From Pseudomonadota bacterium (GTDB taxonomy: Bacteria > Pseudomonadota > Gammaproteobacteria > Burkholderiales > Thiobacillaceae), in assembly GCA_021811235.1 (NCBI GenBank), contig JAJZPG010000012.1:1-64000 (forward strand): DNA of 64,000 nucleotides. Direction: 5' to 3'. How positions within the stretch are numbered: the first letter of the stretch is position 1; the number at the start of each line of letters is the position of its first letter. A model generated the notes under the pieces. It did not search any database. It was not told where the DNA came from and was given only the letters and a program-made list of their open reading frames with translations. Position numbers and translations under genes: made by a program. Shown here in pieces: positions 1-64,000 of this stretch.

Positions 1-143
1 AGGTGCTGGCCTACGCCTACGACGGCGTGCGCTACGACTGCGGCAGCAAGCTCGGCTACCTGCAGGCGACGGTGGAATACGCGCTGCGGCACAGCGAAGT
101 CAGCGAGGACTTCGCCGCCTATCTGAAGTCGCGCATCTGCTGA
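1..143 (+). CDS. galU: UTP-glucose-1-phosphate uridylyltransferase, C-terminal end (partial)
   Basis: The first 143 bases encode, in the frame starting at base 3, the last 46 residues of a GalU-type protein ending in TGA. The block YDCGSKLGYLQATVEYALRH followed by a FAAYL end is the characteristic C-terminus of bacterial GalU, which makes UDP-glucose from UTP and glucose-1-phosphate for exopolysaccharide, LPS and trehalose synthesis in the cytoplasm. The catalytic N-terminal part lies outside the window. Its neighbour downstream is convergent. Confidence 0.85.
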   Translation, partial: VLAYAYDGVRYDCGSKLGYLQATVEYALRHSEVSEDFAAYLKSRIC

Positions 144-174
144 ATGGTGGGCATGTCCAGCCGCTCAGGCTGCT

Positions 175-196
175 GACCTGCCGGCGCGCGCAGGTC
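175..196. terminator. Hairpin between convergent galU and PPOX-family genes
   Basis: GACCTGC and GCAGGTC form a 7-bp stem around a GC-rich 8-nt loop in the 58-bp gap between the two convergent genes. There is no T-tract, so a role as a bidirectional terminator is only suggested by its position. Confidence 0.3.
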
Positions 197-201
197 ACGC
201 A

Positions 202-750
202 TCAAAAAGAATCGGCATCGGCGAGGGTCATGGTCATTCTCGGGATTCTGGCCTTGCAGTTCGGGTAGGCCTGCGCCACCGTGACCCGCACGTAGCGTTG
301 GGCCAGGGGCCAGATGTCCGCAAAGGCGCCCTTGTCATCGATGATCTCCGCCCGGCCGTTTACACGGACCCGGGCGCGGTGCTGAAAATCCACGAACAGC
401 ATCCCGATGTGTGGGTTGTCGACGAGATTCCCCAGAGAGTTGTAGAGCCTGTTGCCGCTGTAATCCGGAAAGACGAGCGTCTTTCCGTCCACCACCTTGA
501 GCAGGGGGTAGGGATGGCCTGACGCGTTGAACTCGCGGCCGCGGAAGCTGCAATCGCATTCGCCTTTGCGATTGGCGGTGGCGATGAAGAAGAAAGGCTG
601 GCTTTCCAGGAAACCGGCCCACTCTGGGGGCAAGTCGTCGCGGATCATGGCGCCGAGCTGGCTGACGCTCCAGGTCGGGCCGCCATGGAATCGGCGCTGC
701 GCCTCGATTTCCCCGGCGTGCAGAAAACCGGCCTCATCCGTCTGCTGCAT
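202..750 (-). CDS. Pyridoxamine 5'-phosphate oxidase (PPOX) family FMN-binding protein
   Basis: A 182-residue split-barrel flavoprotein. The central part (FFFIATANRKGECDCSFRG, a conserved VFPDYSGNRLYNSLGNL stretch and a RARVRVNGRAEI strand) is typical of the PPOX family often labelled pyridoxamine 5'-phosphate oxidase; the true substrate is unknown. An in-frame ATG 30 bases upstream (at 780) overlaps the preceding stop as ATGA, but the ATG at 750 has a strong AAAGGAGA ribosome site eight bases before it, so I use 750. It is the second gene of a two-gene operon with the NTF2-like gene and probably under control of the divergent TetR regulator. Confidence 0.8.
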   Translation of the reverse strand: MQQTDEAGFLHAGEIEAQRRFHGGPTWSVSQLGAMIRDDLPPEWAGFLESQPFFFIATANRKGECDCSFRGREFNASGHPYPLLKVVDGKTLVFPDYSGNRLYNSLGNLVDNPHIGMLFVDFQHRARVRVNGRAEIIDDKGAFADIWPLAQRYVRVTVAQAYPNCKARIPRMTMTLADADSF

Positions 751-776
751 GGCTGTCTCCTTTCGATGTGGGGCGT

Positions 777-1244
777 TCACAAGCCCAGGTCGCCGAGGCC
801 GGGATGATTGTCCGGACGGCGGCCCTGCGGCCAGAAGAACTTGCGATCCGATTCAAGGATGGGAAGGTCGTTGATGCTCGCGAAGCGGCGCATCATGAAC
901 CCGCGGTCATCGAATTCCCAGTTTTCGTTGCCGTACGAGCGGTACCACTGGCCGGAATCGTCGCGCCACTCGTAGGCGAAGCGAACGGCGATGCGGTTGC
1001 CCGTGTGCGCCCACAATTCTTTGATGAGCCTGTAATCCAGTTCGCGCGCCCATTTGCGTTCCAGGAACTGGCGCACCTGCTCGCGCCCGACCGGGAATTC
1101 GGCGCGGTTCCGCCAGCGGGTGTCCGGGGTGTAAACCTGCACCACCCGTGCGGGGTCGCGCGTATTCCAGGCGTCTTCCGCCATGCGTACTTTCTGGACG
1201 GCGGTTTCGTGGGTAAACGGGGGCAGGGGCGGTTTGGTTTCCAT
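777..1244 (-). CDS. NTF2-like / DUF1348 family protein
   Basis: A 155-residue protein with the cone-shaped NTF2/SnoaL-like fold signature of DUF1348: an N-terminal helix ending [12 protein letters not shown], then [13 protein letters not shown], an internal [14 protein letters not shown] helix, and strands [17 protein letters not shown] and [12 protein letters not shown]. The family is small, cytoplasmic and of unsettled function. The ATG at 1244 follows a GGAG motif. It is the first gene after the divergent promoter region, and its stop overlaps an alternative start of the PPOX gene, so the two are likely cotranscribed and controlled by the adjacent TetR protein. Confidence 0.8.
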
Positions 1245-1264
1245 GGCGGCTCCAGAAAGATGTC

Positions 1265-1288
1265 GATGTAGACAGGTCTGTCTACATC
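1265..1288. promoter_or_regulatory. TetR operator 1 (imperfect palindrome)
   Basis: A 24-bp inverted repeat with arms GATGTAGACAG and CTGTCTACATC, broken only at its two central bases. It lies in the 88-bp divergent promoter region between the NTF2-like gene and the TetR gene, next to the start of the minus-strand gene. It shares the core GTAGACAG/CTGTCTAC with the second palindrome 38 bp away, which is strong evidence that both bind one dimeric repressor. Confidence 0.75.
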
Positions 1289-1293
1289 GGTGC

Positions 1294-1322
1294 AGTCTAG
1301 TCTGGGTAGACAGATCTGTCTA
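1294..1322 (-). promoter_or_regulatory. Candidate promoter of the NTF2-like/PPOX operon
   Basis: On the minus strand TAGACA (1322-1317) and TAGACT (1299-1294) are spaced by exactly 17 bp, a plausible sigma-70 -35/-10 pair. The -35 lies inside operator 2 and the transcription start would fall by operator 1, so repressor binding would block the promoter. Consensus match is moderate; this is inference. Confidence 0.4.
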
Positions 1323-1323
1323 C
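1306..1323. promoter_or_regulatory. TetR operator 2 (perfect 18-bp palindrome)
   Basis: GTAGACAGATCTGTCTAC is a perfect palindrome ending nine bases before the TetR start codon. A TACAAT hexamer (1321-1326) overlaps its right edge and would place the TetR transcription start almost on the ATG at 1333, so autorepression and a nearly leaderless mRNA are likely. Confidence 0.8.
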
Positions 1324-1332
1324 AATGGGCGC

Positions 1333-1899
1333 ATGGCACGCCTCGAGAACCTGGATGCTCCCCTGCCGCCGGCACGCGAACGGATTCTGCTGGCCGCGCA
1401 TGATCTGTTTTATCGGGACGGCATACGCGCGACCGGCATCGATCGCGTCATTGCCGAATCGGGTGTGACCAAGGTCACGTTCTATCGCCATTTTCCCAGC
1501 AAGAACGATCTGATCCGCGCCTATCTGGAATACCGGCATGCCCGCTGGATGGCATGGTTCACCGCTGCATTGGCGAGGCATGGAGGGGGGGCGGCCGCGC
1601 TCGTTCCAACCTTGAGCGAATGGTTTGCCGATGAACACTACCGCGGTTGCGCGTTCATCAACAGCGTGGGGGAACTGGGCGGCACGATGCCCGAAGTGGT
1701 CGACATTACCCGCCGTCACAAAGAGGAAGTGACGCAAGTCATCGCACGGCTTTTACCCGCCAGAAAAGAACGGATGAAGGATGCCCAGGCGCTGGCCGTG
1801 GCGGTGGATGGTGCGGTCATACGGGCGCAATTCGACGGGTCTCCCCACGCCGCATTGGCCGCGCTCGACCGGATTCTGGCATCCCTGCTGCGCGGGTAG
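1333..1899 (+). CDS. TetR/AcrR family transcriptional regulator
   Basis: A 188-residue repressor. Residues about 11-60 are the TetR helix-turn-helix domain (RILLAAHDLFYRDGIRATGIDRVIAESGVTKVTFYRHFPSK region), followed by a ligand/dimerisation domain containing the conserved FADEHYRGCAFINS stretch seen in a TetR C-terminal family. The ATG at 1333 is chosen because an upstream in-frame extension would run through both operator palindromes. No ribosome site precedes this ATG, consistent with a very short or absent leader. It is divergent from the NTF2-like/PPOX pair, which are its probable targets. Confidence 0.85.
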   Translation: MARLENLDAPLPPARERILLAAHDLFYRDGIRATGIDRVIAESGVTKVTFYRHFPSKNDLIRAYLEYRHARWMAWFTAALARHGGGAAALVPTLSEWFADEHYRGCAFINSVGELGGTMPEVVDITRRHKEEVTQVIARLLPARKERMKDAQALAVAVDGAVIRAQFDGSPHAALAALDRILASLLRG

Positions 1900-1916
1900 G
1901 CCGCCCCAGAGGGGCA

Positions 1917-3326
1917 TCAGCTCGCGGGTGCGCCGTGTAGCCACACGGCGGCTTCCAGCGCGCTCCCCGCATCCATTCCCTGGCCCAGCAGCGCGGCGAC
2001 CATCCCGGTGAGGCGGTCGCCGGAGCCGGCCTGCGCGAGCCACGGCCCGCCCGTGGTGTTGAGGGCATAGCGGCCGTCCGGGTGGGCGATCACGCTGCCG
2101 GCACCTTTCAGCACGACGTGCGCGCGGAATTGCGCGCCCAGCCGCTGCGCCGCCGCGATCCGGTCCGTCTGGACGACACCGCTGGATACGCCGAGCAGGC
2201 GCGAGGCTTCGCCGGGGTGCGGGGTGAGCAGGGTGGGTGCGGCGCGTTGCGCGGCCCGGCCCGCCAGTGCCGCATCGGCCGCCAGCAGATTGAGCGCATC
2301 CGCATCCAGCACCAGCGGGCAGGGTGCCGCCAGCGCGGCTTCCAGCAGCGCATGCGCGCGCGTGGTCTGGCCCAGTCCGGGGCCGATCGCCAGCACGCTC
2401 AGCCGGGCGTTCACCAGGTCTTCCGGTACGGCGAACATCATCCTCGGCTCGCCGTAGTCGACCGCGATGCGCTCGTCCAGCACGCCCAGGGTGACGCTGC
2501 CCGCGCCCTGTGACAGCGCCGCGCGTCCGGCGATCAGGCACGCACCGACCATGCCGGGGCCGCCGCCGATGAGGCCGACATGGCCGAACTGTCCCTTGTG
2601 GCTGTTGCGCGCGCGCGGCGGCAGGCGGTGGCGGCGCTCCAGTTGCGTGAGCGCGATGCCCGATGCGGCGGGCAGGCTGGCCGCATCGACGCCGAGCGTG
2701 TCGAGATGCAGCGTGCCGGCGTGGTCGGGGCCGTCCCCGGTGAGGAGCCCCGGCTTGAGACCGAGGAAGGTGAGCGTGTGGTCGGCGCGCAGCGCGCAGC
2801 CGCGCACGCAGCCGCGATCGGAATCGAGCCCGCTCGGCACGTCGAGCGCCAGCCGCGGGCAGTCGATCTGGTTTGCCAGTTCGATCCAGCGTGTTTCCTC
2901 GCCGCCGACATCGCGCTGCAAGCCGACCCCGAACAGGCCGTCGACGATCAGGCTGAAACGCTGCGCGGACGGGATGTCGGTCAGGACGGTGCCGCCACTT
3001 TCGCGCCAGGCTGCCCAGGCGTTCGCGGCATCCGTCGGCAGGCAGGTAGGATCGGCGCGACTGACGACCGCCATTCGAAAGCCCTGTGCGGCCAGCAGCC
3101 GCGCAACGACCAGGGCGTCGCCGCCGTTGTTGCCGGGGCCGGCCAGCACCAGCACCGGCTCGCCGGAATCGCGGGCAAGCCGGCTCGCCAGGTCGGCCGC
3201 GGCGGCGCCTGCCCGTTCCATCAAGGAAATCCCGGGGCGGGCGCGGGCCCACTGGCGGTCGATCATGCGGAAGGCCTCGGCGGTGAACAGCGGCGGGGAG
3301 ACGAGCGAGAGCGGGTCGGTCGGCAT
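1917..3326 (-). CDS. nnr: Bifunctional NAD(P)HX epimerase / ADP-dependent NAD(P)HX dehydratase
   Basis: A 469-residue metabolite-repair enzyme. The N-terminal YjeF_N epimerase domain (to about residue 210) has GPGNNGGDALVVARLL and DGLFGVGL. The C-terminal ribokinase-like dehydratase domain shows a KGQFG start, IGPGLG, VLDADALNLL, LTPHPGEASRLL and the AGSGDRLTGM nucleotide-binding motif. It converts damaged hydrated NADH/NADPH back using ADP. The ATG at 3326 is used because the longer frame starts with low-complexity sequence not typical of the family. The protein stops at AVWLHGAPAS, about 25 residues earlier than most family members, only 17 bp from the convergent TetR stop. Confidence 0.9.
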   Translation of the reverse strand: MPTDPLSLVSPPLFTAEAFRMIDRQWARARPGISLMERAGAAAADLASRLARDSGEPVLVLAGPGNNGGDALVVARLLAAQGFRMAVVSRADPTCLPTDAANAWAAWRESGGTVLTDIPSAQRFSLIVDGLFGVGLQRDVGGEETRWIELANQIDCPRLALDVPSGLDSDRGCVRGCALRADHTLTFLGLKPGLLTGDGPDHAGTLHLDTLGVDAASLPAASGIALTQLERRHRLPPRARNSHKGQFGHVGLIGGGPGMVGACLIAGRAALSQGAGSVTLGVLDERIAVDYGEPRMMFAVPEDLVNARLSVLAIGPGLGQTTRAHALLEAALAAPCPLVLDADALNLLAADAALAGRAAQRAAPTLLTPHPGEASRLLGVSSGVVQTDRIAAAQRLGAQFRAHVVLKGAGSVIAHPDGRYALNTTGGPWLAQAGSGDRLTGMVAALLGQGMDAGSALEAAVWLHGAPAS

Positions 3327-3508
3327 GGCGTCATCGGTGGGCGGCGTGGGCGGACATCTTAATCCCGTCCGCTTCCCGCAGAACGGTCTGCGCGGCCGAC
3401 GGAGTAGTCTGAAATGACCAGTCGCCCGGGTATGCAGGGTGATGGTCCGCATGCCGTAAAAGGTCGATCGGGCCCCTGCCGCCCGTCCCCCTCAAAGGAG
3501 AGATTGAC

Positions 3509-4306
3509 ATGCAAAGACGCCGTTTTCTGGCAGGTTTGACGCTGCTTCCCGCATTTCCGCTGGCGGCGCGCGCTGCCAAGGCCGACCTGTCCATCGGCAT
3601 TTATCCGGGAACCGGCAAGGCAGACATCCTGATGGGGGATTTCCGCACCTATGTGATGCCGTTTGCGCAGGCCCTGGCCACTTCCCTCGGTGCCAAGCCC
3701 AGGCCCTTGCTGTTCCGCACCATCAAGAGCACGCTGGCTTCGCTCGAGAACGGCCGGCTGGACCTCTATCTCGTTCCGCCTTCGGTCGCGGTCTCCGTGC
3801 TCGATAGCGATTATTCGCCCATCGCACGCGTGCGCGACCAGGCAACCGGGGTGCTGGTGCGGCGCAAGGGGGTTGAAGTCAATACCATCGCGCTCACCGA
3901 GAAGGAGTCCTGGCTCGATGTAATGGGGCGCTACACGCTCAAGCGCAACAATCTGGGCGACGTGAAAGTCCTCAATTTCAAGACGCAGGAAGAGGTTGCG
4001 CTGGCGATCGAACGCGATTTCGCCCAGGCCGGCAGCCTGCGCAGCAAGCTCGCCAAAGAAATGACCACCCAGTCGGCATTCGAGGTCTGGCACCCGCTTC
4101 CCACGACGCCGGATTTCACGCTGATGGCAAGCAACCGCCTGAGCGCGGCAGAACAGGACAGGCTGGGGCAGGCGGCTGCGTCGCTGAGCCTGGATGCCAT
4201 CGTGTCGCTGCAGAAGACCATCCACAGCAAGGTGACGGGCTTCGTCATCGACAAACAGGCCGACTACAAGGTCATCAAGCAGGCGATCAGGGAAGCGGGT
4301 TACTGA
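3509..4306 (+). CDS. PhnD-like periplasmic substrate-binding protein (probable Tat export)
   Basis: A 265-residue protein starting MQRRRFLAG, a twin-arginine-type signal, followed by an A-rich cleavage region (ARAAKA). The mature part begins LSIGIYPGTGKADI and contains YVMPFAQAL and GRLDLYLVPPS, typical of the phosphate/phosphite/phosphonate (PhnD-type) periplasmic-binding superfamily. No ABC permease or ATPase gene is adjacent, so it may be an orphan binding protein or sensor-type receptor; the ligand is unknown. AAGGAGAG precedes the ATG by 7 bp. Confidence 0.75.
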   Translation: MQRRRFLAGLTLLPAFPLAARAAKADLSIGIYPGTGKADILMGDFRTYVMPFAQALATSLGAKPRPLLFRTIKSTLASLENGRLDLYLVPPSVAVSVLDSDYSPIARVRDQATGVLVRRKGVEVNTIALTEKESWLDVMGRYTLKRNNLGDVKVLNFKTQEEVALAIERDFAQAGSLRSKLAKEMTTQSAFEVWHPLPTTPDFTLMASNRLSAAEQDRLGQAAASLSLDAIVSLQKTIHSKVTGFVIDKQADYKVIKQAIREAGY

Positions 4307-4371
4307 TCTCCCTTGCGGGGCCGCGTGCTTGGCCTAGACTGGGTAATTCCTGGTGGTTTCAGGAAACCCGT

Positions 4372-4614
4372 ATGGATACCGAGCATCGCACCCCCGCTGG
4401 GGGCCTGGTGGCGCAGTGTTCCGACGAGGCAGCCTGCACGCGGCTCAGCTGCGCGGTCTGCCTGGAGGAGGTCCCTGCCGACGCCATCGCCGTGACGGAC
4501 GCGCAGGACTACGTGCTGCATTTCTGCGGTCTCGACTGCCTCGAAACCTGGCAGAAACAGGCAGCCCAGTGCAGCAACCAGTCGGACTCGACCCGCCCCG
4601 ATCGGCTAAAATAG
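4372..4614 (+). CDS. DUF3330 family small Cys-rich protein
   Basis: An 80-residue protein with C-x-x-C (SCAVCLEEVP) and a downstream HFCGLDCLETW block, the signature of DUF3330, a probable zinc-binding family best known from mercury-resistance transposons but also found as chromosomal singletons. No mercury-resistance or transposase genes are near. Its 3' end overlaps the presumed purL promoter. Function unknown. Confidence 0.65.
   Translation: MDTEHRTPAGGLVAQCSDEAACTRLSCAVCLEEVPADAIAVTDAQDYVLHFCGLDCLETWQKQAAQCSNQSDSTRPDRLK
4604..4612 (+). promoter_or_regulatory. Candidate purL -10 element
   Basis: GGCTAAAATAGC lies 30 bp before purL, with TAAAAT as a -10 hexamer. A very similar string (GCGAAAATAGCC, also followed by CTTTG) precedes ppc. 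No convincing -35 is seen. Confidence rests on the repeated motif. Confidence 0.3.
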
Positions 4615-4641
4615 CGCCTTTGCCCGTTCGCAAAGACGCTC

Positions 4642-7600
4642 ATGTCTGCCATCGTCTCCCTTCCCGGCGCCGCCGCACTGTCCCCGTTCCGTCTCGACAA
4701 GATCCGCCGCGAAGCCGCGCAGCGGGGCCTCAATCTGGGCACGCTGGCGGCGCGTCACTGGCATTTCCTGGAAGTGGACGGCGGACTCGACGCCGCCGGG
4801 CGTGAATTGATCGAACGGACGCTGGATTACGGCACGCCGGCCGATGCGCCGACCGCGGACGATCCGCTGATCCTGGTCACCCCGCGCCCCGGTACCATTT
4901 CGCCATGGTCGTCGAAGGCCACCGACATCCTGAAGAATTGCGGCCTTGCCGGCGTTCGCCGCATCGAGCGCGGGGTCGCCTTCCATGTGCTGGATGCGGC
5001 CGGCCAGCCCTTGTCGGGCGCGGCGCGGGCGAGCCTCCTGCCGCTGTTGCACGACCGCATGACCGAGGCGGTGATGACGCTGGCCGATGCGGAACAGCTG
5101 TTCCGCCACGTGCCGCCGCGCGAACTCACGAGTGTGGACGTCCTGGCGGGCGGCCGCGCCGCGCTGGAAGCCGCCAACCGCGAGCTGGGCCTCGCGCTGT
5201 CGGACGACGAGGTCGACTACCTGGTGGAAAACTTCACCCGCGTCGGGCGCAACCCGACCGACGTCGAGCTGATGATGTTCGCGCAGGCCAATTCCGAGCA
5301 CTGCCGGCACAAGATATTCAACGCCGCCTGGGTGATCGACGGCGAAGCGCAGGCGAAGTCGCTGTTCGGCATGATCCGCGACACCCATGCCGCGCACCCC
5401 GAAGGCACGGTGGTGGCGTATTCGGACAACTCCTCGGTGATCGAGGGCGCCGAGATCGAGCGCTTCTACCCGCGCGCCGACGGCAGCTACGCCTACAGCA
5501 GCGAGCTGACCCACGTGCTGATGAAGGTGGAGACGCACAATCACCCGACCGCGATCTCGCCCTTCCCCGGGGCGGCCACCGGCAGCGGCGGCGAAATCCG
5601 CGACGAGGGCGCGACCGGCATCGGCTCCAAGCCGAAGGCGGGCCTCTGCGGCTTCTCGGTGTCCAACCTCAATATCCCCGGCTTCGAGCGGCCGTGGGAA
5701 ACCGGTGCCTACGGCAAGCCCGAGCGCATCGTCACCCCGCTCGCCATCATGCTCGAAGGCCCGATCGGCGCCGCGGCCTTCAACAACGAATTCGGCCGCC
5801 CCAACCTCGCCGGCTATTTCCGCACCTTCGAAGAGACGGTCGCCGGGCAGCGCCGCGGCTACCACAAGCCCATCATGCTGGCGGGCGGCGTCGGCAGCAT
5901 CCGCGACGACCACGTCGAGAAGAAAATGCTGCCCGTCGGCACCCTGCTGATCCAACTCGGCGGCCCGGGCATGCTGATCGGGCTGGGCGGCGGCGCGGCG
6001 TCGTCGATGGACACCGGTGCCAACGCCGCCGACCTCGATTTCGATTCGGTGCAGCGCGGCAACCCGGAAATGGAACGGCGCGCGCAGGAGGTCATCGACC
6101 GCTGCTGGCAGCTCGGCGACAACAACCCGATTCTTTCCATCCACGACGTCGGCGCCGGCGGCCTGTCGAACGCGTTGCCCGAGCTGGTGCACGGTGGCGG
6201 CCGCGGCGGCCGCTTCGAGCTGCGCGCCGCGCCGTCGGAAGAGTCCGGCATGTCGCCGCGCGAGATCTGGTGCAACGAGGCGCAGGAACGCTACGTGCTG
6301 GCGATCCCCCCGGCGCGGCTGGCCGAATTCCGCGCGATCTGCGAGCGCGAGCGGTGTCCTTTTGCCGTGTTGGGCGAGGCGACCGAGGAAAACCACCTGC
6401 TGGTGGCCGACAGCCACTTCCAGAACGCGCCGGTCGACGTGGGCCTCGACGTCATCCTCGGCAAGCCGCCGCGCATGACGCGCGATGTCGTGCATCAGGC
6501 CGCGCTGCCGGCGCCGCTCGCCGTCGACGGCGTCGACCTCAAGGACGCGGTCTATCGCGTGTTGGCGATGCCGGGCGTGGCGTCGAAGATGTTCCTGATC
6601 TCGATCGGCGATCGCACCGTCGGCGGGTTGACCGCGCGCGACCAGTGCGTCGGGCCGTGGCAGGTTCCGGTGGCCGATTGCGCGATCACCCTGGCGGGCT
6701 ACCTGACCACGCAGGGCGAGGCGTTCTCGATCGGCGAGAAGGCCCCGCTGGCGCTGATCGACGCGCCCGCTTCGGGGCGCATGGCGATCGTCGAGGCGAT
6801 CACCAACCTCGCCGCCGCGCGCGTCGATGGGCTCGCGCAGGTGAAGTTGTCGGCCAACTGGATGGCGCCTGCCGGCCACCCCGGCGAGGATGCCGCGCTG
6901 TTCGACACGGTCGCCGCGGTCTCGAATTATTGCCAGGCGCTCGGCGTCTCGATCCCGGTCGGCAAGGATTCGATGAGCATGAAGACCGTGTGGCAGGACG
7001 GCGCCGAGAAGAAGGCGGTGACCTCGCCGATCTCGCTGGTGATCTCGGCCTTTGCCACCACGCCGGACGCCACGCAGCACCTGACCCCGCAGTTGCGCAC
7101 CGACGCCGGCGACACCGACCTCGTGCTGATCGACCTGGGCCTTGGCAAGAACCGCCTCGGCGGCTCGAGCTTCGCCCAGGCTTTCAAGCAGGTGGGCGAC
7201 CGTTGCCCGGATGCCCCCGCAGCCGGGGCGCTTTCCGCTTTCTTCGATACCGTACAGGCCTTGAATGCCGCGGGCAGGCTGCTCGCCTACCACGACCGCT
7301 CCGACGGCGGTCTGTTCGCCGCCTTGTGTGAAATGGCGTTTGCCGGCCACTGCGGGGTGGACCTCGACATCGACGAGCTGTGTCTCGACCAGATCCGCCA
7401 CGAAGTCGAGGACGAAGGGCGGCCGGAGCCCGAGCAGCTTGGTGCGCCGGGCTATTCGGCGCGCATCTTCAACGTGCTGTTCAACGAGGAAGCCGGTGCG
7501 GTCCTGCAGATCCGCCGTGCCGACACCCAGGCGGTGATGCAGGCCTTCATCGACGCCGGTTTGCGCGGCGAGTTCTACGTCATCGGCCAGCCCAATGCGA

Positions 7601-8595
7601 ACGACCGGGTGCGCGTGATGCGCGAGGAACGGGTGATCCTGGACGAGGCGCGCGTCGACCTGCAGCGCGCATGGGCACGCACCAGCTACGAGATGGCGAA
7701 GCTGCGCGACAACCCGGCCTGCGCCGAGCAGGAGTTCGCGACCCACGCCGACGCGACCGACCCCGGGCTGCGTTATGCGCTGAGCTTTGATGCGAACGAG
7801 GACATCGCCGCACCCTGCATCGCCACCGGCAAGCGGCCGCGCGTGGCGGTGCTGCGCGAGCAGGGCGTCAACGGCCAGGTCGAGATGGCCGCCGCGTTCG
7901 ACGCTGCGGGGTTTGCCGCGGTCGACGTCCACATGAGCGACATCCTCTCCGGCCGGGTCAGCCTCGCCGATTTCACCGGGCTCGCCGCGTGCGGCGGCTT
8001 CAGCTACGGCGACGTGCTGGGCGCGGGCGGCGGCTGGGCCAAATCGATCCTGTTCAACCCGCGCGCCCGCGACGAATTTTCCGCCTTCTTCCAGCGTGCC
8101 GATACCTTTGCGCTGGGCGTGTGCAACGGCTGCCAGATGATGAGCCAGCTGCACGACCTGATTCCCGGCGCGGCCGCGTGGCCGCGTTTCGAGCGCAACC
8201 TGTCGGAGCAGTTCGAGGCGCGTTTCGTGCAGGTCGAGGTGCTGGAGTCGCCGTCGCTCTTCTTCGCCGGCATGGCGGGGTCCCTGATGCCGATCGCGGT
8301 GTCGCACGGCGAAGGACGGGTGATGTTCCGCGATCCCGCGCACGCCCGGGAGGCGCTGGCGACGCTGCGCTTTGTCGACCACCGTGGCGTGCCGACCGAG
8401 GCCTACCCGCTCAATCCCAACGGTTCGGCGGGGGGGCAGACGGGTTTCACCACCGCGGACGGCCGCTTCAGCATCCTGATGCCGCACCCGGAACGCGTGT
8501 ATCGCGCCGCACAGCTGTCGTGGCGGCCGGACGGCATGGCTGGAGCCGCCCCGTGGCTGCGCATGTTCCGCAACGCCCGCCGTGCGGTTGGGTGA
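4642..8595 (+). CDS. purL: Phosphoribosylformylglycinamidine synthase
   Basis: A 1317-residue single-chain FGAM synthase, the usual length of the proteobacterial large form. It performs the ATP- and glutamine-dependent fourth step of purine synthesis. Visible landmarks are [42 protein letters not shown], a glycine-rich [12 protein letters not shown] loop, [14 protein letters not shown], and a C-terminal class I glutaminase domain (about 1050-1317) with catalytic Cys in [10 protein letters not shown] and the His of LMPHPERV. It stands alone here, between a DUF3330 gene and ppc. Confidence 0.97.
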
Positions 8596-8607
8596 TGCGC
8601 TCCGATA

Positions 8608-8616
8608 TGCGAAAAT
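8608..8616 (+). promoter_or_regulatory. Candidate ppc -10 element
   Basis: GCGAAAATAGCC, about 50 bp upstream of ppc, mirrors the purL upstream sequence including a following CTTTGCC. The hexamer GAAAAT is a modest -10. No clear -35. Confidence 0.25.
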
Positions 8617-8667
8617 AGCCGGCTTTGCCGCAACGAAGCCCGCCGTGCCGGGCGTGAATTTCTTGCC

Positions 8668-11487
<2,820 letters not shown>

Positions 11488-11503
11488 GCGCGGGCACGAA
11501 GCA

Positions 11504-12064
11504 ATGGCGGTGACTGCTCCCAATCGGACCAAGCGGCGCGGGTTGACCGTCTCCATCGGTCTCAACGTCGTGCTGCTGTTGCTGGTGTGCGGCCTGGTGC
11601 TGTACGCCTTCATGCTCAATGTCGACCTGGGCGACGTGAAGCGGAGGCTGTCGAAGGAGGTCGAAGTCCGCCAGCAGACCGAGCGCTATCTCATCGAGAC
11701 GCGCAACCAGTTGACGCAGAGCCTGCGCGAGATCGAACAACTGAAAGCGCAGCTGGCCTACAAGGAAAACGACTACCAGGCGGCGGTGTCGGCCAAGCCC
11801 CCGCTGCCGGTGGTGGTCGGTTTCCGCTCGTCGATGCTGGGCAAGGGCCTGGTGGCGATGATCGAGAACAACAGCGATCGCTATCTCACCGTGATGCTCA
11901 CCGTCCGCAATCCCACCCTGTCGACGGCCAAGCGTTTCAAGCTCGACCTCGAACCCCGCTCCAGCCTGGATTTCGGGCATCTGGAAGGCTGGCAGTTCGT
12001 CTCGGGCGACGAGGTGGCCCTGTACAACGACGAGTTCGGCGCGCTCAGGCTGACGGTGCCGTAG
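11504..12064 (+). CDS. Membrane-anchored coiled-coil protein of unknown function
   Basis: A 186-residue protein with a basic N-terminus, one transmembrane helix (about residues 14-38), a long charged helix rich in E, K, Q and R likely to form a coiled coil (about 45-95), and a C-terminal beta-rich domain of about 80 residues (VVGFRSSMLGKGLVAMIENNSDRYL onwards). The orientation suggests a small cytoplasmic N-terminus and a periplasmic body. It lies 16 bp after ppc, and its last 20 bp overlap the 3' end of the convergent RND gene. I do not recognise the family. Confidence 0.7.
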   Translation: MAVTAPNRTKRRGLTVSIGLNVVLLLLVCGLVLYAFMLNVDLGDVKRRLSKEVEVRQQTERYLIETRNQLTQSLREIEQLKAQLAYKENDYQAAVSAKPPLPVVVGFRSSMLGKGLVAMIENNSDRYLTVMLTVRNPTLSTAKRFKLDLEPRSSLDFGHLEGWQFVSGDEVALYNDEFGALRLTVP

Positions 12065-14351
12065 CCAGCTTCGTCTGCGGCTTCTTCGGCAGACGCAGGC
12101 CGAGCAGCGCAGGCATCAGCAGCAGCTCGAACACCTGGCCGGCGAACAGGCCGACCGCGCACAGCGTGCCGAAGTGCGCGGTCGGGCGGAAGTCCGACAG
12201 GCCCAGCAGGCTGAACTGCGCAATCAGCACGACCGAGATGGCGATCACCGCGCGGCCCGAGCTTTCCACGCTGCGTATGATGGCGAACACCGGACTGACG
12301 CCGCTGCGGATGCGGTGCAGATAGCCGTGATAGAGGTGGATGGTGTCGTCCACCGTGATGCCGAGGATGACGCCGGCGATCAGCACGGTGGCGACGTCGA
12401 GCCAGATGCCCACCGTCCCCATCACCACGAAAATGAAGAACAGCGGCGCCAGGTTGGGCACCAGGCAGATCAGCGCGCCGCGCAGCGAGCGGAACAGCAG
12501 CGCCATCAACAACAGTATCTGCAGGAAGGCCGAGGAAAAGCTCTTCACCTGGCCGTCGACGATGCGGTCCTCCTGATCCGAGAACAGCCGCCCGTAGCCT
12601 GCCAGGTCGACGGCCACGCCGGGGATCGGCTGCGCCGCGACGTGCGCGCGCACGCGTTCGATCACCTGGCTGATTTCGTTGGCGCCGTGCACGTTGAGGC
12701 TCAGCGTGATGCGGCCGCGCTGGAACTCGCGATTCACCAGTTCGTACAGGTCCTTGCCGTCGTAGATCAGCAGCAGCTGCTCGACCAGCCTGCGGTCGTC
12801 GGGCAGCGCAGCATCGCCGAGATCCTCGCCGCTGAAGGCGCGGTTCATCTCCTCCAGCACGTCGACCAGCGAAAACGCGCGGTCGACTTCCGGCTGCCGC
12901 TCCGCCCAGGTCTGCAGCGCCTTGATCCGCGCCAGCGTGGCCGGGTCCTTCAGGCTGTCGCGCGCCGTTCCGGTGAGCACGATCTCCAGCCCGGTGACGC
13001 CTGAGAGCTTGGCTTCAATGCGGCTGGTGCTGCGGCTGATGCCGTGCTCGGGTGCGAAGAACTCGATGATGTTGGACTCGACCTTGACCTGCATCACCAA
13101 GGGGATGGCGGCCAGCACCAGCACGCCGGTCACGATGAGGACCGCTTTCGCATGGCGCAGGCTGAAGACCGCCACCGACGCCGCCACCCGCCGCGCGTGC
13201 GCCATGCCCGAGCGGCGGCGCGGCCAGCGCGGCGTGTCCCATTTCAGGAGGATGGGCGGTACCAGGATGAACACCACCAGGAACACCATCAAGGTACCGA
13301 CCGCGCCGGCCAGGCCGAAGGCCTGCACCGGCGGAATGTCCACCAGCAGCAGGCTCAGGAGGCCGGCGCCGGTCGTCAGTACGTTGAACAGGCCGGGCTT
13401 GAAGGTTTCCTTCAGGGCGCGCGCGATGCGCTGCGGCCGCGGCAGCAGCGCGATGCGCGCGCGCTGGATGGCGGCATAGACGTGCAGCAGGGTGGCGGTG
13501 GTATAGGCCGCCATCAGGGTGGGGATCATCGCGGTGATCGGCGTGTACGGCTGCCCGGCGAGCACCAACCCGGCGATGCTCGCCGCCACCACCGTGCCCA
13601 TCGCCAGTCCGCCCACCACCACCGGGCGCACCCGTCCGACCACCCACCACATCAGCGCCAGGCCGATGACGACGGTGAGCGGGATGAAGATCGCGCTGTC
13701 GCGCCAGATCGAGCGCAGCTCCTCGACCGTCTGCGCCACCGTGCCGGCGGTGGCGGTGTGATGGCGATCGAGTTTTTCGCTTGCGATGGCGTCGTCGAGC
13801 GCGATCTGGATGTCGCGGCGGGCCAGGCTTTCCTTGAGGATCTTCGGGCGCACCACCAGCGCCACCGCGCGCCCGTCGCGCGAGGCGATCAGCCCCGGCG
13901 CGAAGGCGTCGCCCAGTACGCGTGCCTTCCATTCGGCCGGCGTGCGGGCGGCGAGATCGTCGGGGTCGATCAGGAGCGAGACCGCGAAGCCGTCGTCGGT
14001 GGCGTCGATGTGCTCCACCGTGGTGAGCGTCAGCACGCGGTCGACCGCCGGGTGCCGTTCCATTCTTTTCGCCGCCCGGTCGAGCGCGGCGAGAAACGCC
14101 GGGCTGTACAGCGCGTCGCCCTCGAACAGGGCGATCACGGCTTCGTCGTTGGGGAATTCCCTGAACAGCGATTCGCGCAGCTCGATGGTCGGCGAATCGG
14201 CGGGCGAGTAGATGTCCGGCGCGTTGTTGAAATGCAGCTTGAGAACGAAGGGCAGCGAGCCGAGCAGGATGCCGAGCAGCAGCGCCAGAGCCAGCCACGG
14301 CGGCAGCATGGGGATGCGCTCGCCGCTCAGCCAGGTTTTCAAGGTCTGCAT
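12045..14351 (-). CDS. RND superfamily / MMPL-type transporter
   Basis: A 768-residue inner-membrane protein with the two-fold RND layout: one N-terminal helix, a large periplasmic loop, a block of about five helices including a sterol-sensing-like segment, then a second loop and a second helix block. It lacks HAE1 features and resembles the MMPL/HpnN-type 'predicted exporter' group, which moves hydrophobic molecules using proton motive force. It starts 13 bp after the outer-membrane barrel gene and is the last gene of a three-gene minus-strand cluster with a LolA-like protein. The substrate is unknown. Confidence 0.8.
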   Translation of the reverse strand: MQTLKTWLSGERIPMLPPWLALALLLGILLGSLPFVLKLHFNNAPDIYSPADSPTIELRESLFREFPNDEAVIALFEGDALYSPAFLAALDRAAKRMERHPAVDRVLTLTTVEHIDATDDGFAVSLLIDPDDLAARTPAEWKARVLGDAFAPGLIASRDGRAVALVVRPKILKESLARRDIQIALDDAIASEKLDRHHTATAGTVAQTVEELRSIWRDSAIFIPLTVVIGLALMWWVVGRVRPVVVGGLAMGTVVAASIAGLVLAGQPYTPITAMIPTLMAAYTTATLLHVYAAIQRARIALLPRPQRIARALKETFKPGLFNVLTTGAGLLSLLLVDIPPVQAFGLAGAVGTLMVFLVVFILVPPILLKWDTPRWPRRRSGMAHARRVAASVAVFSLRHAKAVLIVTGVLVLAAIPLVMQVKVESNIIEFFAPEHGISRSTSRIEAKLSGVTGLEIVLTGTARDSLKDPATLARIKALQTWAERQPEVDRAFSLVDVLEEMNRAFSGEDLGDAALPDDRRLVEQLLLIYDGKDLYELVNREFQRGRITLSLNVHGANEISQVIERVRAHVAAQPIPGVAVDLAGYGRLFSDQEDRIVDGQVKSFSSAFLQILLLMALLFRSLRGALICLVPNLAPLFFIFVVMGTVGIWLDVATVLIAGVILGITVDDTIHLYHGYLHRIRSGVSPVFAIIRSVESSGRAVIAISVVLIAQFSLLGLSDFRPTAHFGTLCAVGLFAGQVFELLLMPALLGLRLPKKPQTKLATAPSA

Positions 14352-14364
14352 GCGCCGGATTTCG

Positions 14365-15825
14365 TCAGAAACGGGTACGCAAGCCGAGCGTGATCAGCGA
14401 GTGGTCCTGGTGGAAGCCGCCGAGGGTGCGTTCCTCGCCGTCGAAGTAATGCGCTGCAACGTAGAGTTCGTGCGGTTCCCAGCCGACGTAGCTCAGGCGC
14501 GGGCTGAGGTAGACGTCGTGGACGTTGAAGCCGCTGGAAAAGCGCAGGCCGGCCTTCCAGCGGCCCTGGCCGAAGGTGGTTTCGATCTCGCCGTTGGCGC
14601 CGTAATACTCGTCGAGTTCGAGCACGGTCCGGTCGGTCTGCAGTGCGTGCGCGACCAGCTGCAGGTTGATGCGGGTGTCCGCTCCGCCGGGGAAGAATTC
14701 CACCGCGCCGACCCAGTCGAGCGAAGCGGTCTTGTCCATCACGGTGGTCGGCAGGGTCACCGGCACGTCGTCGGTGTAGCCGACCTCCATGCGCCAGGTG
14801 TAGCCGCCGGCGACCAGCTCCATGTCGGCACCGGCGAAGGTGTTGAACGGATGCACCGCGGTGAGCGTGAGGCTGGGCAGATCGAGCCGGTAGTAGGGCA
14901 GCGACTGGCGGGTGCGCGCCAGCGTCACGCCGAAATCGACGGGCGCGCCGGCGTGGGTCAGGCGCAGCGCGCCGCCGCCGCTGCCGTGCTCGTCCTCGTC
15001 GACGCGCGCCGCATTCAGCCAGGGCGTGAGCGCCGGATCGATGCCGATGATCTGGCGGGTGGTGCGGTTGACCGGGCTCCATACGCTGGCGACGTCGGGC
15101 AGTTGCGCGCCGCGGAACACCGGCAGCCACACCGCGTCGAGCTTGGTGTCGCCGAAGCTCTGTTCCCAGCGCGCGGCCAGCTGGGCGCGGCGGCGGTCGG
15201 CGAGGTCGTCGAGCGCGAAGCGGGTGAGGTCGGCGCGGCTGACGCGGTCGGCCAGCGGGATCTCGTCGACGCGGCCCCACACGATGGTCTGCGCGCCGAG
15301 GGTCAGGCGGGTGTCCCCGTTCCGATAGCGCACATAGGTGTCGGCGTAGTCAGCCAGCAATTCGTCGTGATCGGCGGACCCGCCGGCCTGCGACATGCCG
15401 TCGAGCCGTGCGCCGGCACGGAATTCCCAGTTGCGGCTGGGCTGCCACAGCACATAGGCGCTGGTGCGCAGGGTGGAATACGTGTCGGCTTCGGGCGCGT
15501 CGGGCAGCGCACCGGCTTCCAGCAGCAGGTCGTCGACGCCGGCCTTGAGCACCGGCTTGAAGCCGCGCGCCGCCGGCTTGCGGCTGCGGGGCGCGGGAGG
15601 CGGCGGGTCGTCCGCGGCCACGGCCTGCGGGGTGTTGTCGCTCGTCGCAACGTCGGACTGGGCGGCGCGGGGCTTGCGCGTGGTGGTGCGCGGCGGCGGC
15701 AGGTCGTCGGCCGCGTCTTCGACAGTGGCGCGCGGCGGCGGCAGGTCGTCGGCCGCCTGTCCCGGTTGCGGGACAAGGGGCAGGGCGGCGAGCGACAGGC
15801 TCAGGGTCAGCAGCAGGTTTTTCAT
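14365..15825 (-). CDS. Predicted outer-membrane beta-barrel protein of the exporter cluster
   Basis: A 486-residue protein with a clear signal peptide (MKNLLLTLSLSLAALPLVPQ then GQA), a proline-rich spacer with three DD-L/P-PPP repeats (residues about 24-85), and alternating amphipathic strands rich in aromatic and glycine residues ending in LGLRTRF, the terminal Phe typical of barrel insertion. A TLGAQTIVWGRVDEIPLADR stretch resembles DUF1302-type barrels. The ATG at 15825 overlaps the stop of the upstream LolA-like gene (ATGA), implying translational coupling. Probably the outer-membrane partner of the RND protein; that role is inference. Confidence 0.65.
   Translation of the reverse strand: MKNLLLTLSLSLAALPLVPQPGQAADDLPPPRATVEDAADDLPPPRTTTRKPRAAQSDVATSDNTPQAVAADDPPPPAPRSRKPAARGFKPVLKAGVDDLLLEAGALPDAPEADTYSTLRTSAYVLWQPSRNWEFRAGARLDGMSQAGGSADHDELLADYADTYVRYRNGDTRLTLGAQTIVWGRVDEIPLADRVSRADLTRFALDDLADRRRAQLAARWEQSFGDTKLDAVWLPVFRGAQLPDVASVWSPVNRTTRQIIGIDPALTPWLNAARVDEDEHGSGGGALRLTHAGAPVDFGVTLARTRQSLPYYRLDLPSLTLTAVHPFNTFAGADMELVAGGYTWRMEVGYTDDVPVTLPTTVMDKTASLDWVGAVEFFPGGADTRINLQLVAHALQTDRTVLELDEYYGANGEIETTFGQGRWKAGLRFSSGFNVHDVYLSPRLSYVGWEPHELYVAAHYFDGEERTLGGFHQDHSLITLGLRTRF
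15688..15756 (-). repeat. In-frame tandem duplication in the proline-rich spacer
   Basis: An identical 27-bp string occurs at 15688-15714 and 15730-15756, offset by 42 bp (14 codons), so the duplication keeps frame. It encodes the repeated ADDLPPPR segment. The spacer probably varies in length by slippage. Confidence 0.7.
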
Positions 15826-16631
15826 GGGCGGTATTCCGATTCCAGGCTTTCGTCGGCGAGGGCTTGCGAAGTGAACAGTTTGGCAGGGAGCTTCTGGTCG
15901 TACAGCGCGGCATCGACCACCATGCGGGTTTCGTGGCCGCTTTCGAGGTCGATCATGCGGCTGTCGGTCAGCGTCCAGTAGCCCTGGTTGCGTTTCTTCG
16001 CGCGCAGCAGCCAGCGCTTGGCGGGCGTATTGGCGTCCTTCCCGAAATAGTCGATGCGCTGCGGGATGGCGGTGGCCGGATCGACCCAGCTGATGCGCCT
16101 GGCGTAGACCGAGTCCTTGGGATCGAGCGGCACGCTCTCGAGCACCTCGCACAGGATGCCGTTCTCGTTCTGGCGGCCGAGCAGGCGGTGGCGGTCGCGC
16201 GACGGCTTGCGCTCCTGCAGGTCCTCGAAATACAGGTCGGAGCCGACGAAGCGACCGCCCTTGCGGTCGCTGGCAATGCGCCGCACGCGGTCGAGCGCAG
16301 GCAGGTAGAGCCACTGGTCGCTGCTGCCGTCGGCCTTGTCTATGCTGAGAAGACCGGTGCCGGCGATGTCTTCCGGATCGAGGAAGCGGATCAGGTTGGC
16401 GGTCTCGCCGCCGGATTTGTCGAGGCGGTAGGTGACGATTTCACGGATGCGCGGGGCGCGGCCCTTTTCGGTGAGGACCATGCGGCCCAGTGTGGTGAGG
16501 TCGCGGCCGTTGGGGCGGTCGTAGACCTTCTGCGCCAGATCGGCGGCATCGTCGGCACGGGCACCCGCGGCGGCGAGCAGCAAGGCCAGCAGCAGGAAAC
16601 GGACGATTTTGGGCAGCAGGGTGAGCGACAT
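15822..16631 (-). CDS. LolA-like outer-membrane lipoprotein-sorting protein
   Basis: A 269-residue exported protein with signal peptide (FLLLALLLAAAGARA) and the LolA/LolB-like half-barrel found in the 'outer membrane lipoprotein-sorting protein' family: GRDLTTLGRMVL, FLDPEDIAGTGLLSID, WLYLPALDRVRRIASDRKGGRFVGSDLYFEDL and the closing LFTSQAL segment. The ATG at 16631 directly precedes the hydrophobic signal; the longer frame adds an implausible Cys/His-rich leader. First gene of the RND exporter cluster. The family commonly accompanies MMPL-type exporters and probably carries a lipidic substrate across the periplasm. Confidence 0.75.
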   Translation of the reverse strand: MSLTLLPKIVRFLLLALLLAAAGARADDAADLAQKVYDRPNGRDLTTLGRMVLTEKGRAPRIREIVTYRLDKSGGETANLIRFLDPEDIAGTGLLSIDKADGSSDQWLYLPALDRVRRIASDRKGGRFVGSDLYFEDLQERKPSRDRHRLLGRQNENGILCEVLESVPLDPKDSVYARRISWVDPATAIPQRIDYFGKDANTPAKRWLLRAKKRNQGYWTLTDSRMIDLESGHETRMVVDAALYDQKLPAKLFTSQALADESLESEYRP

Positions 16632-16803
16632 GGGTTTTCCGGATGTGCAGTGCATGCTGGGCAACGGCTTGTCAGGCTGAACTTTACCGCAAAACCCTGC
16701 AGGGGCCGACCTTGGGGGCTGCGGCGCCCCGTCCGTGTGCGCTATGGATTTCAGGCCGGCACTGTGATAAAAAGACATCAATATCTGTTAAAAGGACGCC
16801 GCC

Positions 16804-18174
16804 ATGACGTCGACGACCCTGGAACTGCTTCAGAAATACAGCGTGCCCGGCCCGCGCTACACCTCGTACCCGACCGCGCCGTATTTCCACACCGGCTTCG
16901 GCGAGGCCGACTGGGCCGACGCCCTGGCCGCGCCGGCGGCGGATCGCGGACTGTCGCTCTACGTCCACATCCCGTTTTGCGACTCGCTCTGCTATTACTG
17001 CGGCTGCAACATGGTGGCGACGCGCGACTACGGCAAGACCCAACCCTACCTCGCCATGCTCGAACGCGAGATGGCGGCGACGGCGCAACGGGTCGACCCC
17101 AAGCGGGTGGTGCGCCAGCTGCACTGGGGCGGCGGCACGCCCACCTACCTCCATCCCGACGACATCCGCCGCCTGATGGGCATGATGCGCCGGCATTTCA
17201 CCCTCGCGCCCGACGCCGAAATCAGCTGCGAGGTCGATCCGCGCGAGCTGAGCCACGAACACCTGGCGGCGCTGCGTGAGGTCGGCTTCAACCGCCTCTC
17301 GTTCGGCGTGCAGGACATGGATCCGGACGTGCAGCAGGCGGTCAACCGCATCCAGTCGGAATTCCTCATCCGGCAGGTGCTCGACTGGTCGCGCGAACTG
17401 GGCTTTTCCAGCATCAACCTCGACCTCATCGTCGGCCTGCCGAAGCAGACCGTCGCCAGCTTCCGCCGCACTCTGGAACGGGTGGCAGTGTGGGCGCCCG
17501 ACCGCCTGGCGGTGTTCGCCTATGCCCACGTGCCGTGGATGAAGAAGCACCAGAAACTGATCAACGAGGCCGACCTGCCCGATTCGGCCACACGCCTCGG
17601 ATTGCAGCAGGCGGTGAACGAGATGCTGGGTGCGGCGGGCTACGTCAACATCGGCCTCGACCACTTCGCCCGCCCCGAGGACGAACTGGTGCGCGCACAG
17701 CAGAACAAGACGCTGTGGCGCAACTTCCAGGGCTACACCACGCACAAGCACTGCGACATCCTCGCCTTCGGCGCGTCCAGCATCAGCCAGACCCTTGATG
17801 TCTACATGCAGAACGAAAAGAGCCTCAAGCGCTACGAGGCGCGCGTCGCCGCAACCGGTTTCGCGGTCGAGCGCGGCTTGAAGCTCGGCCGCGACGACCA
17901 GATCCGGCGCGACGCCATCACCCGCGTGATGTGCGACCTCGAACTCGACTTCGCCGCCTTCGGCCGGGAATGGGACATCGCGTTCGGCGACTACTTCGCC
18001 GACGCCCTGGCCGATCTGCGCCCGCTCGCCGTCGACGGCCTGGTCGAGCTGGCACCGGACAGGATCGGCGTCACCCCCAGAGGCCGCCTGTTCCTGCGCA
18101 ACATCGGCATGTGCTTCGACCGCTATCTGAAGGAAGCTGCCGCCGAGCAGCCACGCTATTCCAGGACCGCCTGA
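16804..18174 (+). CDS. hemN: Oxygen-independent coproporphyrinogen III dehydrogenase
   Basis: A 456-residue radical-SAM enzyme making protoporphyrinogen IX without oxygen. It begins LLQKYSVPGPRYTSYPTAP and holds the 4Fe-4S motif YVHIPFCDSLCYYCGC (Cys59, Cys63, Cys66, plus Cys68), then GGGTPTYL, EVDPRE, FGVQDMDPDVQ and DLIVGLP, with the HemN C-terminal domain. The long form and early R-Y-T-S-Y motif mark true HemN rather than HemW. Its location near the cbb3 oxidase fits growth at low oxygen. Only an FNR half-site-like ATCAA is seen upstream. Confidence 0.95.
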   Translation: MTSTTLELLQKYSVPGPRYTSYPTAPYFHTGFGEADWADALAAPAADRGLSLYVHIPFCDSLCYYCGCNMVATRDYGKTQPYLAMLEREMAATAQRVDPKRVVRQLHWGGGTPTYLHPDDIRRLMGMMRRHFTLAPDAEISCEVDPRELSHEHLAALREVGFNRLSFGVQDMDPDVQQAVNRIQSEFLIRQVLDWSRELGFSSINLDLIVGLPKQTVASFRRTLERVAVWAPDRLAVFAYAHVPWMKKHQKLINEADLPDSATRLGLQQAVNEMLGAAGYVNIGLDHFARPEDELVRAQQNKTLWRNFQGYTTHKHCDILAFGASSISQTLDVYMQNEKSLKRYEARVAATGFAVERGLKLGRDDQIRRDAITRVMCDLELDFAAFGREWDIAFGDYFADALADLRPLAVDGLVELAPDRIGVTPRGRLFLRNIGMCFDRYLKEAAAEQPRYSRTA

Positions 18175-18182
18175 TCGCATCC

Positions 18183-18212
18183 TTGACAAGTCCGACGCGA
18201 CTTGGAGATAGT
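18183..18212 (+). promoter_or_regulatory. Candidate sigma-70 promoter of the MASE1 diguanylate cyclase
   Basis: A perfect TTGACA at 18183 is followed after 18 bp by GATAGT (4/6 match). It lies about 65 bp before the small leader ORF and about 100 bp before the cyclase start. Confidence 0.45.
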
Positions 18213-18246
18213 CTGGCTACATAACAAAAAATTGAGAGGCGGGGAC

Positions 18247-18288
18247 ATGTATCCTGAGCGGATGGCACGAGGCGGCCGACTGGCATGA
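18247..18288 (+). CDS. Possible 13-codon leader peptide upstream of the diguanylate cyclase
   Basis: ATG at 18247 is preceded by a strong GAGAGGCGGGG ribosome site and encodes MYPERMARGGRLA, ending in TGA that overlaps the ATG of the diguanylate cyclase (ATGA). It is too short for detection by standard gene callers. It could couple translation of the cyclase to ribosome passage through the leader. Expression is unproven. Confidence 0.35.
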   Translation: MYPERMARGGRLA

Positions 18289-20201
18289 CGCAGCGCGGGC
18301 GGTCTGGCGCTGGCGTGGATTCGCATCCTTGGCCCAGGCGGCGTCTGCTTTTTCCCCTCGTCACCGGGCTGGGCTATTACCTGGGTGCCTTGATCGGCGT
18401 GGCGGCCTCGGCCATGTCCGAGGGCATCGCCCTCTTCTGGCTGCCCAACGGCATCCTGCTGGCCGCCCTGCTGATGGTGCCGCGGCGCGACTGGCCGCCG
18501 CACCTGCTGGTTGTGGTACTGGCGGAAATCGCCGCCGACCTGCCCACCTTCACGCTCGCGCAGGCACTCGGTTTCGCCGCCGCCAATCTGTTCGAATGCG
18601 TGCTGGCCGCCACCCTGCTGCTGCGCGTTGCCCGTCCCTTCAGGCTGGACCGGCTGCGCCATGCCGTCCTGTTCGGTCTGTATGGCCTGATCGTGGCGTG
18701 CGGGCTGGCTGCGCTGCTGGGCGCGCTGGTCTATACGTCGAGCGTCACCACGACGACCTCGTTCTGGGCTTTCTGGATGATCTGGTGGCTGGGCGACGGC
18801 CTCGGCGTGCTGCTGGTCACGCCGCTTCTGCTGGGCTGGCTGCAAGGCCATAACCCGCCGGTCAGGGGACACGTCCAGGAGGCGATCCTGCTGCCCGTGC
18901 TTGCCGCCGCGCTCTCCGTCTGGGTGTTTTCGCAGGGCGTCAACCAGACCGACAGCTTCCCCAGCAGCCCCTTTCTGCTGCTGCCGCTGTCGCTCTGGGC
19001 CGCCGTCCGTTTCGGCGTGCGGGGCGCGGCCAGCATGGGACTGCTGGTCGCGGCCATCGCCATCACCGCGACCCTCTATGGCCATGGGCCCCTGGTTGCG
19101 GCCACGCCGGGAGGGACCGCGCTGCTGTTGCAGCAATACCTGGCGGCACAAGTCTTTTCGTCGATCGCCCTGGCCGCGCTGCTGCAGGAACTGCACGAGC
19201 GCAACGATCGCCTGCGCCTGCGCGAACGGGCGATCGAGGCGATCCACGACGGGGTGGTGATCCTCGATGCGCGGGCGCCGGACATGCCGATCGCGTTTGC
19301 CAATCCGGCGTTCGAGGCGATGCCCGACCATGCGGCAGCCGATGCATTCGTGCGCAGTTGCCGCGCGGCACGGTCTGGCGACGATGGCGCTGCCGGGTCA
19401 GGCGGTATGTGCGAAGCGCTGCGCGAAGGGCGATCGGTCCGCACCCAGCTGCACGATGTCCGGCCGGACGGCAGCGAATCCTGGAGCGATCTGCTGGTCG
19501 CTCCAGTGCGCGACGGCCGGGGACAGATCACCCACTACGTCGCCATCCAGCACGACATGACCGAGGTGAAGCGCAGCGAAACGGAATTGCGCGCCACGCA
19601 CGAAGAGCTCGACAGGCTGAATCGCGAACTCGAGGCGCGGGTGGCTGAGCGCACCCGCGAACTGCAGGAGGCCAACCAGCGTCTCGGGGAACTGGCCTCG
19701 GTCGATTCCCTGACCGGCGCCAGCAACCGCCGCCATTTCCTGGAGCAGGCACGCGCCGAGATCAGCCGGGCCAAGCGACAGGGCCTCCCGCTGTCGGTGG
19801 TCATGCTGGACATCGACTTCTTCAAGTCGATCAACGACCGCTACGGCCATGAGGCGGGCGACAAGGTGCTGATCTCGCTCGCCGCCACGATCCAGGCCGA
19901 CTTGCGTGCCGGCGATATCTTTGCCCGCCTCGGCGGCGAGGAATTCATCCTCATGTTGCCGGGCCAGGACAGGCACGAAGCCTTCCGCATGGCCGAGCGG
20001 CTGCGTGTGCTGGTTGCGGAGATGGTGACGGCCGATTGCCCGGCGCGCATCACCGTCAGTGCCGGGGTGGCCAGTCTGGAGAGCGAAACAGGGGATGTCG
20101 ACGACCTGCTGCGGCGGGCCGATCAGGCGCTCTATCAGGCCAAGCACCAGGGCCGCAACCAGGTGTGCGTCGCGCATCCCGCAAGGCCGGGCGGGGGGTA
20201 G
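18285..20201 (+). CDS. Diguanylate cyclase with MASE1 and PAS domains
   Basis: A 638-residue membrane sensor that would make cyclic di-GMP. Residues about 20-290 form a MASE1 membrane sensory domain with about eight helices (SEGIALFWLPNGILLAALL, WWLGDGLGVLLVTPLLLGW). A PAS/PAC domain follows (about 305-430), then a coiled coil (LDRLNRELEARVAERTRELQ) and the GGDEF domain with an active GGEEF site near 550-554. RAGD five residues earlier is an intact inhibitory I-site, so product feedback is expected. The short leader ORF overlaps its start codon. Confidence 0.9.
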   Translation: MTQRGRSGAGVDSHPWPRRRLLFPLVTGLGYYLGALIGVAASAMSEGIALFWLPNGILLAALLMVPRRDWPPHLLVVVLAEIAADLPTFTLAQALGFAAANLFECVLAATLLLRVARPFRLDRLRHAVLFGLYGLIVACGLAALLGALVYTSSVTTTTSFWAFWMIWWLGDGLGVLLVTPLLLGWLQGHNPPVRGHVQEAILLPVLAAALSVWVFSQGVNQTDSFPSSPFLLLPLSLWAAVRFGVRGAASMGLLVAAIAITATLYGHGPLVAATPGGTALLLQQYLAAQVFSSIALAALLQELHERNDRLRLRERAIEAIHDGVVILDARAPDMPIAFANPAFEAMPDHAAADAFVRSCRAARSGDDGAAGSGGMCEALREGRSVRTQLHDVRPDGSESWSDLLVAPVRDGRGQITHYVAIQHDMTEVKRSETELRATHEELDRLNRELEARVAERTRELQEANQRLGELASVDSLTGASNRRHFLEQARAEISRAKRQGLPLSVVMLDIDFFKSINDRYGHEAGDKVLISLAATIQADLRAGDIFARLGGEEFILMLPGQDRHEAFRMAERLRVLVAEMVTADCPARITVSAGVASLESETGDVDDLLRRADQALYQAKHQGRNQVCVAHPARPGGG

Positions 20202-20230
20202 CCCCGGCCGCCGCGGATGCCCCGCACCCG

Positions 20231-20530
20231 CTAGCAGCAGCCGCCGTCATCCTCCCGTTTCGGGCATCCTTCCGGCCGGCTGCGCGGTGGCAGCGGGCAG
20301 TGGTTGATTTCGTTGGCGCTGCGCTGGAAGTAGCAGGTCAGGGCGCTGGAGGCGATGCCCAGCAGCCAGAACACGAAGAATCCCACGGTGTAGGCCCCGA
20401 GGCGCTGTTCGACCAGCGCATCGCCGCGGTACATGATCTCCAGCGGGTCGAACAGGGTGGTGAAGACGATGTCGGCCACCCCGGCAACGAGGAAGGACGG
20501 CCACAGAATGTGGATCATGCGCTGCATCAT
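20231..20530 (-). CDS. Small two-helix membrane protein with Cys-rich tail, cbb3 cluster
   Basis: A 99-residue protein with two transmembrane helices (about 7-30 and 48-66) and a hydrophilic C-terminus carrying scattered cysteines, ending GGCC. GAGGAGCTC precedes the start. It is the last gene of the cbb3 oxidase cluster, 25 bp after a DUF3149 gene. Not a CcoS or CcoI homologue by sequence. The Cys tail could bind metal, but no function is known. Confidence 0.6.
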   Translation of the reverse strand: MMQRMIHILWPSFLVAGVADIVFTTLFDPLEIMYRGDALVEQRLGAYTVGFFVFWLLGIASSALTCYFQRSANEINHCPLPPRSRPEGCPKREDDGGCC

Positions 20531-20555
20531 GGCGAGCTCCTCGTCGGGGTTGGAA

Positions 20556-20690
20556 TCACTCTTCCGGGTTGTTCATCTTGCGCTTGAACCAGGCCGACAG
20601 ATAAAACCCCATGCCGATGATGAACACGATGGTGAACAGGCTCAACAGGCCAATCGGGCTTGTGAACAGCAGATCGAGTACGACATCCAT
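20556..20690 (-). CDS. DUF3149-type single-helix small protein
   Basis: A 44-residue ORF preceded by GGAGACTGCA. It reads MDVVLDLLFTSPIGLLS followed by a transmembrane helix and a short basic/acidic tail (KRKMNNPEE), matching the small DUF3149 membrane proteins of Proteobacteria. It lies between ccoH and the 99-residue membrane protein and may be an accessory or assembly peptide of the cbb3 oxidase. Confidence 0.65.
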   Translation of the reverse strand: MDVVLDLLFTSPIGLLSLFTIVFIIGMGFYLSAWFKRKMNNPEE

Positions 20691-20703
20691 TGCAGTCTCC
20701 CTG

Positions 20704-21225
20704 TTATCGAACGGTGGATCCAGCGCCCGCCGTCAGCACGGCGGGCTGGCTGAATGGGGTGTGCAGCACGCCCGACAGCCGCCAGGCGGAGGCATCGTCT
20801 GTCAGTTGGGCATGCCATTTGCCGGGCGCCAGCGCGGGCAGCGCCGCGCGATAGTGGCCGCTGCCGGCATGGCTGAGGGCGAGCACCCGGTCCTGGCCAG
20901 GGCGGGTCGGGTGGGCCAGAACGAGCGTCAGTTGCGAAGGCCAGGCTTGCAGCTTTCCGCCCAGCGTCAGCGCCAGGACGCCAGCCTCGCTGTGCATCGT
21001 GGCGCTGAGTGCCAGGGCGCGCGCCGCATCGTCGCGCGCCAGGGTCTGGTTGATGGCGAGCCCGGCCTTGTAATAGTCGCCGACCACCAGACCATCGGCG
21101 TCGGTGGCGGCGATCCACACCGTGGTGAGACCGGCGATCACTGCGGTGGCAGGCAGGCTGATGAGGAACCACGGCCAAGGTTCGCGGTACCACGGCTTGC
21201 TTGCGGGATGGTTGAGCGTATTCAT
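20704..21225 (-). CDS. ccoH: FixH family cbb3 oxidase assembly protein
   Basis: A 173-residue protein: a short cytoplasmic N-terminus with PWYREPWPWFLIS, one transmembrane helix and a periplasmic beta-sandwich beginning with the FixH hallmark GLVVGDYYKAGLAINQ. FixH/CcoH helps assemble the cbb3 oxidase. The ATG at 21225 is preferred over an upstream in-frame start that overlaps ccoG. It lies 19 bp after ccoG in the oxidase operon. Confidence 0.85.
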   Translation of the reverse strand: MNTLNHPASKPWYREPWPWFLISLPATAVIAGLTTVWIAATDADGLVVGDYYKAGLAINQTLARDDAARALALSATMHSEAGVLALTLGGKLQAWPSQLTLVLAHPTRPGQDRVLALSHAGSGHYRAALPALAPGKWHAQLTDDASAWRLSGVLHTPFSQPAVLTAGAGSTVR

Positions 21226-21244
21226 GGCCGGTGTCCCGTTCGAT

Positions 21245-22660
21245 CTAGCGGTTGAAGAACTTCGTGGCGACTTCGTCACGGATGCGCGGATCGTCGGTCG
21301 CCTGGATGGTGAACGTCACGGCGATCGAACGGCCCTTCAGTTCCACCGGGTCGGCGACCAGGCTGACGGGGATGTCGATGGTCTGCAGCGGCGCGGCGCT
21401 GATCTCGCGCGTCGCCGTCACCACCTGCAGCCCCTCGATGCCCTGCGCCTGGATGGTATAACGGTGCGGCTGGCCGTCCTTGTTGATGAGTTGCAGGCGG
21501 TAGACGTTCTCGATCAGGCCTTCGTCGGTTTCCTTCGACAATGCCACGCGGTCGCGTACCACGTCGACGCGCAGCGGCACGCGGGTGGCGATGCTGTAGA
21601 GGAAGGCACTGCCGATGACCAGCATCAAGGTGCCGTACAGCAGCGTGCGCGGGCGCAGGACGTGGCGGACGATGCCGCTGTCGGGGTATTTCCCTTTCAC
21701 CACGTTCTCGGTGGTGTAGCGGATCAGCCCGCGCGGGTAGCCCATCTTGTCCATGATCTGGTCGCAGCCGTCGATGCAGGCCGCGCAGCCGATGCATTCG
21801 TACTGCAGACCGTTGCGGATGTCGATGCCGGTGGGGCAGACCTGCACGCACACCTCGCAGTCGATGCAGGTGCCGAGCCCGGCTGCCTTGTAGTCGGTCT
21901 TCTTGCTGCGCGGGCCGCGCGGCTCGCCGATCGAGCTGTCGTAGGTGACGGTCAGCGTGTCGGAATCGAACATCACGCTCTGGAAGCGCGCGTAGGGGCA
22001 CATGTACTTGCACACCTGCTCGCGCATGAAGCCGGCGTTGCCCCAGGTGGCGAAGCCGTAGAACAGGATCCAGAAGCTTTCCCACGGCCCGAGGGTCATG
22101 CTCGCCACTTCGGCCGCCAGTGTCTGGATCGGGGTGAAGTAGCCGACGAAGGTGAAGCCGGTCCACAGCGCGATCAGCACCCACACAGCGTGCTTGAGGC
22201 CGCGCTTTCTGAGCTTGTCGGCGTTCCAGGGCGATTTGTCGAGCTTCTTGCGCGCGAGGTGGTCGCCCTCCAGCCAGCTTTCCACCCACATGAAAATTTC
22301 CGTGTAGACGGTCTGCGGACAGGCATAGCCGCACCACAGCCGGCCTGCCACCGCGGTGAACAGGAACAGCGCCAGCGCGGAGAGGATCAGGAGGCCGGTG
22401 AGGTAGACGAAATCCTGCGGCCAGAACACCAGGCCGAAGATATAGAACTTGCGCGCGGCCAGATCGAACAGCACGGCCTGGCGGTTGTCCCACTGCAGCC
22501 AGGGCAGGCCGTAGTACAGCACCTGGGTGAACAGCACCAGCGCGATGCGCCAATTGGCGAACACGCCGTGCACCGCACGCGTCTGGATGGTTTGCCGGAT
22601 TGCGTAGAGCTGCTGCTCGATGGGGGCATCGGCGGAAATGGGCTGTTTGTCGTCGGTCAC
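21245..22660 (-). CDS. ccoG: Cytochrome c oxidase accessory protein CcoG (FixG)
   Basis: A 471-residue (from the GTG at 22660) membrane ferredoxin with five or so N-terminal helices, a WCGYACPQTVYTEIFMW motif, CKYMCPYARFQ, two 4Fe-4S motifs (CIDCEVCVQVCP and CIGCAACIDGC) and a C-terminal Ig-like domain. CcoG acts in copper delivery for cbb3 oxidase assembly. A TTG further upstream (22717) would put the start inside a long hairpin, so GTG at 22660 with weak GGAA is preferred. Confidence 0.92.
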   Translation of the reverse strand: MTDDKQPISADAPIEQQLYAIRQTIQTRAVHGVFANWRIALVLFTQVLYYGLPWLQWDNRQAVLFDLAARKFYIFGLVFWPQDFVYLTGLLILSALALFLFTAVAGRLWCGYACPQTVYTEIFMWVESWLEGDHLARKKLDKSPWNADKLRKRGLKHAVWVLIALWTGFTFVGYFTPIQTLAAEVASMTLGPWESFWILFYGFATWGNAGFMREQVCKYMCPYARFQSVMFDSDTLTVTYDSSIGEPRGPRSKKTDYKAAGLGTCIDCEVCVQVCPTGIDIRNGLQYECIGCAACIDGCDQIMDKMGYPRGLIRYTTENVVKGKYPDSGIVRHVLRPRTLLYGTLMLVIGSAFLYSIATRVPLRVDVVRDRVALSKETDEGLIENVYRLQLINKDGQPHRYTIQAQGIEGLQVVTATREISAAPLQTIDIPVSLVADPVELKGRSIAVTFTIQATDDPRIRDEVATKFFNR

Positions 22661-22681
22661 TGCATGATTCCGTGGGAATGA

Positions 22682-22724
22682 GGGCCGCTTGAGTGTACTG
22701 GGAATCAGTGCACTCAAGCGGCCC
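22682..22724. other. Long hairpin between ccoP and ccoG
   Basis: Two 19-nt arms (GGGCCGCTTGAGTGTACTG and its complement, one G-U-type mismatch) enclose a 5-nt loop. It sits in the 91-bp gap between ccoP and ccoG. No T-run follows on either strand, so it is more likely an mRNA-stabilising or processing element, or an attenuator, than an intrinsic terminator. Confidence 0.75.
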
Positions 22725-22751
22725 GCCGGGGCAGACCGGCGGGCGCGCGGA

Positions 22752-23672
22752 TTACTGCTTCTGCGACAGGCCGTACACGTAGGCCGTCAGCAGGTGCAGC
22801 TTGGCGTCCTTGTTGGAGGTGGTGCCGAGCGTCTGTGCCATGGCGGGCATCACGCCGTTGCGGCCCTTGGCGATGGTCTCGATGATCGCTGCCTCGGAAC
22901 CGCCATACAGCCACACCTTGTCGGTGAGGTTGGGCGCGCCCATTGCCTGCATGCCGGTGCCGTCGGGCATGTGGCAGGCGGCGCAGTTCTCCTCGAACTT
23001 CGGCTTGCCGGCTGCGGCCTGGGCGGCGTCGTGCTTGCGGCCCGACAGCGACAACACGTAGTTCGCGACCTGCCGGGTACCGTCGGCACCGAGTGCATCG
23101 CCCAGCGCCGGCATCACCCCGGCGCGGCCGTCGGTGATCGTCGCCTTGAGGGTGTCGGGGTCGCCGCCATAGAGCCAGTCGGCATCGGTCAGGTTGGGGA
23201 AGCCCTTGGCGCCTGCCGCATCCGAACCGTGGCACTGCGAGCAATAGGTCAGGAAGAGGTTCTTGCCGATCGCGCGCGCGTCGGGATCGGCCGCCACCGT
23301 GGCGATGTCCTGCTTCATGAAGCCCGCGTACACCGGCTGGAATTTCGCCTCGGCGGCCTTCACCTCGGCTTCGTATTCCCCCGTGGAGGTCCATTTCAGC
23401 ACGCCGGCAAAGTTGCCCAGCCCAGGCCACAGCACCAGATAGGCGAGGGCGAAGATCAGCGTGCCGTAGAACAGGCCCAGCCACCAGCGCGGCAAGGGGT
23501 TGTTCAGGTCCTGCAGATCCTCGTCCCAGGTGTGCTCGATCAGTTCGGGCTTCTCACCGGGGGCGAGCTTGCGGGTGGTCTGCGAGCGCAGAAAGATGAA
23601 GGTGCCGACAATGCTCACCAGGGTGATGATGCTGATGTAGATCGGCCAGAAGCCGCTCGTGAAGTCGCTCAT
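22752..23672 (-). CDS. ccoP: cbb3-type cytochrome c oxidase subunit III
   Basis: A 306-residue diheme subunit. Two N-terminal helices (about 9-28 and 64-83) are followed by cytochrome c domains with CSQCH (144-148) and CAACH (230-234); Met ligands are present in GVMPAL and GVMPAM. It passes electrons to CcoO and CcoN. The WDEDLQDLNNPLPRWW motif between helices is typical of CcoP. Its start overlaps the ccoQ stop (ATGA). Confidence 0.96.
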   Translation of the reverse strand: MSDFTSGFWPIYISIITLVSIVGTFIFLRSQTTRKLAPGEKPELIEHTWDEDLQDLNNPLPRWWLGLFYGTLIFALAYLVLWPGLGNFAGVLKWTSTGEYEAEVKAAEAKFQPVYAGFMKQDIATVAADPDARAIGKNLFLTYCSQCHGSDAAGAKGFPNLTDADWLYGGDPDTLKATITDGRAGVMPALGDALGADGTRQVANYVLSLSGRKHDAAQAAAGKPKFEENCAACHMPDGTGMQAMGAPNLTDKVWLYGGSEAAIIETIAKGRNGVMPAMAQTLGTTSNKDAKLHLLTAYVYGLSQKQ

Positions 23673-23866
23673 TGCTTGTCTCCTTGTTTACCGGGCGTGA
23701 TGTCCCGCGAGGACGGTTTCCCCTGGGAGTCGTCTTCGTCGAAGGGCAGCTTGCCGGCGTCTTCGAAACGCTGCTTGTTGCCCTTGCTGTAGGCCCACCA
23801 GACGATGCCGATGAAGACCAGGATGAAGACGGCCGTGACGATGCCGCTGAGGGTTCCGCTGTCCAT
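23669..23866 (-). CDS. ccoQ: cbb3-type cytochrome oxidase subunit CcoQ
   Basis: A 65-residue protein: MDSGTLSGIVTAVFILVFIG then VWWAYSKGNKQRFEDAGKLPF, one transmembrane helix and the conserved FEDAxxLPF of CcoQ/FixQ. It stabilises the CcoP-CcoNO complex. It lies 5 bp after ccoO and overlaps ccoP by 4 bp. The tail (DDSQGKPSSRDITPGKQ) is longer than in many homologues. Confidence 0.92.
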   Translation of the reverse strand: MDSGTLSGIVTAVFILVFIGIVWWAYSKGNKQRFEDAGKLPFDEDDSQGKPSSRDITPGKQGDKQ

Positions 23867-23871
23867 GCCGT

Positions 23872-24477
23872 TCAGTTCCTGGGCGCGTGGGTACCCAGCA
23901 CCTGCAGGTAGGCGATGATCGCGTCCATCTCGGTCTTGCCTTCGAGCTCCGCGGGTGCGGCGGCGATTTCCGCATCCGTGTAGCCGTGTCCCGCGATGTT
24001 CAGCGTGCGCATCTTCTTCTGGATGTCGGCATCCTTCAGCGGACGGTCGAGCCAGGGGTAGGCCGGCATGTTCGATTCCGGCACCACGTCGCGCGGGTTC
24101 ATCAGGTGCGCGTAGTGCCAGGCGTCGGAATAGCGGCCGCCGACGCGCTGCAGGTCCGGTCCGGTGCGCTTGGAGCCCCACAGGAAGGGCCGGTCGTACA
24201 CGTATTCGCCCGCCACCGAGTAGTGGCCGTAGCGTTCGGTCTCGGCGCGGAACGGGCGCACCATCTGCGAATGGCAGCCGACGCAGCCTTCGCGGATGTA
24301 GATGTCGCGTCCCGACAGCTGCAGCGCGGTGTAGGGCTTGAGGCCGGCCACCGCGGTGGTGGTCGAGGTCTGGAAGAACAGCGGCACGATCTGCACCAGG
24401 CCGCCGATGCTGACCACGAGGATGGTCAGCACGATCAGCAGACCGAGGTTCTTTTCGATTTTTTCATGCGAAATCAT
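23872..24477 (-). CDS. ccoO: cbb3-type cytochrome c oxidase subunit II
   Basis: A 201-residue monoheme subunit with an N-terminal anchor helix (about 11-35), the heme motif CVGCH (65-69) in the conserved [25 protein letters not shown] block, and Met/Pro-rich NMPAYPWL. It lies 11 bp after ccoN in the same operon. Confidence 0.96.
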
Positions 24478-24488
24478 GTTCGGTCTCC

Positions 24489-25910
24489 TCAGGCGTGGAC
24501 GGCTTGCGGGATGGGGGCGTCATTGACGACGCGGCCAGCACGCACGGTTTGCCAGACGTTGTAGGCCATCAGCAGCATGCCGCTGAAGAACAGCGCGCCG
24601 CCGGCGAGACGGATGCCGTAGAAGGGATACATGGTGTTGAGCACCTGGGCGAAGCTGTAGGTCAGCGTGCCGTCGGCGTTCGCCGCGCGCCACATCAGGC
24701 CCTGCGCCACCCCGGCGATCCACATCGAGGCGATGTAGAGCACGACGCCGATGGTTGACCACCAGAAATGCCATTCGATGAGCTTGGTGCTGTACATCGA
24801 TTCGCGACCGAACAGGCGCGGGATCAGGTAGTACATCGAACCGATGGTGATCATCGCCACCCAGCCGAGCGCGCCGGAGTGCACGTGGCCGATGGTCCAT
24901 TCGGTGTAGTGGGAGAGGGCATTGACCGTCTTGATCGACATCATCGGGCCCTCGAAGGTCGACATGCCGTAGAAGGACAGCGCGGTGACGAGGAACTTCA
25001 GGATCGGGTCGGTGCGCAGTTTGTGCCACGCGCCCGACAGCGTCATGATGCCGTTCATCATGCCGCCCCAGCTGGGCGCCAGCAGCATCAGCGAGAACAC
25101 CATCCCCAGACTTTGCGCCCAGTCGGGCAGGGCGGTGTACTGCAGGTGGTGCGGGCCCGCCCACATGTAGATGAAATTGAGCGACCAGAAGTGCACGACC
25201 GACAGGCGGTAGGAGTAGATCGGGCGGCCGGCCTGCTTCGGAATGAAGTAGTACATCATGCCGAGGAAGGCGGTGGTGAGGAAGAAGCCCACCGCGTTAT
25301 GGCCGTACCACCACTGCACCATCGCGTCCTGCACGCCGGCGTACATCGAGTACGACTTGGTCAGCGTCACCGGCAACTCCATGCTGTTGACGATGTGCAG
25401 GATCGCGATGGTCAGGATGTAGGCGCCGAAGAACCAGTTGGACACATAGATGTGCTTGGTCTTGCGCTTGACGATGGTGCCGAAGAACACCAGCGCGTAG
25501 GCCACCCACACCGCGGTGATCAGGAGGTCGATCGGCCATTCCAGCTCGGCGTATTCCTTGCTGCTGGTGTAGCCCAGCGGCAGGGTGACGGCGGCGAGCA
25601 CGATCACCGCCATCCAGCCCCAGAAGGTGAAGGCGGCCAGCGGTGCGGCCCACAGTCGCGTCTGGCAGGTGCGTTGCACGATGTAGTAGGAGACGGCGAA
25701 CAGACCCGAGCCGCCGAAGGCGAAGATCACCGCGTTGGTGTGCAGCGGCCGCAGTCGTCCGTATGAAAGCCACTCGATGCCGAAGGTCAGGTCCGGCCAG
25801 ATCAGTTGCGCGGCCAGGATCACCCCGACCAGCATCCCGACTATCCCCCACACCACCGTCATGATGGCGAACTGGCGGACGACCTTATAGTTGTAGGTTG
25901 TCGCTTCCAT
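24489..25910 (-). CDS. ccoN: cbb3-type cytochrome c oxidase subunit I
   Basis: A 473-residue heme-copper oxidase catalytic subunit with 12 helices. Ligands are visible: His57 in RPLHTN, the copper-B His of [12 protein letters not shown], the HH pair of AGPHH, and the two histidines of [12 protein letters not shown]; the cross-linked Tyr lies in [12 protein letters not shown]. It reduces oxygen at high affinity and pumps protons. First gene of ccoNOQPGH; a good sigma-70 promoter lies about 70 bp upstream. Confidence 0.97.
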
Positions 25911-25944
25911 ACACGTCTCCCGTGATTGATGACTTGATTAGTAC

Positions 25945-25971
25945 ATGCGAATTTGGTGATACGTTTCGCAT
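25945..25971. promoter_or_regulatory. Inverted repeat in the ccoN leader
   Basis: ATGCGAA and TTCGCAT form a 7-bp inverted repeat with a 13-nt spacer just downstream of the predicted ccoN transcription start. It could be an operator or an RNA hairpin; nothing distinguishes these from sequence alone. Confidence 0.4.
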
Positions 25972-25980
25972 ATGAAGATA

Positions 25981-26008
25981 AATATATCCACTTATTGGGG
26001 TGTGTCAA
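25981..26008 (-). promoter_or_regulatory. Predicted ccoN promoter
   Basis: On the minus strand a perfect TTGACA (26008-26003) is followed after 16 bp by TATATT (25986-25981, 5/6 match). The resulting leader is about 65 nt. No TTGAT-N4-ATCAA FNR site is found, which is unusual for a cbb3 operon. Confidence 0.65.
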
Positions 26009-26011
26009 GTT

Positions 26012-26026
26012 GTCGCACCGTGCGAC
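26012..26026. promoter_or_regulatory. Inverted repeat at activator position upstream of ccoN
   Basis: GTCGCAC-C-GTGCGAC, 7-bp perfect arms with one central base, lies immediately upstream of the ccoN -35 box; its centre is about 44 bp before the predicted start, where class II activators bind. It does not match FNR, and its half-sites face the wrong way for RegA/PrrA sites. Confidence 0.5.
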
Positions 26027-26131
26027 GAACGGACCAGACTGCCACGTGTTGTTTACGTGCGAAAAATGACGCCTCCCTGTTTTTTTATGCCAGATTTGGA
26101 CTTGGTATAGCTCAGATCGCCTGCAATTGAT

Positions 26132-26785
26132 ATGCATCCCGTTTCCAGATCCATCGCCACCCGCATCTGCATCATCCGCCACGGCGAAACCGACTGGAAC
26201 GTGGAAAAACGCATCCAGGGGCACACCGACATTCCGCTCAACGAGACCGGGCGGGCGCAGGCGCTGGCGATGGCTTACAACGCGGCGCATCACCGCTTCC
26301 ACGCGATCTACAGCAGCGATCTCGTACGCGCGCGGGAGACAGCAGCGGCACTGGCGCAGCGCGAGGACCACACGGTGAAGCTGCTGCCGCAGTTGCGCGA
26401 GCGGCATTTCGGCATCTTCCAGGGCATCACCGCAGCCGAGGGCGCCGAACGCTACCCGCAGGCCTATGCGCACTACATCGCGCGCGACCCCGACTACGAC
26501 TTCGAGACGGGCGAGTCGCTCGGCAGCTTCGCCGAGCGGGTGACCGAGGGCATAGACTGGCTGGTACGGCATCACGGCGGGCAGACCATCGCAGCAGTCG
26601 CCCACAGCGGCGTGCTCGACATCGTCTACCGCCGCGCCACCGGGCGGCCACTCACCACGCCGCGCGATTTCAAGATTCCCAACTGCGCACTCAACTGGTT
26701 CCACTTCGACGGGCAGGGGTGGCATCTAGAAGCCTGGGGCGACCGCCACCACCTGCACGAGGTGCTGACGGAGCCGCCGGAATGA
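26132..26785 (+). CDS. Histidine phosphatase family protein (GpmB/CobC-like)
   Basis: A 217-residue branch-2 phosphoglycerate-mutase-like phosphatase. The catalytic RHGETDWN is near residue 17; GHTDIPLNETGRAQA, YSSDLVRARETA, the Glu-bearing LRERHFGIFQG and a second His in VAHSGVLD follow. It could be a phosphoglycerate mutase-like or a broad phosphatase (including alpha-ribazole-phosphatase type). The stop overlaps the next gene's ATG (ATGA), so both mutase-fold proteins are coupled. Confidence 0.8.
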   Translation: MHPVSRSIATRICIIRHGETDWNVEKRIQGHTDIPLNETGRAQALAMAYNAAHHRFHAIYSSDLVRARETAAALAQREDHTVKLLPQLRERHFGIFQGITAAEGAERYPQAYAHYIARDPDYDFETGESLGSFAERVTEGIDWLVRHHGGQTIAAVAHSGVLDIVYRRATGRPLTTPRDFKIPNCALNWFHFDGQGWHLEAWGDRHHLHEVLTEPPE

Positions 26786-27501
26786 GCGCGCACGCCGCGT
26801 GGCTGGTGTTGCTGCGCCACGGCCACAGCGCATGGAACCTGGGGGACCGCTTCACCGGCTGGACCGACATCCCGCTGACCGAGGTCGGGCTCGCCGAGGC
26901 GGCTGCCGCCGGGGAGCGCCTGGCGCGGGCCGGGTTTGCGTTCGACGAAGTGCACGGATCGATCCTGCAACGCAGCCGCCAGACTGCCGCCACGCTGCTC
27001 GCCGCGCTGGGCACGCCCGACCTGCCGTACTACGCCAGTTGGCGGCTCAACGAGCGGCACTACGGGGCGCTGCAGGGCATGATCAAGCGCGAGATCTTCG
27101 CGACCTGGGGCGAGGAGGCTTCGCGCCGCTGGTGGCGTGGCTACCATGAACCGCCGCCGGCGCTGGAATGGGACGATCCGCGTCATCCCCGTTTCGACCC
27201 GCTGTATCTGGGGATGGACCCGCACGCCCTGCCTGCCAGCGAGAGCCTGCGAGACTGCCAGCAGCGCATGCTGCCGTACTGGCACGCCGTACTGGCGCCG
27301 CGCCTGCGTGCCGGGCGGCGCCTGCTGGTGATCAGCCACGGCAACACCCTGCGCGGATTGGTGATGTATCTCGACGGCCTCTCCGCCGAGGCGATGGAGC
27401 GGGTGGAGATCGCCTCGGCGGTGCCGCTGATCTACCGCTTCGATGCGGCGGGCGGCGTGCTCGGGCGCGCATGGCTGGAGCCGGCTGCCGCCACCCCCTA
27501 A
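26782..27501 (+). CDS. gpmA: 2,3-bisphosphoglycerate-dependent phosphoglycerate mutase
   Basis: A 239-residue GpmA-type enzyme: RHGHSAWNLGDRFTGWTDIPLTEVG at the N-terminus, SILQRSRQTA, SWRLNERHYGALQGM, GMDPHALPASESLRDC and the second catalytic His in ISHGNTLRGL. It interconverts 3- and 2-phosphoglycerate. The residue after R-H-G is His instead of the usual Glu (or Gln), an uncommon change beside the phosphorylated histidine. The ATG at 26782 overlaps the upstream stop, and its own stop overlaps the 3' end of convergent ald by 4 bp. Confidence 0.85.
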   Translation: MSAHAAWLVLLRHGHSAWNLGDRFTGWTDIPLTEVGLAEAAAAGERLARAGFAFDEVHGSILQRSRQTAATLLAALGTPDLPYYASWRLNERHYGALQGMIKREIFATWGEEASRRWWRGYHEPPPALEWDDPRHPRFDPLYLGMDPHALPASESLRDCQQRMLPYWHAVLAPRLRAGRRLLVISHGNTLRGLVMYLDGLSAEAMERVEIASAVPLIYRFDAAGGVLGRAWLEPAAATP

Positions 27502-28580
27502 TTCGACGCCAGGTCCTGCGCCAGTCCCGCGTGGGTGATCCTGCCGGCGTGCACGTGCAGGCCCTCCTTCAGCCCGGCGTCGGCCTCGAGCGCAGCGAGG
27601 CCGCGCGCCGCCAGCGCCTGCACGTAGGAGAGAGTGGCGTGGGTCAGCGCCTTGGTGGCGGTGCGCGCCACCGCGCCGGGCATGTTGGTGACGCAGTAGT
27701 GGACGATGCCGTCGGCGACGAAGAAGGGGGCGCTGTGGGTGGTGGGACGCGAGGTCTCGGCGATGCCGCCCTGGTCGATCGCGACGTCGACCAGCACGGC
27801 GCCCTGCGGCATGCGCGCGAGCGCGGCGCGGCTGATCAGGCGTGGCGCATGGCGCCCGGGAATCTGCGCGGCACCGATCACGATGTCGGCATGTTCGAGG
27901 CTGTCTTCAATTGCGCCAGGCGAGGAAAAGCGCGTTTCCACCCGCGCGCCGAACTGCGCTTCGGCGTGCGCGAGCTTGTCGGCCTGGCGGTCGATCAGCG
28001 TCACGCGTGCGCCGAGTCCGACCGCAGTGCGAACGGCGCTCATCCCCACCGCGCCGGCACCGATGATGAGAATGCGTCCGGGCGGCACGCCGGGCAGGCC
28101 GGTGATCAGCTTGCCGCTGCCGCCGTGCGAGGTATGCAGCCCCAGCGCCCCCATCTGCGGCGCCAGCCGGCCGGCGATGTCCGACATCGGCTGCAGCAGC
28201 GGCAGGCCGCCGCCCGGCTTGCTCACCGTCTCGTAGGCGATCGCCGTCACGCCGCGCCCCATCAGCTCGTGCGCCAACGCGGGTGCGGCGGCCAGATGCA
28301 GATAGCAGAACAGCAGCTGGCCGTCGCGCAGCATCTTCACTTCGTCCGGCTGCGGCTCCTTGACCTTGACCACCAGCTCGGCGGCCCAGGCTTCGGCCGC
28401 GCTGGCGACGACGGTCGCACCGGCGGCGCGATAGGCGTCGTCGGCGAATCCCGAGGCCGTGCCGGCGCCAGCCTCGACGCTGAGCGCGTGGCCGGCCTCG
28501 GCCAGGACGCGGGCGCCCTCGGGGGTGAGCGCCACCCGGTATTCGTGGTTCTTGATTTCCCTGGGGATGCCGATGTGCAT
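27498..28580 (-). CDS. ald: Alanine dehydrogenase
   Basis: A 360-residue enzyme starting MHIGIPREIKNHEYRVALTP. Active-site Arg15, Lys74 (VVKVKEPQ) and His95 (CYLHLA) are present, then the NAD fold IIGAGAVGMSAVRTA and the conserved VDVAIDQGGIAETSRPTTHS. It interconverts alanine with pyruvate and ammonia. It is the last gene of the minus-strand set after pyrD and the TIGR03790 gene, and converges on gpmA. Confidence 0.95.
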   Translation of the reverse strand: MHIGIPREIKNHEYRVALTPEGARVLAEAGHALSVEAGAGTASGFADDAYRAAGATVVASAAEAWAAELVVKVKEPQPDEVKMLRDGQLLFCYLHLAAAPALAHELMGRGVTAIAYETVSKPGGGLPLLQPMSDIAGRLAPQMGALGLHTSHGGSGKLITGLPGVPPGRILIIGAGAVGMSAVRTAVGLGARVTLIDRQADKLAHAEAQFGARVETRFSSPGAIEDSLEHADIVIGAAQIPGRHAPRLISRAALARMPQGAVLVDVAIDQGGIAETSRPTTHSAPFFVADGIVHYCVTNMPGAVARTATKALTHATLSYVQALAARGLAALEADAGLKEGLHVHAGRITHAGLAQDLASN

Positions 28581-28648
28581 GGCGAGCCTCGCTGAGGATG
28601 CGTTGTTGTCAGCATACCAAAGCGCGAACGCGCTTGAAGTGCTGTGGC

Positions 28649-29923
28649 CTATTGGGTCGGCGCCGGGCCGGTACGACGCTCGAAACGGTAATACGCCGGC
28701 GGAATGCGGCCTAGCCGGAGCTCGCGCGTGCCCCAGGGCACCGGCAGGCGGCCCACGCTGCGGTAGGGTCCCATCATCGAGGTCGCGGCCTGCACCTCGT
28801 AGAGGCCGGGGGTGAGCAGACGCGCCGACAGGGTCAGTCCGTCGACCCCGGCGCGGTGAGCGATGCCGGCAAACGGGCGCGCCAGCGGCTCGCCGATGAA
28901 GATGCCCTGGCCCGGCATCTGCACGCTTTTCCAGTAGGCCTCGATCAGGGTCTCGCCCTGCAGGTAGTGCGCCATGACGAGGGCGGGCACCGGAAACTTG
29001 GCGGGGAAGTTGCACGGCTCGACCACCGCGCCGTAGCTGCCGGTGGCGCCGGCCTGGAGCCATGCGAGGCTGCTCATCTGGCTGCCGCCGAACAGTTCGC
29101 CGCCGGCCGAGGTGAGATGGTCAGCGACGGCCCCGGGCAGGAAGGTGTTGCGGTCGAGCGCGGCCACGCGGGGCAGCCCGGTGAAGTAGAACATCACGTC
29201 GGCCTTGTTTTCGAGCACGTCGGTTTCGACGATCTCGACGGGGAAGACGCGTTGCATCTGCGTGCGCAGCGCATGGTAGCCGGCGGCACGCACGTTGCGG
29301 GCCTTGTCGGTCGTGCTGACGAGATAGGCGGTGCCATCCGGGTTGCTGCCGTCGGACGCCACGCCGCGGTCGATCAGCCGTTTCGCCTCGTCCACGCTGG
29401 CGGCGGCGAGGCTCATGGTCGGTCGGATCCCGTATGTGCTGAAGGGGCGTGGCGCGCTGCTGTTGAAGTAGGGGTTGGGCCGGGTCGGTTTGCAGCCGCT
29501 GGCACAGTAGGCAGGGTCGAAGCCGAAGGCGAACGCGGCGGTGATGGCCATGCAGTCGACCCGCCAGGGCTGCGCCCAGGTCAGCGCAAAGGCCTGGACG
29601 GATTGGGGCGTCTTGCGGTCGACGCGGCGCTTGATGTTGACGAATTCCTCGCGCGACAGCGTGCTGCGGCCGGGCTTGAAGCGCACGTGGATCAGGTTGG
29701 CGGCGGGAATGCCGCGCTTGTCCCGGTAGTAGGCGGCGATCGCCACGCTGTCGGGGTCGTCGTCGTTGACGATCACGCCCAGCTGCTCGGCGCTCAGCGC
29801 GGGCTGCGGGAAATGGGTGACGACCGGTTCCGGGGGGGCGGCGTGCACGGCGGCCTGCAGCAGCAGCGCGGCTGCTGCGGCGAACAGGCCGCGCAGGCTC
29901 AGCGGGCGAGCGCCTGCACGCAT
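28649..29923 (-). CDS. TIGR03790 family exported protein
   Basis: A 424-residue protein with a signal peptide ([20 protein letters not shown]). It shows the TIGR03790 pattern: [107 protein letters not shown]. The family is of unknown function with a distant resemblance to caspase/gingipain-like folds. Its first 25 bases overlap the end of pyrD, so it is probably cotranscribed with it. Confidence 0.8.
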
Positions 29924-30912
29924 TCGCGCACCAGTTCCGGGCCGCGGTAGATGAGGCCGGAATACACCTGCACCAGGGAGGCGCCGGCGGCGATCTTTTC
30001 GCGCGCGTGTTCGCCAGACAGGATGCCGCCGACGCCGATGATCGGCACCTCGTTCTTCAGGTGGTGCGCCAGCGCGCGGATGACGCGGGTGGAGGCTTCG
30101 CGCACCGGCGCACCGGACAGGCCGCCGGCCTCGTCGGCATTCGGCAGGCCGGCGACGGCGTCGCGCGAAATGGTGGTGTTGGTCGCGATCACCGCGTCGA
30201 TGCGGTGCATCATCAGCAGCGCGGCGATCGCGGCGATCTGCGCGTCGTCGAGGTCGGGGGCGATTTTCAGCGCGACCGGCACGTACTTGCCGTGCTGCTG
30301 CGCGAGATCCGACTGCCTGAGCTTGATCGCGGAGAGCAGCGCGTCGAGCGCCTCGTCCTTCTGCAGTTCGCGCAGGTTCTGCGTGTTGGGCGAGGAGATG
30401 TTCACCGTCACGTAGCTCGCGTGCGCGTACACCTTGTCGAGGCAGGCGAGGTAGTCGTCGACCGCGTGCTCGTTCGGGGTGTCCTTGTTCTTGCCGATGT
30501 TGATGCCGAGCACGCCCTTGTAGCCGCTTGCCACGACGTTCCTCACCAGGTTGTCGACGCCGAGATTGTTGAAGCCCATGCGGTTGATGAGGGCCTCCGC
30601 CTTGGGCAGGCGGAACAGGCGCGGCTGCGGGTTACCGCCCTGCGGACGCGGCGTGACCGTGCCGATCTCGATAAAGCCGAATCCCAGCGCCGCCAGCGCG
30701 TCGATGTGTGCGCCGTCCTTGTCGAGTCCGGCGGCGAGGCCGACAGGGTTCGGAAAGTCGATGCCCATCACCTGCACCGGCGTGCCCGCCGCGCGCGGCA
30801 GCAGGCCCAGAAGGCCGAGACGCTGTGCGACATCGATCCCCCACAGGGTGAAACGGTGCGCGTCCTCCGGGTCGAGGCTGAAGAGGGCGGGGCGGATCAG
30901 GGGGTAGAGCAT
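29899..30912 (-). CDS. pyrD: Dihydroorotate dehydrogenase (quinone), class 2
   Basis: A 337-residue flavoenzyme with the membrane-associating N-terminus ([23 protein letters not shown]) that marks class 2, then [37 protein letters not shown], the catalytic Ser region [12 protein letters not shown], and the FMN-phosphate site [11 protein letters not shown]. It oxidises dihydroorotate using the quinone pool in pyrimidine synthesis. It starts 3 bp after the symporter gene. Confidence 0.95.
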
Positions 30913-30915
30913 GGT

Positions 30916-32229
30916 TCAGGCGGAAGAAGTGGAAAGCGGGTGGCGGCGGGTGGCGGCCTCGACCGAGCCGGCGGCCGGGTCGTTGAATACGTCGAGGTCG
31001 AGCGCCTTTTCGCTCTTGGCGACGATGCAGGAGACCACGCAGTCGCCGCTGACGTTGACCGTGGTGCGCATCATGTCGAGCAGGCGGTCGACGCCGATGA
31101 TGAGCGCGATGCCCTCGACCGGCAGGCCGACCTGGCCGAGCACCATGGTCAGCGTCACCAGGCCGACCGCGGGAATCGCCGCGGTTCCGACCGATGCCAG
31201 GGTCGCGGTGAGCACCACCAGCAGGTAGTCGGTGAGCGTGAGGTCGATGCCGTAGACGTTGGCGATGAACACCGTGGCGACCCCCTGCATCATCGCCGTG
31301 CCGTCCATGTTGATGGTGGCGCCGAGCGGCACGGTGAACGAGGCGATGCTGTTCGGCACGCCCATCTTGTATTCAACCGTGTGCAGCGTCACCGGGATGG
31401 TGGCGCCGGAACTGGCAGTGGAAAACGCGAACGCCGCCGGGTCGCGCATTTTCTTGAGAAAGGTGATCGGATTGAGCGAGGCGAGCAGACGCAGCAACAC
31501 AGGGTAGGTGACGAACAGCTGGATCGCCAGCGCGGCGGTCAGCGTGAGGAAATACGCCGCCAGCGGCAGCAGGATGTCGAGCCCCTGACTGGCGAAAGTG
31601 CGGGTGATCAGTGCGAACACGCCCCAGGGCGCGAGCCGCATGATCCACTCGACCATGTGCATGATCACCACGTCGAGATCGGTGAAGAAATTCAGCACGT
31701 GCCTGCCGCGCGTCCCCGACATCGTCACCGCCACGCCGAACAGCAGGGCAAACACGATGATCTGCAGCATGTTGCCCTCGGCCATCGCCGCCACCGGATT
31801 GGTCGGCACCAGGTCGATCAGCATCTGGGTCAGCGGCGGCGCCTCCTTGCCGGAAAAGCCCGCTTCGGTCGTGCCGGCGTCGAAGCCGTGCCCGGGGCCG
31901 ACCGCACCCGCCAGCGCCAGTGCGATCGTCACTGCCAGCGCCGTCGTCGCCAGATACAGCGCCAGGGCCTTGGCGCCGATGCGGCCCAGCGTCTTGAGGT
32001 CGGACAGCGCGGTGACGCCGACCACCAGCGAGACGAACACCAGCGGCACCACCATCATCTTCAGCGCCGCCACGAACACCGAGCCGATCACGTGGAGCAG
32101 GCCGTCGACCACGAAGGTCTGCAGCCAGGGGCCCGCGCCCAGCTGATTGAGCGCCACGCCCAGCGCGATGCCGGCGAGCATCGCGATGACGATCTGGCGG
32201 GTGAGGCGATGGGGGGAGGACGAGGGCAT
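30916..32229 (-). CDS. Dicarboxylate/amino acid:cation symporter (DAACS/SLC1 family)
   Basis: A 437-residue transporter with eight helices and two re-entrant hairpins. The HP1 motif FSTASSGATIPVTL, NMDGTAMMQGVA in TM7 and DRLLDMMRTTVNVSGD in TM8 identify the glutamate/dicarboxylate carrier family (GltP, DctA). Substrate could be glutamate, aspartate or C4-dicarboxylates; the TM8 Arg in MMRTTVN fits an acidic substrate. It lies 3 bp upstream of pyrD on the same strand. Confidence 0.9.
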   Translation of the reverse strand: MPSSSPHRLTRQIVIAMLAGIALGVALNQLGAGPWLQTFVVDGLLHVIGSVFVAALKMMVVPLVFVSLVVGVTALSDLKTLGRIGAKALALYLATTALAVTIALALAGAVGPGHGFDAGTTEAGFSGKEAPPLTQMLIDLVPTNPVAAMAEGNMLQIIVFALLFGVAVTMSGTRGRHVLNFFTDLDVVIMHMVEWIMRLAPWGVFALITRTFASQGLDILLPLAAYFLTLTAALAIQLFVTYPVLLRLLASLNPITFLKKMRDPAAFAFSTASSGATIPVTLHTVEYKMGVPNSIASFTVPLGATINMDGTAMMQGVATVFIANVYGIDLTLTDYLLVVLTATLASVGTAAIPAVGLVTLTMVLGQVGLPVEGIALIIGVDRLLDMMRTTVNVSGDCVVSCIVAKSEKALDLDVFNDPAAGSVEAATRRHPLSTSSA

Positions 32230-32368
32230 GCGGGTCCGGGCAGAAAGGGCTCAGGCGCGAGTTTAACAGGGGCCGGCGGGCTGCCGCGCCTGCCCCGGTC
32301 GATGTTATCCTCGGCGTTGCGCACGACGCGCCTTTTCCGTTTTCGCAGTTTCAATTCAACGACACGCC

Positions 32369-33526
32369 ATGACCATCCGGAACTTCCTGCAAGGACTCGC
32401 ACTGCTGTTCAGCGTGGCGCTCGCGCCCCATGCCGCCGCCGCCCTTCCCCCGCCGCCGCCGCTCGCCGCCAAGGCCTGGGTGCTGATGGACGCCGCCAGC
32501 GGCAGCGTGCTGGTGAACCACGAAGGCACGACCCGCCTGCCGCCCGCCAGCCTCACCAAGCTGATGACCTCGCACGTCGCGGCGATGGAACTGCAGCGCG
32601 GTCGCCTCAAGGAAACCGACCTCGTCACCATCAGCGAGAAAGCCTGGCGCATGGGCGGTTCCAAGATGTTCGTCATGGTCGGCAACCAGGTCGCGGTGAG
32701 CGACCTGCTGCGCGGCATCATCGTGCAGTCGGGCAACGACGCCAGCATCGCGCTGGCCGAGCACATCGCCGGCGGCGAGGAGACCTTCGCCGCGATGATG
32801 AACCAGGAAGCCAAGCGCCTGGGGCTGGTTGACACGAACTTCGTCAACGCCACCGGCTGGCCCGCCGACGGCCACTATTCGTCCCCCCTCGACATGGCCA
32901 GGCTCGCCCGCGCCATCATCCTCGAGGACCCCGCGCACTACTCGCTGTACAAGGAAAAGGAATTCGTCTGGAACAACATCCGCCAGCCGAACCGCAACCT
33001 GCTGCTGTGGCGCGATGCCAGCGTCGACGGCCTGAAGACCGGCCACACCGAGGAAGCCGGTTACTGCCTCGTCGCCTCCGCCAAGCGCAACGACCAGCGC
33101 CTGATCGCCGTGGTGTTCGGCACCAACAGCGAGGAAGCGCGGGCCAACGAAACCGCCAAGCTGCTCGGTTACGGCTTCAGCTTCTTCGACAGCAAGACCT
33201 TCTTCAAGAAGGGCGCCACGGTGCAGAGCGTCGACGTCTGGAAGGGTGCCGCGCGCAGCGTCAGGGCCGGCGTCGCCAGCGACTTCGCCGCCGCGCTGCC
33301 CAAGCGCGCCGCTGACGGCTACCAGACGCGCGTCGTGCTGAAGGCAGGCGACATCGTCGCCCCCGTCGCCGCCGGCGCGCCGCTCGGCCGCGTCGAACTG
33401 GTGGGTGCCGACGGCAAGGTCGTGATGCAGGCGCCGCTGGTCGCGCTGGAGGCCGTCGAGGAAGGCGGCTTCTTCCGCCGGGTGTGGGACAGCATCCGCC
33501 TGTTCTTCAAGGGGCTGTTCGGTTAG
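32369..33526 (+). CDS. dacC: D-alanyl-D-alanine carboxypeptidase (PBP5/6 type)
   Basis: A 385-residue class C low-molecular-weight penicillin-binding protein. It has a signal peptide, the SxxK site SLTK (Ser61, Lys64), SGN in VQSGNDAS and KTG in GLKTGHTEEAGYC, a C-terminal beta domain, and an amphipathic membrane-binding end (RVWDSIRLFFKGLFG). It trims pentapeptides of peptidoglycan in the periplasm. dacA is an equally valid name; family is certain, paralogue is not. Confidence 0.93.
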   Translation: MTIRNFLQGLALLFSVALAPHAAAALPPPPPLAAKAWVLMDAASGSVLVNHEGTTRLPPASLTKLMTSHVAAMELQRGRLKETDLVTISEKAWRMGGSKMFVMVGNQVAVSDLLRGIIVQSGNDASIALAEHIAGGEETFAAMMNQEAKRLGLVDTNFVNATGWPADGHYSSPLDMARLARAIILEDPAHYSLYKEKEFVWNNIRQPNRNLLLWRDASVDGLKTGHTEEAGYCLVASAKRNDQRLIAVVFGTNSEEARANETAKLLGYGFSFFDSKTFFKKGATVQSVDVWKGAARSVRAGVASDFAAALPKRAADGYQTRVVLKAGDIVAPVAAGAPLGRVELVGADGKVVMQAPLVALEAVEEGGFFRRVWDSIRLFFKGLFG

Positions 33527-33558
33527 AAAGTCGTTTTCGATCGGGAATATGGCTAGTG

Positions 33559-33587
33559 CCGGATGCGGAATTGCATTCCGCATCCGG
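33559..33587. terminator. Bidirectional terminator hairpin
   Basis: CCGGATGCGGAAT and ATTCCGCATCCGG form a perfect 13-bp stem with a 3-nt loop, followed by TTTG, in the gap between convergent dacC and the secreted repeat protein. Confidence 0.8.
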
Positions 33588-33614
33588 TTTGCTGCGTCGC
33601 TGGTTTGACGAAGC

Positions 33615-34850
33615 TTACGGTGCAGGGGTCAGTTGCTGCCCCCCGATGGTTTCGCTTACGCGGAAACGACGTTCGCTCACGCCCGTATTGCCTTCGTTAT
33701 CCGTGACCTTCGCCGTGAAGGTGACGATCTTTTGCCCAGGGGGAAGAATCAGCGAACCGCCCACAACCCAATCGGCCACGACGCGCACGGCGCCCGTGAG
33801 CGGATCGATTTCGCTGCCAACGATATTGAACACCGGCGTCAGATTGCCGTGTGCAGGCACAAGCACCCCGGTGGGGGCTTGCAGCGGTACATCAAAGCTG
33901 AAATCCAGCCCCGGGAAGTTGCGGTTGGGACCTTTTCCAAGCTGCGTGGGGTCGAGGATGCTGCCAGGACCCAATTCGGGTTGGGTGACGGTATTGCCGA
34001 GTTCGTCTACTGCGATACCGGCACCGGCCACGTCGAGAATATTCACCTGAATAAAATTCAGCGACCCGGTTTGGTCGGTGGGAAGCTTGCTTTGCTCGCC
34101 AAGGGCGATCGAGCTCGGTACGCGCGGTGCGATGATTTCGACTTTGGGGCCGTTGCCGTTGACTACCCCGTCGCCGGAGTAAGTCGACGGATCGGGGGTC
34201 AGCGCGTTTCCGGAGCTAAGCTCGGGGTCAACCTGAACCTCGATTTCGTCGAAACCGATCCGGCCTTCTTGATCGACAACGGCTGCCGTGATGGTGAAGG
34301 ATTCAGTGTCGAGCGGCAGGGATTCCAGAACGTGCCATCCAACCCAGGCGGTCACGCCGGGACCCGGCGTATCGTCTGTTCCTGCGATATTGAACAAAGT
34401 GGCGAGATTGGTGTTTTCCGGAATGATTCCGCCATCCGGCTTGATCAGCGGTTTATCGATGAAAACATACAGACCCGGGAATTCAGGATTGAGTTTTCCC
34501 AGTAGGTCGGCATGCCGGATGCCGGGATCATTGGGTGACTGGGTTGCTTCGTTAAGTTTGATGCCTTCCTCGTCGCGTGTGAGGATTTCAAGATTGATGG
34601 CAAAGCCGCTGCCGTTTGTAGAGCCCGCTGCGACAAGGCCCTCGCCACGCGCCACCCGGGCACCGTTCAAGGGCGAGGTGAAACGCACCTGCGGAGGCAG
34701 GTCTGCCTTTGCCCCGACGTTGTTGATTACAGTGATGACATCGCGGTACCTGAGTTTGTCTTGGTGGGCCTGTGCTACCTGACTGAAGGCGAGTGCAGAG
34801 GTCGCTGCCAGTAGGGCGAGCGTGAGTTTTCCGAGAACGGGGGATTGCAT
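33615..34850 (-). CDS. Secreted protein with two tandem homologous domains
   Basis: A 411-residue protein with signal peptide (LTLALLAATSALAFSQVAQA). It holds two related domains of about 150 residues: each has an FPGL(Y/D) strand, a 10-residue GI-or-GV-(I/L)(P/V) segment, a FNI(A/V)G(T/S) block, a W-V-G-x strand and a final (A/V)T(A/D)xEGxxGxxExxV/RFRV strand. This suggests duplicated Ig-like beta-sandwiches. GC content looks lower and codon use less biased than in neighbours. Family not recognised; possibly a surface or extracellular structural protein. Confidence 0.7.
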   Translation of the reverse strand: MQSPVLGKLTLALLAATSALAFSQVAQAHQDKLRYRDVITVINNVGAKADLPPQVRFTSPLNGARVARGEGLVAAGSTNGSGFAINLEILTRDEEGIKLNEATQSPNDPGIRHADLLGKLNPEFPGLYVFIDKPLIKPDGGIIPENTNLATLFNIAGTDDTPGPGVTAWVGWHVLESLPLDTESFTITAAVVDQEGRIGFDEIEVQVDPELSSGNALTPDPSTYSGDGVVNGNGPKVEIIAPRVPSSIALGEQSKLPTDQTGSLNFIQVNILDVAGAGIAVDELGNTVTQPELGPGSILDPTQLGKGPNRNFPGLDFSFDVPLQAPTGVLVPAHGNLTPVFNIVGSEIDPLTGAVRVVADWVVGGSLILPPGQKIVTFTAKVTDNEGNTGVSERRFRVSETIGGQQLTPAP

Positions 34851-35340
34851 GGTTTTGGCTCCTACAAATCGCTGTGGTGACGTTAAACACGGAGAGTGGC
34901 TCGATTAATGATGTCAGCCCGACTTCAGGCGTGACATGCGGTAAACATCAACGGCTCGGGGATTATTCCGTTGGGGCCGCACAGATCCCCTGTGTGCGGG
35001 ATGGGTAACGACGCCAGCATCGTCCAGGCGAACGACGAACGGGTAGCCCCTGTCGCTGTTCACCCCGCTGCGCTGGATCGAACTGTCGGATGTCCTGAGG
35101 GATGTCGAAGGCGACCGCTCTGAAGAGTGGCCGTTCTGTTGTGCGGGGCCTCGCGGGCGCTGCAGTGGCATCTTGGGGGCACGCAGGGGAGTGCGGGCAT
35201 CCAGGGACGGGCGCGCCATCGACTAAAATTTTGTCTGTGGGAGTCGTGCGACCGTTTTCGCCGTACCCGGAACCGTGGCGACCCGACCTAGTCCAGGCGA
35301 GGGAGGCCACTCCGATGAATCGAATAGAGGATTCCGCACC
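34851..35340. other. 490-bp intergenic region with a possible gene remnant
   Basis: No convincing intact gene. A minus-strand frame ending at 34914 (start near 35219) encodes a low-complexity stretch followed by GYPFVVRLDDAGVVTHPAH, reminiscent of a Cache sensor-domain strand, so this may be a decayed sensor fragment. GACTAAAATTTTG near 35223 could hold a -10 (TAAAAT) for pssA. GAGGAT lies ten bases before the pssA start. Confidence 0.3.
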
Positions 35341-35961
35341 ATGAAACAAGGCAAGCATCTCACGATGATCCGCAGTTTTCATCTCGCAGACTGGCTGACC
35401 CTGGGCAATGCAGTGTGCGGAGTCGGCGCGCTGTTTGCCGTGATGGGCTATCTGCAGGGCCAGGGCGTACAGCACCTGTTCCTTGCCTGTGTGCTGGTCG
35501 CGCTGGCGTTTGTATTCGATGTTTTCGATGGCCGGGTTGCGCGTTGGCGGCAGCAAACCTCTTTGCTGGGGCGGGAGCTGGATTCCCTGGCCGATGTGAT
35601 CTCCTTTGGCGTTGCGCCGGCAATCATCGCCTATGGCGCCGGCATGGACGGGCTTTGGGATCGCGTGATCCTGCTCTATTTCGTCGCGTGCGGCGTGAGC
35701 CGTCTTGCCCGCTACAACATTACTGCCGAGGCTTTGGCGCAAGGCGGCGACAAGGTGAAGTATTTCGAGGGGACACCGATTCCCAGCGCCTTGTTGCTGG
35801 TCATCGTCATCGCCATTGCCGCTGCGAACGGCGCGATTGGACGTGATCTCTGGTTCGGGACGATCACCATTGGCCCCTGGCAGTTCCATCCCTTGGTGTC
35901 GATGTTCGCGGTGTCTGGCTCGTTGATGATCAGCCGGACGCTGCACATTCCGAAGTTCTGA
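35341..35961 (+). CDS. pssA: CDP-alcohol phosphatidyltransferase, probable phosphatidylserine synthase
   Basis: A 206-residue membrane enzyme. The CDP-alcohol motif DG-x2-AR-x8-G-x3-D-x3-D is complete in VFDGRVARWRQQTSLLGRELDSLADVISFGV, flanked by about six helices. FGVAPAIIAY and RLARYNI...YFEGTPIPSA are typical of CDP-diacylglycerol-serine phosphatidyltransferase of type II. It supplies phosphatidylserine, precursor of phosphatidylethanolamine. The ATG at 35341 has GAGGAT upstream; MIRSFHLADWLTLGN at 35365 is an alternative start. Confidence 0.85.
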   Translation: MKQGKHLTMIRSFHLADWLTLGNAVCGVGALFAVMGYLQGQGVQHLFLACVLVALAFVFDVFDGRVARWRQQTSLLGRELDSLADVISFGVAPAIIAYGAGMDGLWDRVILLYFVACGVSRLARYNITAEALAQGGDKVKYFEGTPIPSALLLVIVIAIAAANGAIGRDLWFGTITIGPWQFHPLVSMFAVSGSLMISRTLHIPKF

Positions 35962-36010
35962 GTCGTGCCGACAGACACGCTGCCGCATGGGCAGCCGTCC
36001 AAAATAAAAA

Positions 36011-36033
36011 GGGCTGCCCAGGCAGCCCTTTTT
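36011..36033. terminator. Rho-independent terminator (bidirectional)
   Basis: GGGCTGCC-CA-GGCAGCCC with an A5 tract before and T5 after. It sits between pssA and the convergent E2-E3 gene and can terminate on both strands. Confidence 0.92.
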
Positions 36034-36053
36034 ACATAGACGCGCGACGAGGC

Positions 36054-39000
36054 TTATTTCTTCGCCGTGCGCCGCAGGCGATTGAGCAGCCTGCGCGCCA
36101 GTTCGCCGAACAGTTCGGTCTGCGTCGGGTGCGGAAAGATCGCCTTGGCAACCTGGGTCAGCGTCATCTCGCCGGCCACCATCATCACGCCGATGCCGAT
36201 CAGGGTGTCGGTGTGGTCGGCGAGGTAGTGCACGCCGATGATGCGGCCGGTGGCCTTGTCGGCGACCAGCTTGATCATGCCCTCGGTCTCGCCGGTGATC
36301 ATCGCCTTGGCGTCGATGCTCATCGGCATCTTGGCTTCCACCGCGTCGATGCCCTTGGCCTTGGCCTGCGCGACCGACAGGCCGACGAAACCGGCCTGCG
36401 GGCGTGAGAAGGTCACGCCGCAGTCCTTGTCCTGGTCGTACTCGCTCGCATGGCCGAGCAGGTTGCCGGCGGCGACGCGGCCCTGGGTGGCGGCGGTGTG
36501 GGCAAGCATGTAGCCGCCGATGACGTCGCCGACCGCGTAGATGTGCGGGGCGCTGGTCTGGCAGCGGGCGTCGACCTTGATCGCCGCACCGTCGAGTTCG
36601 ACGCCGATCTTGTCGAGGTTGAGGCGGCTGGTGTCGGGACGCTTGCCGGTCGCCATCAGGACGACGTCGCAGTCGAAGGTCGATTCGACGCCTTCCTTGT
36701 TCGCGTAGCGCAGCTTCATCGCGCCGGGCGTGCCGCTCGCTTCCTTGATGTCGGCGCCGGTGACGACGGTGATTTCCTTCTCGAGCGAGGCGATCAGGCT
36801 TTTGGCGATCTCGTCCTCGATTTCGGCGAGGATGCGCTCGTTGCGCTCCAGCATCAGCACCTCGGTGCCGAAGTCGCGGAAGATCTGCGCCATCTCGACG
36901 CCGATGACGCCGCCGCCGACGATGCCGAGCTTCTTCGGCGGGCTGGCGAGGTTCCAGATGGTGTCGGAGGTGACCACGCCACCGGTCGCCAGGTTCTCGC
37001 GCGCGCCGGGGATCGGCGGCACGAAGGCGGGGGCGCCGGTGGCGATGACCGCGGCGCCGAAGCTGACGGTGTACGGCTCGCCCTCGACCGGGGTGATCTT
37101 CAGCGTGTGGGCGTCGACGAATTCGCCGTAGCCTTCGCGCACGTCGATCTTCATGCCCTTGTCGGCCTTGAGCGCCATGTCGCCGCGGCTGGTCTGCACC
37201 CAGCGGCGATGCTTCTCGACCTGTTCCCAGTTGAGCTTGGGCGTGTTGGTGCCGTCGACGCCCATCTCGGCGTCGTGCGCGCGGTTGCGGATGACGTCGG
37301 CCGCGGCGCGCCAGGCCTTGGACGGGATGCAGCCGCGCCACAGGCATTCTCCGCCGGGGAAGGGTTCGTTGTTGACCATCATGACCTTGACGCCATGGTC
37401 GGCCAGGTCGCGCGCGCAGTCCTCGCCGCCGGGGCCGCCGCCGACCACGACCACTTGAACATCCCAGTTGCCTTCGGGGATAGGCGAGACGGCCGGTGCC
37501 GCATGGCTGGCCGATGCGGCGGCAGCCGCAGCGACGCTCCCTGACCCCTGACCCCCGACCCCTGATCCCTCGCCTGCAATCCAGCCTTCCGGCGCCTCGA
37601 TGGTCTGTTTCAGCGTGGCCAGATACAGCGCGACGTCGGCGCCGTTCAGCACGCGGTGGTCGCCGGTGATGGTGAAGGGCGTGCCCTGCGGGCCGTTGGC
37701 GGCGATCGCCAGGATCGCGGCGATGCCGGGGGTGGGGATCGCGGTGAAGTGCGATACCCCCAGCATGCCCATGTTGGAAATGGTAAAGGTGGGATTGGAA
37801 TACTCGGCCGGCGCGAGTTTGCGCACCCGTGCACGCTCGACGAGGCCGGTCCAGTCGCTCTGCAGCGCTTCCAGCGGCTTCTTCTCGATGCCGTGCAGGA
37901 TCGGCACCACCAGGCCGCCGTCGTTCGACATCACGGCGACGCCGAAGTCGTGGTTGGCGCGCTCGACCAGCTTGTCGACCGGCTGGTAGGCCCAGTTCAT
38001 GCGCGGGAATTTCGCCATCGCCACCGAACAGGCCTTGGCGATCGCCACCGTCACCGAGACCTTCTTCGCCTTGGCGGCGGCGGTCAGCGCGGCGGTGTCG
38101 ATGTTCACCGTGACGTTGAAGGTCGGCAGCGTGAGCGAGGCGGTCATCGCGTGGCTCACGGCCTTTTCCATCGAGGTCATCGCACGGCCCTGGCCGGGCA
38201 CGTCGACCTGCGGCAGCGAATGCGCGACCTCCTGCATCGAGGGGCGCGCGCGCGCGACGTCGGCGGCGACGATCACGCCAGCGGGGCCGCTGCCGGCGAG
38301 GCCGGCGATGTTCACGCCGAGCTGCGCCGCGACCTTGCGGGCATAGGGCGAAGCCGGACGGCCCGGCACGCGTGCGACCGGCGGCTGGTTGCCGCTGGCA
38401 GCGACCTGCGCGGGCGCAGCCTTGGGCATGGGGATGTGCGCCGGCTTGTCGGCCGCATGCGGGGCGACCTTGTGGATGTTCTTGACCTTGTGGTCGGCGG
38501 AGAGGGTGACGCCGGTATCGTTCGCTTTCGATGCATCGTCGACGATGAAGGCCATCGGGTGGCCGACCTCGACCACGCTGCCGACGTCGGCGATGGGGCC
38601 GGAGAGGAAGCCCTCCTGGAACACCTCGACGTCCATGATGGCCTTGTCGGTCTCGACCGTGGCGACGATGTCACCGCGGCGGATGCTGTCGCCCGGCTGC
38701 TTCTCCCAGGTGACGACCACGCCTTCGGTCATGGTGTCGGAGAGCTGCGGCATCACGATCGGCGTGCCGGCATGGTGCGGGATCATCTCGGTCTGGGCTT
38801 TTTCTTCCACCACCTCGTCGGCGGCGATCGCGACGTCGCCCGGGGTGTCGGAGATGTAGCCGAGCGCAGCGCCTACCGCGATGGTCGCGCCGACGTCAGC
38901 CAGCGGGCCGGCCAGATAACCGGCTTTGAACACCTCGACGTCCATGATGGCCTTGTCGGTTTCGACCGTGGCGACGATGTCGCCGCGCTCGACCTTGTCG

Positions 39001-39083
39001 CCCGGCTGTTTTTCCCAGGTGACGACCACGCCCTCGGTCATGGTGTCCGAGAGCTGGGGCATGGTGATGGCGTAGTGGTTCAT
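36054..39083 (-). CDS. Fused dihydrolipoamide acetyltransferase (E2) - dihydrolipoamide dehydrogenase (E3)
   Basis: A 1009-residue protein combining two components of the pyruvate dehydrogenase complex. Domains: lipoyl 1 (about 3-78, Lys44 in ETDKA), lipoyl 2 (about 107-182, Lys147), E3/E1-binding domain (about 243-277, SPYARKVAAQLGVN), E2 core (about 295-500), Gly/Ala-rich linker (503-537), then E3 (540-1009) with FAD site VVVVGGGPGG, redox cysteines 580 and 585 (GGECLWRGCIPSKA), NAD site GIVGGGVIGVEMA, and HPT in FPHPTQTELF. The usual E2 motif HRxxDG reads DHRVLNG (Asn480 in place of Asp). The gene has no Shine-Dalgarno sequence: the heptad array directly precedes its ATG. Confidence 0.9.
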   Translation of the reverse strand: MNHYAITMPQLSDTMTEGVVVTWEKQPGDKVERGDIVATVETDKAIMDVEVFKAGYLAGPLADVGATIAVGAALGYISDTPGDVAIAADEVVEEKAQTEMIPHHAGTPIVMPQLSDTMTEGVVVTWEKQPGDSIRRGDIVATVETDKAIMDVEVFQEGFLSGPIADVGSVVEVGHPMAFIVDDASKANDTGVTLSADHKVKNIHKVAPHAADKPAHIPMPKAAPAQVAASGNQPPVARVPGRPASPYARKVAAQLGVNIAGLAGSGPAGVIVAADVARARPSMQEVAHSLPQVDVPGQGRAMTSMEKAVSHAMTASLTLPTFNVTVNIDTAALTAAAKAKKVSVTVAIAKACSVAMAKFPRMNWAYQPVDKLVERANHDFGVAVMSNDGGLVVPILHGIEKKPLEALQSDWTGLVERARVRKLAPAEYSNPTFTISNMGMLGVSHFTAIPTPGIAAILAIAANGPQGTPFTITGDHRVLNGADVALYLATLKQTIEAPEGWIAGEGSGVGGQGSGSVAAAAAASASHAAPAVSPIPEGNWDVQVVVVGGGPGGEDCARDLADHGVKVMMVNNEPFPGGECLWRGCIPSKAWRAAADVIRNRAHDAEMGVDGTNTPKLNWEQVEKHRRWVQTSRGDMALKADKGMKIDVREGYGEFVDAHTLKITPVEGEPYTVSFGAAVIATGAPAFVPPIPGARENLATGGVVTSDTIWNLASPPKKLGIVGGGVIGVEMAQIFRDFGTEVLMLERNERILAEIEDEIAKSLIASLEKEITVVTGADIKEASGTPGAMKLRYANKEGVESTFDCDVVLMATGKRPDTSRLNLDKIGVELDGAAIKVDARCQTSAPHIYAVGDVIGGYMLAHTAATQGRVAAGNLLGHASEYDQDKDCGVTFSRPQAGFVGLSVAQAKAKGIDAVEAKMPMSIDAKAMITGETEGMIKLVADKATGRIIGVHYLADHTDTLIGIGVMMVAGEMTLTQVAKAIFPHPTQTELFGELARRLLNRLRRTAKK
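37536..37570 (-). repeat. Heptad array inside the E2-E3 linker
   Basis: Five successive 7-bp units on the minus strand: AGGGATC, AGGGGTC, GGGGGTC, AGGGGTC, AGGGAGC. They encode the GEGSGVGGQGSGS part of the linker exactly at the E2/E3 junction. The 7-bp period and G-rich core match the arrays at 39091, 39510, 42394 and 56727. Confidence 0.85.
38630..39074 (-). repeat. Duplicated lipoyl-domain coding segment
   Basis: About 135 bp around 38630-38765 recur at 38939-39074 with high nucleotide identity, offset by 309 bp (103 codons). Both copies encode MPQLSDTMTEGVVVTWEKQ to ETDKAIMDVEVF, showing a recent internal duplication of the lipoyl domain. Confidence 0.85.
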
Positions 39084-39090
39084 AGGTGCT

Positions 39091-39146
39091 TAGGGGCTAG
39101 GATTTAGGGGCTAGGATTTAGGGGCTAGGATTTAGGGGCTAGGGGG
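39091..39146 (+). repeat. Left heptad array of the cassette
   Basis: Three perfect tandem copies of the 14-mer TAGGGGCTAGGATT (39091, 39105, 39119) and a fourth ending in TAGGGGG. Each 14-mer is two heptads. A degenerate TAGGTGCT precedes it, touching the E2-E3 start codon. The last bases of the four-helix-bundle gene, including its TAA stop, lie within units 3 and 4. Confidence 0.95.
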
Positions 39147-39509
39147 CAGCTTACTTTGTAGCGACTTGCGCAAACCCTGCAACATGCGTCCCAACTCGTC
39201 AGTGGTGGTAAACAAGGCATCGCGCTGCTCGATGCCCAGATAATTCAAGCGTGCAGTGAGTTCAATCTGGGTTTCGACCTCTGCCAGTGAGCCCATCGCT
39301 ATCGACACGAAACGCAAATAATCGCGCGTTGTATTGCGCGCGTGACCCTCTGCAATATTTGACGGAATGGATACCGCCGCGCGTTGCAACTGATTGGCAA
39401 GGGCGTAGAGCTCGATTTGGGGGAAGTTGCGGGTGACGGTGTAAACCGATTCGGTCAACTGCATCGCCAACTGCCAAACCGACAAGTCGCGATAGCTGAA
39501 AACCTCCAC
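39132..39509 (-). CDS. Four-helix-bundle protein (23S rRNA intervening sequence / Avd-like family)
   Basis: A 125-residue protein matching the S23/IVP four-helix-bundle family: YRDLSVWQLAMQLTESVY, NFPQIELYALANQLQRAAVSIPSNIAEGHARN, then YLRFVSIAMGSLAEVETQIELTARLNYL and a final basic helix GRMLQGLRKSLQSK. Family members are found within 23S rRNA intervening sequences, in diversity-generating retroelements (Avd), and as stand-alone genes; they bind nucleic acid in the Avd case. The start is GTG at 39509, with AGGGG seven bases upstream supplied by the right array. The last residues (LPPSP) and stop codon are encoded by the left array. It interrupts the pdhB to E2-E3 spacing. Confidence 0.85.
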   Translation of the reverse strand: MEVFSYRDLSVWQLAMQLTESVYTVTRNFPQIELYALANQLQRAAVSIPSNIAEGHARNTTRDYLRFVSIAMGSLAEVETQIELTARLNYLGIEQRDALFTTTDELGRMLQGLRKSLQSKLPPSP

Positions 39510-39543
39510 CCCCTAGCCCCTAAATCCTAGCCCCTAGCCCCTG
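39510..39543 (-). repeat. Right heptad array of the cassette
   Basis: Read on the minus strand: CAGGGGC, TAGGGGC, TAGGATT, TAGGGGC, TAGGGG. It ends flush with the GTG start of the four-helix-bundle gene and starts 3 bp after the pdhB stop. It is the inverted counterpart of the array at 39091-39146. Confidence 0.95.
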
Positions 39544-39546
39544 CCG

Positions 39547-40530
39547 TTAAGCCTTGCCGAACATTTTCAACACGGCCTTCACCACGTCCTCGTGATCCGG
39601 GATCGTCGCCTTTTCCAGCGTGTGGTTGTAAGGCTGCGGCACCAGTGCCGAATGCACGCGCACCGGCGCGGCATCCAGTTCGAAGAAGCATTCCTCGTTG
39701 ATGATGGCGATCACCTCGGAGCCGACGCCGACCGGGGCTTCGTCTTCCTCGGCGATGACGGCGCGGTGGGTCTTGCTGACCGAGGCCTTGATGCCTGCGC
39801 GGTCGAGCGGGGCGAGCGAGTAGAGGTCGACGACCTCGGCCGAGATGCCGTACTGCTTGTCGAGGATCTCAGCGGCCTTCAGGCACCAGTGCACCGAGAT
39901 GTTGTAGCCGAACAGCGTGACGTCGGTGCCGGCGCGCGCGATTTCCGAGCCTTCCAGCGGGTGGAAGTATTCGCCGTCCGGGACTTCGCCCTTCATGTTG
40001 TACATCAGCTCGTGTTCGTTGATGAACACAGGGTCGTCGCAGCGGATCGCCGACTTCAGCAGACCGTAGGCCTGCTTGGGATTCGACGGCGTGACCACGC
40101 GCAGGCCCGCGATGCCCATGAACACCTTTTCCATGCGCGCCGAGTGCTGCGCGCCGAGCTGGTGCGCAGCGCCACCGGCGGAGCGGAACACGCACGGCGC
40201 GGTCAGCTGGCCGCCCGACATGTAGCGCACCTTGGCGGCGGAGTTGAACATCTGGTCCATCGCCAGCCAGGCGAAGTTGACCGACATGATCTCGACGATC
40301 GGACGCACGCCGAGGAAGGAGGCGCCGACCGCCAGGCCGGTGAAGCCGCCTTCGGAAATCGGGGTGTCCATCACGCGCAGCGGGCCGTATTTTTCGTACA
40401 GGCCCTTGGTCGCCTTGTAGGTGCCGCCGGCGACGCCGATGTCTTCGCCCATGCAGATGACCAGCGGGTCACGTGCCATTTCTTCGTCGTGGGCGCGCTG
40501 GATCGCTTCCCAGTACATGATGTTTGCCAT
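39547..40530 (-). CDS. pdhB: Pyruvate dehydrogenase E1 component beta subunit
   Basis: A 327-residue transketolase-type subunit. It starts MANIMYWEAIQRAHDEEMARDP and contains MGEDIGVAGGTYKATKGLYEKYG, DTPISEGGFTGLAVGA, GAQHSARMEKVFMGIAGLRVVTPSNP and the C-terminal AVIAEEDEAPVGVGSEV. With PdhA it decarboxylates pyruvate using thiamine diphosphate and acetylates the E2 lipoyl arms. It lies 19 bp after pdhA; the four-helix cassette separates it from E2-E3. Confidence 0.93.
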   Translation of the reverse strand: MANIMYWEAIQRAHDEEMARDPLVICMGEDIGVAGGTYKATKGLYEKYGPLRVMDTPISEGGFTGLAVGASFLGVRPIVEIMSVNFAWLAMDQMFNSAAKVRYMSGGQLTAPCVFRSAGGAAHQLGAQHSARMEKVFMGIAGLRVVTPSNPKQAYGLLKSAIRCDDPVFINEHELMYNMKGEVPDGEYFHPLEGSEIARAGTDVTLFGYNISVHWCLKAAEILDKQYGISAEVVDLYSLAPLDRAGIKASVSKTHRAVIAEEDEAPVGVGSEVIAIINEECFFELDAAPVRVHSALVPQPYNHTLEKATIPDHEDVVKAVLKMFGKA

Positions 40531-40549
40531 GCTGTTTATTCCTTAAACC

Positions 40550-41551
40550 TTAAGCGGCTTTGCCCGTGAGCCACGGGAGCTGGGTGTCGCGGTCGGCGAG
40601 AACGTATTTCTCGAGATCCTCGACGCGGGGTTCGGGGGACTCTTCGGCGAACTTGATCACTTCGTTCTCGATGTAGGCGTCGGTTTCCTTCTCGATCGCC
40701 TCGAATTCGGCCATGGTGATGGCCTTCTCGGCGATCAGGCGGTCGCGCAGGATGAAGATCGGGTCACGCTGCTTCCACAGTTCCTCCTCCTCGCGCGAAC
40801 GATAGCCGCGCGAGTCGGACATCGAGTGGCCGCGGTAGCGGTAGGTCATCAGTTCGAGGAAGAAGGGGCCGTTGCCCGCACGCACGTGGTCGACCGCCTT
40901 GCGCGCGTGCTCGTAGACGATTTCGATGTCCTGGCCGTCGCATTCGTCGGCCGGAATGTTGTAGGCGGCGACGCGCTTGTGCTGGTGCACCACGGCGGTC
41001 GAACGCTCGATCGAGGTGCCGATGCCGTACAGGTTGTTTTCGCACACGAACAGCACCGGCAGTTTCCACAGCGCGGCCATGTTCAGGGTTTCGTGGAAGG
41101 TGCCCTGGTTGTTGGCGGCATCACCGAGAAAGCAGATGGCGATCTCGTCGCCGCCCTTCAGCTGGATCGCCTTGGCGATGCCGGCCGCCAGCGGGAAGGG
41201 GCCGCCGACCAGTGCGTAACCGCCCATGAAGCGCTTGCCGGCATCGAAGATGTGCATCGAGCCGCCGCGTCCCTTGCTTGATCCGGTTTCCTTGCCGTAC
41301 AGCTCGGCCATCACTTCCTTGGGCTCGGCGCCGCACTTGATCGCGTGGACGTGGTCGCGGTAGCCGGTGATCACGTAGTCGTGGCCGGGGCGCGCGGCTT
41401 CCATCACGCCGTTGCAGCAGGCTTCCTGCCCGGGATAGAGGTGGAGAAAACCGCCGATCTTGCGTTCGATGTAGGCCTGATAGCAGCGCTCTTCAAAACG
41501 GCGGTGCAACACCATTTCGCGCAGCACACGTTTCTTGTCTTCAATCTTCAT
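40550..41551 (-). CDS. pdhA: Pyruvate dehydrogenase E1 component alpha subunit
   Basis: A 333-residue thiamine-diphosphate subunit. Features are HRRFEERCYQAYIERKIGGFLHLYPGQEA, ITGYRDHVHAI, GRGGSMHIFD, the ThDP motif at 143-150 (GDAANNQG, where GDGAANQG is usual) closing with ENN at 171-173, and the phosphorylation-loop region YRYRGHSMSDS. First gene of the minus-strand E1alpha-E1beta-[cassette]-E2/E3 operon, divergent from the M17 aminopeptidase. The heterodimeric E1 differs from the homodimeric AceE usual in betaproteobacteria. Confidence 0.93.
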   Translation of the reverse strand: MKIEDKKRVLREMVLHRRFEERCYQAYIERKIGGFLHLYPGQEACCNGVMEAARPGHDYVITGYRDHVHAIKCGAEPKEVMAELYGKETGSSKGRGGSMHIFDAGKRFMGGYALVGGPFPLAAGIAKAIQLKGGDEIAICFLGDAANNQGTFHETLNMAALWKLPVLFVCENNLYGIGTSIERSTAVVHQHKRVAAYNIPADECDGQDIEIVYEHARKAVDHVRAGNGPFFLELMTYRYRGHSMSDSRGYRSREEEELWKQRDPIFILRDRLIAEKAITMAEFEAIEKETDAYIENEVIKFAEESPEPRVEDLEKYVLADRDTQLPWLTGKAA

Positions 41552-41662
41552 TCGGTTACCCTTGTTGGATGGGGCGGAAAATGCGCTGGAAAAAAATCAA
41601 ACGCGCAATTATCCGGGAAACCCCGCCGCCCATCAAGAAAACGCCCCGCACAAGGAATCGAG

Positions 41663-43141
41663 ATGTTGCCCAAACTGACTGAAAACAAAGCTGAAATCAC
41701 TGCAAAATTCCTTGAAACCGCCGGCCACGCACTGCTGTTGCTGCCGCAGTCGAAAACCCTGCCTGAGATGCCGGGCAGTGCCGAACTGAAGGCGGTGATG
41801 AAACGGCGCGGCCTCAAGATCGACGCGCTGGCCAAGTCGCCGGTGGCGGTGCAGATGCCAGGCGGCACGCTCGCGGTCTACGTCATGTTGAAAGCGGGCG
41901 CTCCCACCTTCGATACCCATGAACAGGTGCGCAAGGCGCTGGCGCCGCTGATGGCCGAGCATCCGAAGTCGCTGACGCTGGCGGTGGTCGGCGACGCCGA
42001 ATTCAAGGCGCGCGCGGCCGAGGCGGCGGCGTATACCGCGCTGGTCAACGCGGTGTCCCTGCCCTCGCGCAAGTCGAAGCCCGATCCGGCGCTGAAGAGC
42101 ATTCAGCTCTTCGGCCACAAATCCGCCGACGGCCTTGCGCGCGTGCAGGCGCTGGCCGAGGGCAACCTGCTGACCCGCAGCCTCACCGTGCAGGGGCCGG
42201 ACGAGCTCACGCCGGGCGTGTACCGCAAGCGCATCAAGGCGCTCGCCAGGCAGTACGGCTGGAGCGTCGAGGAATACGCGTTCGACAAGCTGAAGAAAAT
42301 GGGGGCGGGCGCGTTCTGCGCGGTGGCGCAGGGTTCGCCGGCGAAGGACGCGGCGATCGTGCGCGTCAGCTACAAGGGACCGAAGAAGGGGGCAGGAGTC
42401 AGGGGCCAGGGGCCAGGGAAAACCGTGGCCTTCGTCGGCAAGGGCATCTGCTTCGACACCGGCGGCCACAACCTCAAGCCGGCCAAATACATGCAGGGCA
42501 TGCACGAGGACATGAACGGCTCGGCGGTGGTGCTCGGCATCCTCGCCGCCGCGTCGCGGATGAAGCTGCCGGTCGCGCTGGAAGGCTGGGTCGCGCTCGC
42601 CGAGAACCACATCAGCCCCGAGGCCTACCGGCAGAACGAGGTGGTGACGGCGTTGAACGGCACCACCATCGAAATCGTCCACACCGACGCCGAAGGCCGC
42701 ATGGTGCTGGCCGACACGCTCACCCTGGCCGCCAAGGGCAAACCCGACTTGATCGCCGACTTCGCGACGCTGACCGGCTCGATGCACTACGCGCTCGGCA
42801 GCCGCATGTCCGGCCTGTTCGCCAGTTCCAGCGCGCTCGCGCACCAGGCTTCGCGCGCCGCTACTTCAAGCGGGGAACGCATCGTCGTCTTCCCCTATCC
42901 GGAGGACTACGACGCGAGCCTCGACTCCACGGTTGCAGACGTGAAACAGTGCAGCATGGAGGGCGAGGCCGACCACATCCTCGCCACCCGTTTCCTGTCG
43001 CGCTTCGTCGGCGACACGCCCTGGCTGCACATGGACCTGTCGGGCCACAGCTGCAAGGGCGGGCTGGGTGCGGTGATGAGCGATGCCAACGGCTTCGGGG
43101 TGGCGTGGGGAATCGCGCTACTGGATGGCTTGAAGGCATAA
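41663..43141 (+). CDS. Leucyl aminopeptidase family (M17) peptidase
   Basis: A 492-residue cytosolic zinc/manganese aminopeptidase. Metal and catalytic residues are in VGKGICFDTGGHNLKPAKYMQGMHEDMNGSAVVLG and VHTDAEGRMVLADTL. The ATG at 41663 is preceded by AAGGA. At residues about 244-252 a short insertion (KKGAGVRGQGPGK) just before the catalytic domain is encoded by a heptad array. The second half differs from E. coli PepA (FDTGGHNLKP rather than FDSGG-isiKP), placing it in the PepB-like or plant-like branch. Confidence 0.9.
   Translation: MLPKLTENKAEITAKFLETAGHALLLLPQSKTLPEMPGSAELKAVMKRRGLKIDALAKSPVAVQMPGGTLAVYVMLKAGAPTFDTHEQVRKALAPLMAEHPKSLTLAVVGDAEFKARAAEAAAYTALVNAVSLPSRKSKPDPALKSIQLFGHKSADGLARVQALAEGNLLTRSLTVQGPDELTPGVYRKRIKALARQYGWSVEEYAFDKLKKMGAGAFCAVAQGSPAKDAAIVRVSYKGPKKGAGVRGQGPGKTVAFVGKGICFDTGGHNLKPAKYMQGMHEDMNGSAVVLGILAAASRMKLPVALEGWVALAENHISPEAYRQNEVVTALNGTTIEIVHTDAEGRMVLADTLTLAAKGKPDLIADFATLTGSMHYALGSRMSGLFASSSALAHQASRAATSSGERIVVFPYPEDYDASLDSTVADVKQCSMEGEADHILATRFLSRFVGDTPWLHMDLSGHSCKGGLGAVMSDANGFGVAWGIALLDGLKA
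42394..42418 (+). repeat. Heptad array inside the M17 peptidase gene
   Basis: AGGAGTC, AGGGGCC, AGGGGCC, AGGG in tandem. It keeps the reading frame and encodes the GVRGQGPG loop between the N-terminal and catalytic domains. It has the same 7-bp period as the other arrays. Confidence 0.8.
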
Positions 43142-43165
43142 AGCATAGTGTCATGGGGGACGCCG

Positions 43166-43822
43166 ATGCCGCGTGTCGATACCTGCGTTCTGGAGACCGT
43201 CTACGCTGACGACGCCCTGCTGGTGCTCGACAAGCCCAGCGGCCTGCTGGCGGTGCCGGGGCGCGGTCCCGACAAACAGGATTGCTTGAGCGCGCGGGTG
43301 CAGGCCCGCTACCCCGACGCGCTCGTCGTGCACCGGCTCGACATGGACACCTCCGGCTTGATGGTGATGGCGCGCGGGGCAGCGGCGCAGCGCGCGCTTT
43401 CCTGGGCCTTCGCGGCGCGCACGGTGAAGAAGCGCTATCTCGCGGTGGTGGCGGGGCGGCTGCAGGCGCCACCGGAAGCCTGGGGTTGCGTCGACCTGCC
43501 GCTCATCTGCGACTGGCCGAACCGTCCACGACAGATCGTCGACCATGCCCTCGGCAAGCCGAGCCTGACGCGCTGGCGCGTGGTCGGCCATGACGCGGCC
43601 TGGGACGCGACCCGCGTCGAACTGGAACCGGTGACCGGCCGTTCGCATCAGCTGCGCGTGCACATGTGCGAACTGGGGCATCCTATCCTCGGCGATCCGC
43701 TGTATGCGCCGGACGCGCACCGGGCGCAGGCGAAACGCCTGCTGCTGCATGCCTGGTCGCTGCGTTTCGCGCATCCAGTGACGGGGAAGGCGCTCGCGTT
43801 CGAGCGGCCGGCGCCGTTCTGA
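43166..43822 (+). CDS. RluA family pseudouridine synthase
   Basis: A 218-residue enzyme with the active-site VHRLDMDTSGLMVMARG (catalytic second Asp), LDKPSGLLAVPGRGP near the N-terminus and the closing GRSHQLRVHMCELGHPILGDPLYA. It lacks an S4 domain, as in RluA, which modifies 23S rRNA position 746 and tRNA position 32; the exact target here is not shown. ATG at 43166 follows GGGGGACG. Confidence 0.88.
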   Translation: MPRVDTCVLETVYADDALLVLDKPSGLLAVPGRGPDKQDCLSARVQARYPDALVVHRLDMDTSGLMVMARGAAAQRALSWAFAARTVKKRYLAVVAGRLQAPPEAWGCVDLPLICDWPNRPRQIVDHALGKPSLTRWRVVGHDAAWDATRVELEPVTGRSHQLRVHMCELGHPILGDPLYAPDAHRAQAKRLLLHAWSLRFAHPVTGKALAFERPAPF

Positions 43823-43860
43823 GCGCGGCCGGACGACCCCATTTTTGCAGGGAGTGTAGG

Positions 43861-44346
43861 ATGGCTGACCCTATCGTGCTGTGGCTGCTGGCGGGCTTGC
43901 TCATCGTGCTCGGCTTTGCCGGCCTGGTCGTGCCGGTATTGCCGGGGATCCCGCTGGTGTTTGCGGGGCTGGTGGTGCTGGCCTGGGCGGAGAATTTCGC
44001 CTACGTCGGCTGGGTGACGCTCGCGGTGCTGGGGGTGCTGGCGCTGCTGAGTTACGGCGTCGACCTGCTGGCGGCGGCGCTGGGCGCGAAGAAATTCGGC
44101 GCCTCGCCGCGGGCGGTGACCGGTGCCGCGCTGGGCGCGCTGGTCGGCGTGTTTTTCGGGCTGCCCGGCATTGTGCTGGGGCCGTTCGTGGGGGCCGTCG
44201 TCGGCGAGTTCAGCCAGCGCGCTTCGCTAAAAGCCGCGACCCAGGCCGGGGTGGGGGCGACGCTGGGCCTCCTGTTCGGGGCGCTGCTGAAAGTTGCCTT
44301 GGCTTTTGCCATGCTCGGCGTTTTCGTCGTCGACCGTTTGCTCTAG
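43861..44346 (+). CDS. DUF456 family membrane protein
   Basis: A 161-residue hydrophobic protein with about four to five helices and the DUF456 repeats of glycine-rich LPGIPLVFAGLVVLAW, FGASPRAVTGAALGALVGVFFGLPGIVLGPFVGAVVGE. Function unknown. It lies 38 bp after the pseudouridine synthase, with AGGGAG upstream. Confidence 0.85.
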   Translation: MADPIVLWLLAGLLIVLGFAGLVVPVLPGIPLVFAGLVVLAWAENFAYVGWVTLAVLGVLALLSYGVDLLAAALGAKKFGASPRAVTGAALGALVGVFFGLPGIVLGPFVGAVVGEFSQRASLKAATQAGVGATLGLLFGALLKVALAFAMLGVFVVDRLL

Positions 44347-44370
44347 GACCCGTTTATCTGGAGGTGTCTC

Positions 44371-44625
44371 ATGAAGATCCGAACTGCTTTGGCGATGGGC
44401 CTGTTGCTGGCACTGCTGGGCTGCAGCAAGCTCACGCTGGAAAACTACAACAAGATCGGCGTGGGCATGAGCTACGATGAGGTCACCCTGCTGCTCGGCG
44501 CACCTGACCGGTGCGACGATGTGATGGGGGTGCGCAGCTGCCAGTGGGGCGATGACAAGCGTTCCATCCACGTGAATTTCGTCGGGGGAAAGGTGCTTCT
44601 GTTCTCGTCCAGCAACCTCAAGTGA
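44371..44625 (+). CDS. Small lipoprotein, SmpA/BamE-like (DUF3862-type)
   Basis: An 84-residue lipoprotein: the signal ends in the lipobox LLGC (mature Cys at 18). The body SKLTLENYNKIGVGMSYDEVTLLLGAPDRC...CQWGDDKRSIHVNFVGGKV has the helix-helix-beta layout of SmpA/OmlA domains, close to DUF3862. Two body cysteines (in DRCDDV and RSCQWG) could form a disulfide. Likely an outer-membrane lipoprotein of unknown role. Confidence 0.8.
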   Translation: MKIRTALAMGLLLALLGCSKLTLENYNKIGVGMSYDEVTLLLGAPDRCDDVMGVRSCQWGDDKRSIHVNFVGGKVLLFSSSNLK

Positions 44626-44657
44626 GCCGTTAAACCGAATCAGCCAGGGGCAAACCG

Positions 44658-45494
44658 ATGGACCCGAACAGCCGTAAATACAAACTCAAGGAAACCTTCG
44701 ACGCCGCCTCGGCGGGCTACGACACGCCCGCCCTCCGTTTCTTTGTCCATGCAGCCGACCAGCTGGCCGGGCGCATGCAGCTGGCCGGTGACGAACGCAT
44801 TCTGGACGTGGCCTGCGGTACCGGGGCGGTGTCCTTGGCCTGTGCCGAGCGGCTGGGTGCAGGGTGGGTGACGGGGATCGATCTTTCGGAAGGCATGCTG
44901 GAGCAGGCGCGCGCCAAGGCGGCAGCGCGGCAACTGGGCAATCTTTCGTTCCACTGTACCGATCTGGAATCGATGGATTTTGGCGCCGATGCCTTCGACG
45001 GGGCCTGCTGCGGCTTCGGCGTGTTCTTCCTGCCGGATATGGAGGCGGCGCTGCGGACGATCGCGCGGCATGTCCGACCGGGCGGGGCGATCGGGATATC
45101 GAGTTTCACCGGCGCGGTGATGGAGCCGCTGTCGAGCGCCTTTGTCGACCGCATCCAGACGTATGGGGTGGAGATTCCGCCGCTGTCTTGGAAGCGTCTG
45201 GACGACGCGCCCAAGCATCGGGCCTTGTATGCGGCATGCGGGATCGAGGCGGTGGAGACCCATGCCGTGCAGGCGGGCTACCACCTCGCGAGCTTCGACG
45301 AATGGTGGGACATCCTGTGGTTCAGCGGTTTCCGCGGGCTGCTCAACCAGCTTTCGGCTGCTGAACTGGCGCAGTTCAGGCAGGATCATCGGGCCGAGAT
45401 CGAAGACCGGGCCACCGATCAGGGCATCTGGCTGGACGTGGAGGTCCTGATCAGCGTGGGGCGCCGGCCGGAAGCTGCGCCGGCACTTAAGTGA
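44658..45494 (+). CDS. Class I SAM-dependent methyltransferase
   Basis: A 278-residue protein with Rossmann-type SAM-binding motif ILDVACGTGAVSLA, WVTGIDLSEGMLEQAR and FHCTDLESMDFGADAFDGACCGFGVFFLPD, resembling the UbiE/COQ5-like group. The C-terminal 100 residues vary between families and I cannot name the substrate. Confidence 0.85.
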   Translation: MDPNSRKYKLKETFDAASAGYDTPALRFFVHAADQLAGRMQLAGDERILDVACGTGAVSLACAERLGAGWVTGIDLSEGMLEQARAKAAARQLGNLSFHCTDLESMDFGADAFDGACCGFGVFFLPDMEAALRTIARHVRPGGAIGISSFTGAVMEPLSSAFVDRIQTYGVEIPPLSWKRLDDAPKHRALYAACGIEAVETHAVQAGYHLASFDEWWDILWFSGFRGLLNQLSAAELAQFRQDHRAEIEDRATDQGIWLDVEVLISVGRRPEAAPALK

Positions 45495-45629
45495 TGGCGC
45501 GCGGCGCCGATACACAATCAGGGGGCTTCGAATCGTCTCTGCACGGGTAACGGGTTTCCGTTCCCGCTGGTTTTTGCGAAGCCCGCGCCGGACGTGAATC
45601 CATGCCGGACCGTCAGGGAGGTGAGGAGG

Positions 45630-46451
45630 ATGCAGCAGCAGAAAAGCCTGACAGAGTGGCTCGATTTCCTGGGGCAGGCCGATATACCCGTGCTTAAGTA
45701 CACCGCGCGCGAGCTGGATCGCCTGCGCACGGACGATGCGCAGCTCAACGCCCGCCGCGTGGCCGACGTGGTGACCGACGATCCGTTGATGACGGTCAAG
45801 CTGCTGCGAGCCATGCAGACGCGCAAGCATCGCAACCAGCAGTACGAGCTGGTCGACGTCAAACAGACGCTGCTGATGATGGGACTGGATACGTTTTTCC
45901 GCGAAGTGCCGGCGATCCCGCTCGCGGAAGACGTCCTGCATGCACACCCGGCCGCGCTGACCCAGCTGCTGCACACGGCGCGCCGTGCGCAGCGTTCGTC
46001 GCATTACGCGTTCGACTGGGCGCTACGCCTGCACGATCTGCATGCGGAAGAGGTGCTGGTGTCGGCGCTGCTCACCCATGTCGCCGAAATGCTGATGTGG
46101 TGCTTCAATCCCGAGGCGATGCTCGTCATCAGGAAGCTGCAGGGGGCCGACCCGACGCTGCGCAGCGCAGACGCACAACGGCTGGTGCTGGGCTTCAGCG
46201 GGATGGAGCTGCAGCGGCAGTTGACGCTCGAATGGCAATTGCCGGCGTTGCTGGCGAATCTGACGGATCCGGCACAGGCCCGTTCGACACGGGTGCGCAA
46301 CGTCATGCTGGCGGTCAATCTGGCGCGCCATTCCGCGCATGGCTGGCACGATGCCGCGCTGCCGGACGATTACAGCCAGATCGCGGAACTGCTGCATCTG
46401 GACGAGAACAAGGTGATGGCGCTGGTCCAAACCGGTTCCGCTGCCGGCTGA
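45630..46451 (+). CDS. HDOD domain protein
   Basis: A 273-residue protein with the HDOD fold of signal-transduction proteins: IPVLKYTARELDRL, VADVVTDDPLMTVKLLRAMQTR, VDVKQTLLMMGLDTFFREV, ALLTHVAEMLMWCF. The metal-binding HD residues are absent as expected. The ATG at 45630 has a strong AGGGAGGTGAGGAGG ahead of it; a longer frame is less likely. It converges on the MinD-like gene 23 bp away, with a GCCGGC inverted repeat between. Confidence 0.8.
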   Translation: MQQQKSLTEWLDFLGQADIPVLKYTARELDRLRTDDAQLNARRVADVVTDDPLMTVKLLRAMQTRKHRNQQYELVDVKQTLLMMGLDTFFREVPAIPLAEDVLHAHPAALTQLLHTARRAQRSSHYAFDWALRLHDLHAEEVLVSALLTHVAEMLMWCFNPEAMLVIRKLQGADPTLRSADAQRLVLGFSGMELQRQLTLEWQLPALLANLTDPAQARSTRVRNVMLAVNLARHSAHGWHDAALPDDYSQIAELLHLDENKVMALVQTGSAAG

Positions 46452-46474
46452 CGCCGGCAATGCCCTCCCTGGCG

Positions 46475-47311
46475 CTACGCCAGTCTGGGCATGACGGTTT
46501 TTTCCAGCTTGTTCGCGATCTGGGAAATGGCCTGCCCCGCGGGGCAACCGGGCGAGAGCTGCATCAGCAGCTGGCGCCGCATCACCGCCTCGCGCACTTC
46601 GGCGTCGACGGGAATGTCGCCCAGGTGGACGAGGCGGATGGGGTGGCTGGCGTCGGGGACGACGAAGCGATCGAGCACGTGCTGCAGCTGATGGGTGATG
46701 GGCAGTCCGGCGCCCGGGCGGGAGGCCTGGTTGACGACGATGCGCACCGTCTGGCGCTGCTGCTGGCCCACCAGCACCTTGATCGTGGCGTAGGCGTCGG
46801 TCAGCGAGGTGGGTTCGGGGGTGGCGACCATCAGCACCTCGGACGCCAGCGAGACGGCGAACAGGACGACGTCGGAAATCCCGGCGCCGGTGTCCAGCAG
46901 CACGATGTCGTAATTCGGCACCAAATTGCCCATGATGCGCAGGAATTCATCGCGTACCTCGGGGGTGAGCCGCGAATACTCGACCATGCCGGATCCCGCC
47001 AGCAGCACGGAGAAACCGCCCGGCGCCTGCAGGATGGCCTCTTCCAGCTTGGCCTTGCCGGTGAAGACGTCGTGTAGCGTGATCTTGGGATACAGGTTCA
47101 GCACCACGTCGAGGTTGGCAAGCCCGAGGTCGGCGTCGAGCACCAGCACCTTGTGGCCGCGCTTGGCCAGGGCGGCAGCGAGGTTGGCGGAGACGAAGGT
47201 CTTGCCGACGCCGCCCTTGCCGCTGGTGACGGCGATCACCTTGCCCAGCGGTTTCAGCGGCAGCCGGCTGGTGTCCCGCTGCTCGGAGGATGGGGTCAGG
47301 ACTTCGTTCAT
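46475..47311 (-). CDS. MinD/ParA-family ATPase (FleN-like)
   Basis: A 278-residue deviant-Walker ATPase: P-loop SGKGGVGKTFVSANLAAALAKRG (30-38), DADLGLANLDVVLNL, LLDTGAGISDVVLFAVSLASEVLMVATPEPTSLTDAYATIKVL. The DADLGLANLD and EPTSLTDAYA signatures match FleN/YlxH/FlhG, regulators of flagellar number or placement. No flagellar genes lie here. It overlaps the upstream diguanylate cyclase gene by 4 bp (ATGA), so both are made together. Confidence 0.85.
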   Translation of the reverse strand: MNEVLTPSSEQRDTSRLPLKPLGKVIAVTSGKGGVGKTFVSANLAAALAKRGHKVLVLDADLGLANLDVVLNLYPKITLHDVFTGKAKLEEAILQAPGGFSVLLAGSGMVEYSRLTPEVRDEFLRIMGNLVPNYDIVLLDTGAGISDVVLFAVSLASEVLMVATPEPTSLTDAYATIKVLVGQQQRQTVRIVVNQASRPGAGLPITHQLQHVLDRFVVPDASHPIRLVHLGDIPVDAEVREAVMRRQLLMQLSPGCPAGQAISQIANKLEKTVMPRLA

Positions 47312-48102
47312 GCGTTGACTCGGTGGAGGGGATCGTCCGCCGGGGCGGGCGTGCCGCCGGGCAGGCTGGCTGTCAGTGCGGGGGCGGGGTCCGTCAGATG
47401 GCTGAACAGCAGGCCTTTCTCTTCGGCACTGACCGAAATTTCCTGCGGCTGATCGAGCAACACCAGGTTGCGTCCGTCGGCCTTGGCGCGGTACAGCTGC
47501 TGGTCGGCGCGTTCGATCCACAGGTCGGCGGTGGATCGCACCCATTCCGGCGCGTAGGCGCCGCCGATGCTGATGGTGATCTGCAGGTTGGCCATCGGCG
47601 AAACGGCAATCGACAGCGATTCGATGGTGCGGCGGATGCGCTCGGCAACGGCGCGCCCGCAGGCCGGGCGGCAGTTGGGCAGGATCATCGCGAATTCCTC
47701 GCCGCCATAGCGCGCGACGGTGTCCATCGGCCGCACGCAGCCGGCCAGGCAGTGGCCGACGGCCTTCAGCACCTGGTCGCCGACCAGGTGGCCATGGGTG
47801 TCGTTGATGTGCTTGAAGTGGTCGATGTCGAGCAGCAGCAGCAGGATCGATTCGCCCGATCGCGCGACGATCTCGATCGAGCGTTCGAGCACCGCCCGAA
47901 AATGCCTGCGGTTGCCCAGGCCAGTCAGCGGATCCTTGAGAGAAAGTTCGCACAGACTGTCGACCACCCGCTGCAGGTAAGCGAGGGGGGACTCGCCGGG
48001 TTCCTGGCTGTCTGCCTGTCCGGCGTGCTTCAGCAGCGCGCGGGCGTCGTCCAGTCTCAGGGTATGCAGGTCGATCTGGGAGGGCGTGATCAAGGATGCC
48101 AC
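47308..48102 (-). CDS. Soluble diguanylate cyclase (GGDEF)
   Basis: A 264-residue cytoplasmic protein. An N-terminal helical segment of about 55 residues with no clear sensor domain is followed by a GGDEF domain with SLKDPLTGLGNRRHF, DIDHFKHINDTHGHLVGD and active GGEEF at 133-137. RPMD at 124-127 is an intact I-site. A low-complexity tail of about 45 residues ends the protein. Its stop overlaps the MinD-like gene start. Confidence 0.88.
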   Translation of the reverse strand: MASLITPSQIDLHTLRLDDARALLKHAGQADSQEPGESPLAYLQRVVDSLCELSLKDPLTGLGNRRHFRAVLERSIEIVARSGESILLLLLDIDHFKHINDTHGHLVGDQVLKAVGHCLAGCVRPMDTVARYGGEEFAMILPNCRPACGRAVAERIRRTIESLSIAVSPMANLQITISIGGAYAPEWVRSTADLWIERADQQLYRAKADGRNLVLLDQPQEISVSAEEKGLLFSHLTDPAPALTASLPGGTPAPADDPLHRVNA

Positions 48103-48259
48103 AGCGGTTCAAGTACCTGGCGTTCAAAGTCAAGAAAAGGACCAGGAAGAGAGAACTCAACCGCCTTTGCGGCGAGTATGTGGGGATTTGCGCCTTTGAT
48201 CAAGCGCCCGGGCGGCGATCAGCCTGGTTATGGGCGTTTCGGGCGGAGCGGGCAGCCGG

Positions 48260-49180
48260 TCAGCCCACCGCCATGGCGAGTTCGGGTTCGTCCCCGGCAG
48301 CCGCCTGCGGCGGGAACGGGAGTCGTTCCACTTCGTTGCCCCGCTCGTTGCGATAAATCAATTCGCGGGTGGCGAAGTCGTACTCCGGGTGGCGCGGGTC
48401 GCTCCAGTGATTGAGGAAATGGACATAGAACGCCGAGAACAGGCCCCGGGCCGGTTTGTCCTTCTGCAGGGCGAACACGTATTCGGGCTGTGACTTCAGC
48501 TCCTGGCCGTCATGGCAGTACTGCACCCACACATATTCGCCGGTGACGATCAGGTTCCAGAAAGGGGGATCGTCGTAGAACTTCAGCGTGACCTTCTTTC
48601 CCGCAGCAGCCAGGCTGGCCAGACGGCCGATCGTTGCGGCGGTTTCCTGGCAGTAGGTCTCCAACAGGGGAGCGGGGTCGCCCAGCGACAGCACACGCCG
48701 CATGGCGCCCGCGCCGTAGGGATTCATCAGCATCACCCGCAATTCGTAGCTGTGATCGATGACGCGCCGCAGCTGGCGCTGTTCCGACACGAACGTGTCG
48801 TAGCCGGTAACCGACATCACCGACACATCGCGGGTGCCGGTGATGCGGTCGAGCAGGGTGCGGTCGGTGCGGCCGGAGAAGCGGCTGCCCTCCTCGCGTA
48901 CGTGGACCAGCGAGATCAGGCGGTTCATCCGGCGGCTGAGATGTCCCTGCCGGGCGCCGAGGAAGAGGTTGAACAGCACGACCAGCACGGCGGCGAAAAT
49001 GATTTCGTTGATCAGCAGCAACTGCGAATCGTATTCCACCATGGGCCACCAGGTGAACAGGATGAATTTGGCCAGCATCGGCAGGGAAAAGGCGATGCCG
49101 ACTGCCAGCAGGGTCACGCCGATGTGGCCCAGGATGTGTTTAAGGGTGTGAATGATGCCGGTGAAATGTGGGGTCTCCAT
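48260..49180 (-). CDS. Two-helix membrane protein of unknown function
   Basis: A 306-residue protein starting at ATG 49180 behind AAGGAGCGG. Two N-terminal helices (about 12-36 and 50-72) are followed by a soluble domain of about 225 residues: SVMSVTGYDTFVSE, LRRVIDHSYELRVMLMNPYG, TLKFYDDPPFWNLIVTGEYVWVQYCHDGQELKSQPEYVF, FYVHFLNHWSD. The strand-loop pattern resembles phospholipase-D-like sugar/phosphate domains, but the HKD motif is not seen. Likely a membrane-linked sensor or enzyme; family not identified. Confidence 0.65.
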   Translation of the reverse strand: METPHFTGIIHTLKHILGHIGVTLLAVGIAFSLPMLAKFILFTWWPMVEYDSQLLLINEIIFAAVLVVLFNLFLGARQGHLSRRMNRLISLVHVREEGSRFSGRTDRTLLDRITGTRDVSVMSVTGYDTFVSEQRQLRRVIDHSYELRVMLMNPYGAGAMRRVLSLGDPAPLLETYCQETAATIGRLASLAAAGKKVTLKFYDDPPFWNLIVTGEYVWVQYCHDGQELKSQPEYVFALQKDKPARGLFSAFYVHFLNHWSDPRHPEYDFATRELIYRNERGNEVERLPFPPQAAAGDEPELAMAVG

Positions 49181-49434
49181 ACCGCTCCTTGACTGCCGGC
49201 AAACGACGCCGGCCGGGTTGAAATGCATCCGCGCCTCAGCAGGTGAGGGGGCAGTACGGGAGATTGGAAACCGGAAAGCACAATAGGTTCACCCAGCCGG
49301 GTGGAACCCGCGGTACGAGGCCATGTCATTACGCAAGACAAACTGAACAGACTGCGCCGCGAATCCCCGTCGGACGGGACGCGGCCACCCTGCCCGACCC
49401 CGGTCGGTCGAACAGGCCCTGCCCTGGCAAGGCG
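49181..49434. other. Intergenic region without a recognised gene
   Basis: No supported coding frame. Small hairpins are visible (for example CCCGTC-G-GACGGG near 49367-49379). The upstream side probably holds the promoter of the membrane protein gene on the minus strand. Confidence 0.4.
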
Positions 49435-49806
49435 TCAGGCGACGCTGCCGAAACTGCGGTCGGTGGCGATGAAGGGCGCCTTCAGGCCGGCGATGCGGCA
49501 GCTTTGCGCGATCGGCCCACCCGGAAAGAGGGTGTAGAGGTATTTCAGGCCGCCTTTCTGGTGGAAGCATTCGTCCAGGGCGTCGTGCAGGTCGCGCAGG
49601 TTGATGATGGTGTCGTCGGCGTGATGCGCGTAATAGCTCTGCAGGGCGCGCACCGCTTCCCAATGGTCTGGCGAGAGATCCAGCCCTTCCTCGCGCGCGA
49701 CCTGCATCGCCTCGTCGCGTGTCCAGTCGAGCGGCGCATGGGGAAAATCGGGGTCGCTAGCCGGCTCCCGGATCAGCCGGTTGATATCGGTCGAAACGTG
49801 CAGCAT
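49435..49806 (-). CDS. TusE/DsrC/DsvC family sulfur-relay-like protein
   Basis: A 123-residue DsrC-fold protein: DWTRDEAMQVAREEGLDLSPDHWEAVRALQSYYAHH and YLYTLFPGGPIAQSCRIAGL are diagnostic. True DsrC ends with two redox cysteines, CysB in xxCxxAGLP and CysA next to the C-terminus (PTGCV). Here the CysB position is kept (Cys103) while the arm reads APFIATDRSFGSVA, without CysA. That matches neither DsrC (both), TusE (CysA only) nor the cysteine-free type. ATG at 49806 follows AAGGAG by 6 bp. It precedes nothing convergent; a periplasmic DsrE-like gene lies upstream on the same strand. Confidence 0.85.
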   Translation of the reverse strand: MLHVSTDINRLIREPASDPDFPHAPLDWTRDEAMQVAREEGLDLSPDHWEAVRALQSYYAHHADDTIINLRDLHDALDECFHQKGGLKYLYTLFPGGPIAQSCRIAGLKAPFIATDRSFGSVA

Positions 49807-49892
49807 GGTCATCTCCTTATGGCTGACGGGGTACCTTTTAAAAATAGGCCAGGCCGCCGCCGGGTACAAGCAGCGTTTGCGGATGAAGTCTT

Positions 49893-50426
49893 TCAGCGCA
49901 TGTAGGCGTATCCCTCCTGCTGCAGCCGCACGATCTCGGCGTCCGCCATGGGGACAAGGGTGACGAAGCCGTGGATGTCCTCGGGCTGGAAGCCGTGCAT
50001 TCCGGCTGCCAGCCGGCACATGCGGAATTCGATGATGCCGGACTGGGTGGCGCTCTGCGCGCGCTGCATCAGGTCGCGGTACTTCGGATAATTCCTGATG
50101 GAAAAGAAGGGGATTTCGTTGCCGTGCAGCAGGATCACGATGCGGCTGTCGAACGGGTCGGAGCCGTTGAGGTCGGCCAGCAGCATGGCGCGGCTGATCA
50201 CGCCGCGCATCGTCGCTTCGCTGCCGGTGGTAACGTCGTAGACGACCTTCTGCCGTCCGTATGCCTGCTCCACGGCCCGGGCGTGCCCCCACGGCGCTTC
50301 GCTGGCCTGGGCGAAATCCGGCAAGAGCGCGGCGGCCAGCAGCAAGCCGGCGAGCGCGGCCCAGGCCTGTGCTGCAGGCGCGCTGGCGCGGCGGGCCGAG
50401 GGGGGATGCAAGGCGTTCGGATGCAT
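49893..50426 (-). CDS. DsrE family protein, exported
   Basis: A 177-residue protein with a signal peptide (AWAALAGLLLAAALLPDFAQA) and a DsrE/YchN-like alpha-beta domain: VVYDVTTGSEATMRGVISRAMLLADLNG, RIVILLHGNEIPFFSI, and Cys137 in FRMCRLAAGMHGF, the position of the reactive cysteine in DsrE/TusD. It ends GFVTLVPMADAEIVRLQQEGYAYMR. Periplasmic DsrE-like proteins occur widely in sulfur oxidisers. It lies 86 bp upstream of the DsrC-like gene on the same strand. AGGAGAG precedes the ATG. Confidence 0.82.
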   Translation of the reverse strand: MHPNALHPPSARRASAPAAQAWAALAGLLLAAALLPDFAQASEAPWGHARAVEQAYGRQKVVYDVTTGSEATMRGVISRAMLLADLNGSDPFDSRIVILLHGNEIPFFSIRNYPKYRDLMQRAQSATQSGIIEFRMCRLAAGMHGFQPEDIHGFVTLVPMADAEIVRLQQEGYAYMR

Positions 50427-50564
50427 GAAGTCTCTCCTGTTGCGGCCGGGAGTCCGATGGACCCGTCGTGAAGGCAGTTCGTTCAGCATACCGGGCGGCA
50501 GCCCGCCGCTCCATCCTGGAGCGGCGGGTGTGTCCAGGGATGGCCGCCGCGGCGGCCATGAAAA

Positions 50565-50584
50565 AACCGGGCCTGGGCCCGGTT
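50565..50584 (-). terminator. Rho-independent terminator of the small secreted protein
   Basis: AACCGGGCC-TG-GGCCCGGTT, followed on the minus strand by a run of T (complement of A6 at 50561-50566). It lies 33 bp after the stop of the minus-strand 85-residue gene. Confidence 0.85.
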
Positions 50585-50616
50585 CTCAGGAGAAAGCAGG
50601 GATCAGGCCCGCCGCT

Positions 50617-50874
50617 TCAGCGGCTGCTGCCCCCGCCGGAGGTCAGGGTGGTGGTGGTGTCGAGGTAGCGGTTCACCGTGTCGGCGCCGGCGCCCATGCT
50701 CACGAAATCGGCAAACTCGGTACCGCTGAGATCGTCCTCGATGCGGGTGTTGTGGATGTCATTCGGCATATTGGCCCAGCCGGCACCGTTGGGGCTGTTG
50801 TGGTCGGCCAGGGCGGATGCCGAGACGAGGGCGGCCAGGGAACCGAAAACCAGGGCGTGTGCAGTGCGCTTCAT
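50617..50874 (-). CDS. Small secreted protein of unknown function
   Basis: An 85-residue protein with signal peptide (MKRTAHALVFGSLAALVSASALA) and a mature region of about 62 residues with N/D-rich ADHNSPNGAGWANMPNDIHNTRIEDDL and a Thr/Ser/Gly tail. AGGAGTGATTC precedes the ATG, and a terminator follows, so it is a single-gene unit. No family recognised. Confidence 0.7.
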   Translation of the reverse strand: MKRTAHALVFGSLAALVSASALADHNSPNGAGWANMPNDIHNTRIEDDLSGTEFADFVSMGAGADTVNRYLDTTTTLTSGGGSSR

Positions 50875-51052
50875 GAATCACTCCTATTCAGATGAACATA
50901 TCCGTCATGCGGGGAAATGCATGCGGTGTGGGCATCCTAGGGAGGATCTGTCGCATCCCTGTGTCGGCGGCGTTCCAGAATGTGACGGTCTGTGACAGCG
51001 GCGAAGGACGGACTAAGCTGAAACCATCCCGTCCGCTGCGAAGGAAGCTGTC

Positions 51053-51589
51053 ATGGCCAAGCGATCCTATCCCCTGTCCAAAGTCTACGGCCTGCTGGAG
51101 CCGGGGCCGGTGGTGCTGGTGACCACCGCCCGCAAGGGCCGCGCCAACATCATGACGATGTCGTGGCACACCATGATGGAATTCGAGCCGCCGCTCATAG
51201 GCTGTGTGATCAGCGGACGCAACGCCTCGTTCGACACGCTGCGCGCGACGAAGGAATGCGTGATCAACGTCCCGACGCGGGAACTGGCGAAGCAGGTGGT
51301 CGGCGTCGGCAACTGCTCGGGGCTCAAGGTCGACAAGTTCGCCAGGTTCGGCCTCACGCCCGTCGTCGCCAGCGAGGTACAGGCGCCGCTGATCGCGGAG
51401 TGCTACGCCAGTCTCGAATGCCGGGTGGCCGACACGCGCTTGGTGAACCGCTACAACTTCTTCGTCCTCGAGGTGGTAAAGGCATGGGTCGACACTGCCG
51501 TGAAGCAGCCGCAGACGTTGCATCATCGCGGCAATGGCGTGTTCGCGGTGGCGAGCGAGACGATGAAGTTGCGTTCAGGGGCGAAATAG
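51053..51589 (+). CDS. Flavin reductase family protein
   Basis: A 178-residue FMN-binding split-barrel protein: PGPVVLVTTARKGRANIMTMSWHTMMEFEPPLIGCVIS, FDTLRATKECVINVPTRELAKQVVGVGNCSG and a HHRGNGVFAV end, typical of the flavin-reductase-like domain. Family members reduce FMN/FAD or serve as flavoredoxins; the partner is not evident. GAAGGAAGC precedes the start. Confidence 0.88.
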   Translation: MAKRSYPLSKVYGLLEPGPVVLVTTARKGRANIMTMSWHTMMEFEPPLIGCVISGRNASFDTLRATKECVINVPTRELAKQVVGVGNCSGLKVDKFARFGLTPVVASEVQAPLIAECYASLECRVADTRLVNRYNFFVLEVVKAWVDTAVKQPQTLHHRGNGVFAVASETMKLRSGAK

Positions 51590-51676
51590 CCGGCGTTTGC
51601 CGGGTCTCGCGGCTGGATTTCCGGCGCCAGCCGACAGGCTGAAATGTCTGCAGCCGTTCAAGCGAAAGGGAACACC

Positions 51677-51877
51677 ATGAGCATTGCAAAAACCATCGAG
51701 GTCACGGCGAGTTCCGAAAAAGGATTCGAAGACGCGATCAAGCAGGGCATCGCGAAGGCGGCGGAGACGCTGGAGAACATCACCGGCGCCTGGGTGATGG
51801 ATCAGAGCGTGAAGGTGAAGAAAGGCAAGATCACCGAATACGGCGTCAGGATGAAGCTGACCTTCATCCTGAAATAA
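51677..51877 (+). CDS. Dodecin (flavin-storage protein)
   Basis: A 66-residue dodecin: AKTIEVTASSEKGFEDAIKQGIAKAAETLENITGAWV with Trp39, which stacks on the flavin in the dodecamer, and a final strand YGVRMKLTFILK. It binds flavin in a hollow dodecamer to buffer free flavins. It lies 87 bp after a flavin reductase, a sensible partner. Confidence 0.93.
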   Translation: MSIAKTIEVTASSEKGFEDAIKQGIAKAAETLENITGAWVMDQSVKVKKGKITEYGVRMKLTFILK

Positions 51878-52053
51878 GGAATAACGCGTTCACTGCGGCG
51901 CTGCCCGGCAGGACGGCGCCGTCCGGACTTGCAGGATTTCCGACGGCGCGGAAGGCCGCTGCCGCGCCTGTTTGCGCCCGGCGCTTTCGGGCCCCCTCCC
52001 GTGGCCGCATAATGCGCGCTGTGTTTTGGCCGCCCGCGCGGCAGTCCGAGTTC

Positions 52054-53217
52054 ATGCCCAATCTCCCCTACTGGCGTCTGTCCGGTTTCTATTTCTTCTA
52101 TTTCGCCTTCGTCGGCGCGATGTCGCCGTTCTGGGGGCTGTACCTGCAGTCGCTGGCATTCAACGCATTCCAGATCAGCGTGTTGATGTCGCTGCTGCAG
52201 GTGATGCGGATCTTCGCGCCCAACATCTGGGGGCATATCGCCGATCGCAGCGGTCGCCGCACGGCGATCGTGCAGGTTGCGGCGCTGGGGAGCGTGCTGG
52301 CGTTCGCCGGGGTGTTTCTCGGCAGCGGTTTCTGGTGGCTGTTCGCGGTGATGGCGGCGCTGAGCTTCTTCTGGAGCGCGTCGCTGCCGCTGGTCGAGGC
52401 GATGACGCTGTCGCACCTGGGCGAGCGCACCGACGCATATGGCCGCATCCGCCTGTGGGGTTCGATCGGCTTCATCGTCATGGTGCTGGGGCTGGGCTAC
52501 GCGTTCGACCATGTGTCGATCAGCTGGCTGCCGTGGGCGGTATTGGCGGTCATGCTGGGCATCGCCGCGTTCGCGCGGGTGATACCCGAGGCGGACATCC
52601 TCGCCCATGCCAGCGACCACCATTCGATCTGGGACATCGTGAAACGGCCCGAGGTGGCGTCGCTGCTCGTCGCCTGCCTGCTGATGGCGGTGACGCACGG
52701 GCCGTACTACACCTTCTATTCGATCTATCTCGTCGACCACGGCTACGACAAATCCACCGTAGGCTGGCTGTGGGCGCTGGGCGTGCTGTGCGAGATCGGG
52801 ATTTTCCTCGTCATTCCGCGCATCTTCGCCCGGGTGACGCCGCGCCGGCTGATCCTGGCGAGTTTCGCGCTGGCGGTGCTGCGCTTCCTCCTGATCGCCT
52901 GGGGCGTGGAGTCGGTCTGGCTCGTGTGGGGCGCGCAGACGCTGCACGCCTTCACCTTCGGCACCTACCACGCGGCGGCGGTGGCGCTGATCCACCAGCA
53001 TTTTCGCGGGCGCCATCAGGCGCGCGGGCAGGCGCTTTACACCAGCCTGTCCTATGGCGTCGGCGGCACCATCGGCGGCTTGGCCAGCGGATTGACCTGG
53101 GAAGCGCCGGGGCCGGCGTGGACCTTCACCCTGGCTGCAGCGAGCGCGGCGCTGGCCTGGCTGGTCTATGCCGTGTGGGGTCAGACAAAACCCGTGCCAG
53201 CGCCCCTCAAGCTATGA
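52054..53217 (+). CDS. MFS transporter (PPP/HcaT-like)
   Basis: A 387-residue transporter with 12 helices. PYWRLSGFYFFYFAFVGAMSPFWGLYL at the N-terminus, MRIFAPNIWGHIADRSGRR (the MFS loop 2-3 motif), SLPLVEAMTLSHLGERTDAYGRIRLWGSIGF and TLHAFTFGTYHAAAVALIH match the 3-phenylpropionate permease-like group (HcaT). Substrate unknown. A CATAAT hexamer near 52008 may be its -10. ATG 52054 is used; an upstream in-frame start lacks support. Confidence 0.82.
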   Translation: MPNLPYWRLSGFYFFYFAFVGAMSPFWGLYLQSLAFNAFQISVLMSLLQVMRIFAPNIWGHIADRSGRRTAIVQVAALGSVLAFAGVFLGSGFWWLFAVMAALSFFWSASLPLVEAMTLSHLGERTDAYGRIRLWGSIGFIVMVLGLGYAFDHVSISWLPWAVLAVMLGIAAFARVIPEADILAHASDHHSIWDIVKRPEVASLLVACLLMAVTHGPYYTFYSIYLVDHGYDKSTVGWLWALGVLCEIGIFLVIPRIFARVTPRRLILASFALAVLRFLLIAWGVESVWLVWGAQTLHAFTFGTYHAAAVALIHQHFRGRHQARGQALYTSLSYGVGGTIGGLASGLTWEAPGPAWTFTLAAASAALAWLVYAVWGQTKPVPAPLKL

Positions 53218-53256
53218 AATAATCAGCGTTTTACGCGCTCTAACGCCTTATTCCGA

Positions 53257-54660
53257 ATGTCCGGCCAAACCTTGTTCAAGAAGCTGTGGGACGCCCACGT
53301 CGTCCACGTCGAGCCTGACGGCACCACGCTGCTCTATATCGACCGCCACCTGGTGCACGAAGTCACCAGCCCGCAGGCCTTCGAGGGGCTGAAGCTTGCC
53401 CATCGCAAACCGCGCCGCATCGACGCGGCGGTCGCCGTGCCCGACCACAACGTGCCGACCACCGACCGTTCGCAGGGCATCGCCGACCCGGTGTCGCGCC
53501 TGCAGGTGGAAACGCTCGACGCCAACTGCGCCGAATTCGGCATCACCGAATTCGGCATGAACGACATCCGCCAGGGCATCGTCCACGTCATCGGCCCCGA
53601 GGAGGGGCTGACCCTGCCGGGCATGACCGTGGTGTGCGGAGACTCGCATACCTCGACGCATGGCGCGTTCGGCGCACTGGCATTCGGCATCGGCACCTCC
53701 GAGGTCGAGCACGTGCTGGCGACGCAATGCCTGTGGCAGAAGCCGTCGAAGACCATGCTGGTCAAGGTCGAGGGCACGCTCGGCAAGGGCGTGACCGCGA
53801 AGGACATCGCGCTCGCCGTCATCGGCGAGATCGGCACCGCCGGCGGCACCGGCTACGCCATCGAGTTCGGCGGCTCGGCGATTCGTGCTCTCACGATGGA
53901 AGGCCGCATGACGCTGTGCAACATGGCGATCGAGGCGGGCGCGCGCGCCGGCATGGTGGCGGTCGACCAGACCACGATCGACTATGTCAAAGGCCGGCCC
54001 TACGCGCCCACGGGCGACGCCTGGGACAAGGCCGTGGCGTGGTGGAACACCCTGCATTCGGACGCCGACGCCCGGTTCGATCGCGTGGTCGAACTCGACG
54101 CCGCGAAGATCGAGCCGCAGGTCACCTGGGGCACCTCGCCCGAGATGGTGACGACCATCGGCGGCCGCGTGCCGAATCCAGCCGACGCGCCGAACGAGGT
54201 CAAGCGCCACGACTGGACGCGTGCGCTCGAATACATGGGCCTGACGGCCGGTACGCCGATCGACGAGATCCCGGTCGACAAGGTGTTCATCGGATCGTGC
54301 ACCAATTCACGGATCGAGGACCTGCGCGAGGCCGCGGCGGTGGCGAAGGGCTGCAAGGTCGCCGCTAATGTCAAGCTGGCGATGGTGGTGCCGGGTTCAG
54401 GCCTGGTGAAGCAGCAGGCCGAGGCCGAGGGCCTCGACAAGATCTTCGTCGAGGCCGGCTTCGAGTGGCGCGAGCCCGGCTGCTCGATGTGCCTGGCGAT
54501 GAACGCCGACCGCCTGGAGCCGGGCGAGCGCTGCGCCTCCACCTCCAACCGCAATTTCGAAGGGCGGCAAGGGCAGGGCGGCCGCACCCATCTGGTCAGC
54601 CCGGCCATGGCGGCTGCGGCCGCGTGCGCCGGGCACTTTGTCGACGTTCGCAAGGCGTGA
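53257..54660 (+). CDS. leuC: 3-isopropylmalate dehydratase large subunit
   Basis: A 467-residue aconitase-type subunit with the 4Fe-4S ligands in [16 protein letters not shown] and GCSMCLAMN, plus [24 protein letters not shown] and [25 protein letters not shown]. It isomerises 2- and 3-isopropylmalate with LeuD in leucine synthesis. First gene of leuC-(secreted repeat protein)-leuD-leuB. Confidence 0.97.
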
Positions 54661-54671
54661 GGAGAGAGGCG

Positions 54672-55004
54672 ATGAAAAAGTGGGGCACTCTGCTTCTGCT
54701 GGGCCTGCTTGCCGGGCACGGGGCGTACGCCGCCGAGGAAGGCGTCGTGCAGAAGGTCGGTGACGGCATCAAGAAAGGCGGTGAGGCCGCCGCTCACGGC
54801 ATCGAAAAAGGCGTCGATGCAACCGAGCGCGGCGTGAAGAAAGCGGTGGAAGCCACCAAGAAGGGCGTGAAGAAAGCCGCGACCGCAACCGAGAAAGGCG
54901 TTAAGAAAGGCGCCGCCGCGACCGGCGAAGGGCTGCAGAAGGCGGGCGAGTGGATCGAAGAGAAAGCCGGCCAGGGCGGTGACGACCAGGGCGACAAGCA
55001 GTAG
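54672..55004 (+). CDS. Secreted Lys/Ala-rich repeat protein in the leu operon
   Basis: A 110-residue protein with a signal peptide ([17 protein letters not shown]) and about six imperfect 11- to 12-residue repeats of the type KGVKKAxEATKK, predicted amphipathic helices like LEA or apolipoprotein repeats. It lies 11 bp after leuC and 16 bp before leuD, where other betaproteobacteria often carry a small entericidin-type lipoprotein. No lipobox is present. AGGAGAGAGGCG precedes the ATG. Confidence 0.75.
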
Positions 55005-55020
55005 GAAAAGGCGAGAAGCA

Positions 55021-55671
55021 ATGCAAAAATTTACCGTACTGGACGGCCTGGTCGTGCCGCTGGATCGTGCCAACGTGGACACCGACGCGATCATCCCCAA
55101 GCAGTTCCTGAAATCGATCAAGCGCGCCGGTTTCGGCCCCAACCTGTTCGACGAATGGCGCTATCTCGACCACGGCGAGCCGGGCATGGACCCCGCCACG
55201 CGCAAGCCGAACCCCGAGTTCGTGCTGAATTTCCCCCGCTACAAGGGCGCCAGCGTGCTGCTGGCGCGCGACAACTTCGGCTGCGGCTCGAGCCGCGAGC
55301 ATGCGCCGTGGGCGCTGGAGGACTACGGCATCCGCGCCATCATCGCGCCGAGCTTCGCCGATATCTTCTACAACAACTGCTTCAAGAACGGCATCCTGCC
55401 GATCGTGCTCGACGCCGCGGCGGTCGACCGCCTGTTCCGTGAATGCGAAGCCAGCGTTGGCTATCAACTGAAGGTCGATCTGGACAAGCAGACCGTCACC
55501 ACGCCGGGCGGCGAGGTGCTGGCGTTCGAGGTCGACGGCGGCCGCAAGCATCGTCTGCTGAACGGGCTCGACGACATCGGACTGACGCTCCTGCAGGCCG
55601 ACAAGATCAAGGCGTACGAAGAACGGCGCAAGCAGGAAGCCCCCTGGTTATTTAGTGGATCACAACAATGA
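55021..55671 (+). CDS. leuD: 3-isopropylmalate dehydratase small subunit
   Basis: A 216-residue subunit with [36 protein letters not shown] and [21 protein letters not shown]. It forms the active site with LeuC. The ATG at 55021 is chosen over an upstream in-frame start that overlaps the previous gene. Its end overlaps leuB by 4 bp (ATGA). Confidence 0.96.
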
Positions 55672-56729
55672 AGATTGCAGTCTTGCCGGGTGACGGCATC
55701 GGTCCGGAAATCGTCGCCCAGGCGGTGAAGGTGCTGGAAGTCCTGCGTGCCGACGGCGCGAAAATCGAAATGGAGAGCGCGCCCATCGGCGGTGCGGGCT
55801 ATGACGCGGCGGGCGATCCGCTGCCGGACGCGACGCTGAAGCTCGCACGCGCGGCCGACGCGGTGCTGCTCGGCGCCGTCGGCGGCCCGCAGTACGACAC
55901 GCTCGACCGCCCGCTGCGCCCCGAGCGCGGCCTGTTGCGCATCCGCAAGGAGCTCAACTTGTTCGCCAACCTGCGGCCGGCGCTGCTGTATCCCGAACTG
56001 GCGGGCGCTTCGTCGCTCAAGCCCGAAGTGGTGTCCGGACTCGACCTCATGATCGTGCGCGAGTTGACCGGCGACGTCTATTTTGGACAGCCGCGCGGCA
56101 TCGAAGTGCGGAATGGCGAACGCGTCGGCTTCAACACCATGCTGTATTCCGAATCCGAAGTGCGCCGCGTCGCCCACGTCGCCTTCGGCATCGCGATGAA
56201 GCGCGGCAGGAAACTGTGCTCGGTCGAAAAAGCCAACGTGCTCGAATGCTCCGAGCTGTGGAAGGAGGTGATGATCGAGGTGGCCAAGGACTACCCCGAG
56301 GTCGCGCTCTCGCACATGTACGTCGACAACGCGGCGATGCAGCTGATCCGTGCGCCCAAGCAGTTCGACACCATCGTCACCGGCAACATCTTCGGCGACA
56401 TCCTGTCGGACGCTGCGTCGATGTTGTCGGGCTCGATCGGCATGCTGCCGTCGGCCTCGCTGGACGAGCACAACAAGGGCATGTACGAGCCGATCCACGG
56501 TTCGGCGCCCGACATCGCCGGCAGGAACCTGGCGAACCCGCTGGCGACCATCCTGTCGGTGGCGATGATGTACCGCTACACCTTCGCCGACCTGGCGACC
56601 GCCGACCGCATCGAGAATGCGGTGAAGAAGGTGATCGCACAGGGTCTGCGCACCGGCGACATCTGGACCGAGGGCACGCAGAAAGTGTCGTGCAGCGAGA
56701 TGGGCGACGCGGTCGTCGCTGCGCTCTAG
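55668..56729 (+). CDS. leuB: 3-isopropylmalate dehydrogenase
   Basis: A 353-residue NAD-dependent enzyme: [70 protein letters not shown]-type segment, and [18 protein letters not shown]. Its TAG stop is the first three bases of a heptad array (TAGGATT), so the cassette-like element abuts the coding sequence. Confidence 0.96.
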
Positions 56730-56846
56730 GATTTAGGAACTAGGGACGAGGAGTTAGGGCAGGAGCGGGCTGTGCCCGCGCAATTTTGGGCAGCGCGGCC
56801 GAAGGCCGCTCATTCCCTAGCCCCTAAATCCTGGCCCCTAGCCCCC
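56727..56846. mobile_element. Inverted heptad arrays with hairpin core (gene-less cassette)
   Basis: Left array on the plus strand (56727-56760: TAGGATT, TAGGAAC, TAGGGAC, GAGGAGT, TAGGGC) and right array on the minus strand (56846-56814: GGGGGGC, TAGGGGC, CAGGATT, TAGGGGC, TAGGGA) flank a 53-bp core with two hairpins, GCGGGC-TGT-GCCCGC (56764-56778) and GCGGCC-GAA-GGCCGC (56795-56809). Same inverted arrangement as the 39-kb cassette but without a protein gene, placed between leuB and asd. The core recalls REP-like elements. Confidence 0.65.
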
Positions 56847-56863
56847 CACACAGGAGAGAGAAA

Positions 56864-57976
56864 ATGATGAAGGTAGGACTGATCGGCTGGCGCGGCATGG
56901 TGGGTTCCGTGCTGATGGGCCGCATGAAGGAAGAACGCGATTTCGACCACATCGAGCCGGTGTTCTTCACCACCTCCAACGTCGGCGGCAAGGGCCCCGA
57001 CATCGGCCGCGACGTGCCGCCGCTGAAGGATGCCAACAGCATCGACGAGCTCAAGGCCTGCGACACCATCATCACCTGCCAGGGCGGCGACTACACCAAG
57101 GAAATCTACCCGCAGCTGCGCGCGGCGGGCTGGAACGGCTACTGGATCGACGCCGCCTCGACGCTCAGGATGAAGGATGAGGCCATCATCATCCTCGACC
57201 CGGTCAACAAGAACGTCATCACCGACGGCATCGCCAACGGGGTCAAGACCTACGTCGGCGGCAACTGCACGGTGTCCTTGATGCTGATGGCGATGGGCGG
57301 GCTGTTCGACGCCGGTCTGGTCGAGTGGGTGTCGCCGATGACCTACCAGGCCGCTTCCGGCGCCGGCGCGCGCAACATGCGCGAGCTGATCTCGCAGATG
57401 GGCGCGGTGCACGCCGAGGTGATGGACCTGATCGGCGACCCGGCCTCAGCCATCCTCGAAATCGACCGCAAGGTGGCCGAGTTCATCCGTTCCGACCGCT
57501 ACCCGGTCGACGCCTGGCCGGTGCCTTTGGCCGGCAACCTGATCCCGTGGATCGACGTCGCGCTGGAGTCCGGCCAGTCGAAAGAGGAGTGGAAGGCGCA
57601 GGTCGAAGCCAACAAGATCATGCGCCGCAGCGACAAGCCTATCCCGATCGACGGCCTGTGCGTGCGCGTCGGCGCGATGCGCTGCCACTCGCAGGCGCTC
57701 ACCATCAAGCTGACCAATGACGTGCCGCTGGCCGACATCCACAGCCTGATCGCCGCGCATAATCAATGGGTGAAGGTGGTGCCGAACGACCGCGAGATCA
57801 CCATGCGCGAACTCACCCCGGCGGCGGTGACCGGCACGCTGACCGTGCCGATCGGCCGTATGCGCAAGCTCAACATGGGGCCGCAGTACCTGACTGCCTT
57901 CACCGTCGGCGACCAGTTGTTGTGGGGCGCCGCCGAACCCTTGCGCCGCATGCTGCGGATCCTGCTGGAAGCCTGA
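56864..57976 (+). CDS. asd: Aspartate-semialdehyde dehydrogenase
   Basis: A 370-residue NADPH-dependent enzyme: [19 protein letters not shown] nucleotide-binding N-terminus, [30 protein letters not shown] with catalytic Cys135, and [16 protein letters not shown] with the catalytic His. It serves lysine, threonine, methionine and peptidoglycan synthesis. AGGAGAGAGA precedes the start directly after the repeat element. Confidence 0.97.
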
Positions 57977-58097
57977 GCAGGCAGGGGCAGGTCGGACGGG
58001 TGCGGTCGTTGCGCTAAAGATTGCGCCTGACGAGCCGTCAATAGTGGCGTCAAGGATTCAACAGCCCCGCCGCGCGGGGTGAATAGGGAGAAACGGG

Positions 58098-60491
58098 ATG
58101 AAATTGAAGCGCTTCACCACCCAGCTGGCGGCCGCGGGCCTGGTTGCCCTGCCGCTGATGGTGCACGCCGCCGGGTTGGGCAAGCTGTCGGTCACCTCGG
58201 CGCTGGGCCAGCCGCTTACGGCCGAGATCGAACTGTTTGCAGCGGACAAGGCCGAACTCGACAGCCTGTCGGCCACGCTCGCTTCGGATCAGGCGTTCCG
58301 CGATGCCCGCGTCGAATTCGCCCCCATCCTGTCTTCCCTGCGTTTCACGGTCGAGAAAAAGCCCAACGGCAAGGCCGTGCTGAAAGTCACCTCGAGCCGG
58401 CCGGTCAACGATCCCTTCATCGACCTGCTGGTGGAGCTGAACTGGGCCTCGGGCCGCCTGGTGCGCGAATACACCATGTTGCTTGACCCCCCCGGTGTGC
58501 CCAGCACGCAGACGGTCGCTCCGGTGACGGTTGCGCCGGCACAGACGACCGCGCCGAAGCCGGCTGCCCAGGCACCTGCCGCCACACCCGTAGCGCCCAC
58601 CACGGTGCCTGCCGAAGCCAAGGCGCCCGCGGCTGCACCCAAGCCTCAGGCCACGACGCCCGACCGCGTGAAAGTGAAGCGCGGCGACACCCTGATACGC
58701 ATCGCCGGCCGTGTACGCCCGGAAGGCGTGAGCCTGGAGCAGACCCTGATCGGGCTGTACCGCGAAAACACCCAGGCCTTCGATGGCAACATCAACCGCC
58801 TGAAAGCCGGCAAGACGCTCAACGTGCCGGAGGTCGAGAAAGTGGCCGCCATTCCGCAGAAGGAAGCCGTGCGCGAGCTCAAGCTGCAGGCCGACGACTG
58901 GCGCGCCTATCGCCAGAAGCTGGCAGGTGCAGTGAGTGCCGCGCCCGCAGCCAAACCTGCGCCGGGTCAGGCCAGCAGTGGCAAGATCACGCCCAAGGTG
59001 GAGGACAAGGCCAAGCCGGCCCCCGAGGCGCAGAAGGACGTGCTGAAACTGTCCAAGGCCACGCCGTCCGTCGCCGCCAAGGCTAACGAAACCCGTGCCC
59101 TGCAGGACAAGCTGCGCGCCCAGGAAGAGGACGCGATCGCGCGCGAAAAGGCGTTGAACGAATCCGGTCAGCGCGTGGCCATGCTGGAAAAGCAGGTCCA
59201 GGACATGCAGAAACTGGTGGAAATGAAGGAAAAGGCGCAAAACGAGGCGCCTGCCCCGGCCACGCCTGCCCCCGCCCCGGTTCCTGCCGCGGCCGAAGCG
59301 AAACCCGAGCTCAAGCCTGCGCCGGTTGCGCCGGCTGTCGAGGCCCCGCCGGCTGCCCCTGAGGCGACCGATAACTGGTACGACCCGCTGCTCGCCAATC
59401 CGATGTACTGGGGCGGCGGCCTTGCCGCGCTGGGTCTCGGCGGCGTGCTGTGGTGGATGATGGCGGGCGGCGGTCGCCGCCGCAAGACCAGCAATACCGC
59501 GCTGGAAGACAGCATCATGAGCGGCGGGGAAGTTCGCCCCAACACCGTGATCGGTGCGGCGTCGGGCGGCAGCGTCAATACCGGCGACACCTCCTTCCTG
59601 ACCGATTTCAGCCAGGCGGGTCTCGGGACCATCGACACCCACGACGTCGACCCGATCGCCGAAGCCGAGGTCTACATGGCCTACGGTCGTGACGCGCAGG
59701 CCGAGGAAATCCTCAAGGAAGCCATCACCAAGAACCCCGACCGTCACGAGATTCGCGTCAAGCTGCTGGAAATCTATGCGGCACGCCGCAATACCACGGC
59801 GTTCGCATCGGTGGCCGGTGAGCTCTACGCCGCGCTCGGCAGCAAGTCCAGCCCGCTGTGGGACAAGGCCTGCGAGATGGGCCGCGGTATCGACCCGACC
59901 AATCCGCTATACGGCGGCGTGCAGTCGGGTGCCGCGCCCGCGGCTACCGTGGCGGCTACCGCAGCGGTTGCCGGCGGCGCGGTGGCTTTCGATACCGAAG
60001 CCTCCGCAGACGAGACGGTTGCAGTGGCGATGCCCGAGCCGGTGGCCGAATTCAAGCCCGAGCCGGTGGCCGAAAGCGCGCCGATGGAGTTCGAGTCCGC
60101 AGGCCACGTCCTCAATTTCGACGCGCAGGCTGAAACGCCGGCCGCCCCCGATGCCGGCCATCAGGAAATGGACACCCAGGGCCTCAGCTTCGACCTGCCG
60201 GACCTGGACATCCCTGCAGCTGCCGACGACGACCTGAAACTCGATCTCGGCCTGGAGGAAGACAACGGTCCCGACAGCAAATTCGACTTCAGCGGCCTCG
60301 ACCTCGACCTCGGCGAAGCCGGCGGCAACGAGCTCGAACTCGACGAAGTCGGCACCAAGCTCGACCTCGCCCGGGCCTACGTGGAAATGGGCGACAAGGA
60401 AGGCGCGCGTGAAATCCTCAACGAAGTGCTGGCCGAGGGCAACGACAGGCAGAAGGCCGACGCGAAAGGCATGTTGGGCGCGCTTGGCTAA
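58098..60491 (+). CDS. fimV: FimV/HubP-like polar peptidoglycan-binding protein
   Basis: A 797-residue protein with an N-terminal signal (LAAAGLVALPLMVHAAG), the FimV N-terminal domain (LSVTSALGQPLTAEIEL, FIDLLVELNWASGRLVREYTMLLDPP), a Pro/Ala-rich spacer, a LysM domain at about 190-245 (VKRGDTLIRIAG), a coiled coil (about 325-385), a transmembrane helix near 435-457, an acidic cytoplasmic region and the FimV C-terminal TPR-like motif (TKLDLARAYVEMGDKEGAREIL). It organises the cell pole and type IV pili/twitching. Position asd-fimV-truA is conserved in the class. Confidence 0.92.
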   Translation: MKLKRFTTQLAAAGLVALPLMVHAAGLGKLSVTSALGQPLTAEIELFAADKAELDSLSATLASDQAFRDARVEFAPILSSLRFTVEKKPNGKAVLKVTSSRPVNDPFIDLLVELNWASGRLVREYTMLLDPPGVPSTQTVAPVTVAPAQTTAPKPAAQAPAATPVAPTTVPAEAKAPAAAPKPQATTPDRVKVKRGDTLIRIAGRVRPEGVSLEQTLIGLYRENTQAFDGNINRLKAGKTLNVPEVEKVAAIPQKEAVRELKLQADDWRAYRQKLAGAVSAAPAAKPAPGQASSGKITPKVEDKAKPAPEAQKDVLKLSKATPSVAAKANETRALQDKLRAQEEDAIAREKALNESGQRVAMLEKQVQDMQKLVEMKEKAQNEAPAPATPAPAPVPAAAEAKPELKPAPVAPAVEAPPAAPEATDNWYDPLLANPMYWGGGLAALGLGGVLWWMMAGGGRRRKTSNTALEDSIMSGGEVRPNTVIGAASGGSVNTGDTSFLTDFSQAGLGTIDTHDVDPIAEAEVYMAYGRDAQAEEILKEAITKNPDRHEIRVKLLEIYAARRNTTAFASVAGELYAALGSKSSPLWDKACEMGRGIDPTNPLYGGVQSGAAPAATVAATAAVAGGAVAFDTEASADETVAVAMPEPVAEFKPEPVAESAPMEFESAGHVLNFDAQAETPAAPDAGHQEMDTQGLSFDLPDLDIPAAADDDLKLDLGLEEDNGPDSKFDFSGLDLDLGEAGGNELELDEVGTKLDLARAYVEMGDKEGAREILNEVLAEGNDRQKADAKGMLGALG

Positions 60492-61092
60492 CTCCCTGCA
60501 TCCGGTCGCCCGCATCCTGCTGTGGTGCGGGTGGGCGGCGGCGGCGGAAGCCGCCTCGCTGTCCGGTCTGATTCCCCTGGCCGTCGCAAGCGCGACGGCC
60601 TTTCTGTTTTCACCTGTCCGGGTTCAATTGGTGCGCTTGCTGCGGCGCACCCGCTGGCTGCTGCTCGTGCTGCTGCTCACCTATGCCTGGACGTTGCCGG
60701 GCGAGGCGCTGTGGGCGGGCTGGGGAAGTCCCAGCATCGAAGGCTTGCAGCAGGGCGCGTTGCGGGTCGTGCGTCTCGCGCTGCTGCTCGCGGGGCTTGC
60801 GCTGCTGCTGGCATACACGGCCCGCGCGCGCCTGATCTACGGCCTCTACGTCCTGGCAAAGCCGTTGACCTGGCTCGGTTTCGACCGCCGCGCCTTCGCG
60901 GTGCGCCTGGGCCTGACGCTGGACTACGTCGAGCACGCGCCGAAGCCGGCACGCTGGCTGGACGCGCTGCGCGCTCCGCTGCCCGACGTCGCGACGCCCG
61001 CCACTTACACGCTCGAGACCGAGCGCTGGCAAAGCCGCGACAGCGCCGTCATACTCGCGGGCTTGCTTCTGCTGGGAATCGTATTGGCATGA
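60484..61092 (+). CDS. CbiQ/EcfT-like membrane protein
   Basis: A 202-residue protein from TTG 60484 (overlapping the end of fimV by 8 bp) with about five helices. The segment ALLLAYTARARLIYGLYVLAKPLTWLGFDRRAFAVRLGLTLDYVE resembles the coupling region of ECF-transporter T components (EcfT/CbiQ). No ATPase or S component is adjacent. An ATG at 60409 in the same frame would overlap fimV further and is less likely. Its stop overlaps truA (ATGA). Confidence 0.6.
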   Translation: MANSLHPVARILLWCGWAAAAEAASLSGLIPLAVASATAFLFSPVRVQLVRLLRRTRWLLLVLLLTYAWTLPGEALWAGWGSPSIEGLQQGALRVVRLALLLAGLALLLAYTARARLIYGLYVLAKPLTWLGFDRRAFAVRLGLTLDYVEHAPKPARWLDALRAPLPDVATPATYTLETERWQSRDSAVILAGLLLLGIVLA

Positions 61093-61868
61093 GAATCGTA
61101 GTGGGCCTGGAATACCGCGGCGTCGGCTTCTGCGGCTGGCAGTCGCAGCCGCAGGGCTGCGGGGTGCAGGACGCGCTGGAAGCCGCAGTGTCCGTCATCG
61201 CCGGGGAAAAAACCGCCGTCACCGCGGCCGGTCGTACCGATACCGGCGTGCACGCGGCCTACCAGGTGGCGCATTTCGACGTCGGCGTCGAACGTCCGCT
61301 CACCGCCTGGGTACGCGGCGTCAACAGCCACCTGCCGCCGGGGGTGGCTGTGCTGTGGGCGCGCGAGATCGACGCGTCCTTTCACGCGCGCTTCGCTGCC
61401 ACCCAGCGCGGTTACCGCTACGTGCTGCTGAATCATCCGGTGCGGCCCGGTCTCCACGAAGGGCTGATCGGCTGGCATCACCGCCCGCTCGACGCCGACG
61501 CGATGAACCGGGCCGCGGCGCATCTCATCGGGCAGCATGATTTTTCCGCCTTCCGTGCCGCCGAATGCCAGGCGAAGTCGCCGGTCAAGGAACTGCGCCG
61601 CGCCCACATCGAGCGGCGCGGCGACTACCTGTTGTGCGATTTCCAGGCCGACGGCTTCCTGCACCATATGGTGCGCAATCTCATGGGCTGCCTGGTCCAG
61701 GTCGGTGCCGGCAGCCAGCCGGCGGAGTGGATGGGCGAGATCCTGGTAAGCCGCGACCGTACTCGCGCCGCGCCGACCTTCGACGCGGCGGGCTTGTATC
61801 TCACCCACATCCGGTATCCTGCGCACTTTGCCCTGCCGGAAAGCTCCGATCGATGGCTGTTCGCGTAA
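61089..61868 (+). CDS. truA: tRNA pseudouridine(38-40) synthase
   Basis: A 259-residue Tru[21 protein letters not shown], catalytic Asp51 in [33 protein letters not shown], and [17 protein letters not shown]. It modifies the tRNA anticodon stem. ATG at 61089 overlaps the upstream stop; its 3' end overlaps trpF by 16 bp. Confidence 0.96.
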
Positions 61869-62469
61869 AAATCTGCGGCATCACCCGGGCGCAGGACCTG
61901 CACGCTGCCTGCGCCGCCGGGGCGGATGCGCTGGGTTTCGTGTTCTACGAAAAAAGCCCGCGCCACGTGCCGTCCGAGACGGCGGCCGCCCTGCTGCGCG
62001 AGCTGCCGCCCTTCGTGCAGAGCGTCGGCCTGTTCGTTGACGCCGATCCGGCGTTCGTGGAAGCCGTGTTGCGGGTTGCGCCGCTCGATCTCCTGCAGTT
62101 CCACGGTGACGAGACCCCGGCCGACTGCGCGCGCTACGGCCGCCCTTACATCAAGGCGGTGCGCGTCAATCGGGACACGGATTTGCTAAAATGCGCGGCT
62201 GACTTCGAGGCCGCGCGCGGACTGTTGCTCGATGCCTTCGTTCCGGGCGTGCCGGGCGGTACCGGCGAACGGTTCGACTGGGGACTGATCCCGCCGGATC
62301 TGCCGCTGCCGGTCATCCTGTCGGGCGGACTCGCGCCCGACAACGTCGCCGAAGCGGTGCGGGCCGTGCGCCCGTGGGCGGTGGACGTGTCCTCCGGCGT
62401 GGAGGCCTCGAAAGGCATCAAGGACGCGCAACGTATTGCGCGATTCATTGCGAACGCGAAAGAAGCATC

Positions 62470-62473
<4 letters not shown>
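61853..62473 (+). CDS. trpF: Phosphoribosylanthranilate isomerase
   Basis: A 206-residue TIM barrel: [67 protein letters not shown] and VDVSSGVE. It makes the third step of tryptophan synthesis. ATG at 61853 lies inside truA; the stop overlaps trpB (ATGA). A GCTAAAATGCGC element at about 62185 inside this gene could be an internal promoter for trpB. Confidence 0.96.
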
Positions 62474-63669
<1,196 letters not shown>

Positions 63670-63706
63670 GCCGACCCTCCCAGCCACGATTTCAGAAGAC
63701 ACCATC

Positions 63707-64000
63707 ATGAGCCGCATCGGCCCGACCTTCACTGCCCTCAAGGCGCAAAACAGAAAAGCTCTGATTCCCTTCATCACCGCCGGCGATCCCGGCAAGGGGC
63801 TCACCGTGCCGCTGATGCACACGCTGGTGGAAGCCGGCGCCGACATCATCGAGCTGGGGGTGCCGTTCTCCGACCCGATGGCCGACGGCCCGGTGATCCA
63901 GCGCGCGTCCGAGCGGGCGCTGGCCAACAAGGTGGGCTTGAAGGACGTGCTGGCGATGACGGCGGAATTCCGCAAGACCAATACGACCACCCCGGTGGTG
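63707..64000 (+). CDS. trpA: Tryptophan synthase alpha chain (partial, cut by window end)
   Basis: The first 98 codons of Trp[30 protein letters not shown], and [29 protein letters not shown] carrying the two catalytic acids. It cleaves indoleglycerol phosphate and passes indole to TrpB. Starts 37 bp after trpB; the remainder is beyond base 64000. Confidence 0.95.

Follow-up and report, generated by a model that had tools for sequence, protein, structure and literature searches.

S23/IVP four-helix-bundle genes usually lie between convergent arrays of heptameric repeats, and the sequence of the heptad tracks the type of S23 protein. We regard both the convergent-arm architecture and the cognate link between protein and heptad as almost certainly real; the association is strong, spans phyla and is poorly fitted by ordinary explanations. 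Gene and arms likely constitute a selfish, REPIN/RAYT-like protein-repeat cassette, in which each S23 protein would be the partner of one heptad sequence. One such cassette is present in the window, the whole 64,000-nucleotide stretch of DNA that was analysed.

The S23 gene and its arms between pdhB and the E2-E3 gene

The S23 gene of the window (39132..39509, minus strand) encodes a protein of 125 aa from a GTG start, which profile searches place in the S23 family (PF05635, 127.7 bits versus a cut-off of 33.8; TIGR02436, 125.7 bits versus 24) and below the cut-offs of the Avd models (bAvd, 30.2 versus 40 bits; Avd, 31.6 versus 80 bits). PF05635 and bAvd are the only Pfam families matched by the cassette gene at E 0.001, with no Y1 transposase among the matches, and the closest solved structure is 2gsc (E=6.6e-26). 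A purine-rich array of AGGGGCT/AGGATTT heptads forms the 5' arm (39510..39542, minus strand), which is flush with the start codon and pairs with the 3' arm (39090..39145, plus strand), where the same heptads are inverted and code for the C-terminal LPPSP and the TAA stop. On the plus strand the array at 39090-39145 is G-rich and that at 39510-39542 is C-rich, and therefore both converge on the S23 gene. The 5' array ends on the coding strand in AGGGGCTAGGGG followed directly by GTG, and an AGGGG ends 7 nt upstream of the start. The upstream neighbour is pdhB (E1 beta; 39547..40530, minus strand), the C-terminal part of which is present in 51 of the 56 genus genomes and the stop codon of which (39547) borders the cassette; on the other side the border is the ATG (39083) of the E2-E3 (lipoyl/dihydrolipoamide) gene (36054..39083, minus strand), named by eye and from an earlier note on this DNA. 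That note had described an S23/IVP/Avd-like ORF of 125 codons between inward-pointing TAGGGGC/TAGGATT arrays, the right one flush with GTG and offering AGGGG at ribosome-site distance, the left one coding for the last residues and the stop, and the whole block fitting between the pdhB stop and the E2-E3 start; the profile scores and coordinates above agree with it on each point.

Both heptads are over-represented in the window. TAGGATT occurs five times (1.04 expected), a count reached by none of 100 shuffles, and TAGGGGC nine times (3.68 expected), a count reached by one of 100. The two arms can form a perfect pairing of 28 nt, and the element, whose transcript the earlier note had proposed to fold, pairs its arms when folded as RNA (z -6.1 versus shuffles). 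We assigned S23 types A, B and C from protein and arms. Type-A genes at the pdh site have a median dN/dS of 0.076 (four pairs), and values range from 0.06 to 0.14 across four groups of 2-36 S23 pairs; these low ratios therefore indicate that the protein is kept functional.

Convergent heptad arms at S23 genes across bacteria

Loci with PF05635 came from three sources: 56 genomes of the genus, of which 32 had a match, 370 genomes of the class, of which 77 had one, and the best 80 of 592 relatives among 84,980 species. The 111 rows of the class set were reduced to 89 loci by removing two from the window's genome, leaving out 18 others (eight of ten similar copies from a single genome, one locus at a contig end, two weak second matches and seven other weak or partial matches) and merging two fragment pairs, while the genus-and-order set grew from 50 rows to 53 loci after one weak row was dropped, two fragments were merged and five loci of other families were added. 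Period arrays were found in 118 of 177 near flanks of the class set (110 of these having a period of 7 or 14) versus 17 of 172 flanks 300 bp away, and the two flanks of a locus were complementary (score of at least 14) in 56 of 88 cases, versus 4 of 264 cross-locus pairs and none of 83 far pairs. The genus-and-order set, whose 53 loci are not independent, gave period arrays in 83 of 105 near and 6 of 102 far flanks, and complementarity in 44 of 52 own pairs, compared with 27 of 156 across loci and none of 49 far pairs. Among the best 80 of 592 relatives, which include an archaeon and many phyla, the corresponding figures were 116 of 157 near versus 16 of 151 far flanks, and 53 of 77 own versus 6 of 231 cross-locus and 0 of 71 far pairs; 91 of these 116 near-flank arrays were at period 7 or 14, with period 8 in 15 and period 9 in five. 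At six loci (L259, L305, L315, L323, L280 and L287) the arrays that flank the S23 gene have a period of 8 (or 16) or of 9, not 7. A chance origin of the arrays is ruled out by the shuffle counts in the window and these near-versus-far comparisons. The earlier note had also proposed a search for the same gene family between such arrays at unrelated loci, and the sets contain just this, convergent heptads with neighbours that are mostly unrelated.

Paired arms are present at 109 of the 142 loci; there, self-identity is 0.76 at lag 7 versus 0.25-0.30 at lags 3-6 and 8-13, and the 5' arm is purine-rich (67% A+G over the 98 loci used for profiles). S23 arms have a median length of 4.6-4.7 heptads in the three sets, with modes of 4 or 5. 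When units were counted as AGG triplets in phase in five genus genomes, where many arms are orthologous and so not independent, 90 of 180 arms had exactly 5 units, 34 had 4, 22 had 6 and 21 had 7-23; lengths other than 5 units are common among arms.

Some loci are without arms, and these are often weak PF05635 members. A 1.5 Mb single-contig genome (G363) has 10 weak PF05635 matches, of which the two that were read (L206 and L208) have no heptad arms; its matches may represent a different element. No S23 match was found at E 1e-5 among 50,697 phage records. Of 72,556 plasmid records 33 match, at least 22 of them cyanobacterial, and heptad arms are present at all five plasmid loci read, each cyanobacterial. 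On plasmid pANA02 of Anabaena sp. 90 (L444) the S23 cassette lies in a type I-D CRISPR locus, with cas6 on one side and cas4/cas1 on the other.

Relationship between protein type and heptad sequence

The heptads vary by locus and include AGGGGCT, AGGGGTC, AGGCGTG, AGTGGTG, AAGTTGC, AGTTCTG, AATAGGG, AATTGAT and others. Across 98 of the 142 loci (3918 between-genus pairs), protein identity correlates with heptad similarity with a rho of 0.357, the largest of 999 permutations being 0.150, and with a rho of 0.230 when composition is controlled (largest of 999 permutations, 0.154). The excess of heptad similarity climbs from about zero below 25% protein identity to 0.27 above 70% (10 pairs). Shared descent of gene and arms could lie behind part of this correlation; the genome-wide array counts described below do not rest on such descent alone. 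We disfavour the G-quadruplex as a unifying feature because many cognate heptads have no G-runs (AGTTCTG, AAGATTC, AATTGAT).

Gene-less hairpins and genome-wide arrays

Heptad arrays are not confined to the S23 gene. In the window's genome (2.85 Mb, two PF05635 genes) three consecutive TAGGRNN units give 55+65 overlapping matches, versus 6+0 for a reversed-pattern control, at no fewer than 24 places. Both arms are present at 18 of the 23 places read without the gene, always with the G-rich array first, and the matched arrays are separated by 22-77 bp, often GC palindromes; the cores are not derived from the S23 gene. One of these gene-less hairpins lies in the window (56727..56858, plus strand); it combines the heptads of the S23 arms with a GC-rich palindromic core and has counterparts with matching flanks in three other genomes. 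Its RNA fold has a z of -2.4, and four such hairpins folded as RNA range from -2.4 to -7.7. The places with heptad arrays that were read in genus genomes are likewise mostly gene-less hairpins. The window also contains two arrays inside reading frames, a TCAGGGG-type array in the E2-E3 coding sequence (37539..37570, minus strand), whose family is foreign to this type-A genome, and an AGGGGCC array (42387..42418, plus strand) in ORF 41345-43141, aminopeptidase-like by eye.

Array abundance follows the resident S23 type. The 56 genus genomes were compared by overlapping matches with S23 arms included, and with p-values that ignore relatedness. Family A (TAGGRNN) reaches a median of 115 in the five genomes with a type-A S23 and of 1 in the remaining 51 (p 1e-4); for family B (TCAGGRN) the medians are 55 (15 genomes with type B) and 5 (41 without; p 7e-7), and for family C (GTGAGGN) 10 (11 genomes with type C) and 0 (45 without; p 4e-5). 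The arms of the S23 genes themselves account for 8 of 120 family-A matches in the window's genome and for a larger share of family C. Summed over the three families, the median is 65 in 32 genomes with any S23 versus 7.5 in 24 without. Sister pairs on the pdh tree differ in the same manner, with family-A counts of 120 versus 4 (G000/G024), 79 versus 0 (G061/G029) and, at a weaker fork, 50 versus 4 (G064/G062), and family-B counts of 107 versus 0 (G003/G069). There are exceptions: three genomes have many arrays and no detected S23 (G010, A 44 and B 22; G075, A 40; G027, B 42), and three with only a type-B S23 at pdh have many A arrays (G014, 95; G004, 54; G028, 50). In a cross-genus comparison of 20 genomes, AGTTCTK arrays occur in all three with that heptad at S23 arms, where their presence at the S23 gene follows from the choice of pattern, and in none of the 17 others; they are dispersed in two of the three cognate genomes (77 and 33 matches), and in G198 all four matches lie at its S23 gene.

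Different heptads at shared hairpin sites

In a comparison of two type-A with three type-B genomes we found 97 hairpin pairs with matched flanks (92 distinct, in 24 site groups), the flanks being mostly 80-95% identical. Forty of the 55 A-B pairs carry opposite families, 11 have family A on both sides and four include a mixed locus, fractions that are biased because the loci were picked by repeat pattern. In the two A genomes T precedes AGG in 158 of 176 and in 117 of 121 cases, and the three B genomes have C at this position in 99 of 100, in 149 of 217 and in 146 of 188. Many gene-less hairpins occupy sites common to species and may therefore be old.

A fairer, flank-anchored test addressed 10 own-genome sites in four other genomes, with 23 of 40 site-genome combinations readable and a usable array in 13 of the 17 anchored rows from G024, G016 and G029. 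Ten of these 13 arrays, a small number, resemble the heptad of a resident S23 (similarity of at least 0.76). The resident S23 set is the strict best match in only five of 13, in part because G016 and G024 share a heptad family, and the own-S23 labelling is the best of six permutations (0.786 versus 0.657-0.755). G024, whose only S23 has GTGAGCG arms, carries GTGAGCG/GTGAGTG arrays at four of seven readable sites, and one TAGG-like array unlike its resident heptad. In G029, which has three S23 types, the five sites include one GTGAGGC and one CAAGATT array, both cognate, and two TCAGG arrays, for which no TCAGG-armed S23 was found in that genome. No clear array was seen at five of six sites in G062 (no S23 detected) versus four of 17 in the three S23 genomes. 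In a cruder version that included the window's genome, with strand not fixed and the sites of that genome chosen by pattern, the own labelling was best of 24 and the own genome best in 14 of 23 cases. The direction of these anchored-site results is as predicted. Judged by eye, the order of units across the TCAGG/CTAGG difference is partly kept at some sites and not at others, and wholesale array replacement may not be the only mode of change.

Distribution of the cassette at yebC-ruvC, pdh and other junctions

The S23 cassette probably moves, as suggested by its distribution at two junctions, yebC-ruvC and pdh. We read 30 loci at each, out of 50 genomes that had a match at yebC-ruvC and 51 at pdh. 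Eight of the yebC-ruvC loci, each from a different genome, hold the cassette, with 427-457 bp from the yebC stop to the ILGIDPG motif of ruvC; 15 are clean empty sites, where this distance is 7-15 bp, and seven hold other genes. Small genes that are toxin-antitoxin-like by eye are present at this junction in L227, L229, L237, L238, L244, L250 and L252. Where the cassette is present the stop codon of yebC comes from it and ruvC has lost its usual start; a new start likely overlaps the S23 stop, and the right array would therefore be translated into RuvC. Inspection of yebC-ruvC by eye gave no sign of a target-site duplication.

At the pdh site S23 is present in eight of 30 loci, and most of the others hold, by eye, gene-less hairpins with other repeats. 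S23 type is patchy on the tree of the adjacent genes, with at least three forced changes for A, at least three for B and at least five for 'none' (41 of 42 rows, one being too short; 20 of 38 forks are open and the bootstrap is not settled), and recombination at the site is possible. The earlier note had suggested a search for an empty site between pdhB and E2-E3 in close relatives; S23 presence there is patchy, and most S23-less loci hold a gene-less hairpin. In six of them (L063, L065, L067, L080, L088 and L089) the pdhB/E2 hairpin has CGCGAAGGA-like repeats of about 9-10 bp, as judged by eye, which form a separate repeat family. Two copies at pdh are altered: the S23 gene of L047 (G003) is without its end and right arm and runs in frame into E2-E3 (606 residues read), and that of L220 (G035) consists of two partial PF05635 matches in different frames and is likely decaying.

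Elsewhere the surroundings of S23 genes are diverse. A homologous neighbour is common to 199 of 15,051 locus pairs (174 loci, from different genera or records), 82 of the 174 loci have a neighbour in common with one or more others, and neighbours are co-directional with the S23 gene in 131 of 166 cases on the left and 117 of 161 on the right. A single ancestral operon member is ruled out for the family, the neighbours being mostly unrelated, and an ancestral operon member at pdh is unlikely, as well-supported branches of the tree force the changes given above. The earlier note had interpreted the arrays as the ends of a mobile unit, and had named as its opposite a gene kept at the same site in all relatives. 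We found clean empty sites at yebC-ruvC and patchy presence at pdh in place of the latter, and these, with the unrelated loci, argue that the arrays would indeed be such ends.

Comparison with known systems

The nearest described relatives are the intervening sequences (IVSs) of 23S rRNA, which share with the cassette the protein family, an ORF of similar size and complementary ends and have been called selfish, as far as the available part of the source goes (PMC4990558). In Coxiella the IVS has tandem heptamers before the S23p ORF, three plus a degenerate one in some strains; their number varies by strain, and no general heptad rule is drawn in the accessible portion of that paper (PMC4990558). 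Ends that form a stem around an ORF are found in the window as well (the 28-nt pairing, z -6.1). However, IVSs lie in 23S rRNA helices, whereas the window cassette lies between pdhB and E2-E3, has arms of 5 and 8 units and occurs in a genome with similar arrays at no fewer than 24 places. REPIN/RAYT systems likewise comprise a gene flanked by repeats and inverted doublets dispersed in intergenic space, with repeat classes tied to particular RAYTs, according to the portion of PMC3116915 available; S23 heptads are tied in the same way to their proteins, with exceptions. Unlike RAYT, a Y1 (HUH) transposase, the partner in the window is a four-helix-bundle S23 protein, and the S23 system falls outside REPIN/RAYT because this partner is not a Y1 transposase; S23 repeats are moreover tandem 7-mer arrays, and common sites can differ in family between species. 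With respect to transposons and MITEs, the cassette has no transposase and, by eye, no target-site duplication at yebC-ruvC. The Avd protein of diversity-generating retroelements (DGRs) is related, but the bAvd and Avd matches are weak and below cut-off, PF05635 fits the window S23 far better, and the immediate neighbours of the window S23 gene are pdhB and E2-E3.

Heptameric G-rich repeats in intergenic arrays have been reported from Xanthomonas and Nostoc, with 70 and 75 convergent pairs of GGGAATC heptads in two Xanthomonas species, 90% of them between the same genes (PMC4692102, in the part available), and TAACTGA heptad repeats from Beggiatoaceae (PMC4679880, likewise in part). In our loci, GGGAATC/GGGATTC-type arrays flank S23 genes of Xanthomonas, Luteimonas and Rhodanobacter (L254, L257, L262, L264). 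Terms for 23S or four-helix proteins have no occurrence in the texts of PMC4692102 or PMC4679880, and a general link between S23 and heptads was not found stated in the open PMC papers searched, the nearest being the single case in the available text of PMC4990558. The S23-heptad system would link the orphan Xanthomonas heptamer repeats (PMC4692102) with the 23S IVSs (PMC4990558).

A model for S23 and its heptads, and its alternatives

The S23 protein probably recognises its heptads, as suggested indirectly by the tracking of heptad by protein type and by the cognate arrays genome-wide, and it may well, though with little beyond an even chance, drive the spread or rewriting of the gene-less hairpins. 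To our knowledge S23 has no catalytic activity. Each entry of the nearest solved relatives, 2gsc and 2rld, contains five chains and many arms have 5 units, and we therefore propose, tentatively, a ring that reads about one heptad per subunit. The TRAP protein, which reads GAG repeats, offers a comparison for such reading by a ring. A Xanthomonas S23 protein is a toroidal homopentamer (PMC4990558, in the part available). The ring would bind the purine-rich strand of an arm in single-stranded form, either as RNA or as DNA. By means of host enzymes, binding would let the cassette and its gene-less dependants insert at intergenic junctions or overwrite other hairpins there; arrays would decay once the S23 gene was lost. 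Weighing against this model are the arrays that have no matching S23, the palindromic hairpin cores, the common and perhaps old hairpin sites, the 11 A-B pairs with family A on both sides, the lack of any catalytic activity known for S23 and of any duplication noticed at yebC-ruvC, the arms of other than 5 units and the 82 loci with neighbours in common. It is conceivable, if still somewhat doubtful as a whole, that S23 proteins are a widespread class of repeat-reading rings, whose pentamers read about five of their own heptads and so drive the genome-wide spread and rewriting of cognate hairpins at fixed intergenic sites, with the excess of 7-mer repeats in bacterial genomes and the 23S IVSs both being products of this process.

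That movement of the hairpins is due to a RAYT/Y1 transposase or to a reverse transcriptase, with S23 as an accessory like Avd to the DGR reverse transcriptase, strikes us as rather unlikely. The gene-less cores do hold REP-like GC palindromes, and S23 resembles Avd in its weak model matches (PMC10053308, in the part available), yet S23 is the sole gene in the cassette and the heptad tracks S23 type across genera. We consider it unlikely that the hairpins are mRNA elements of host operons, bound by S23 as a domesticated and not a selfish regulator, with a role in autoregulation, RNase III processing or the tuning of neighbours and with heptads that change with the protein by ordinary co-evolution. 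Such regulation would agree with the RNA stems formed by the arms of the S23 element and the four hairpins, with the predominance of co-directional neighbours, with the low dN/dS of S23 and with the many hairpins at conserved sites, whereas the patchy presence at pdh, the clean empty sites and the mostly unrelated neighbours suit a mobile unit better, and the available portion of PMC4692102 finds no gene-regulation role identifiable for the Xanthomonas repeats. It is very improbable that S23 is a passive passenger, inserted without recognition into tolerant loops of hairpins whose arrays are products of polymerase slippage (a hypothesis quoted in the accessible text of PMC4692102, and in keeping with the 21 of 180 arms that have 7-23 units). 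This leaves unexplained the tracking of heptad by protein type, the genome-wide cognate enrichment and the arrival of gene and arms together at yebC-ruvC, a junction too short for any hairpin in 15 of 30 genomes.

A selfish cassette of S23 gene and cognate heptads would bring together two orphans, the heptamer repeats noted in several bacteria without a cause and the S23/IVP ('four helix bundle protein') family without a function. If the recognition of heptads by S23 is true, the family would be a new one of sequence-specific nucleic-acid-binding proteins, with a code that the many protein-repeat pairs found in nature would make readable. Such recognition would also point to how the intervening sequences of 23S rRNA arose, and would place a second selfish system of protein plus repeat beside REPIN/RAYT.
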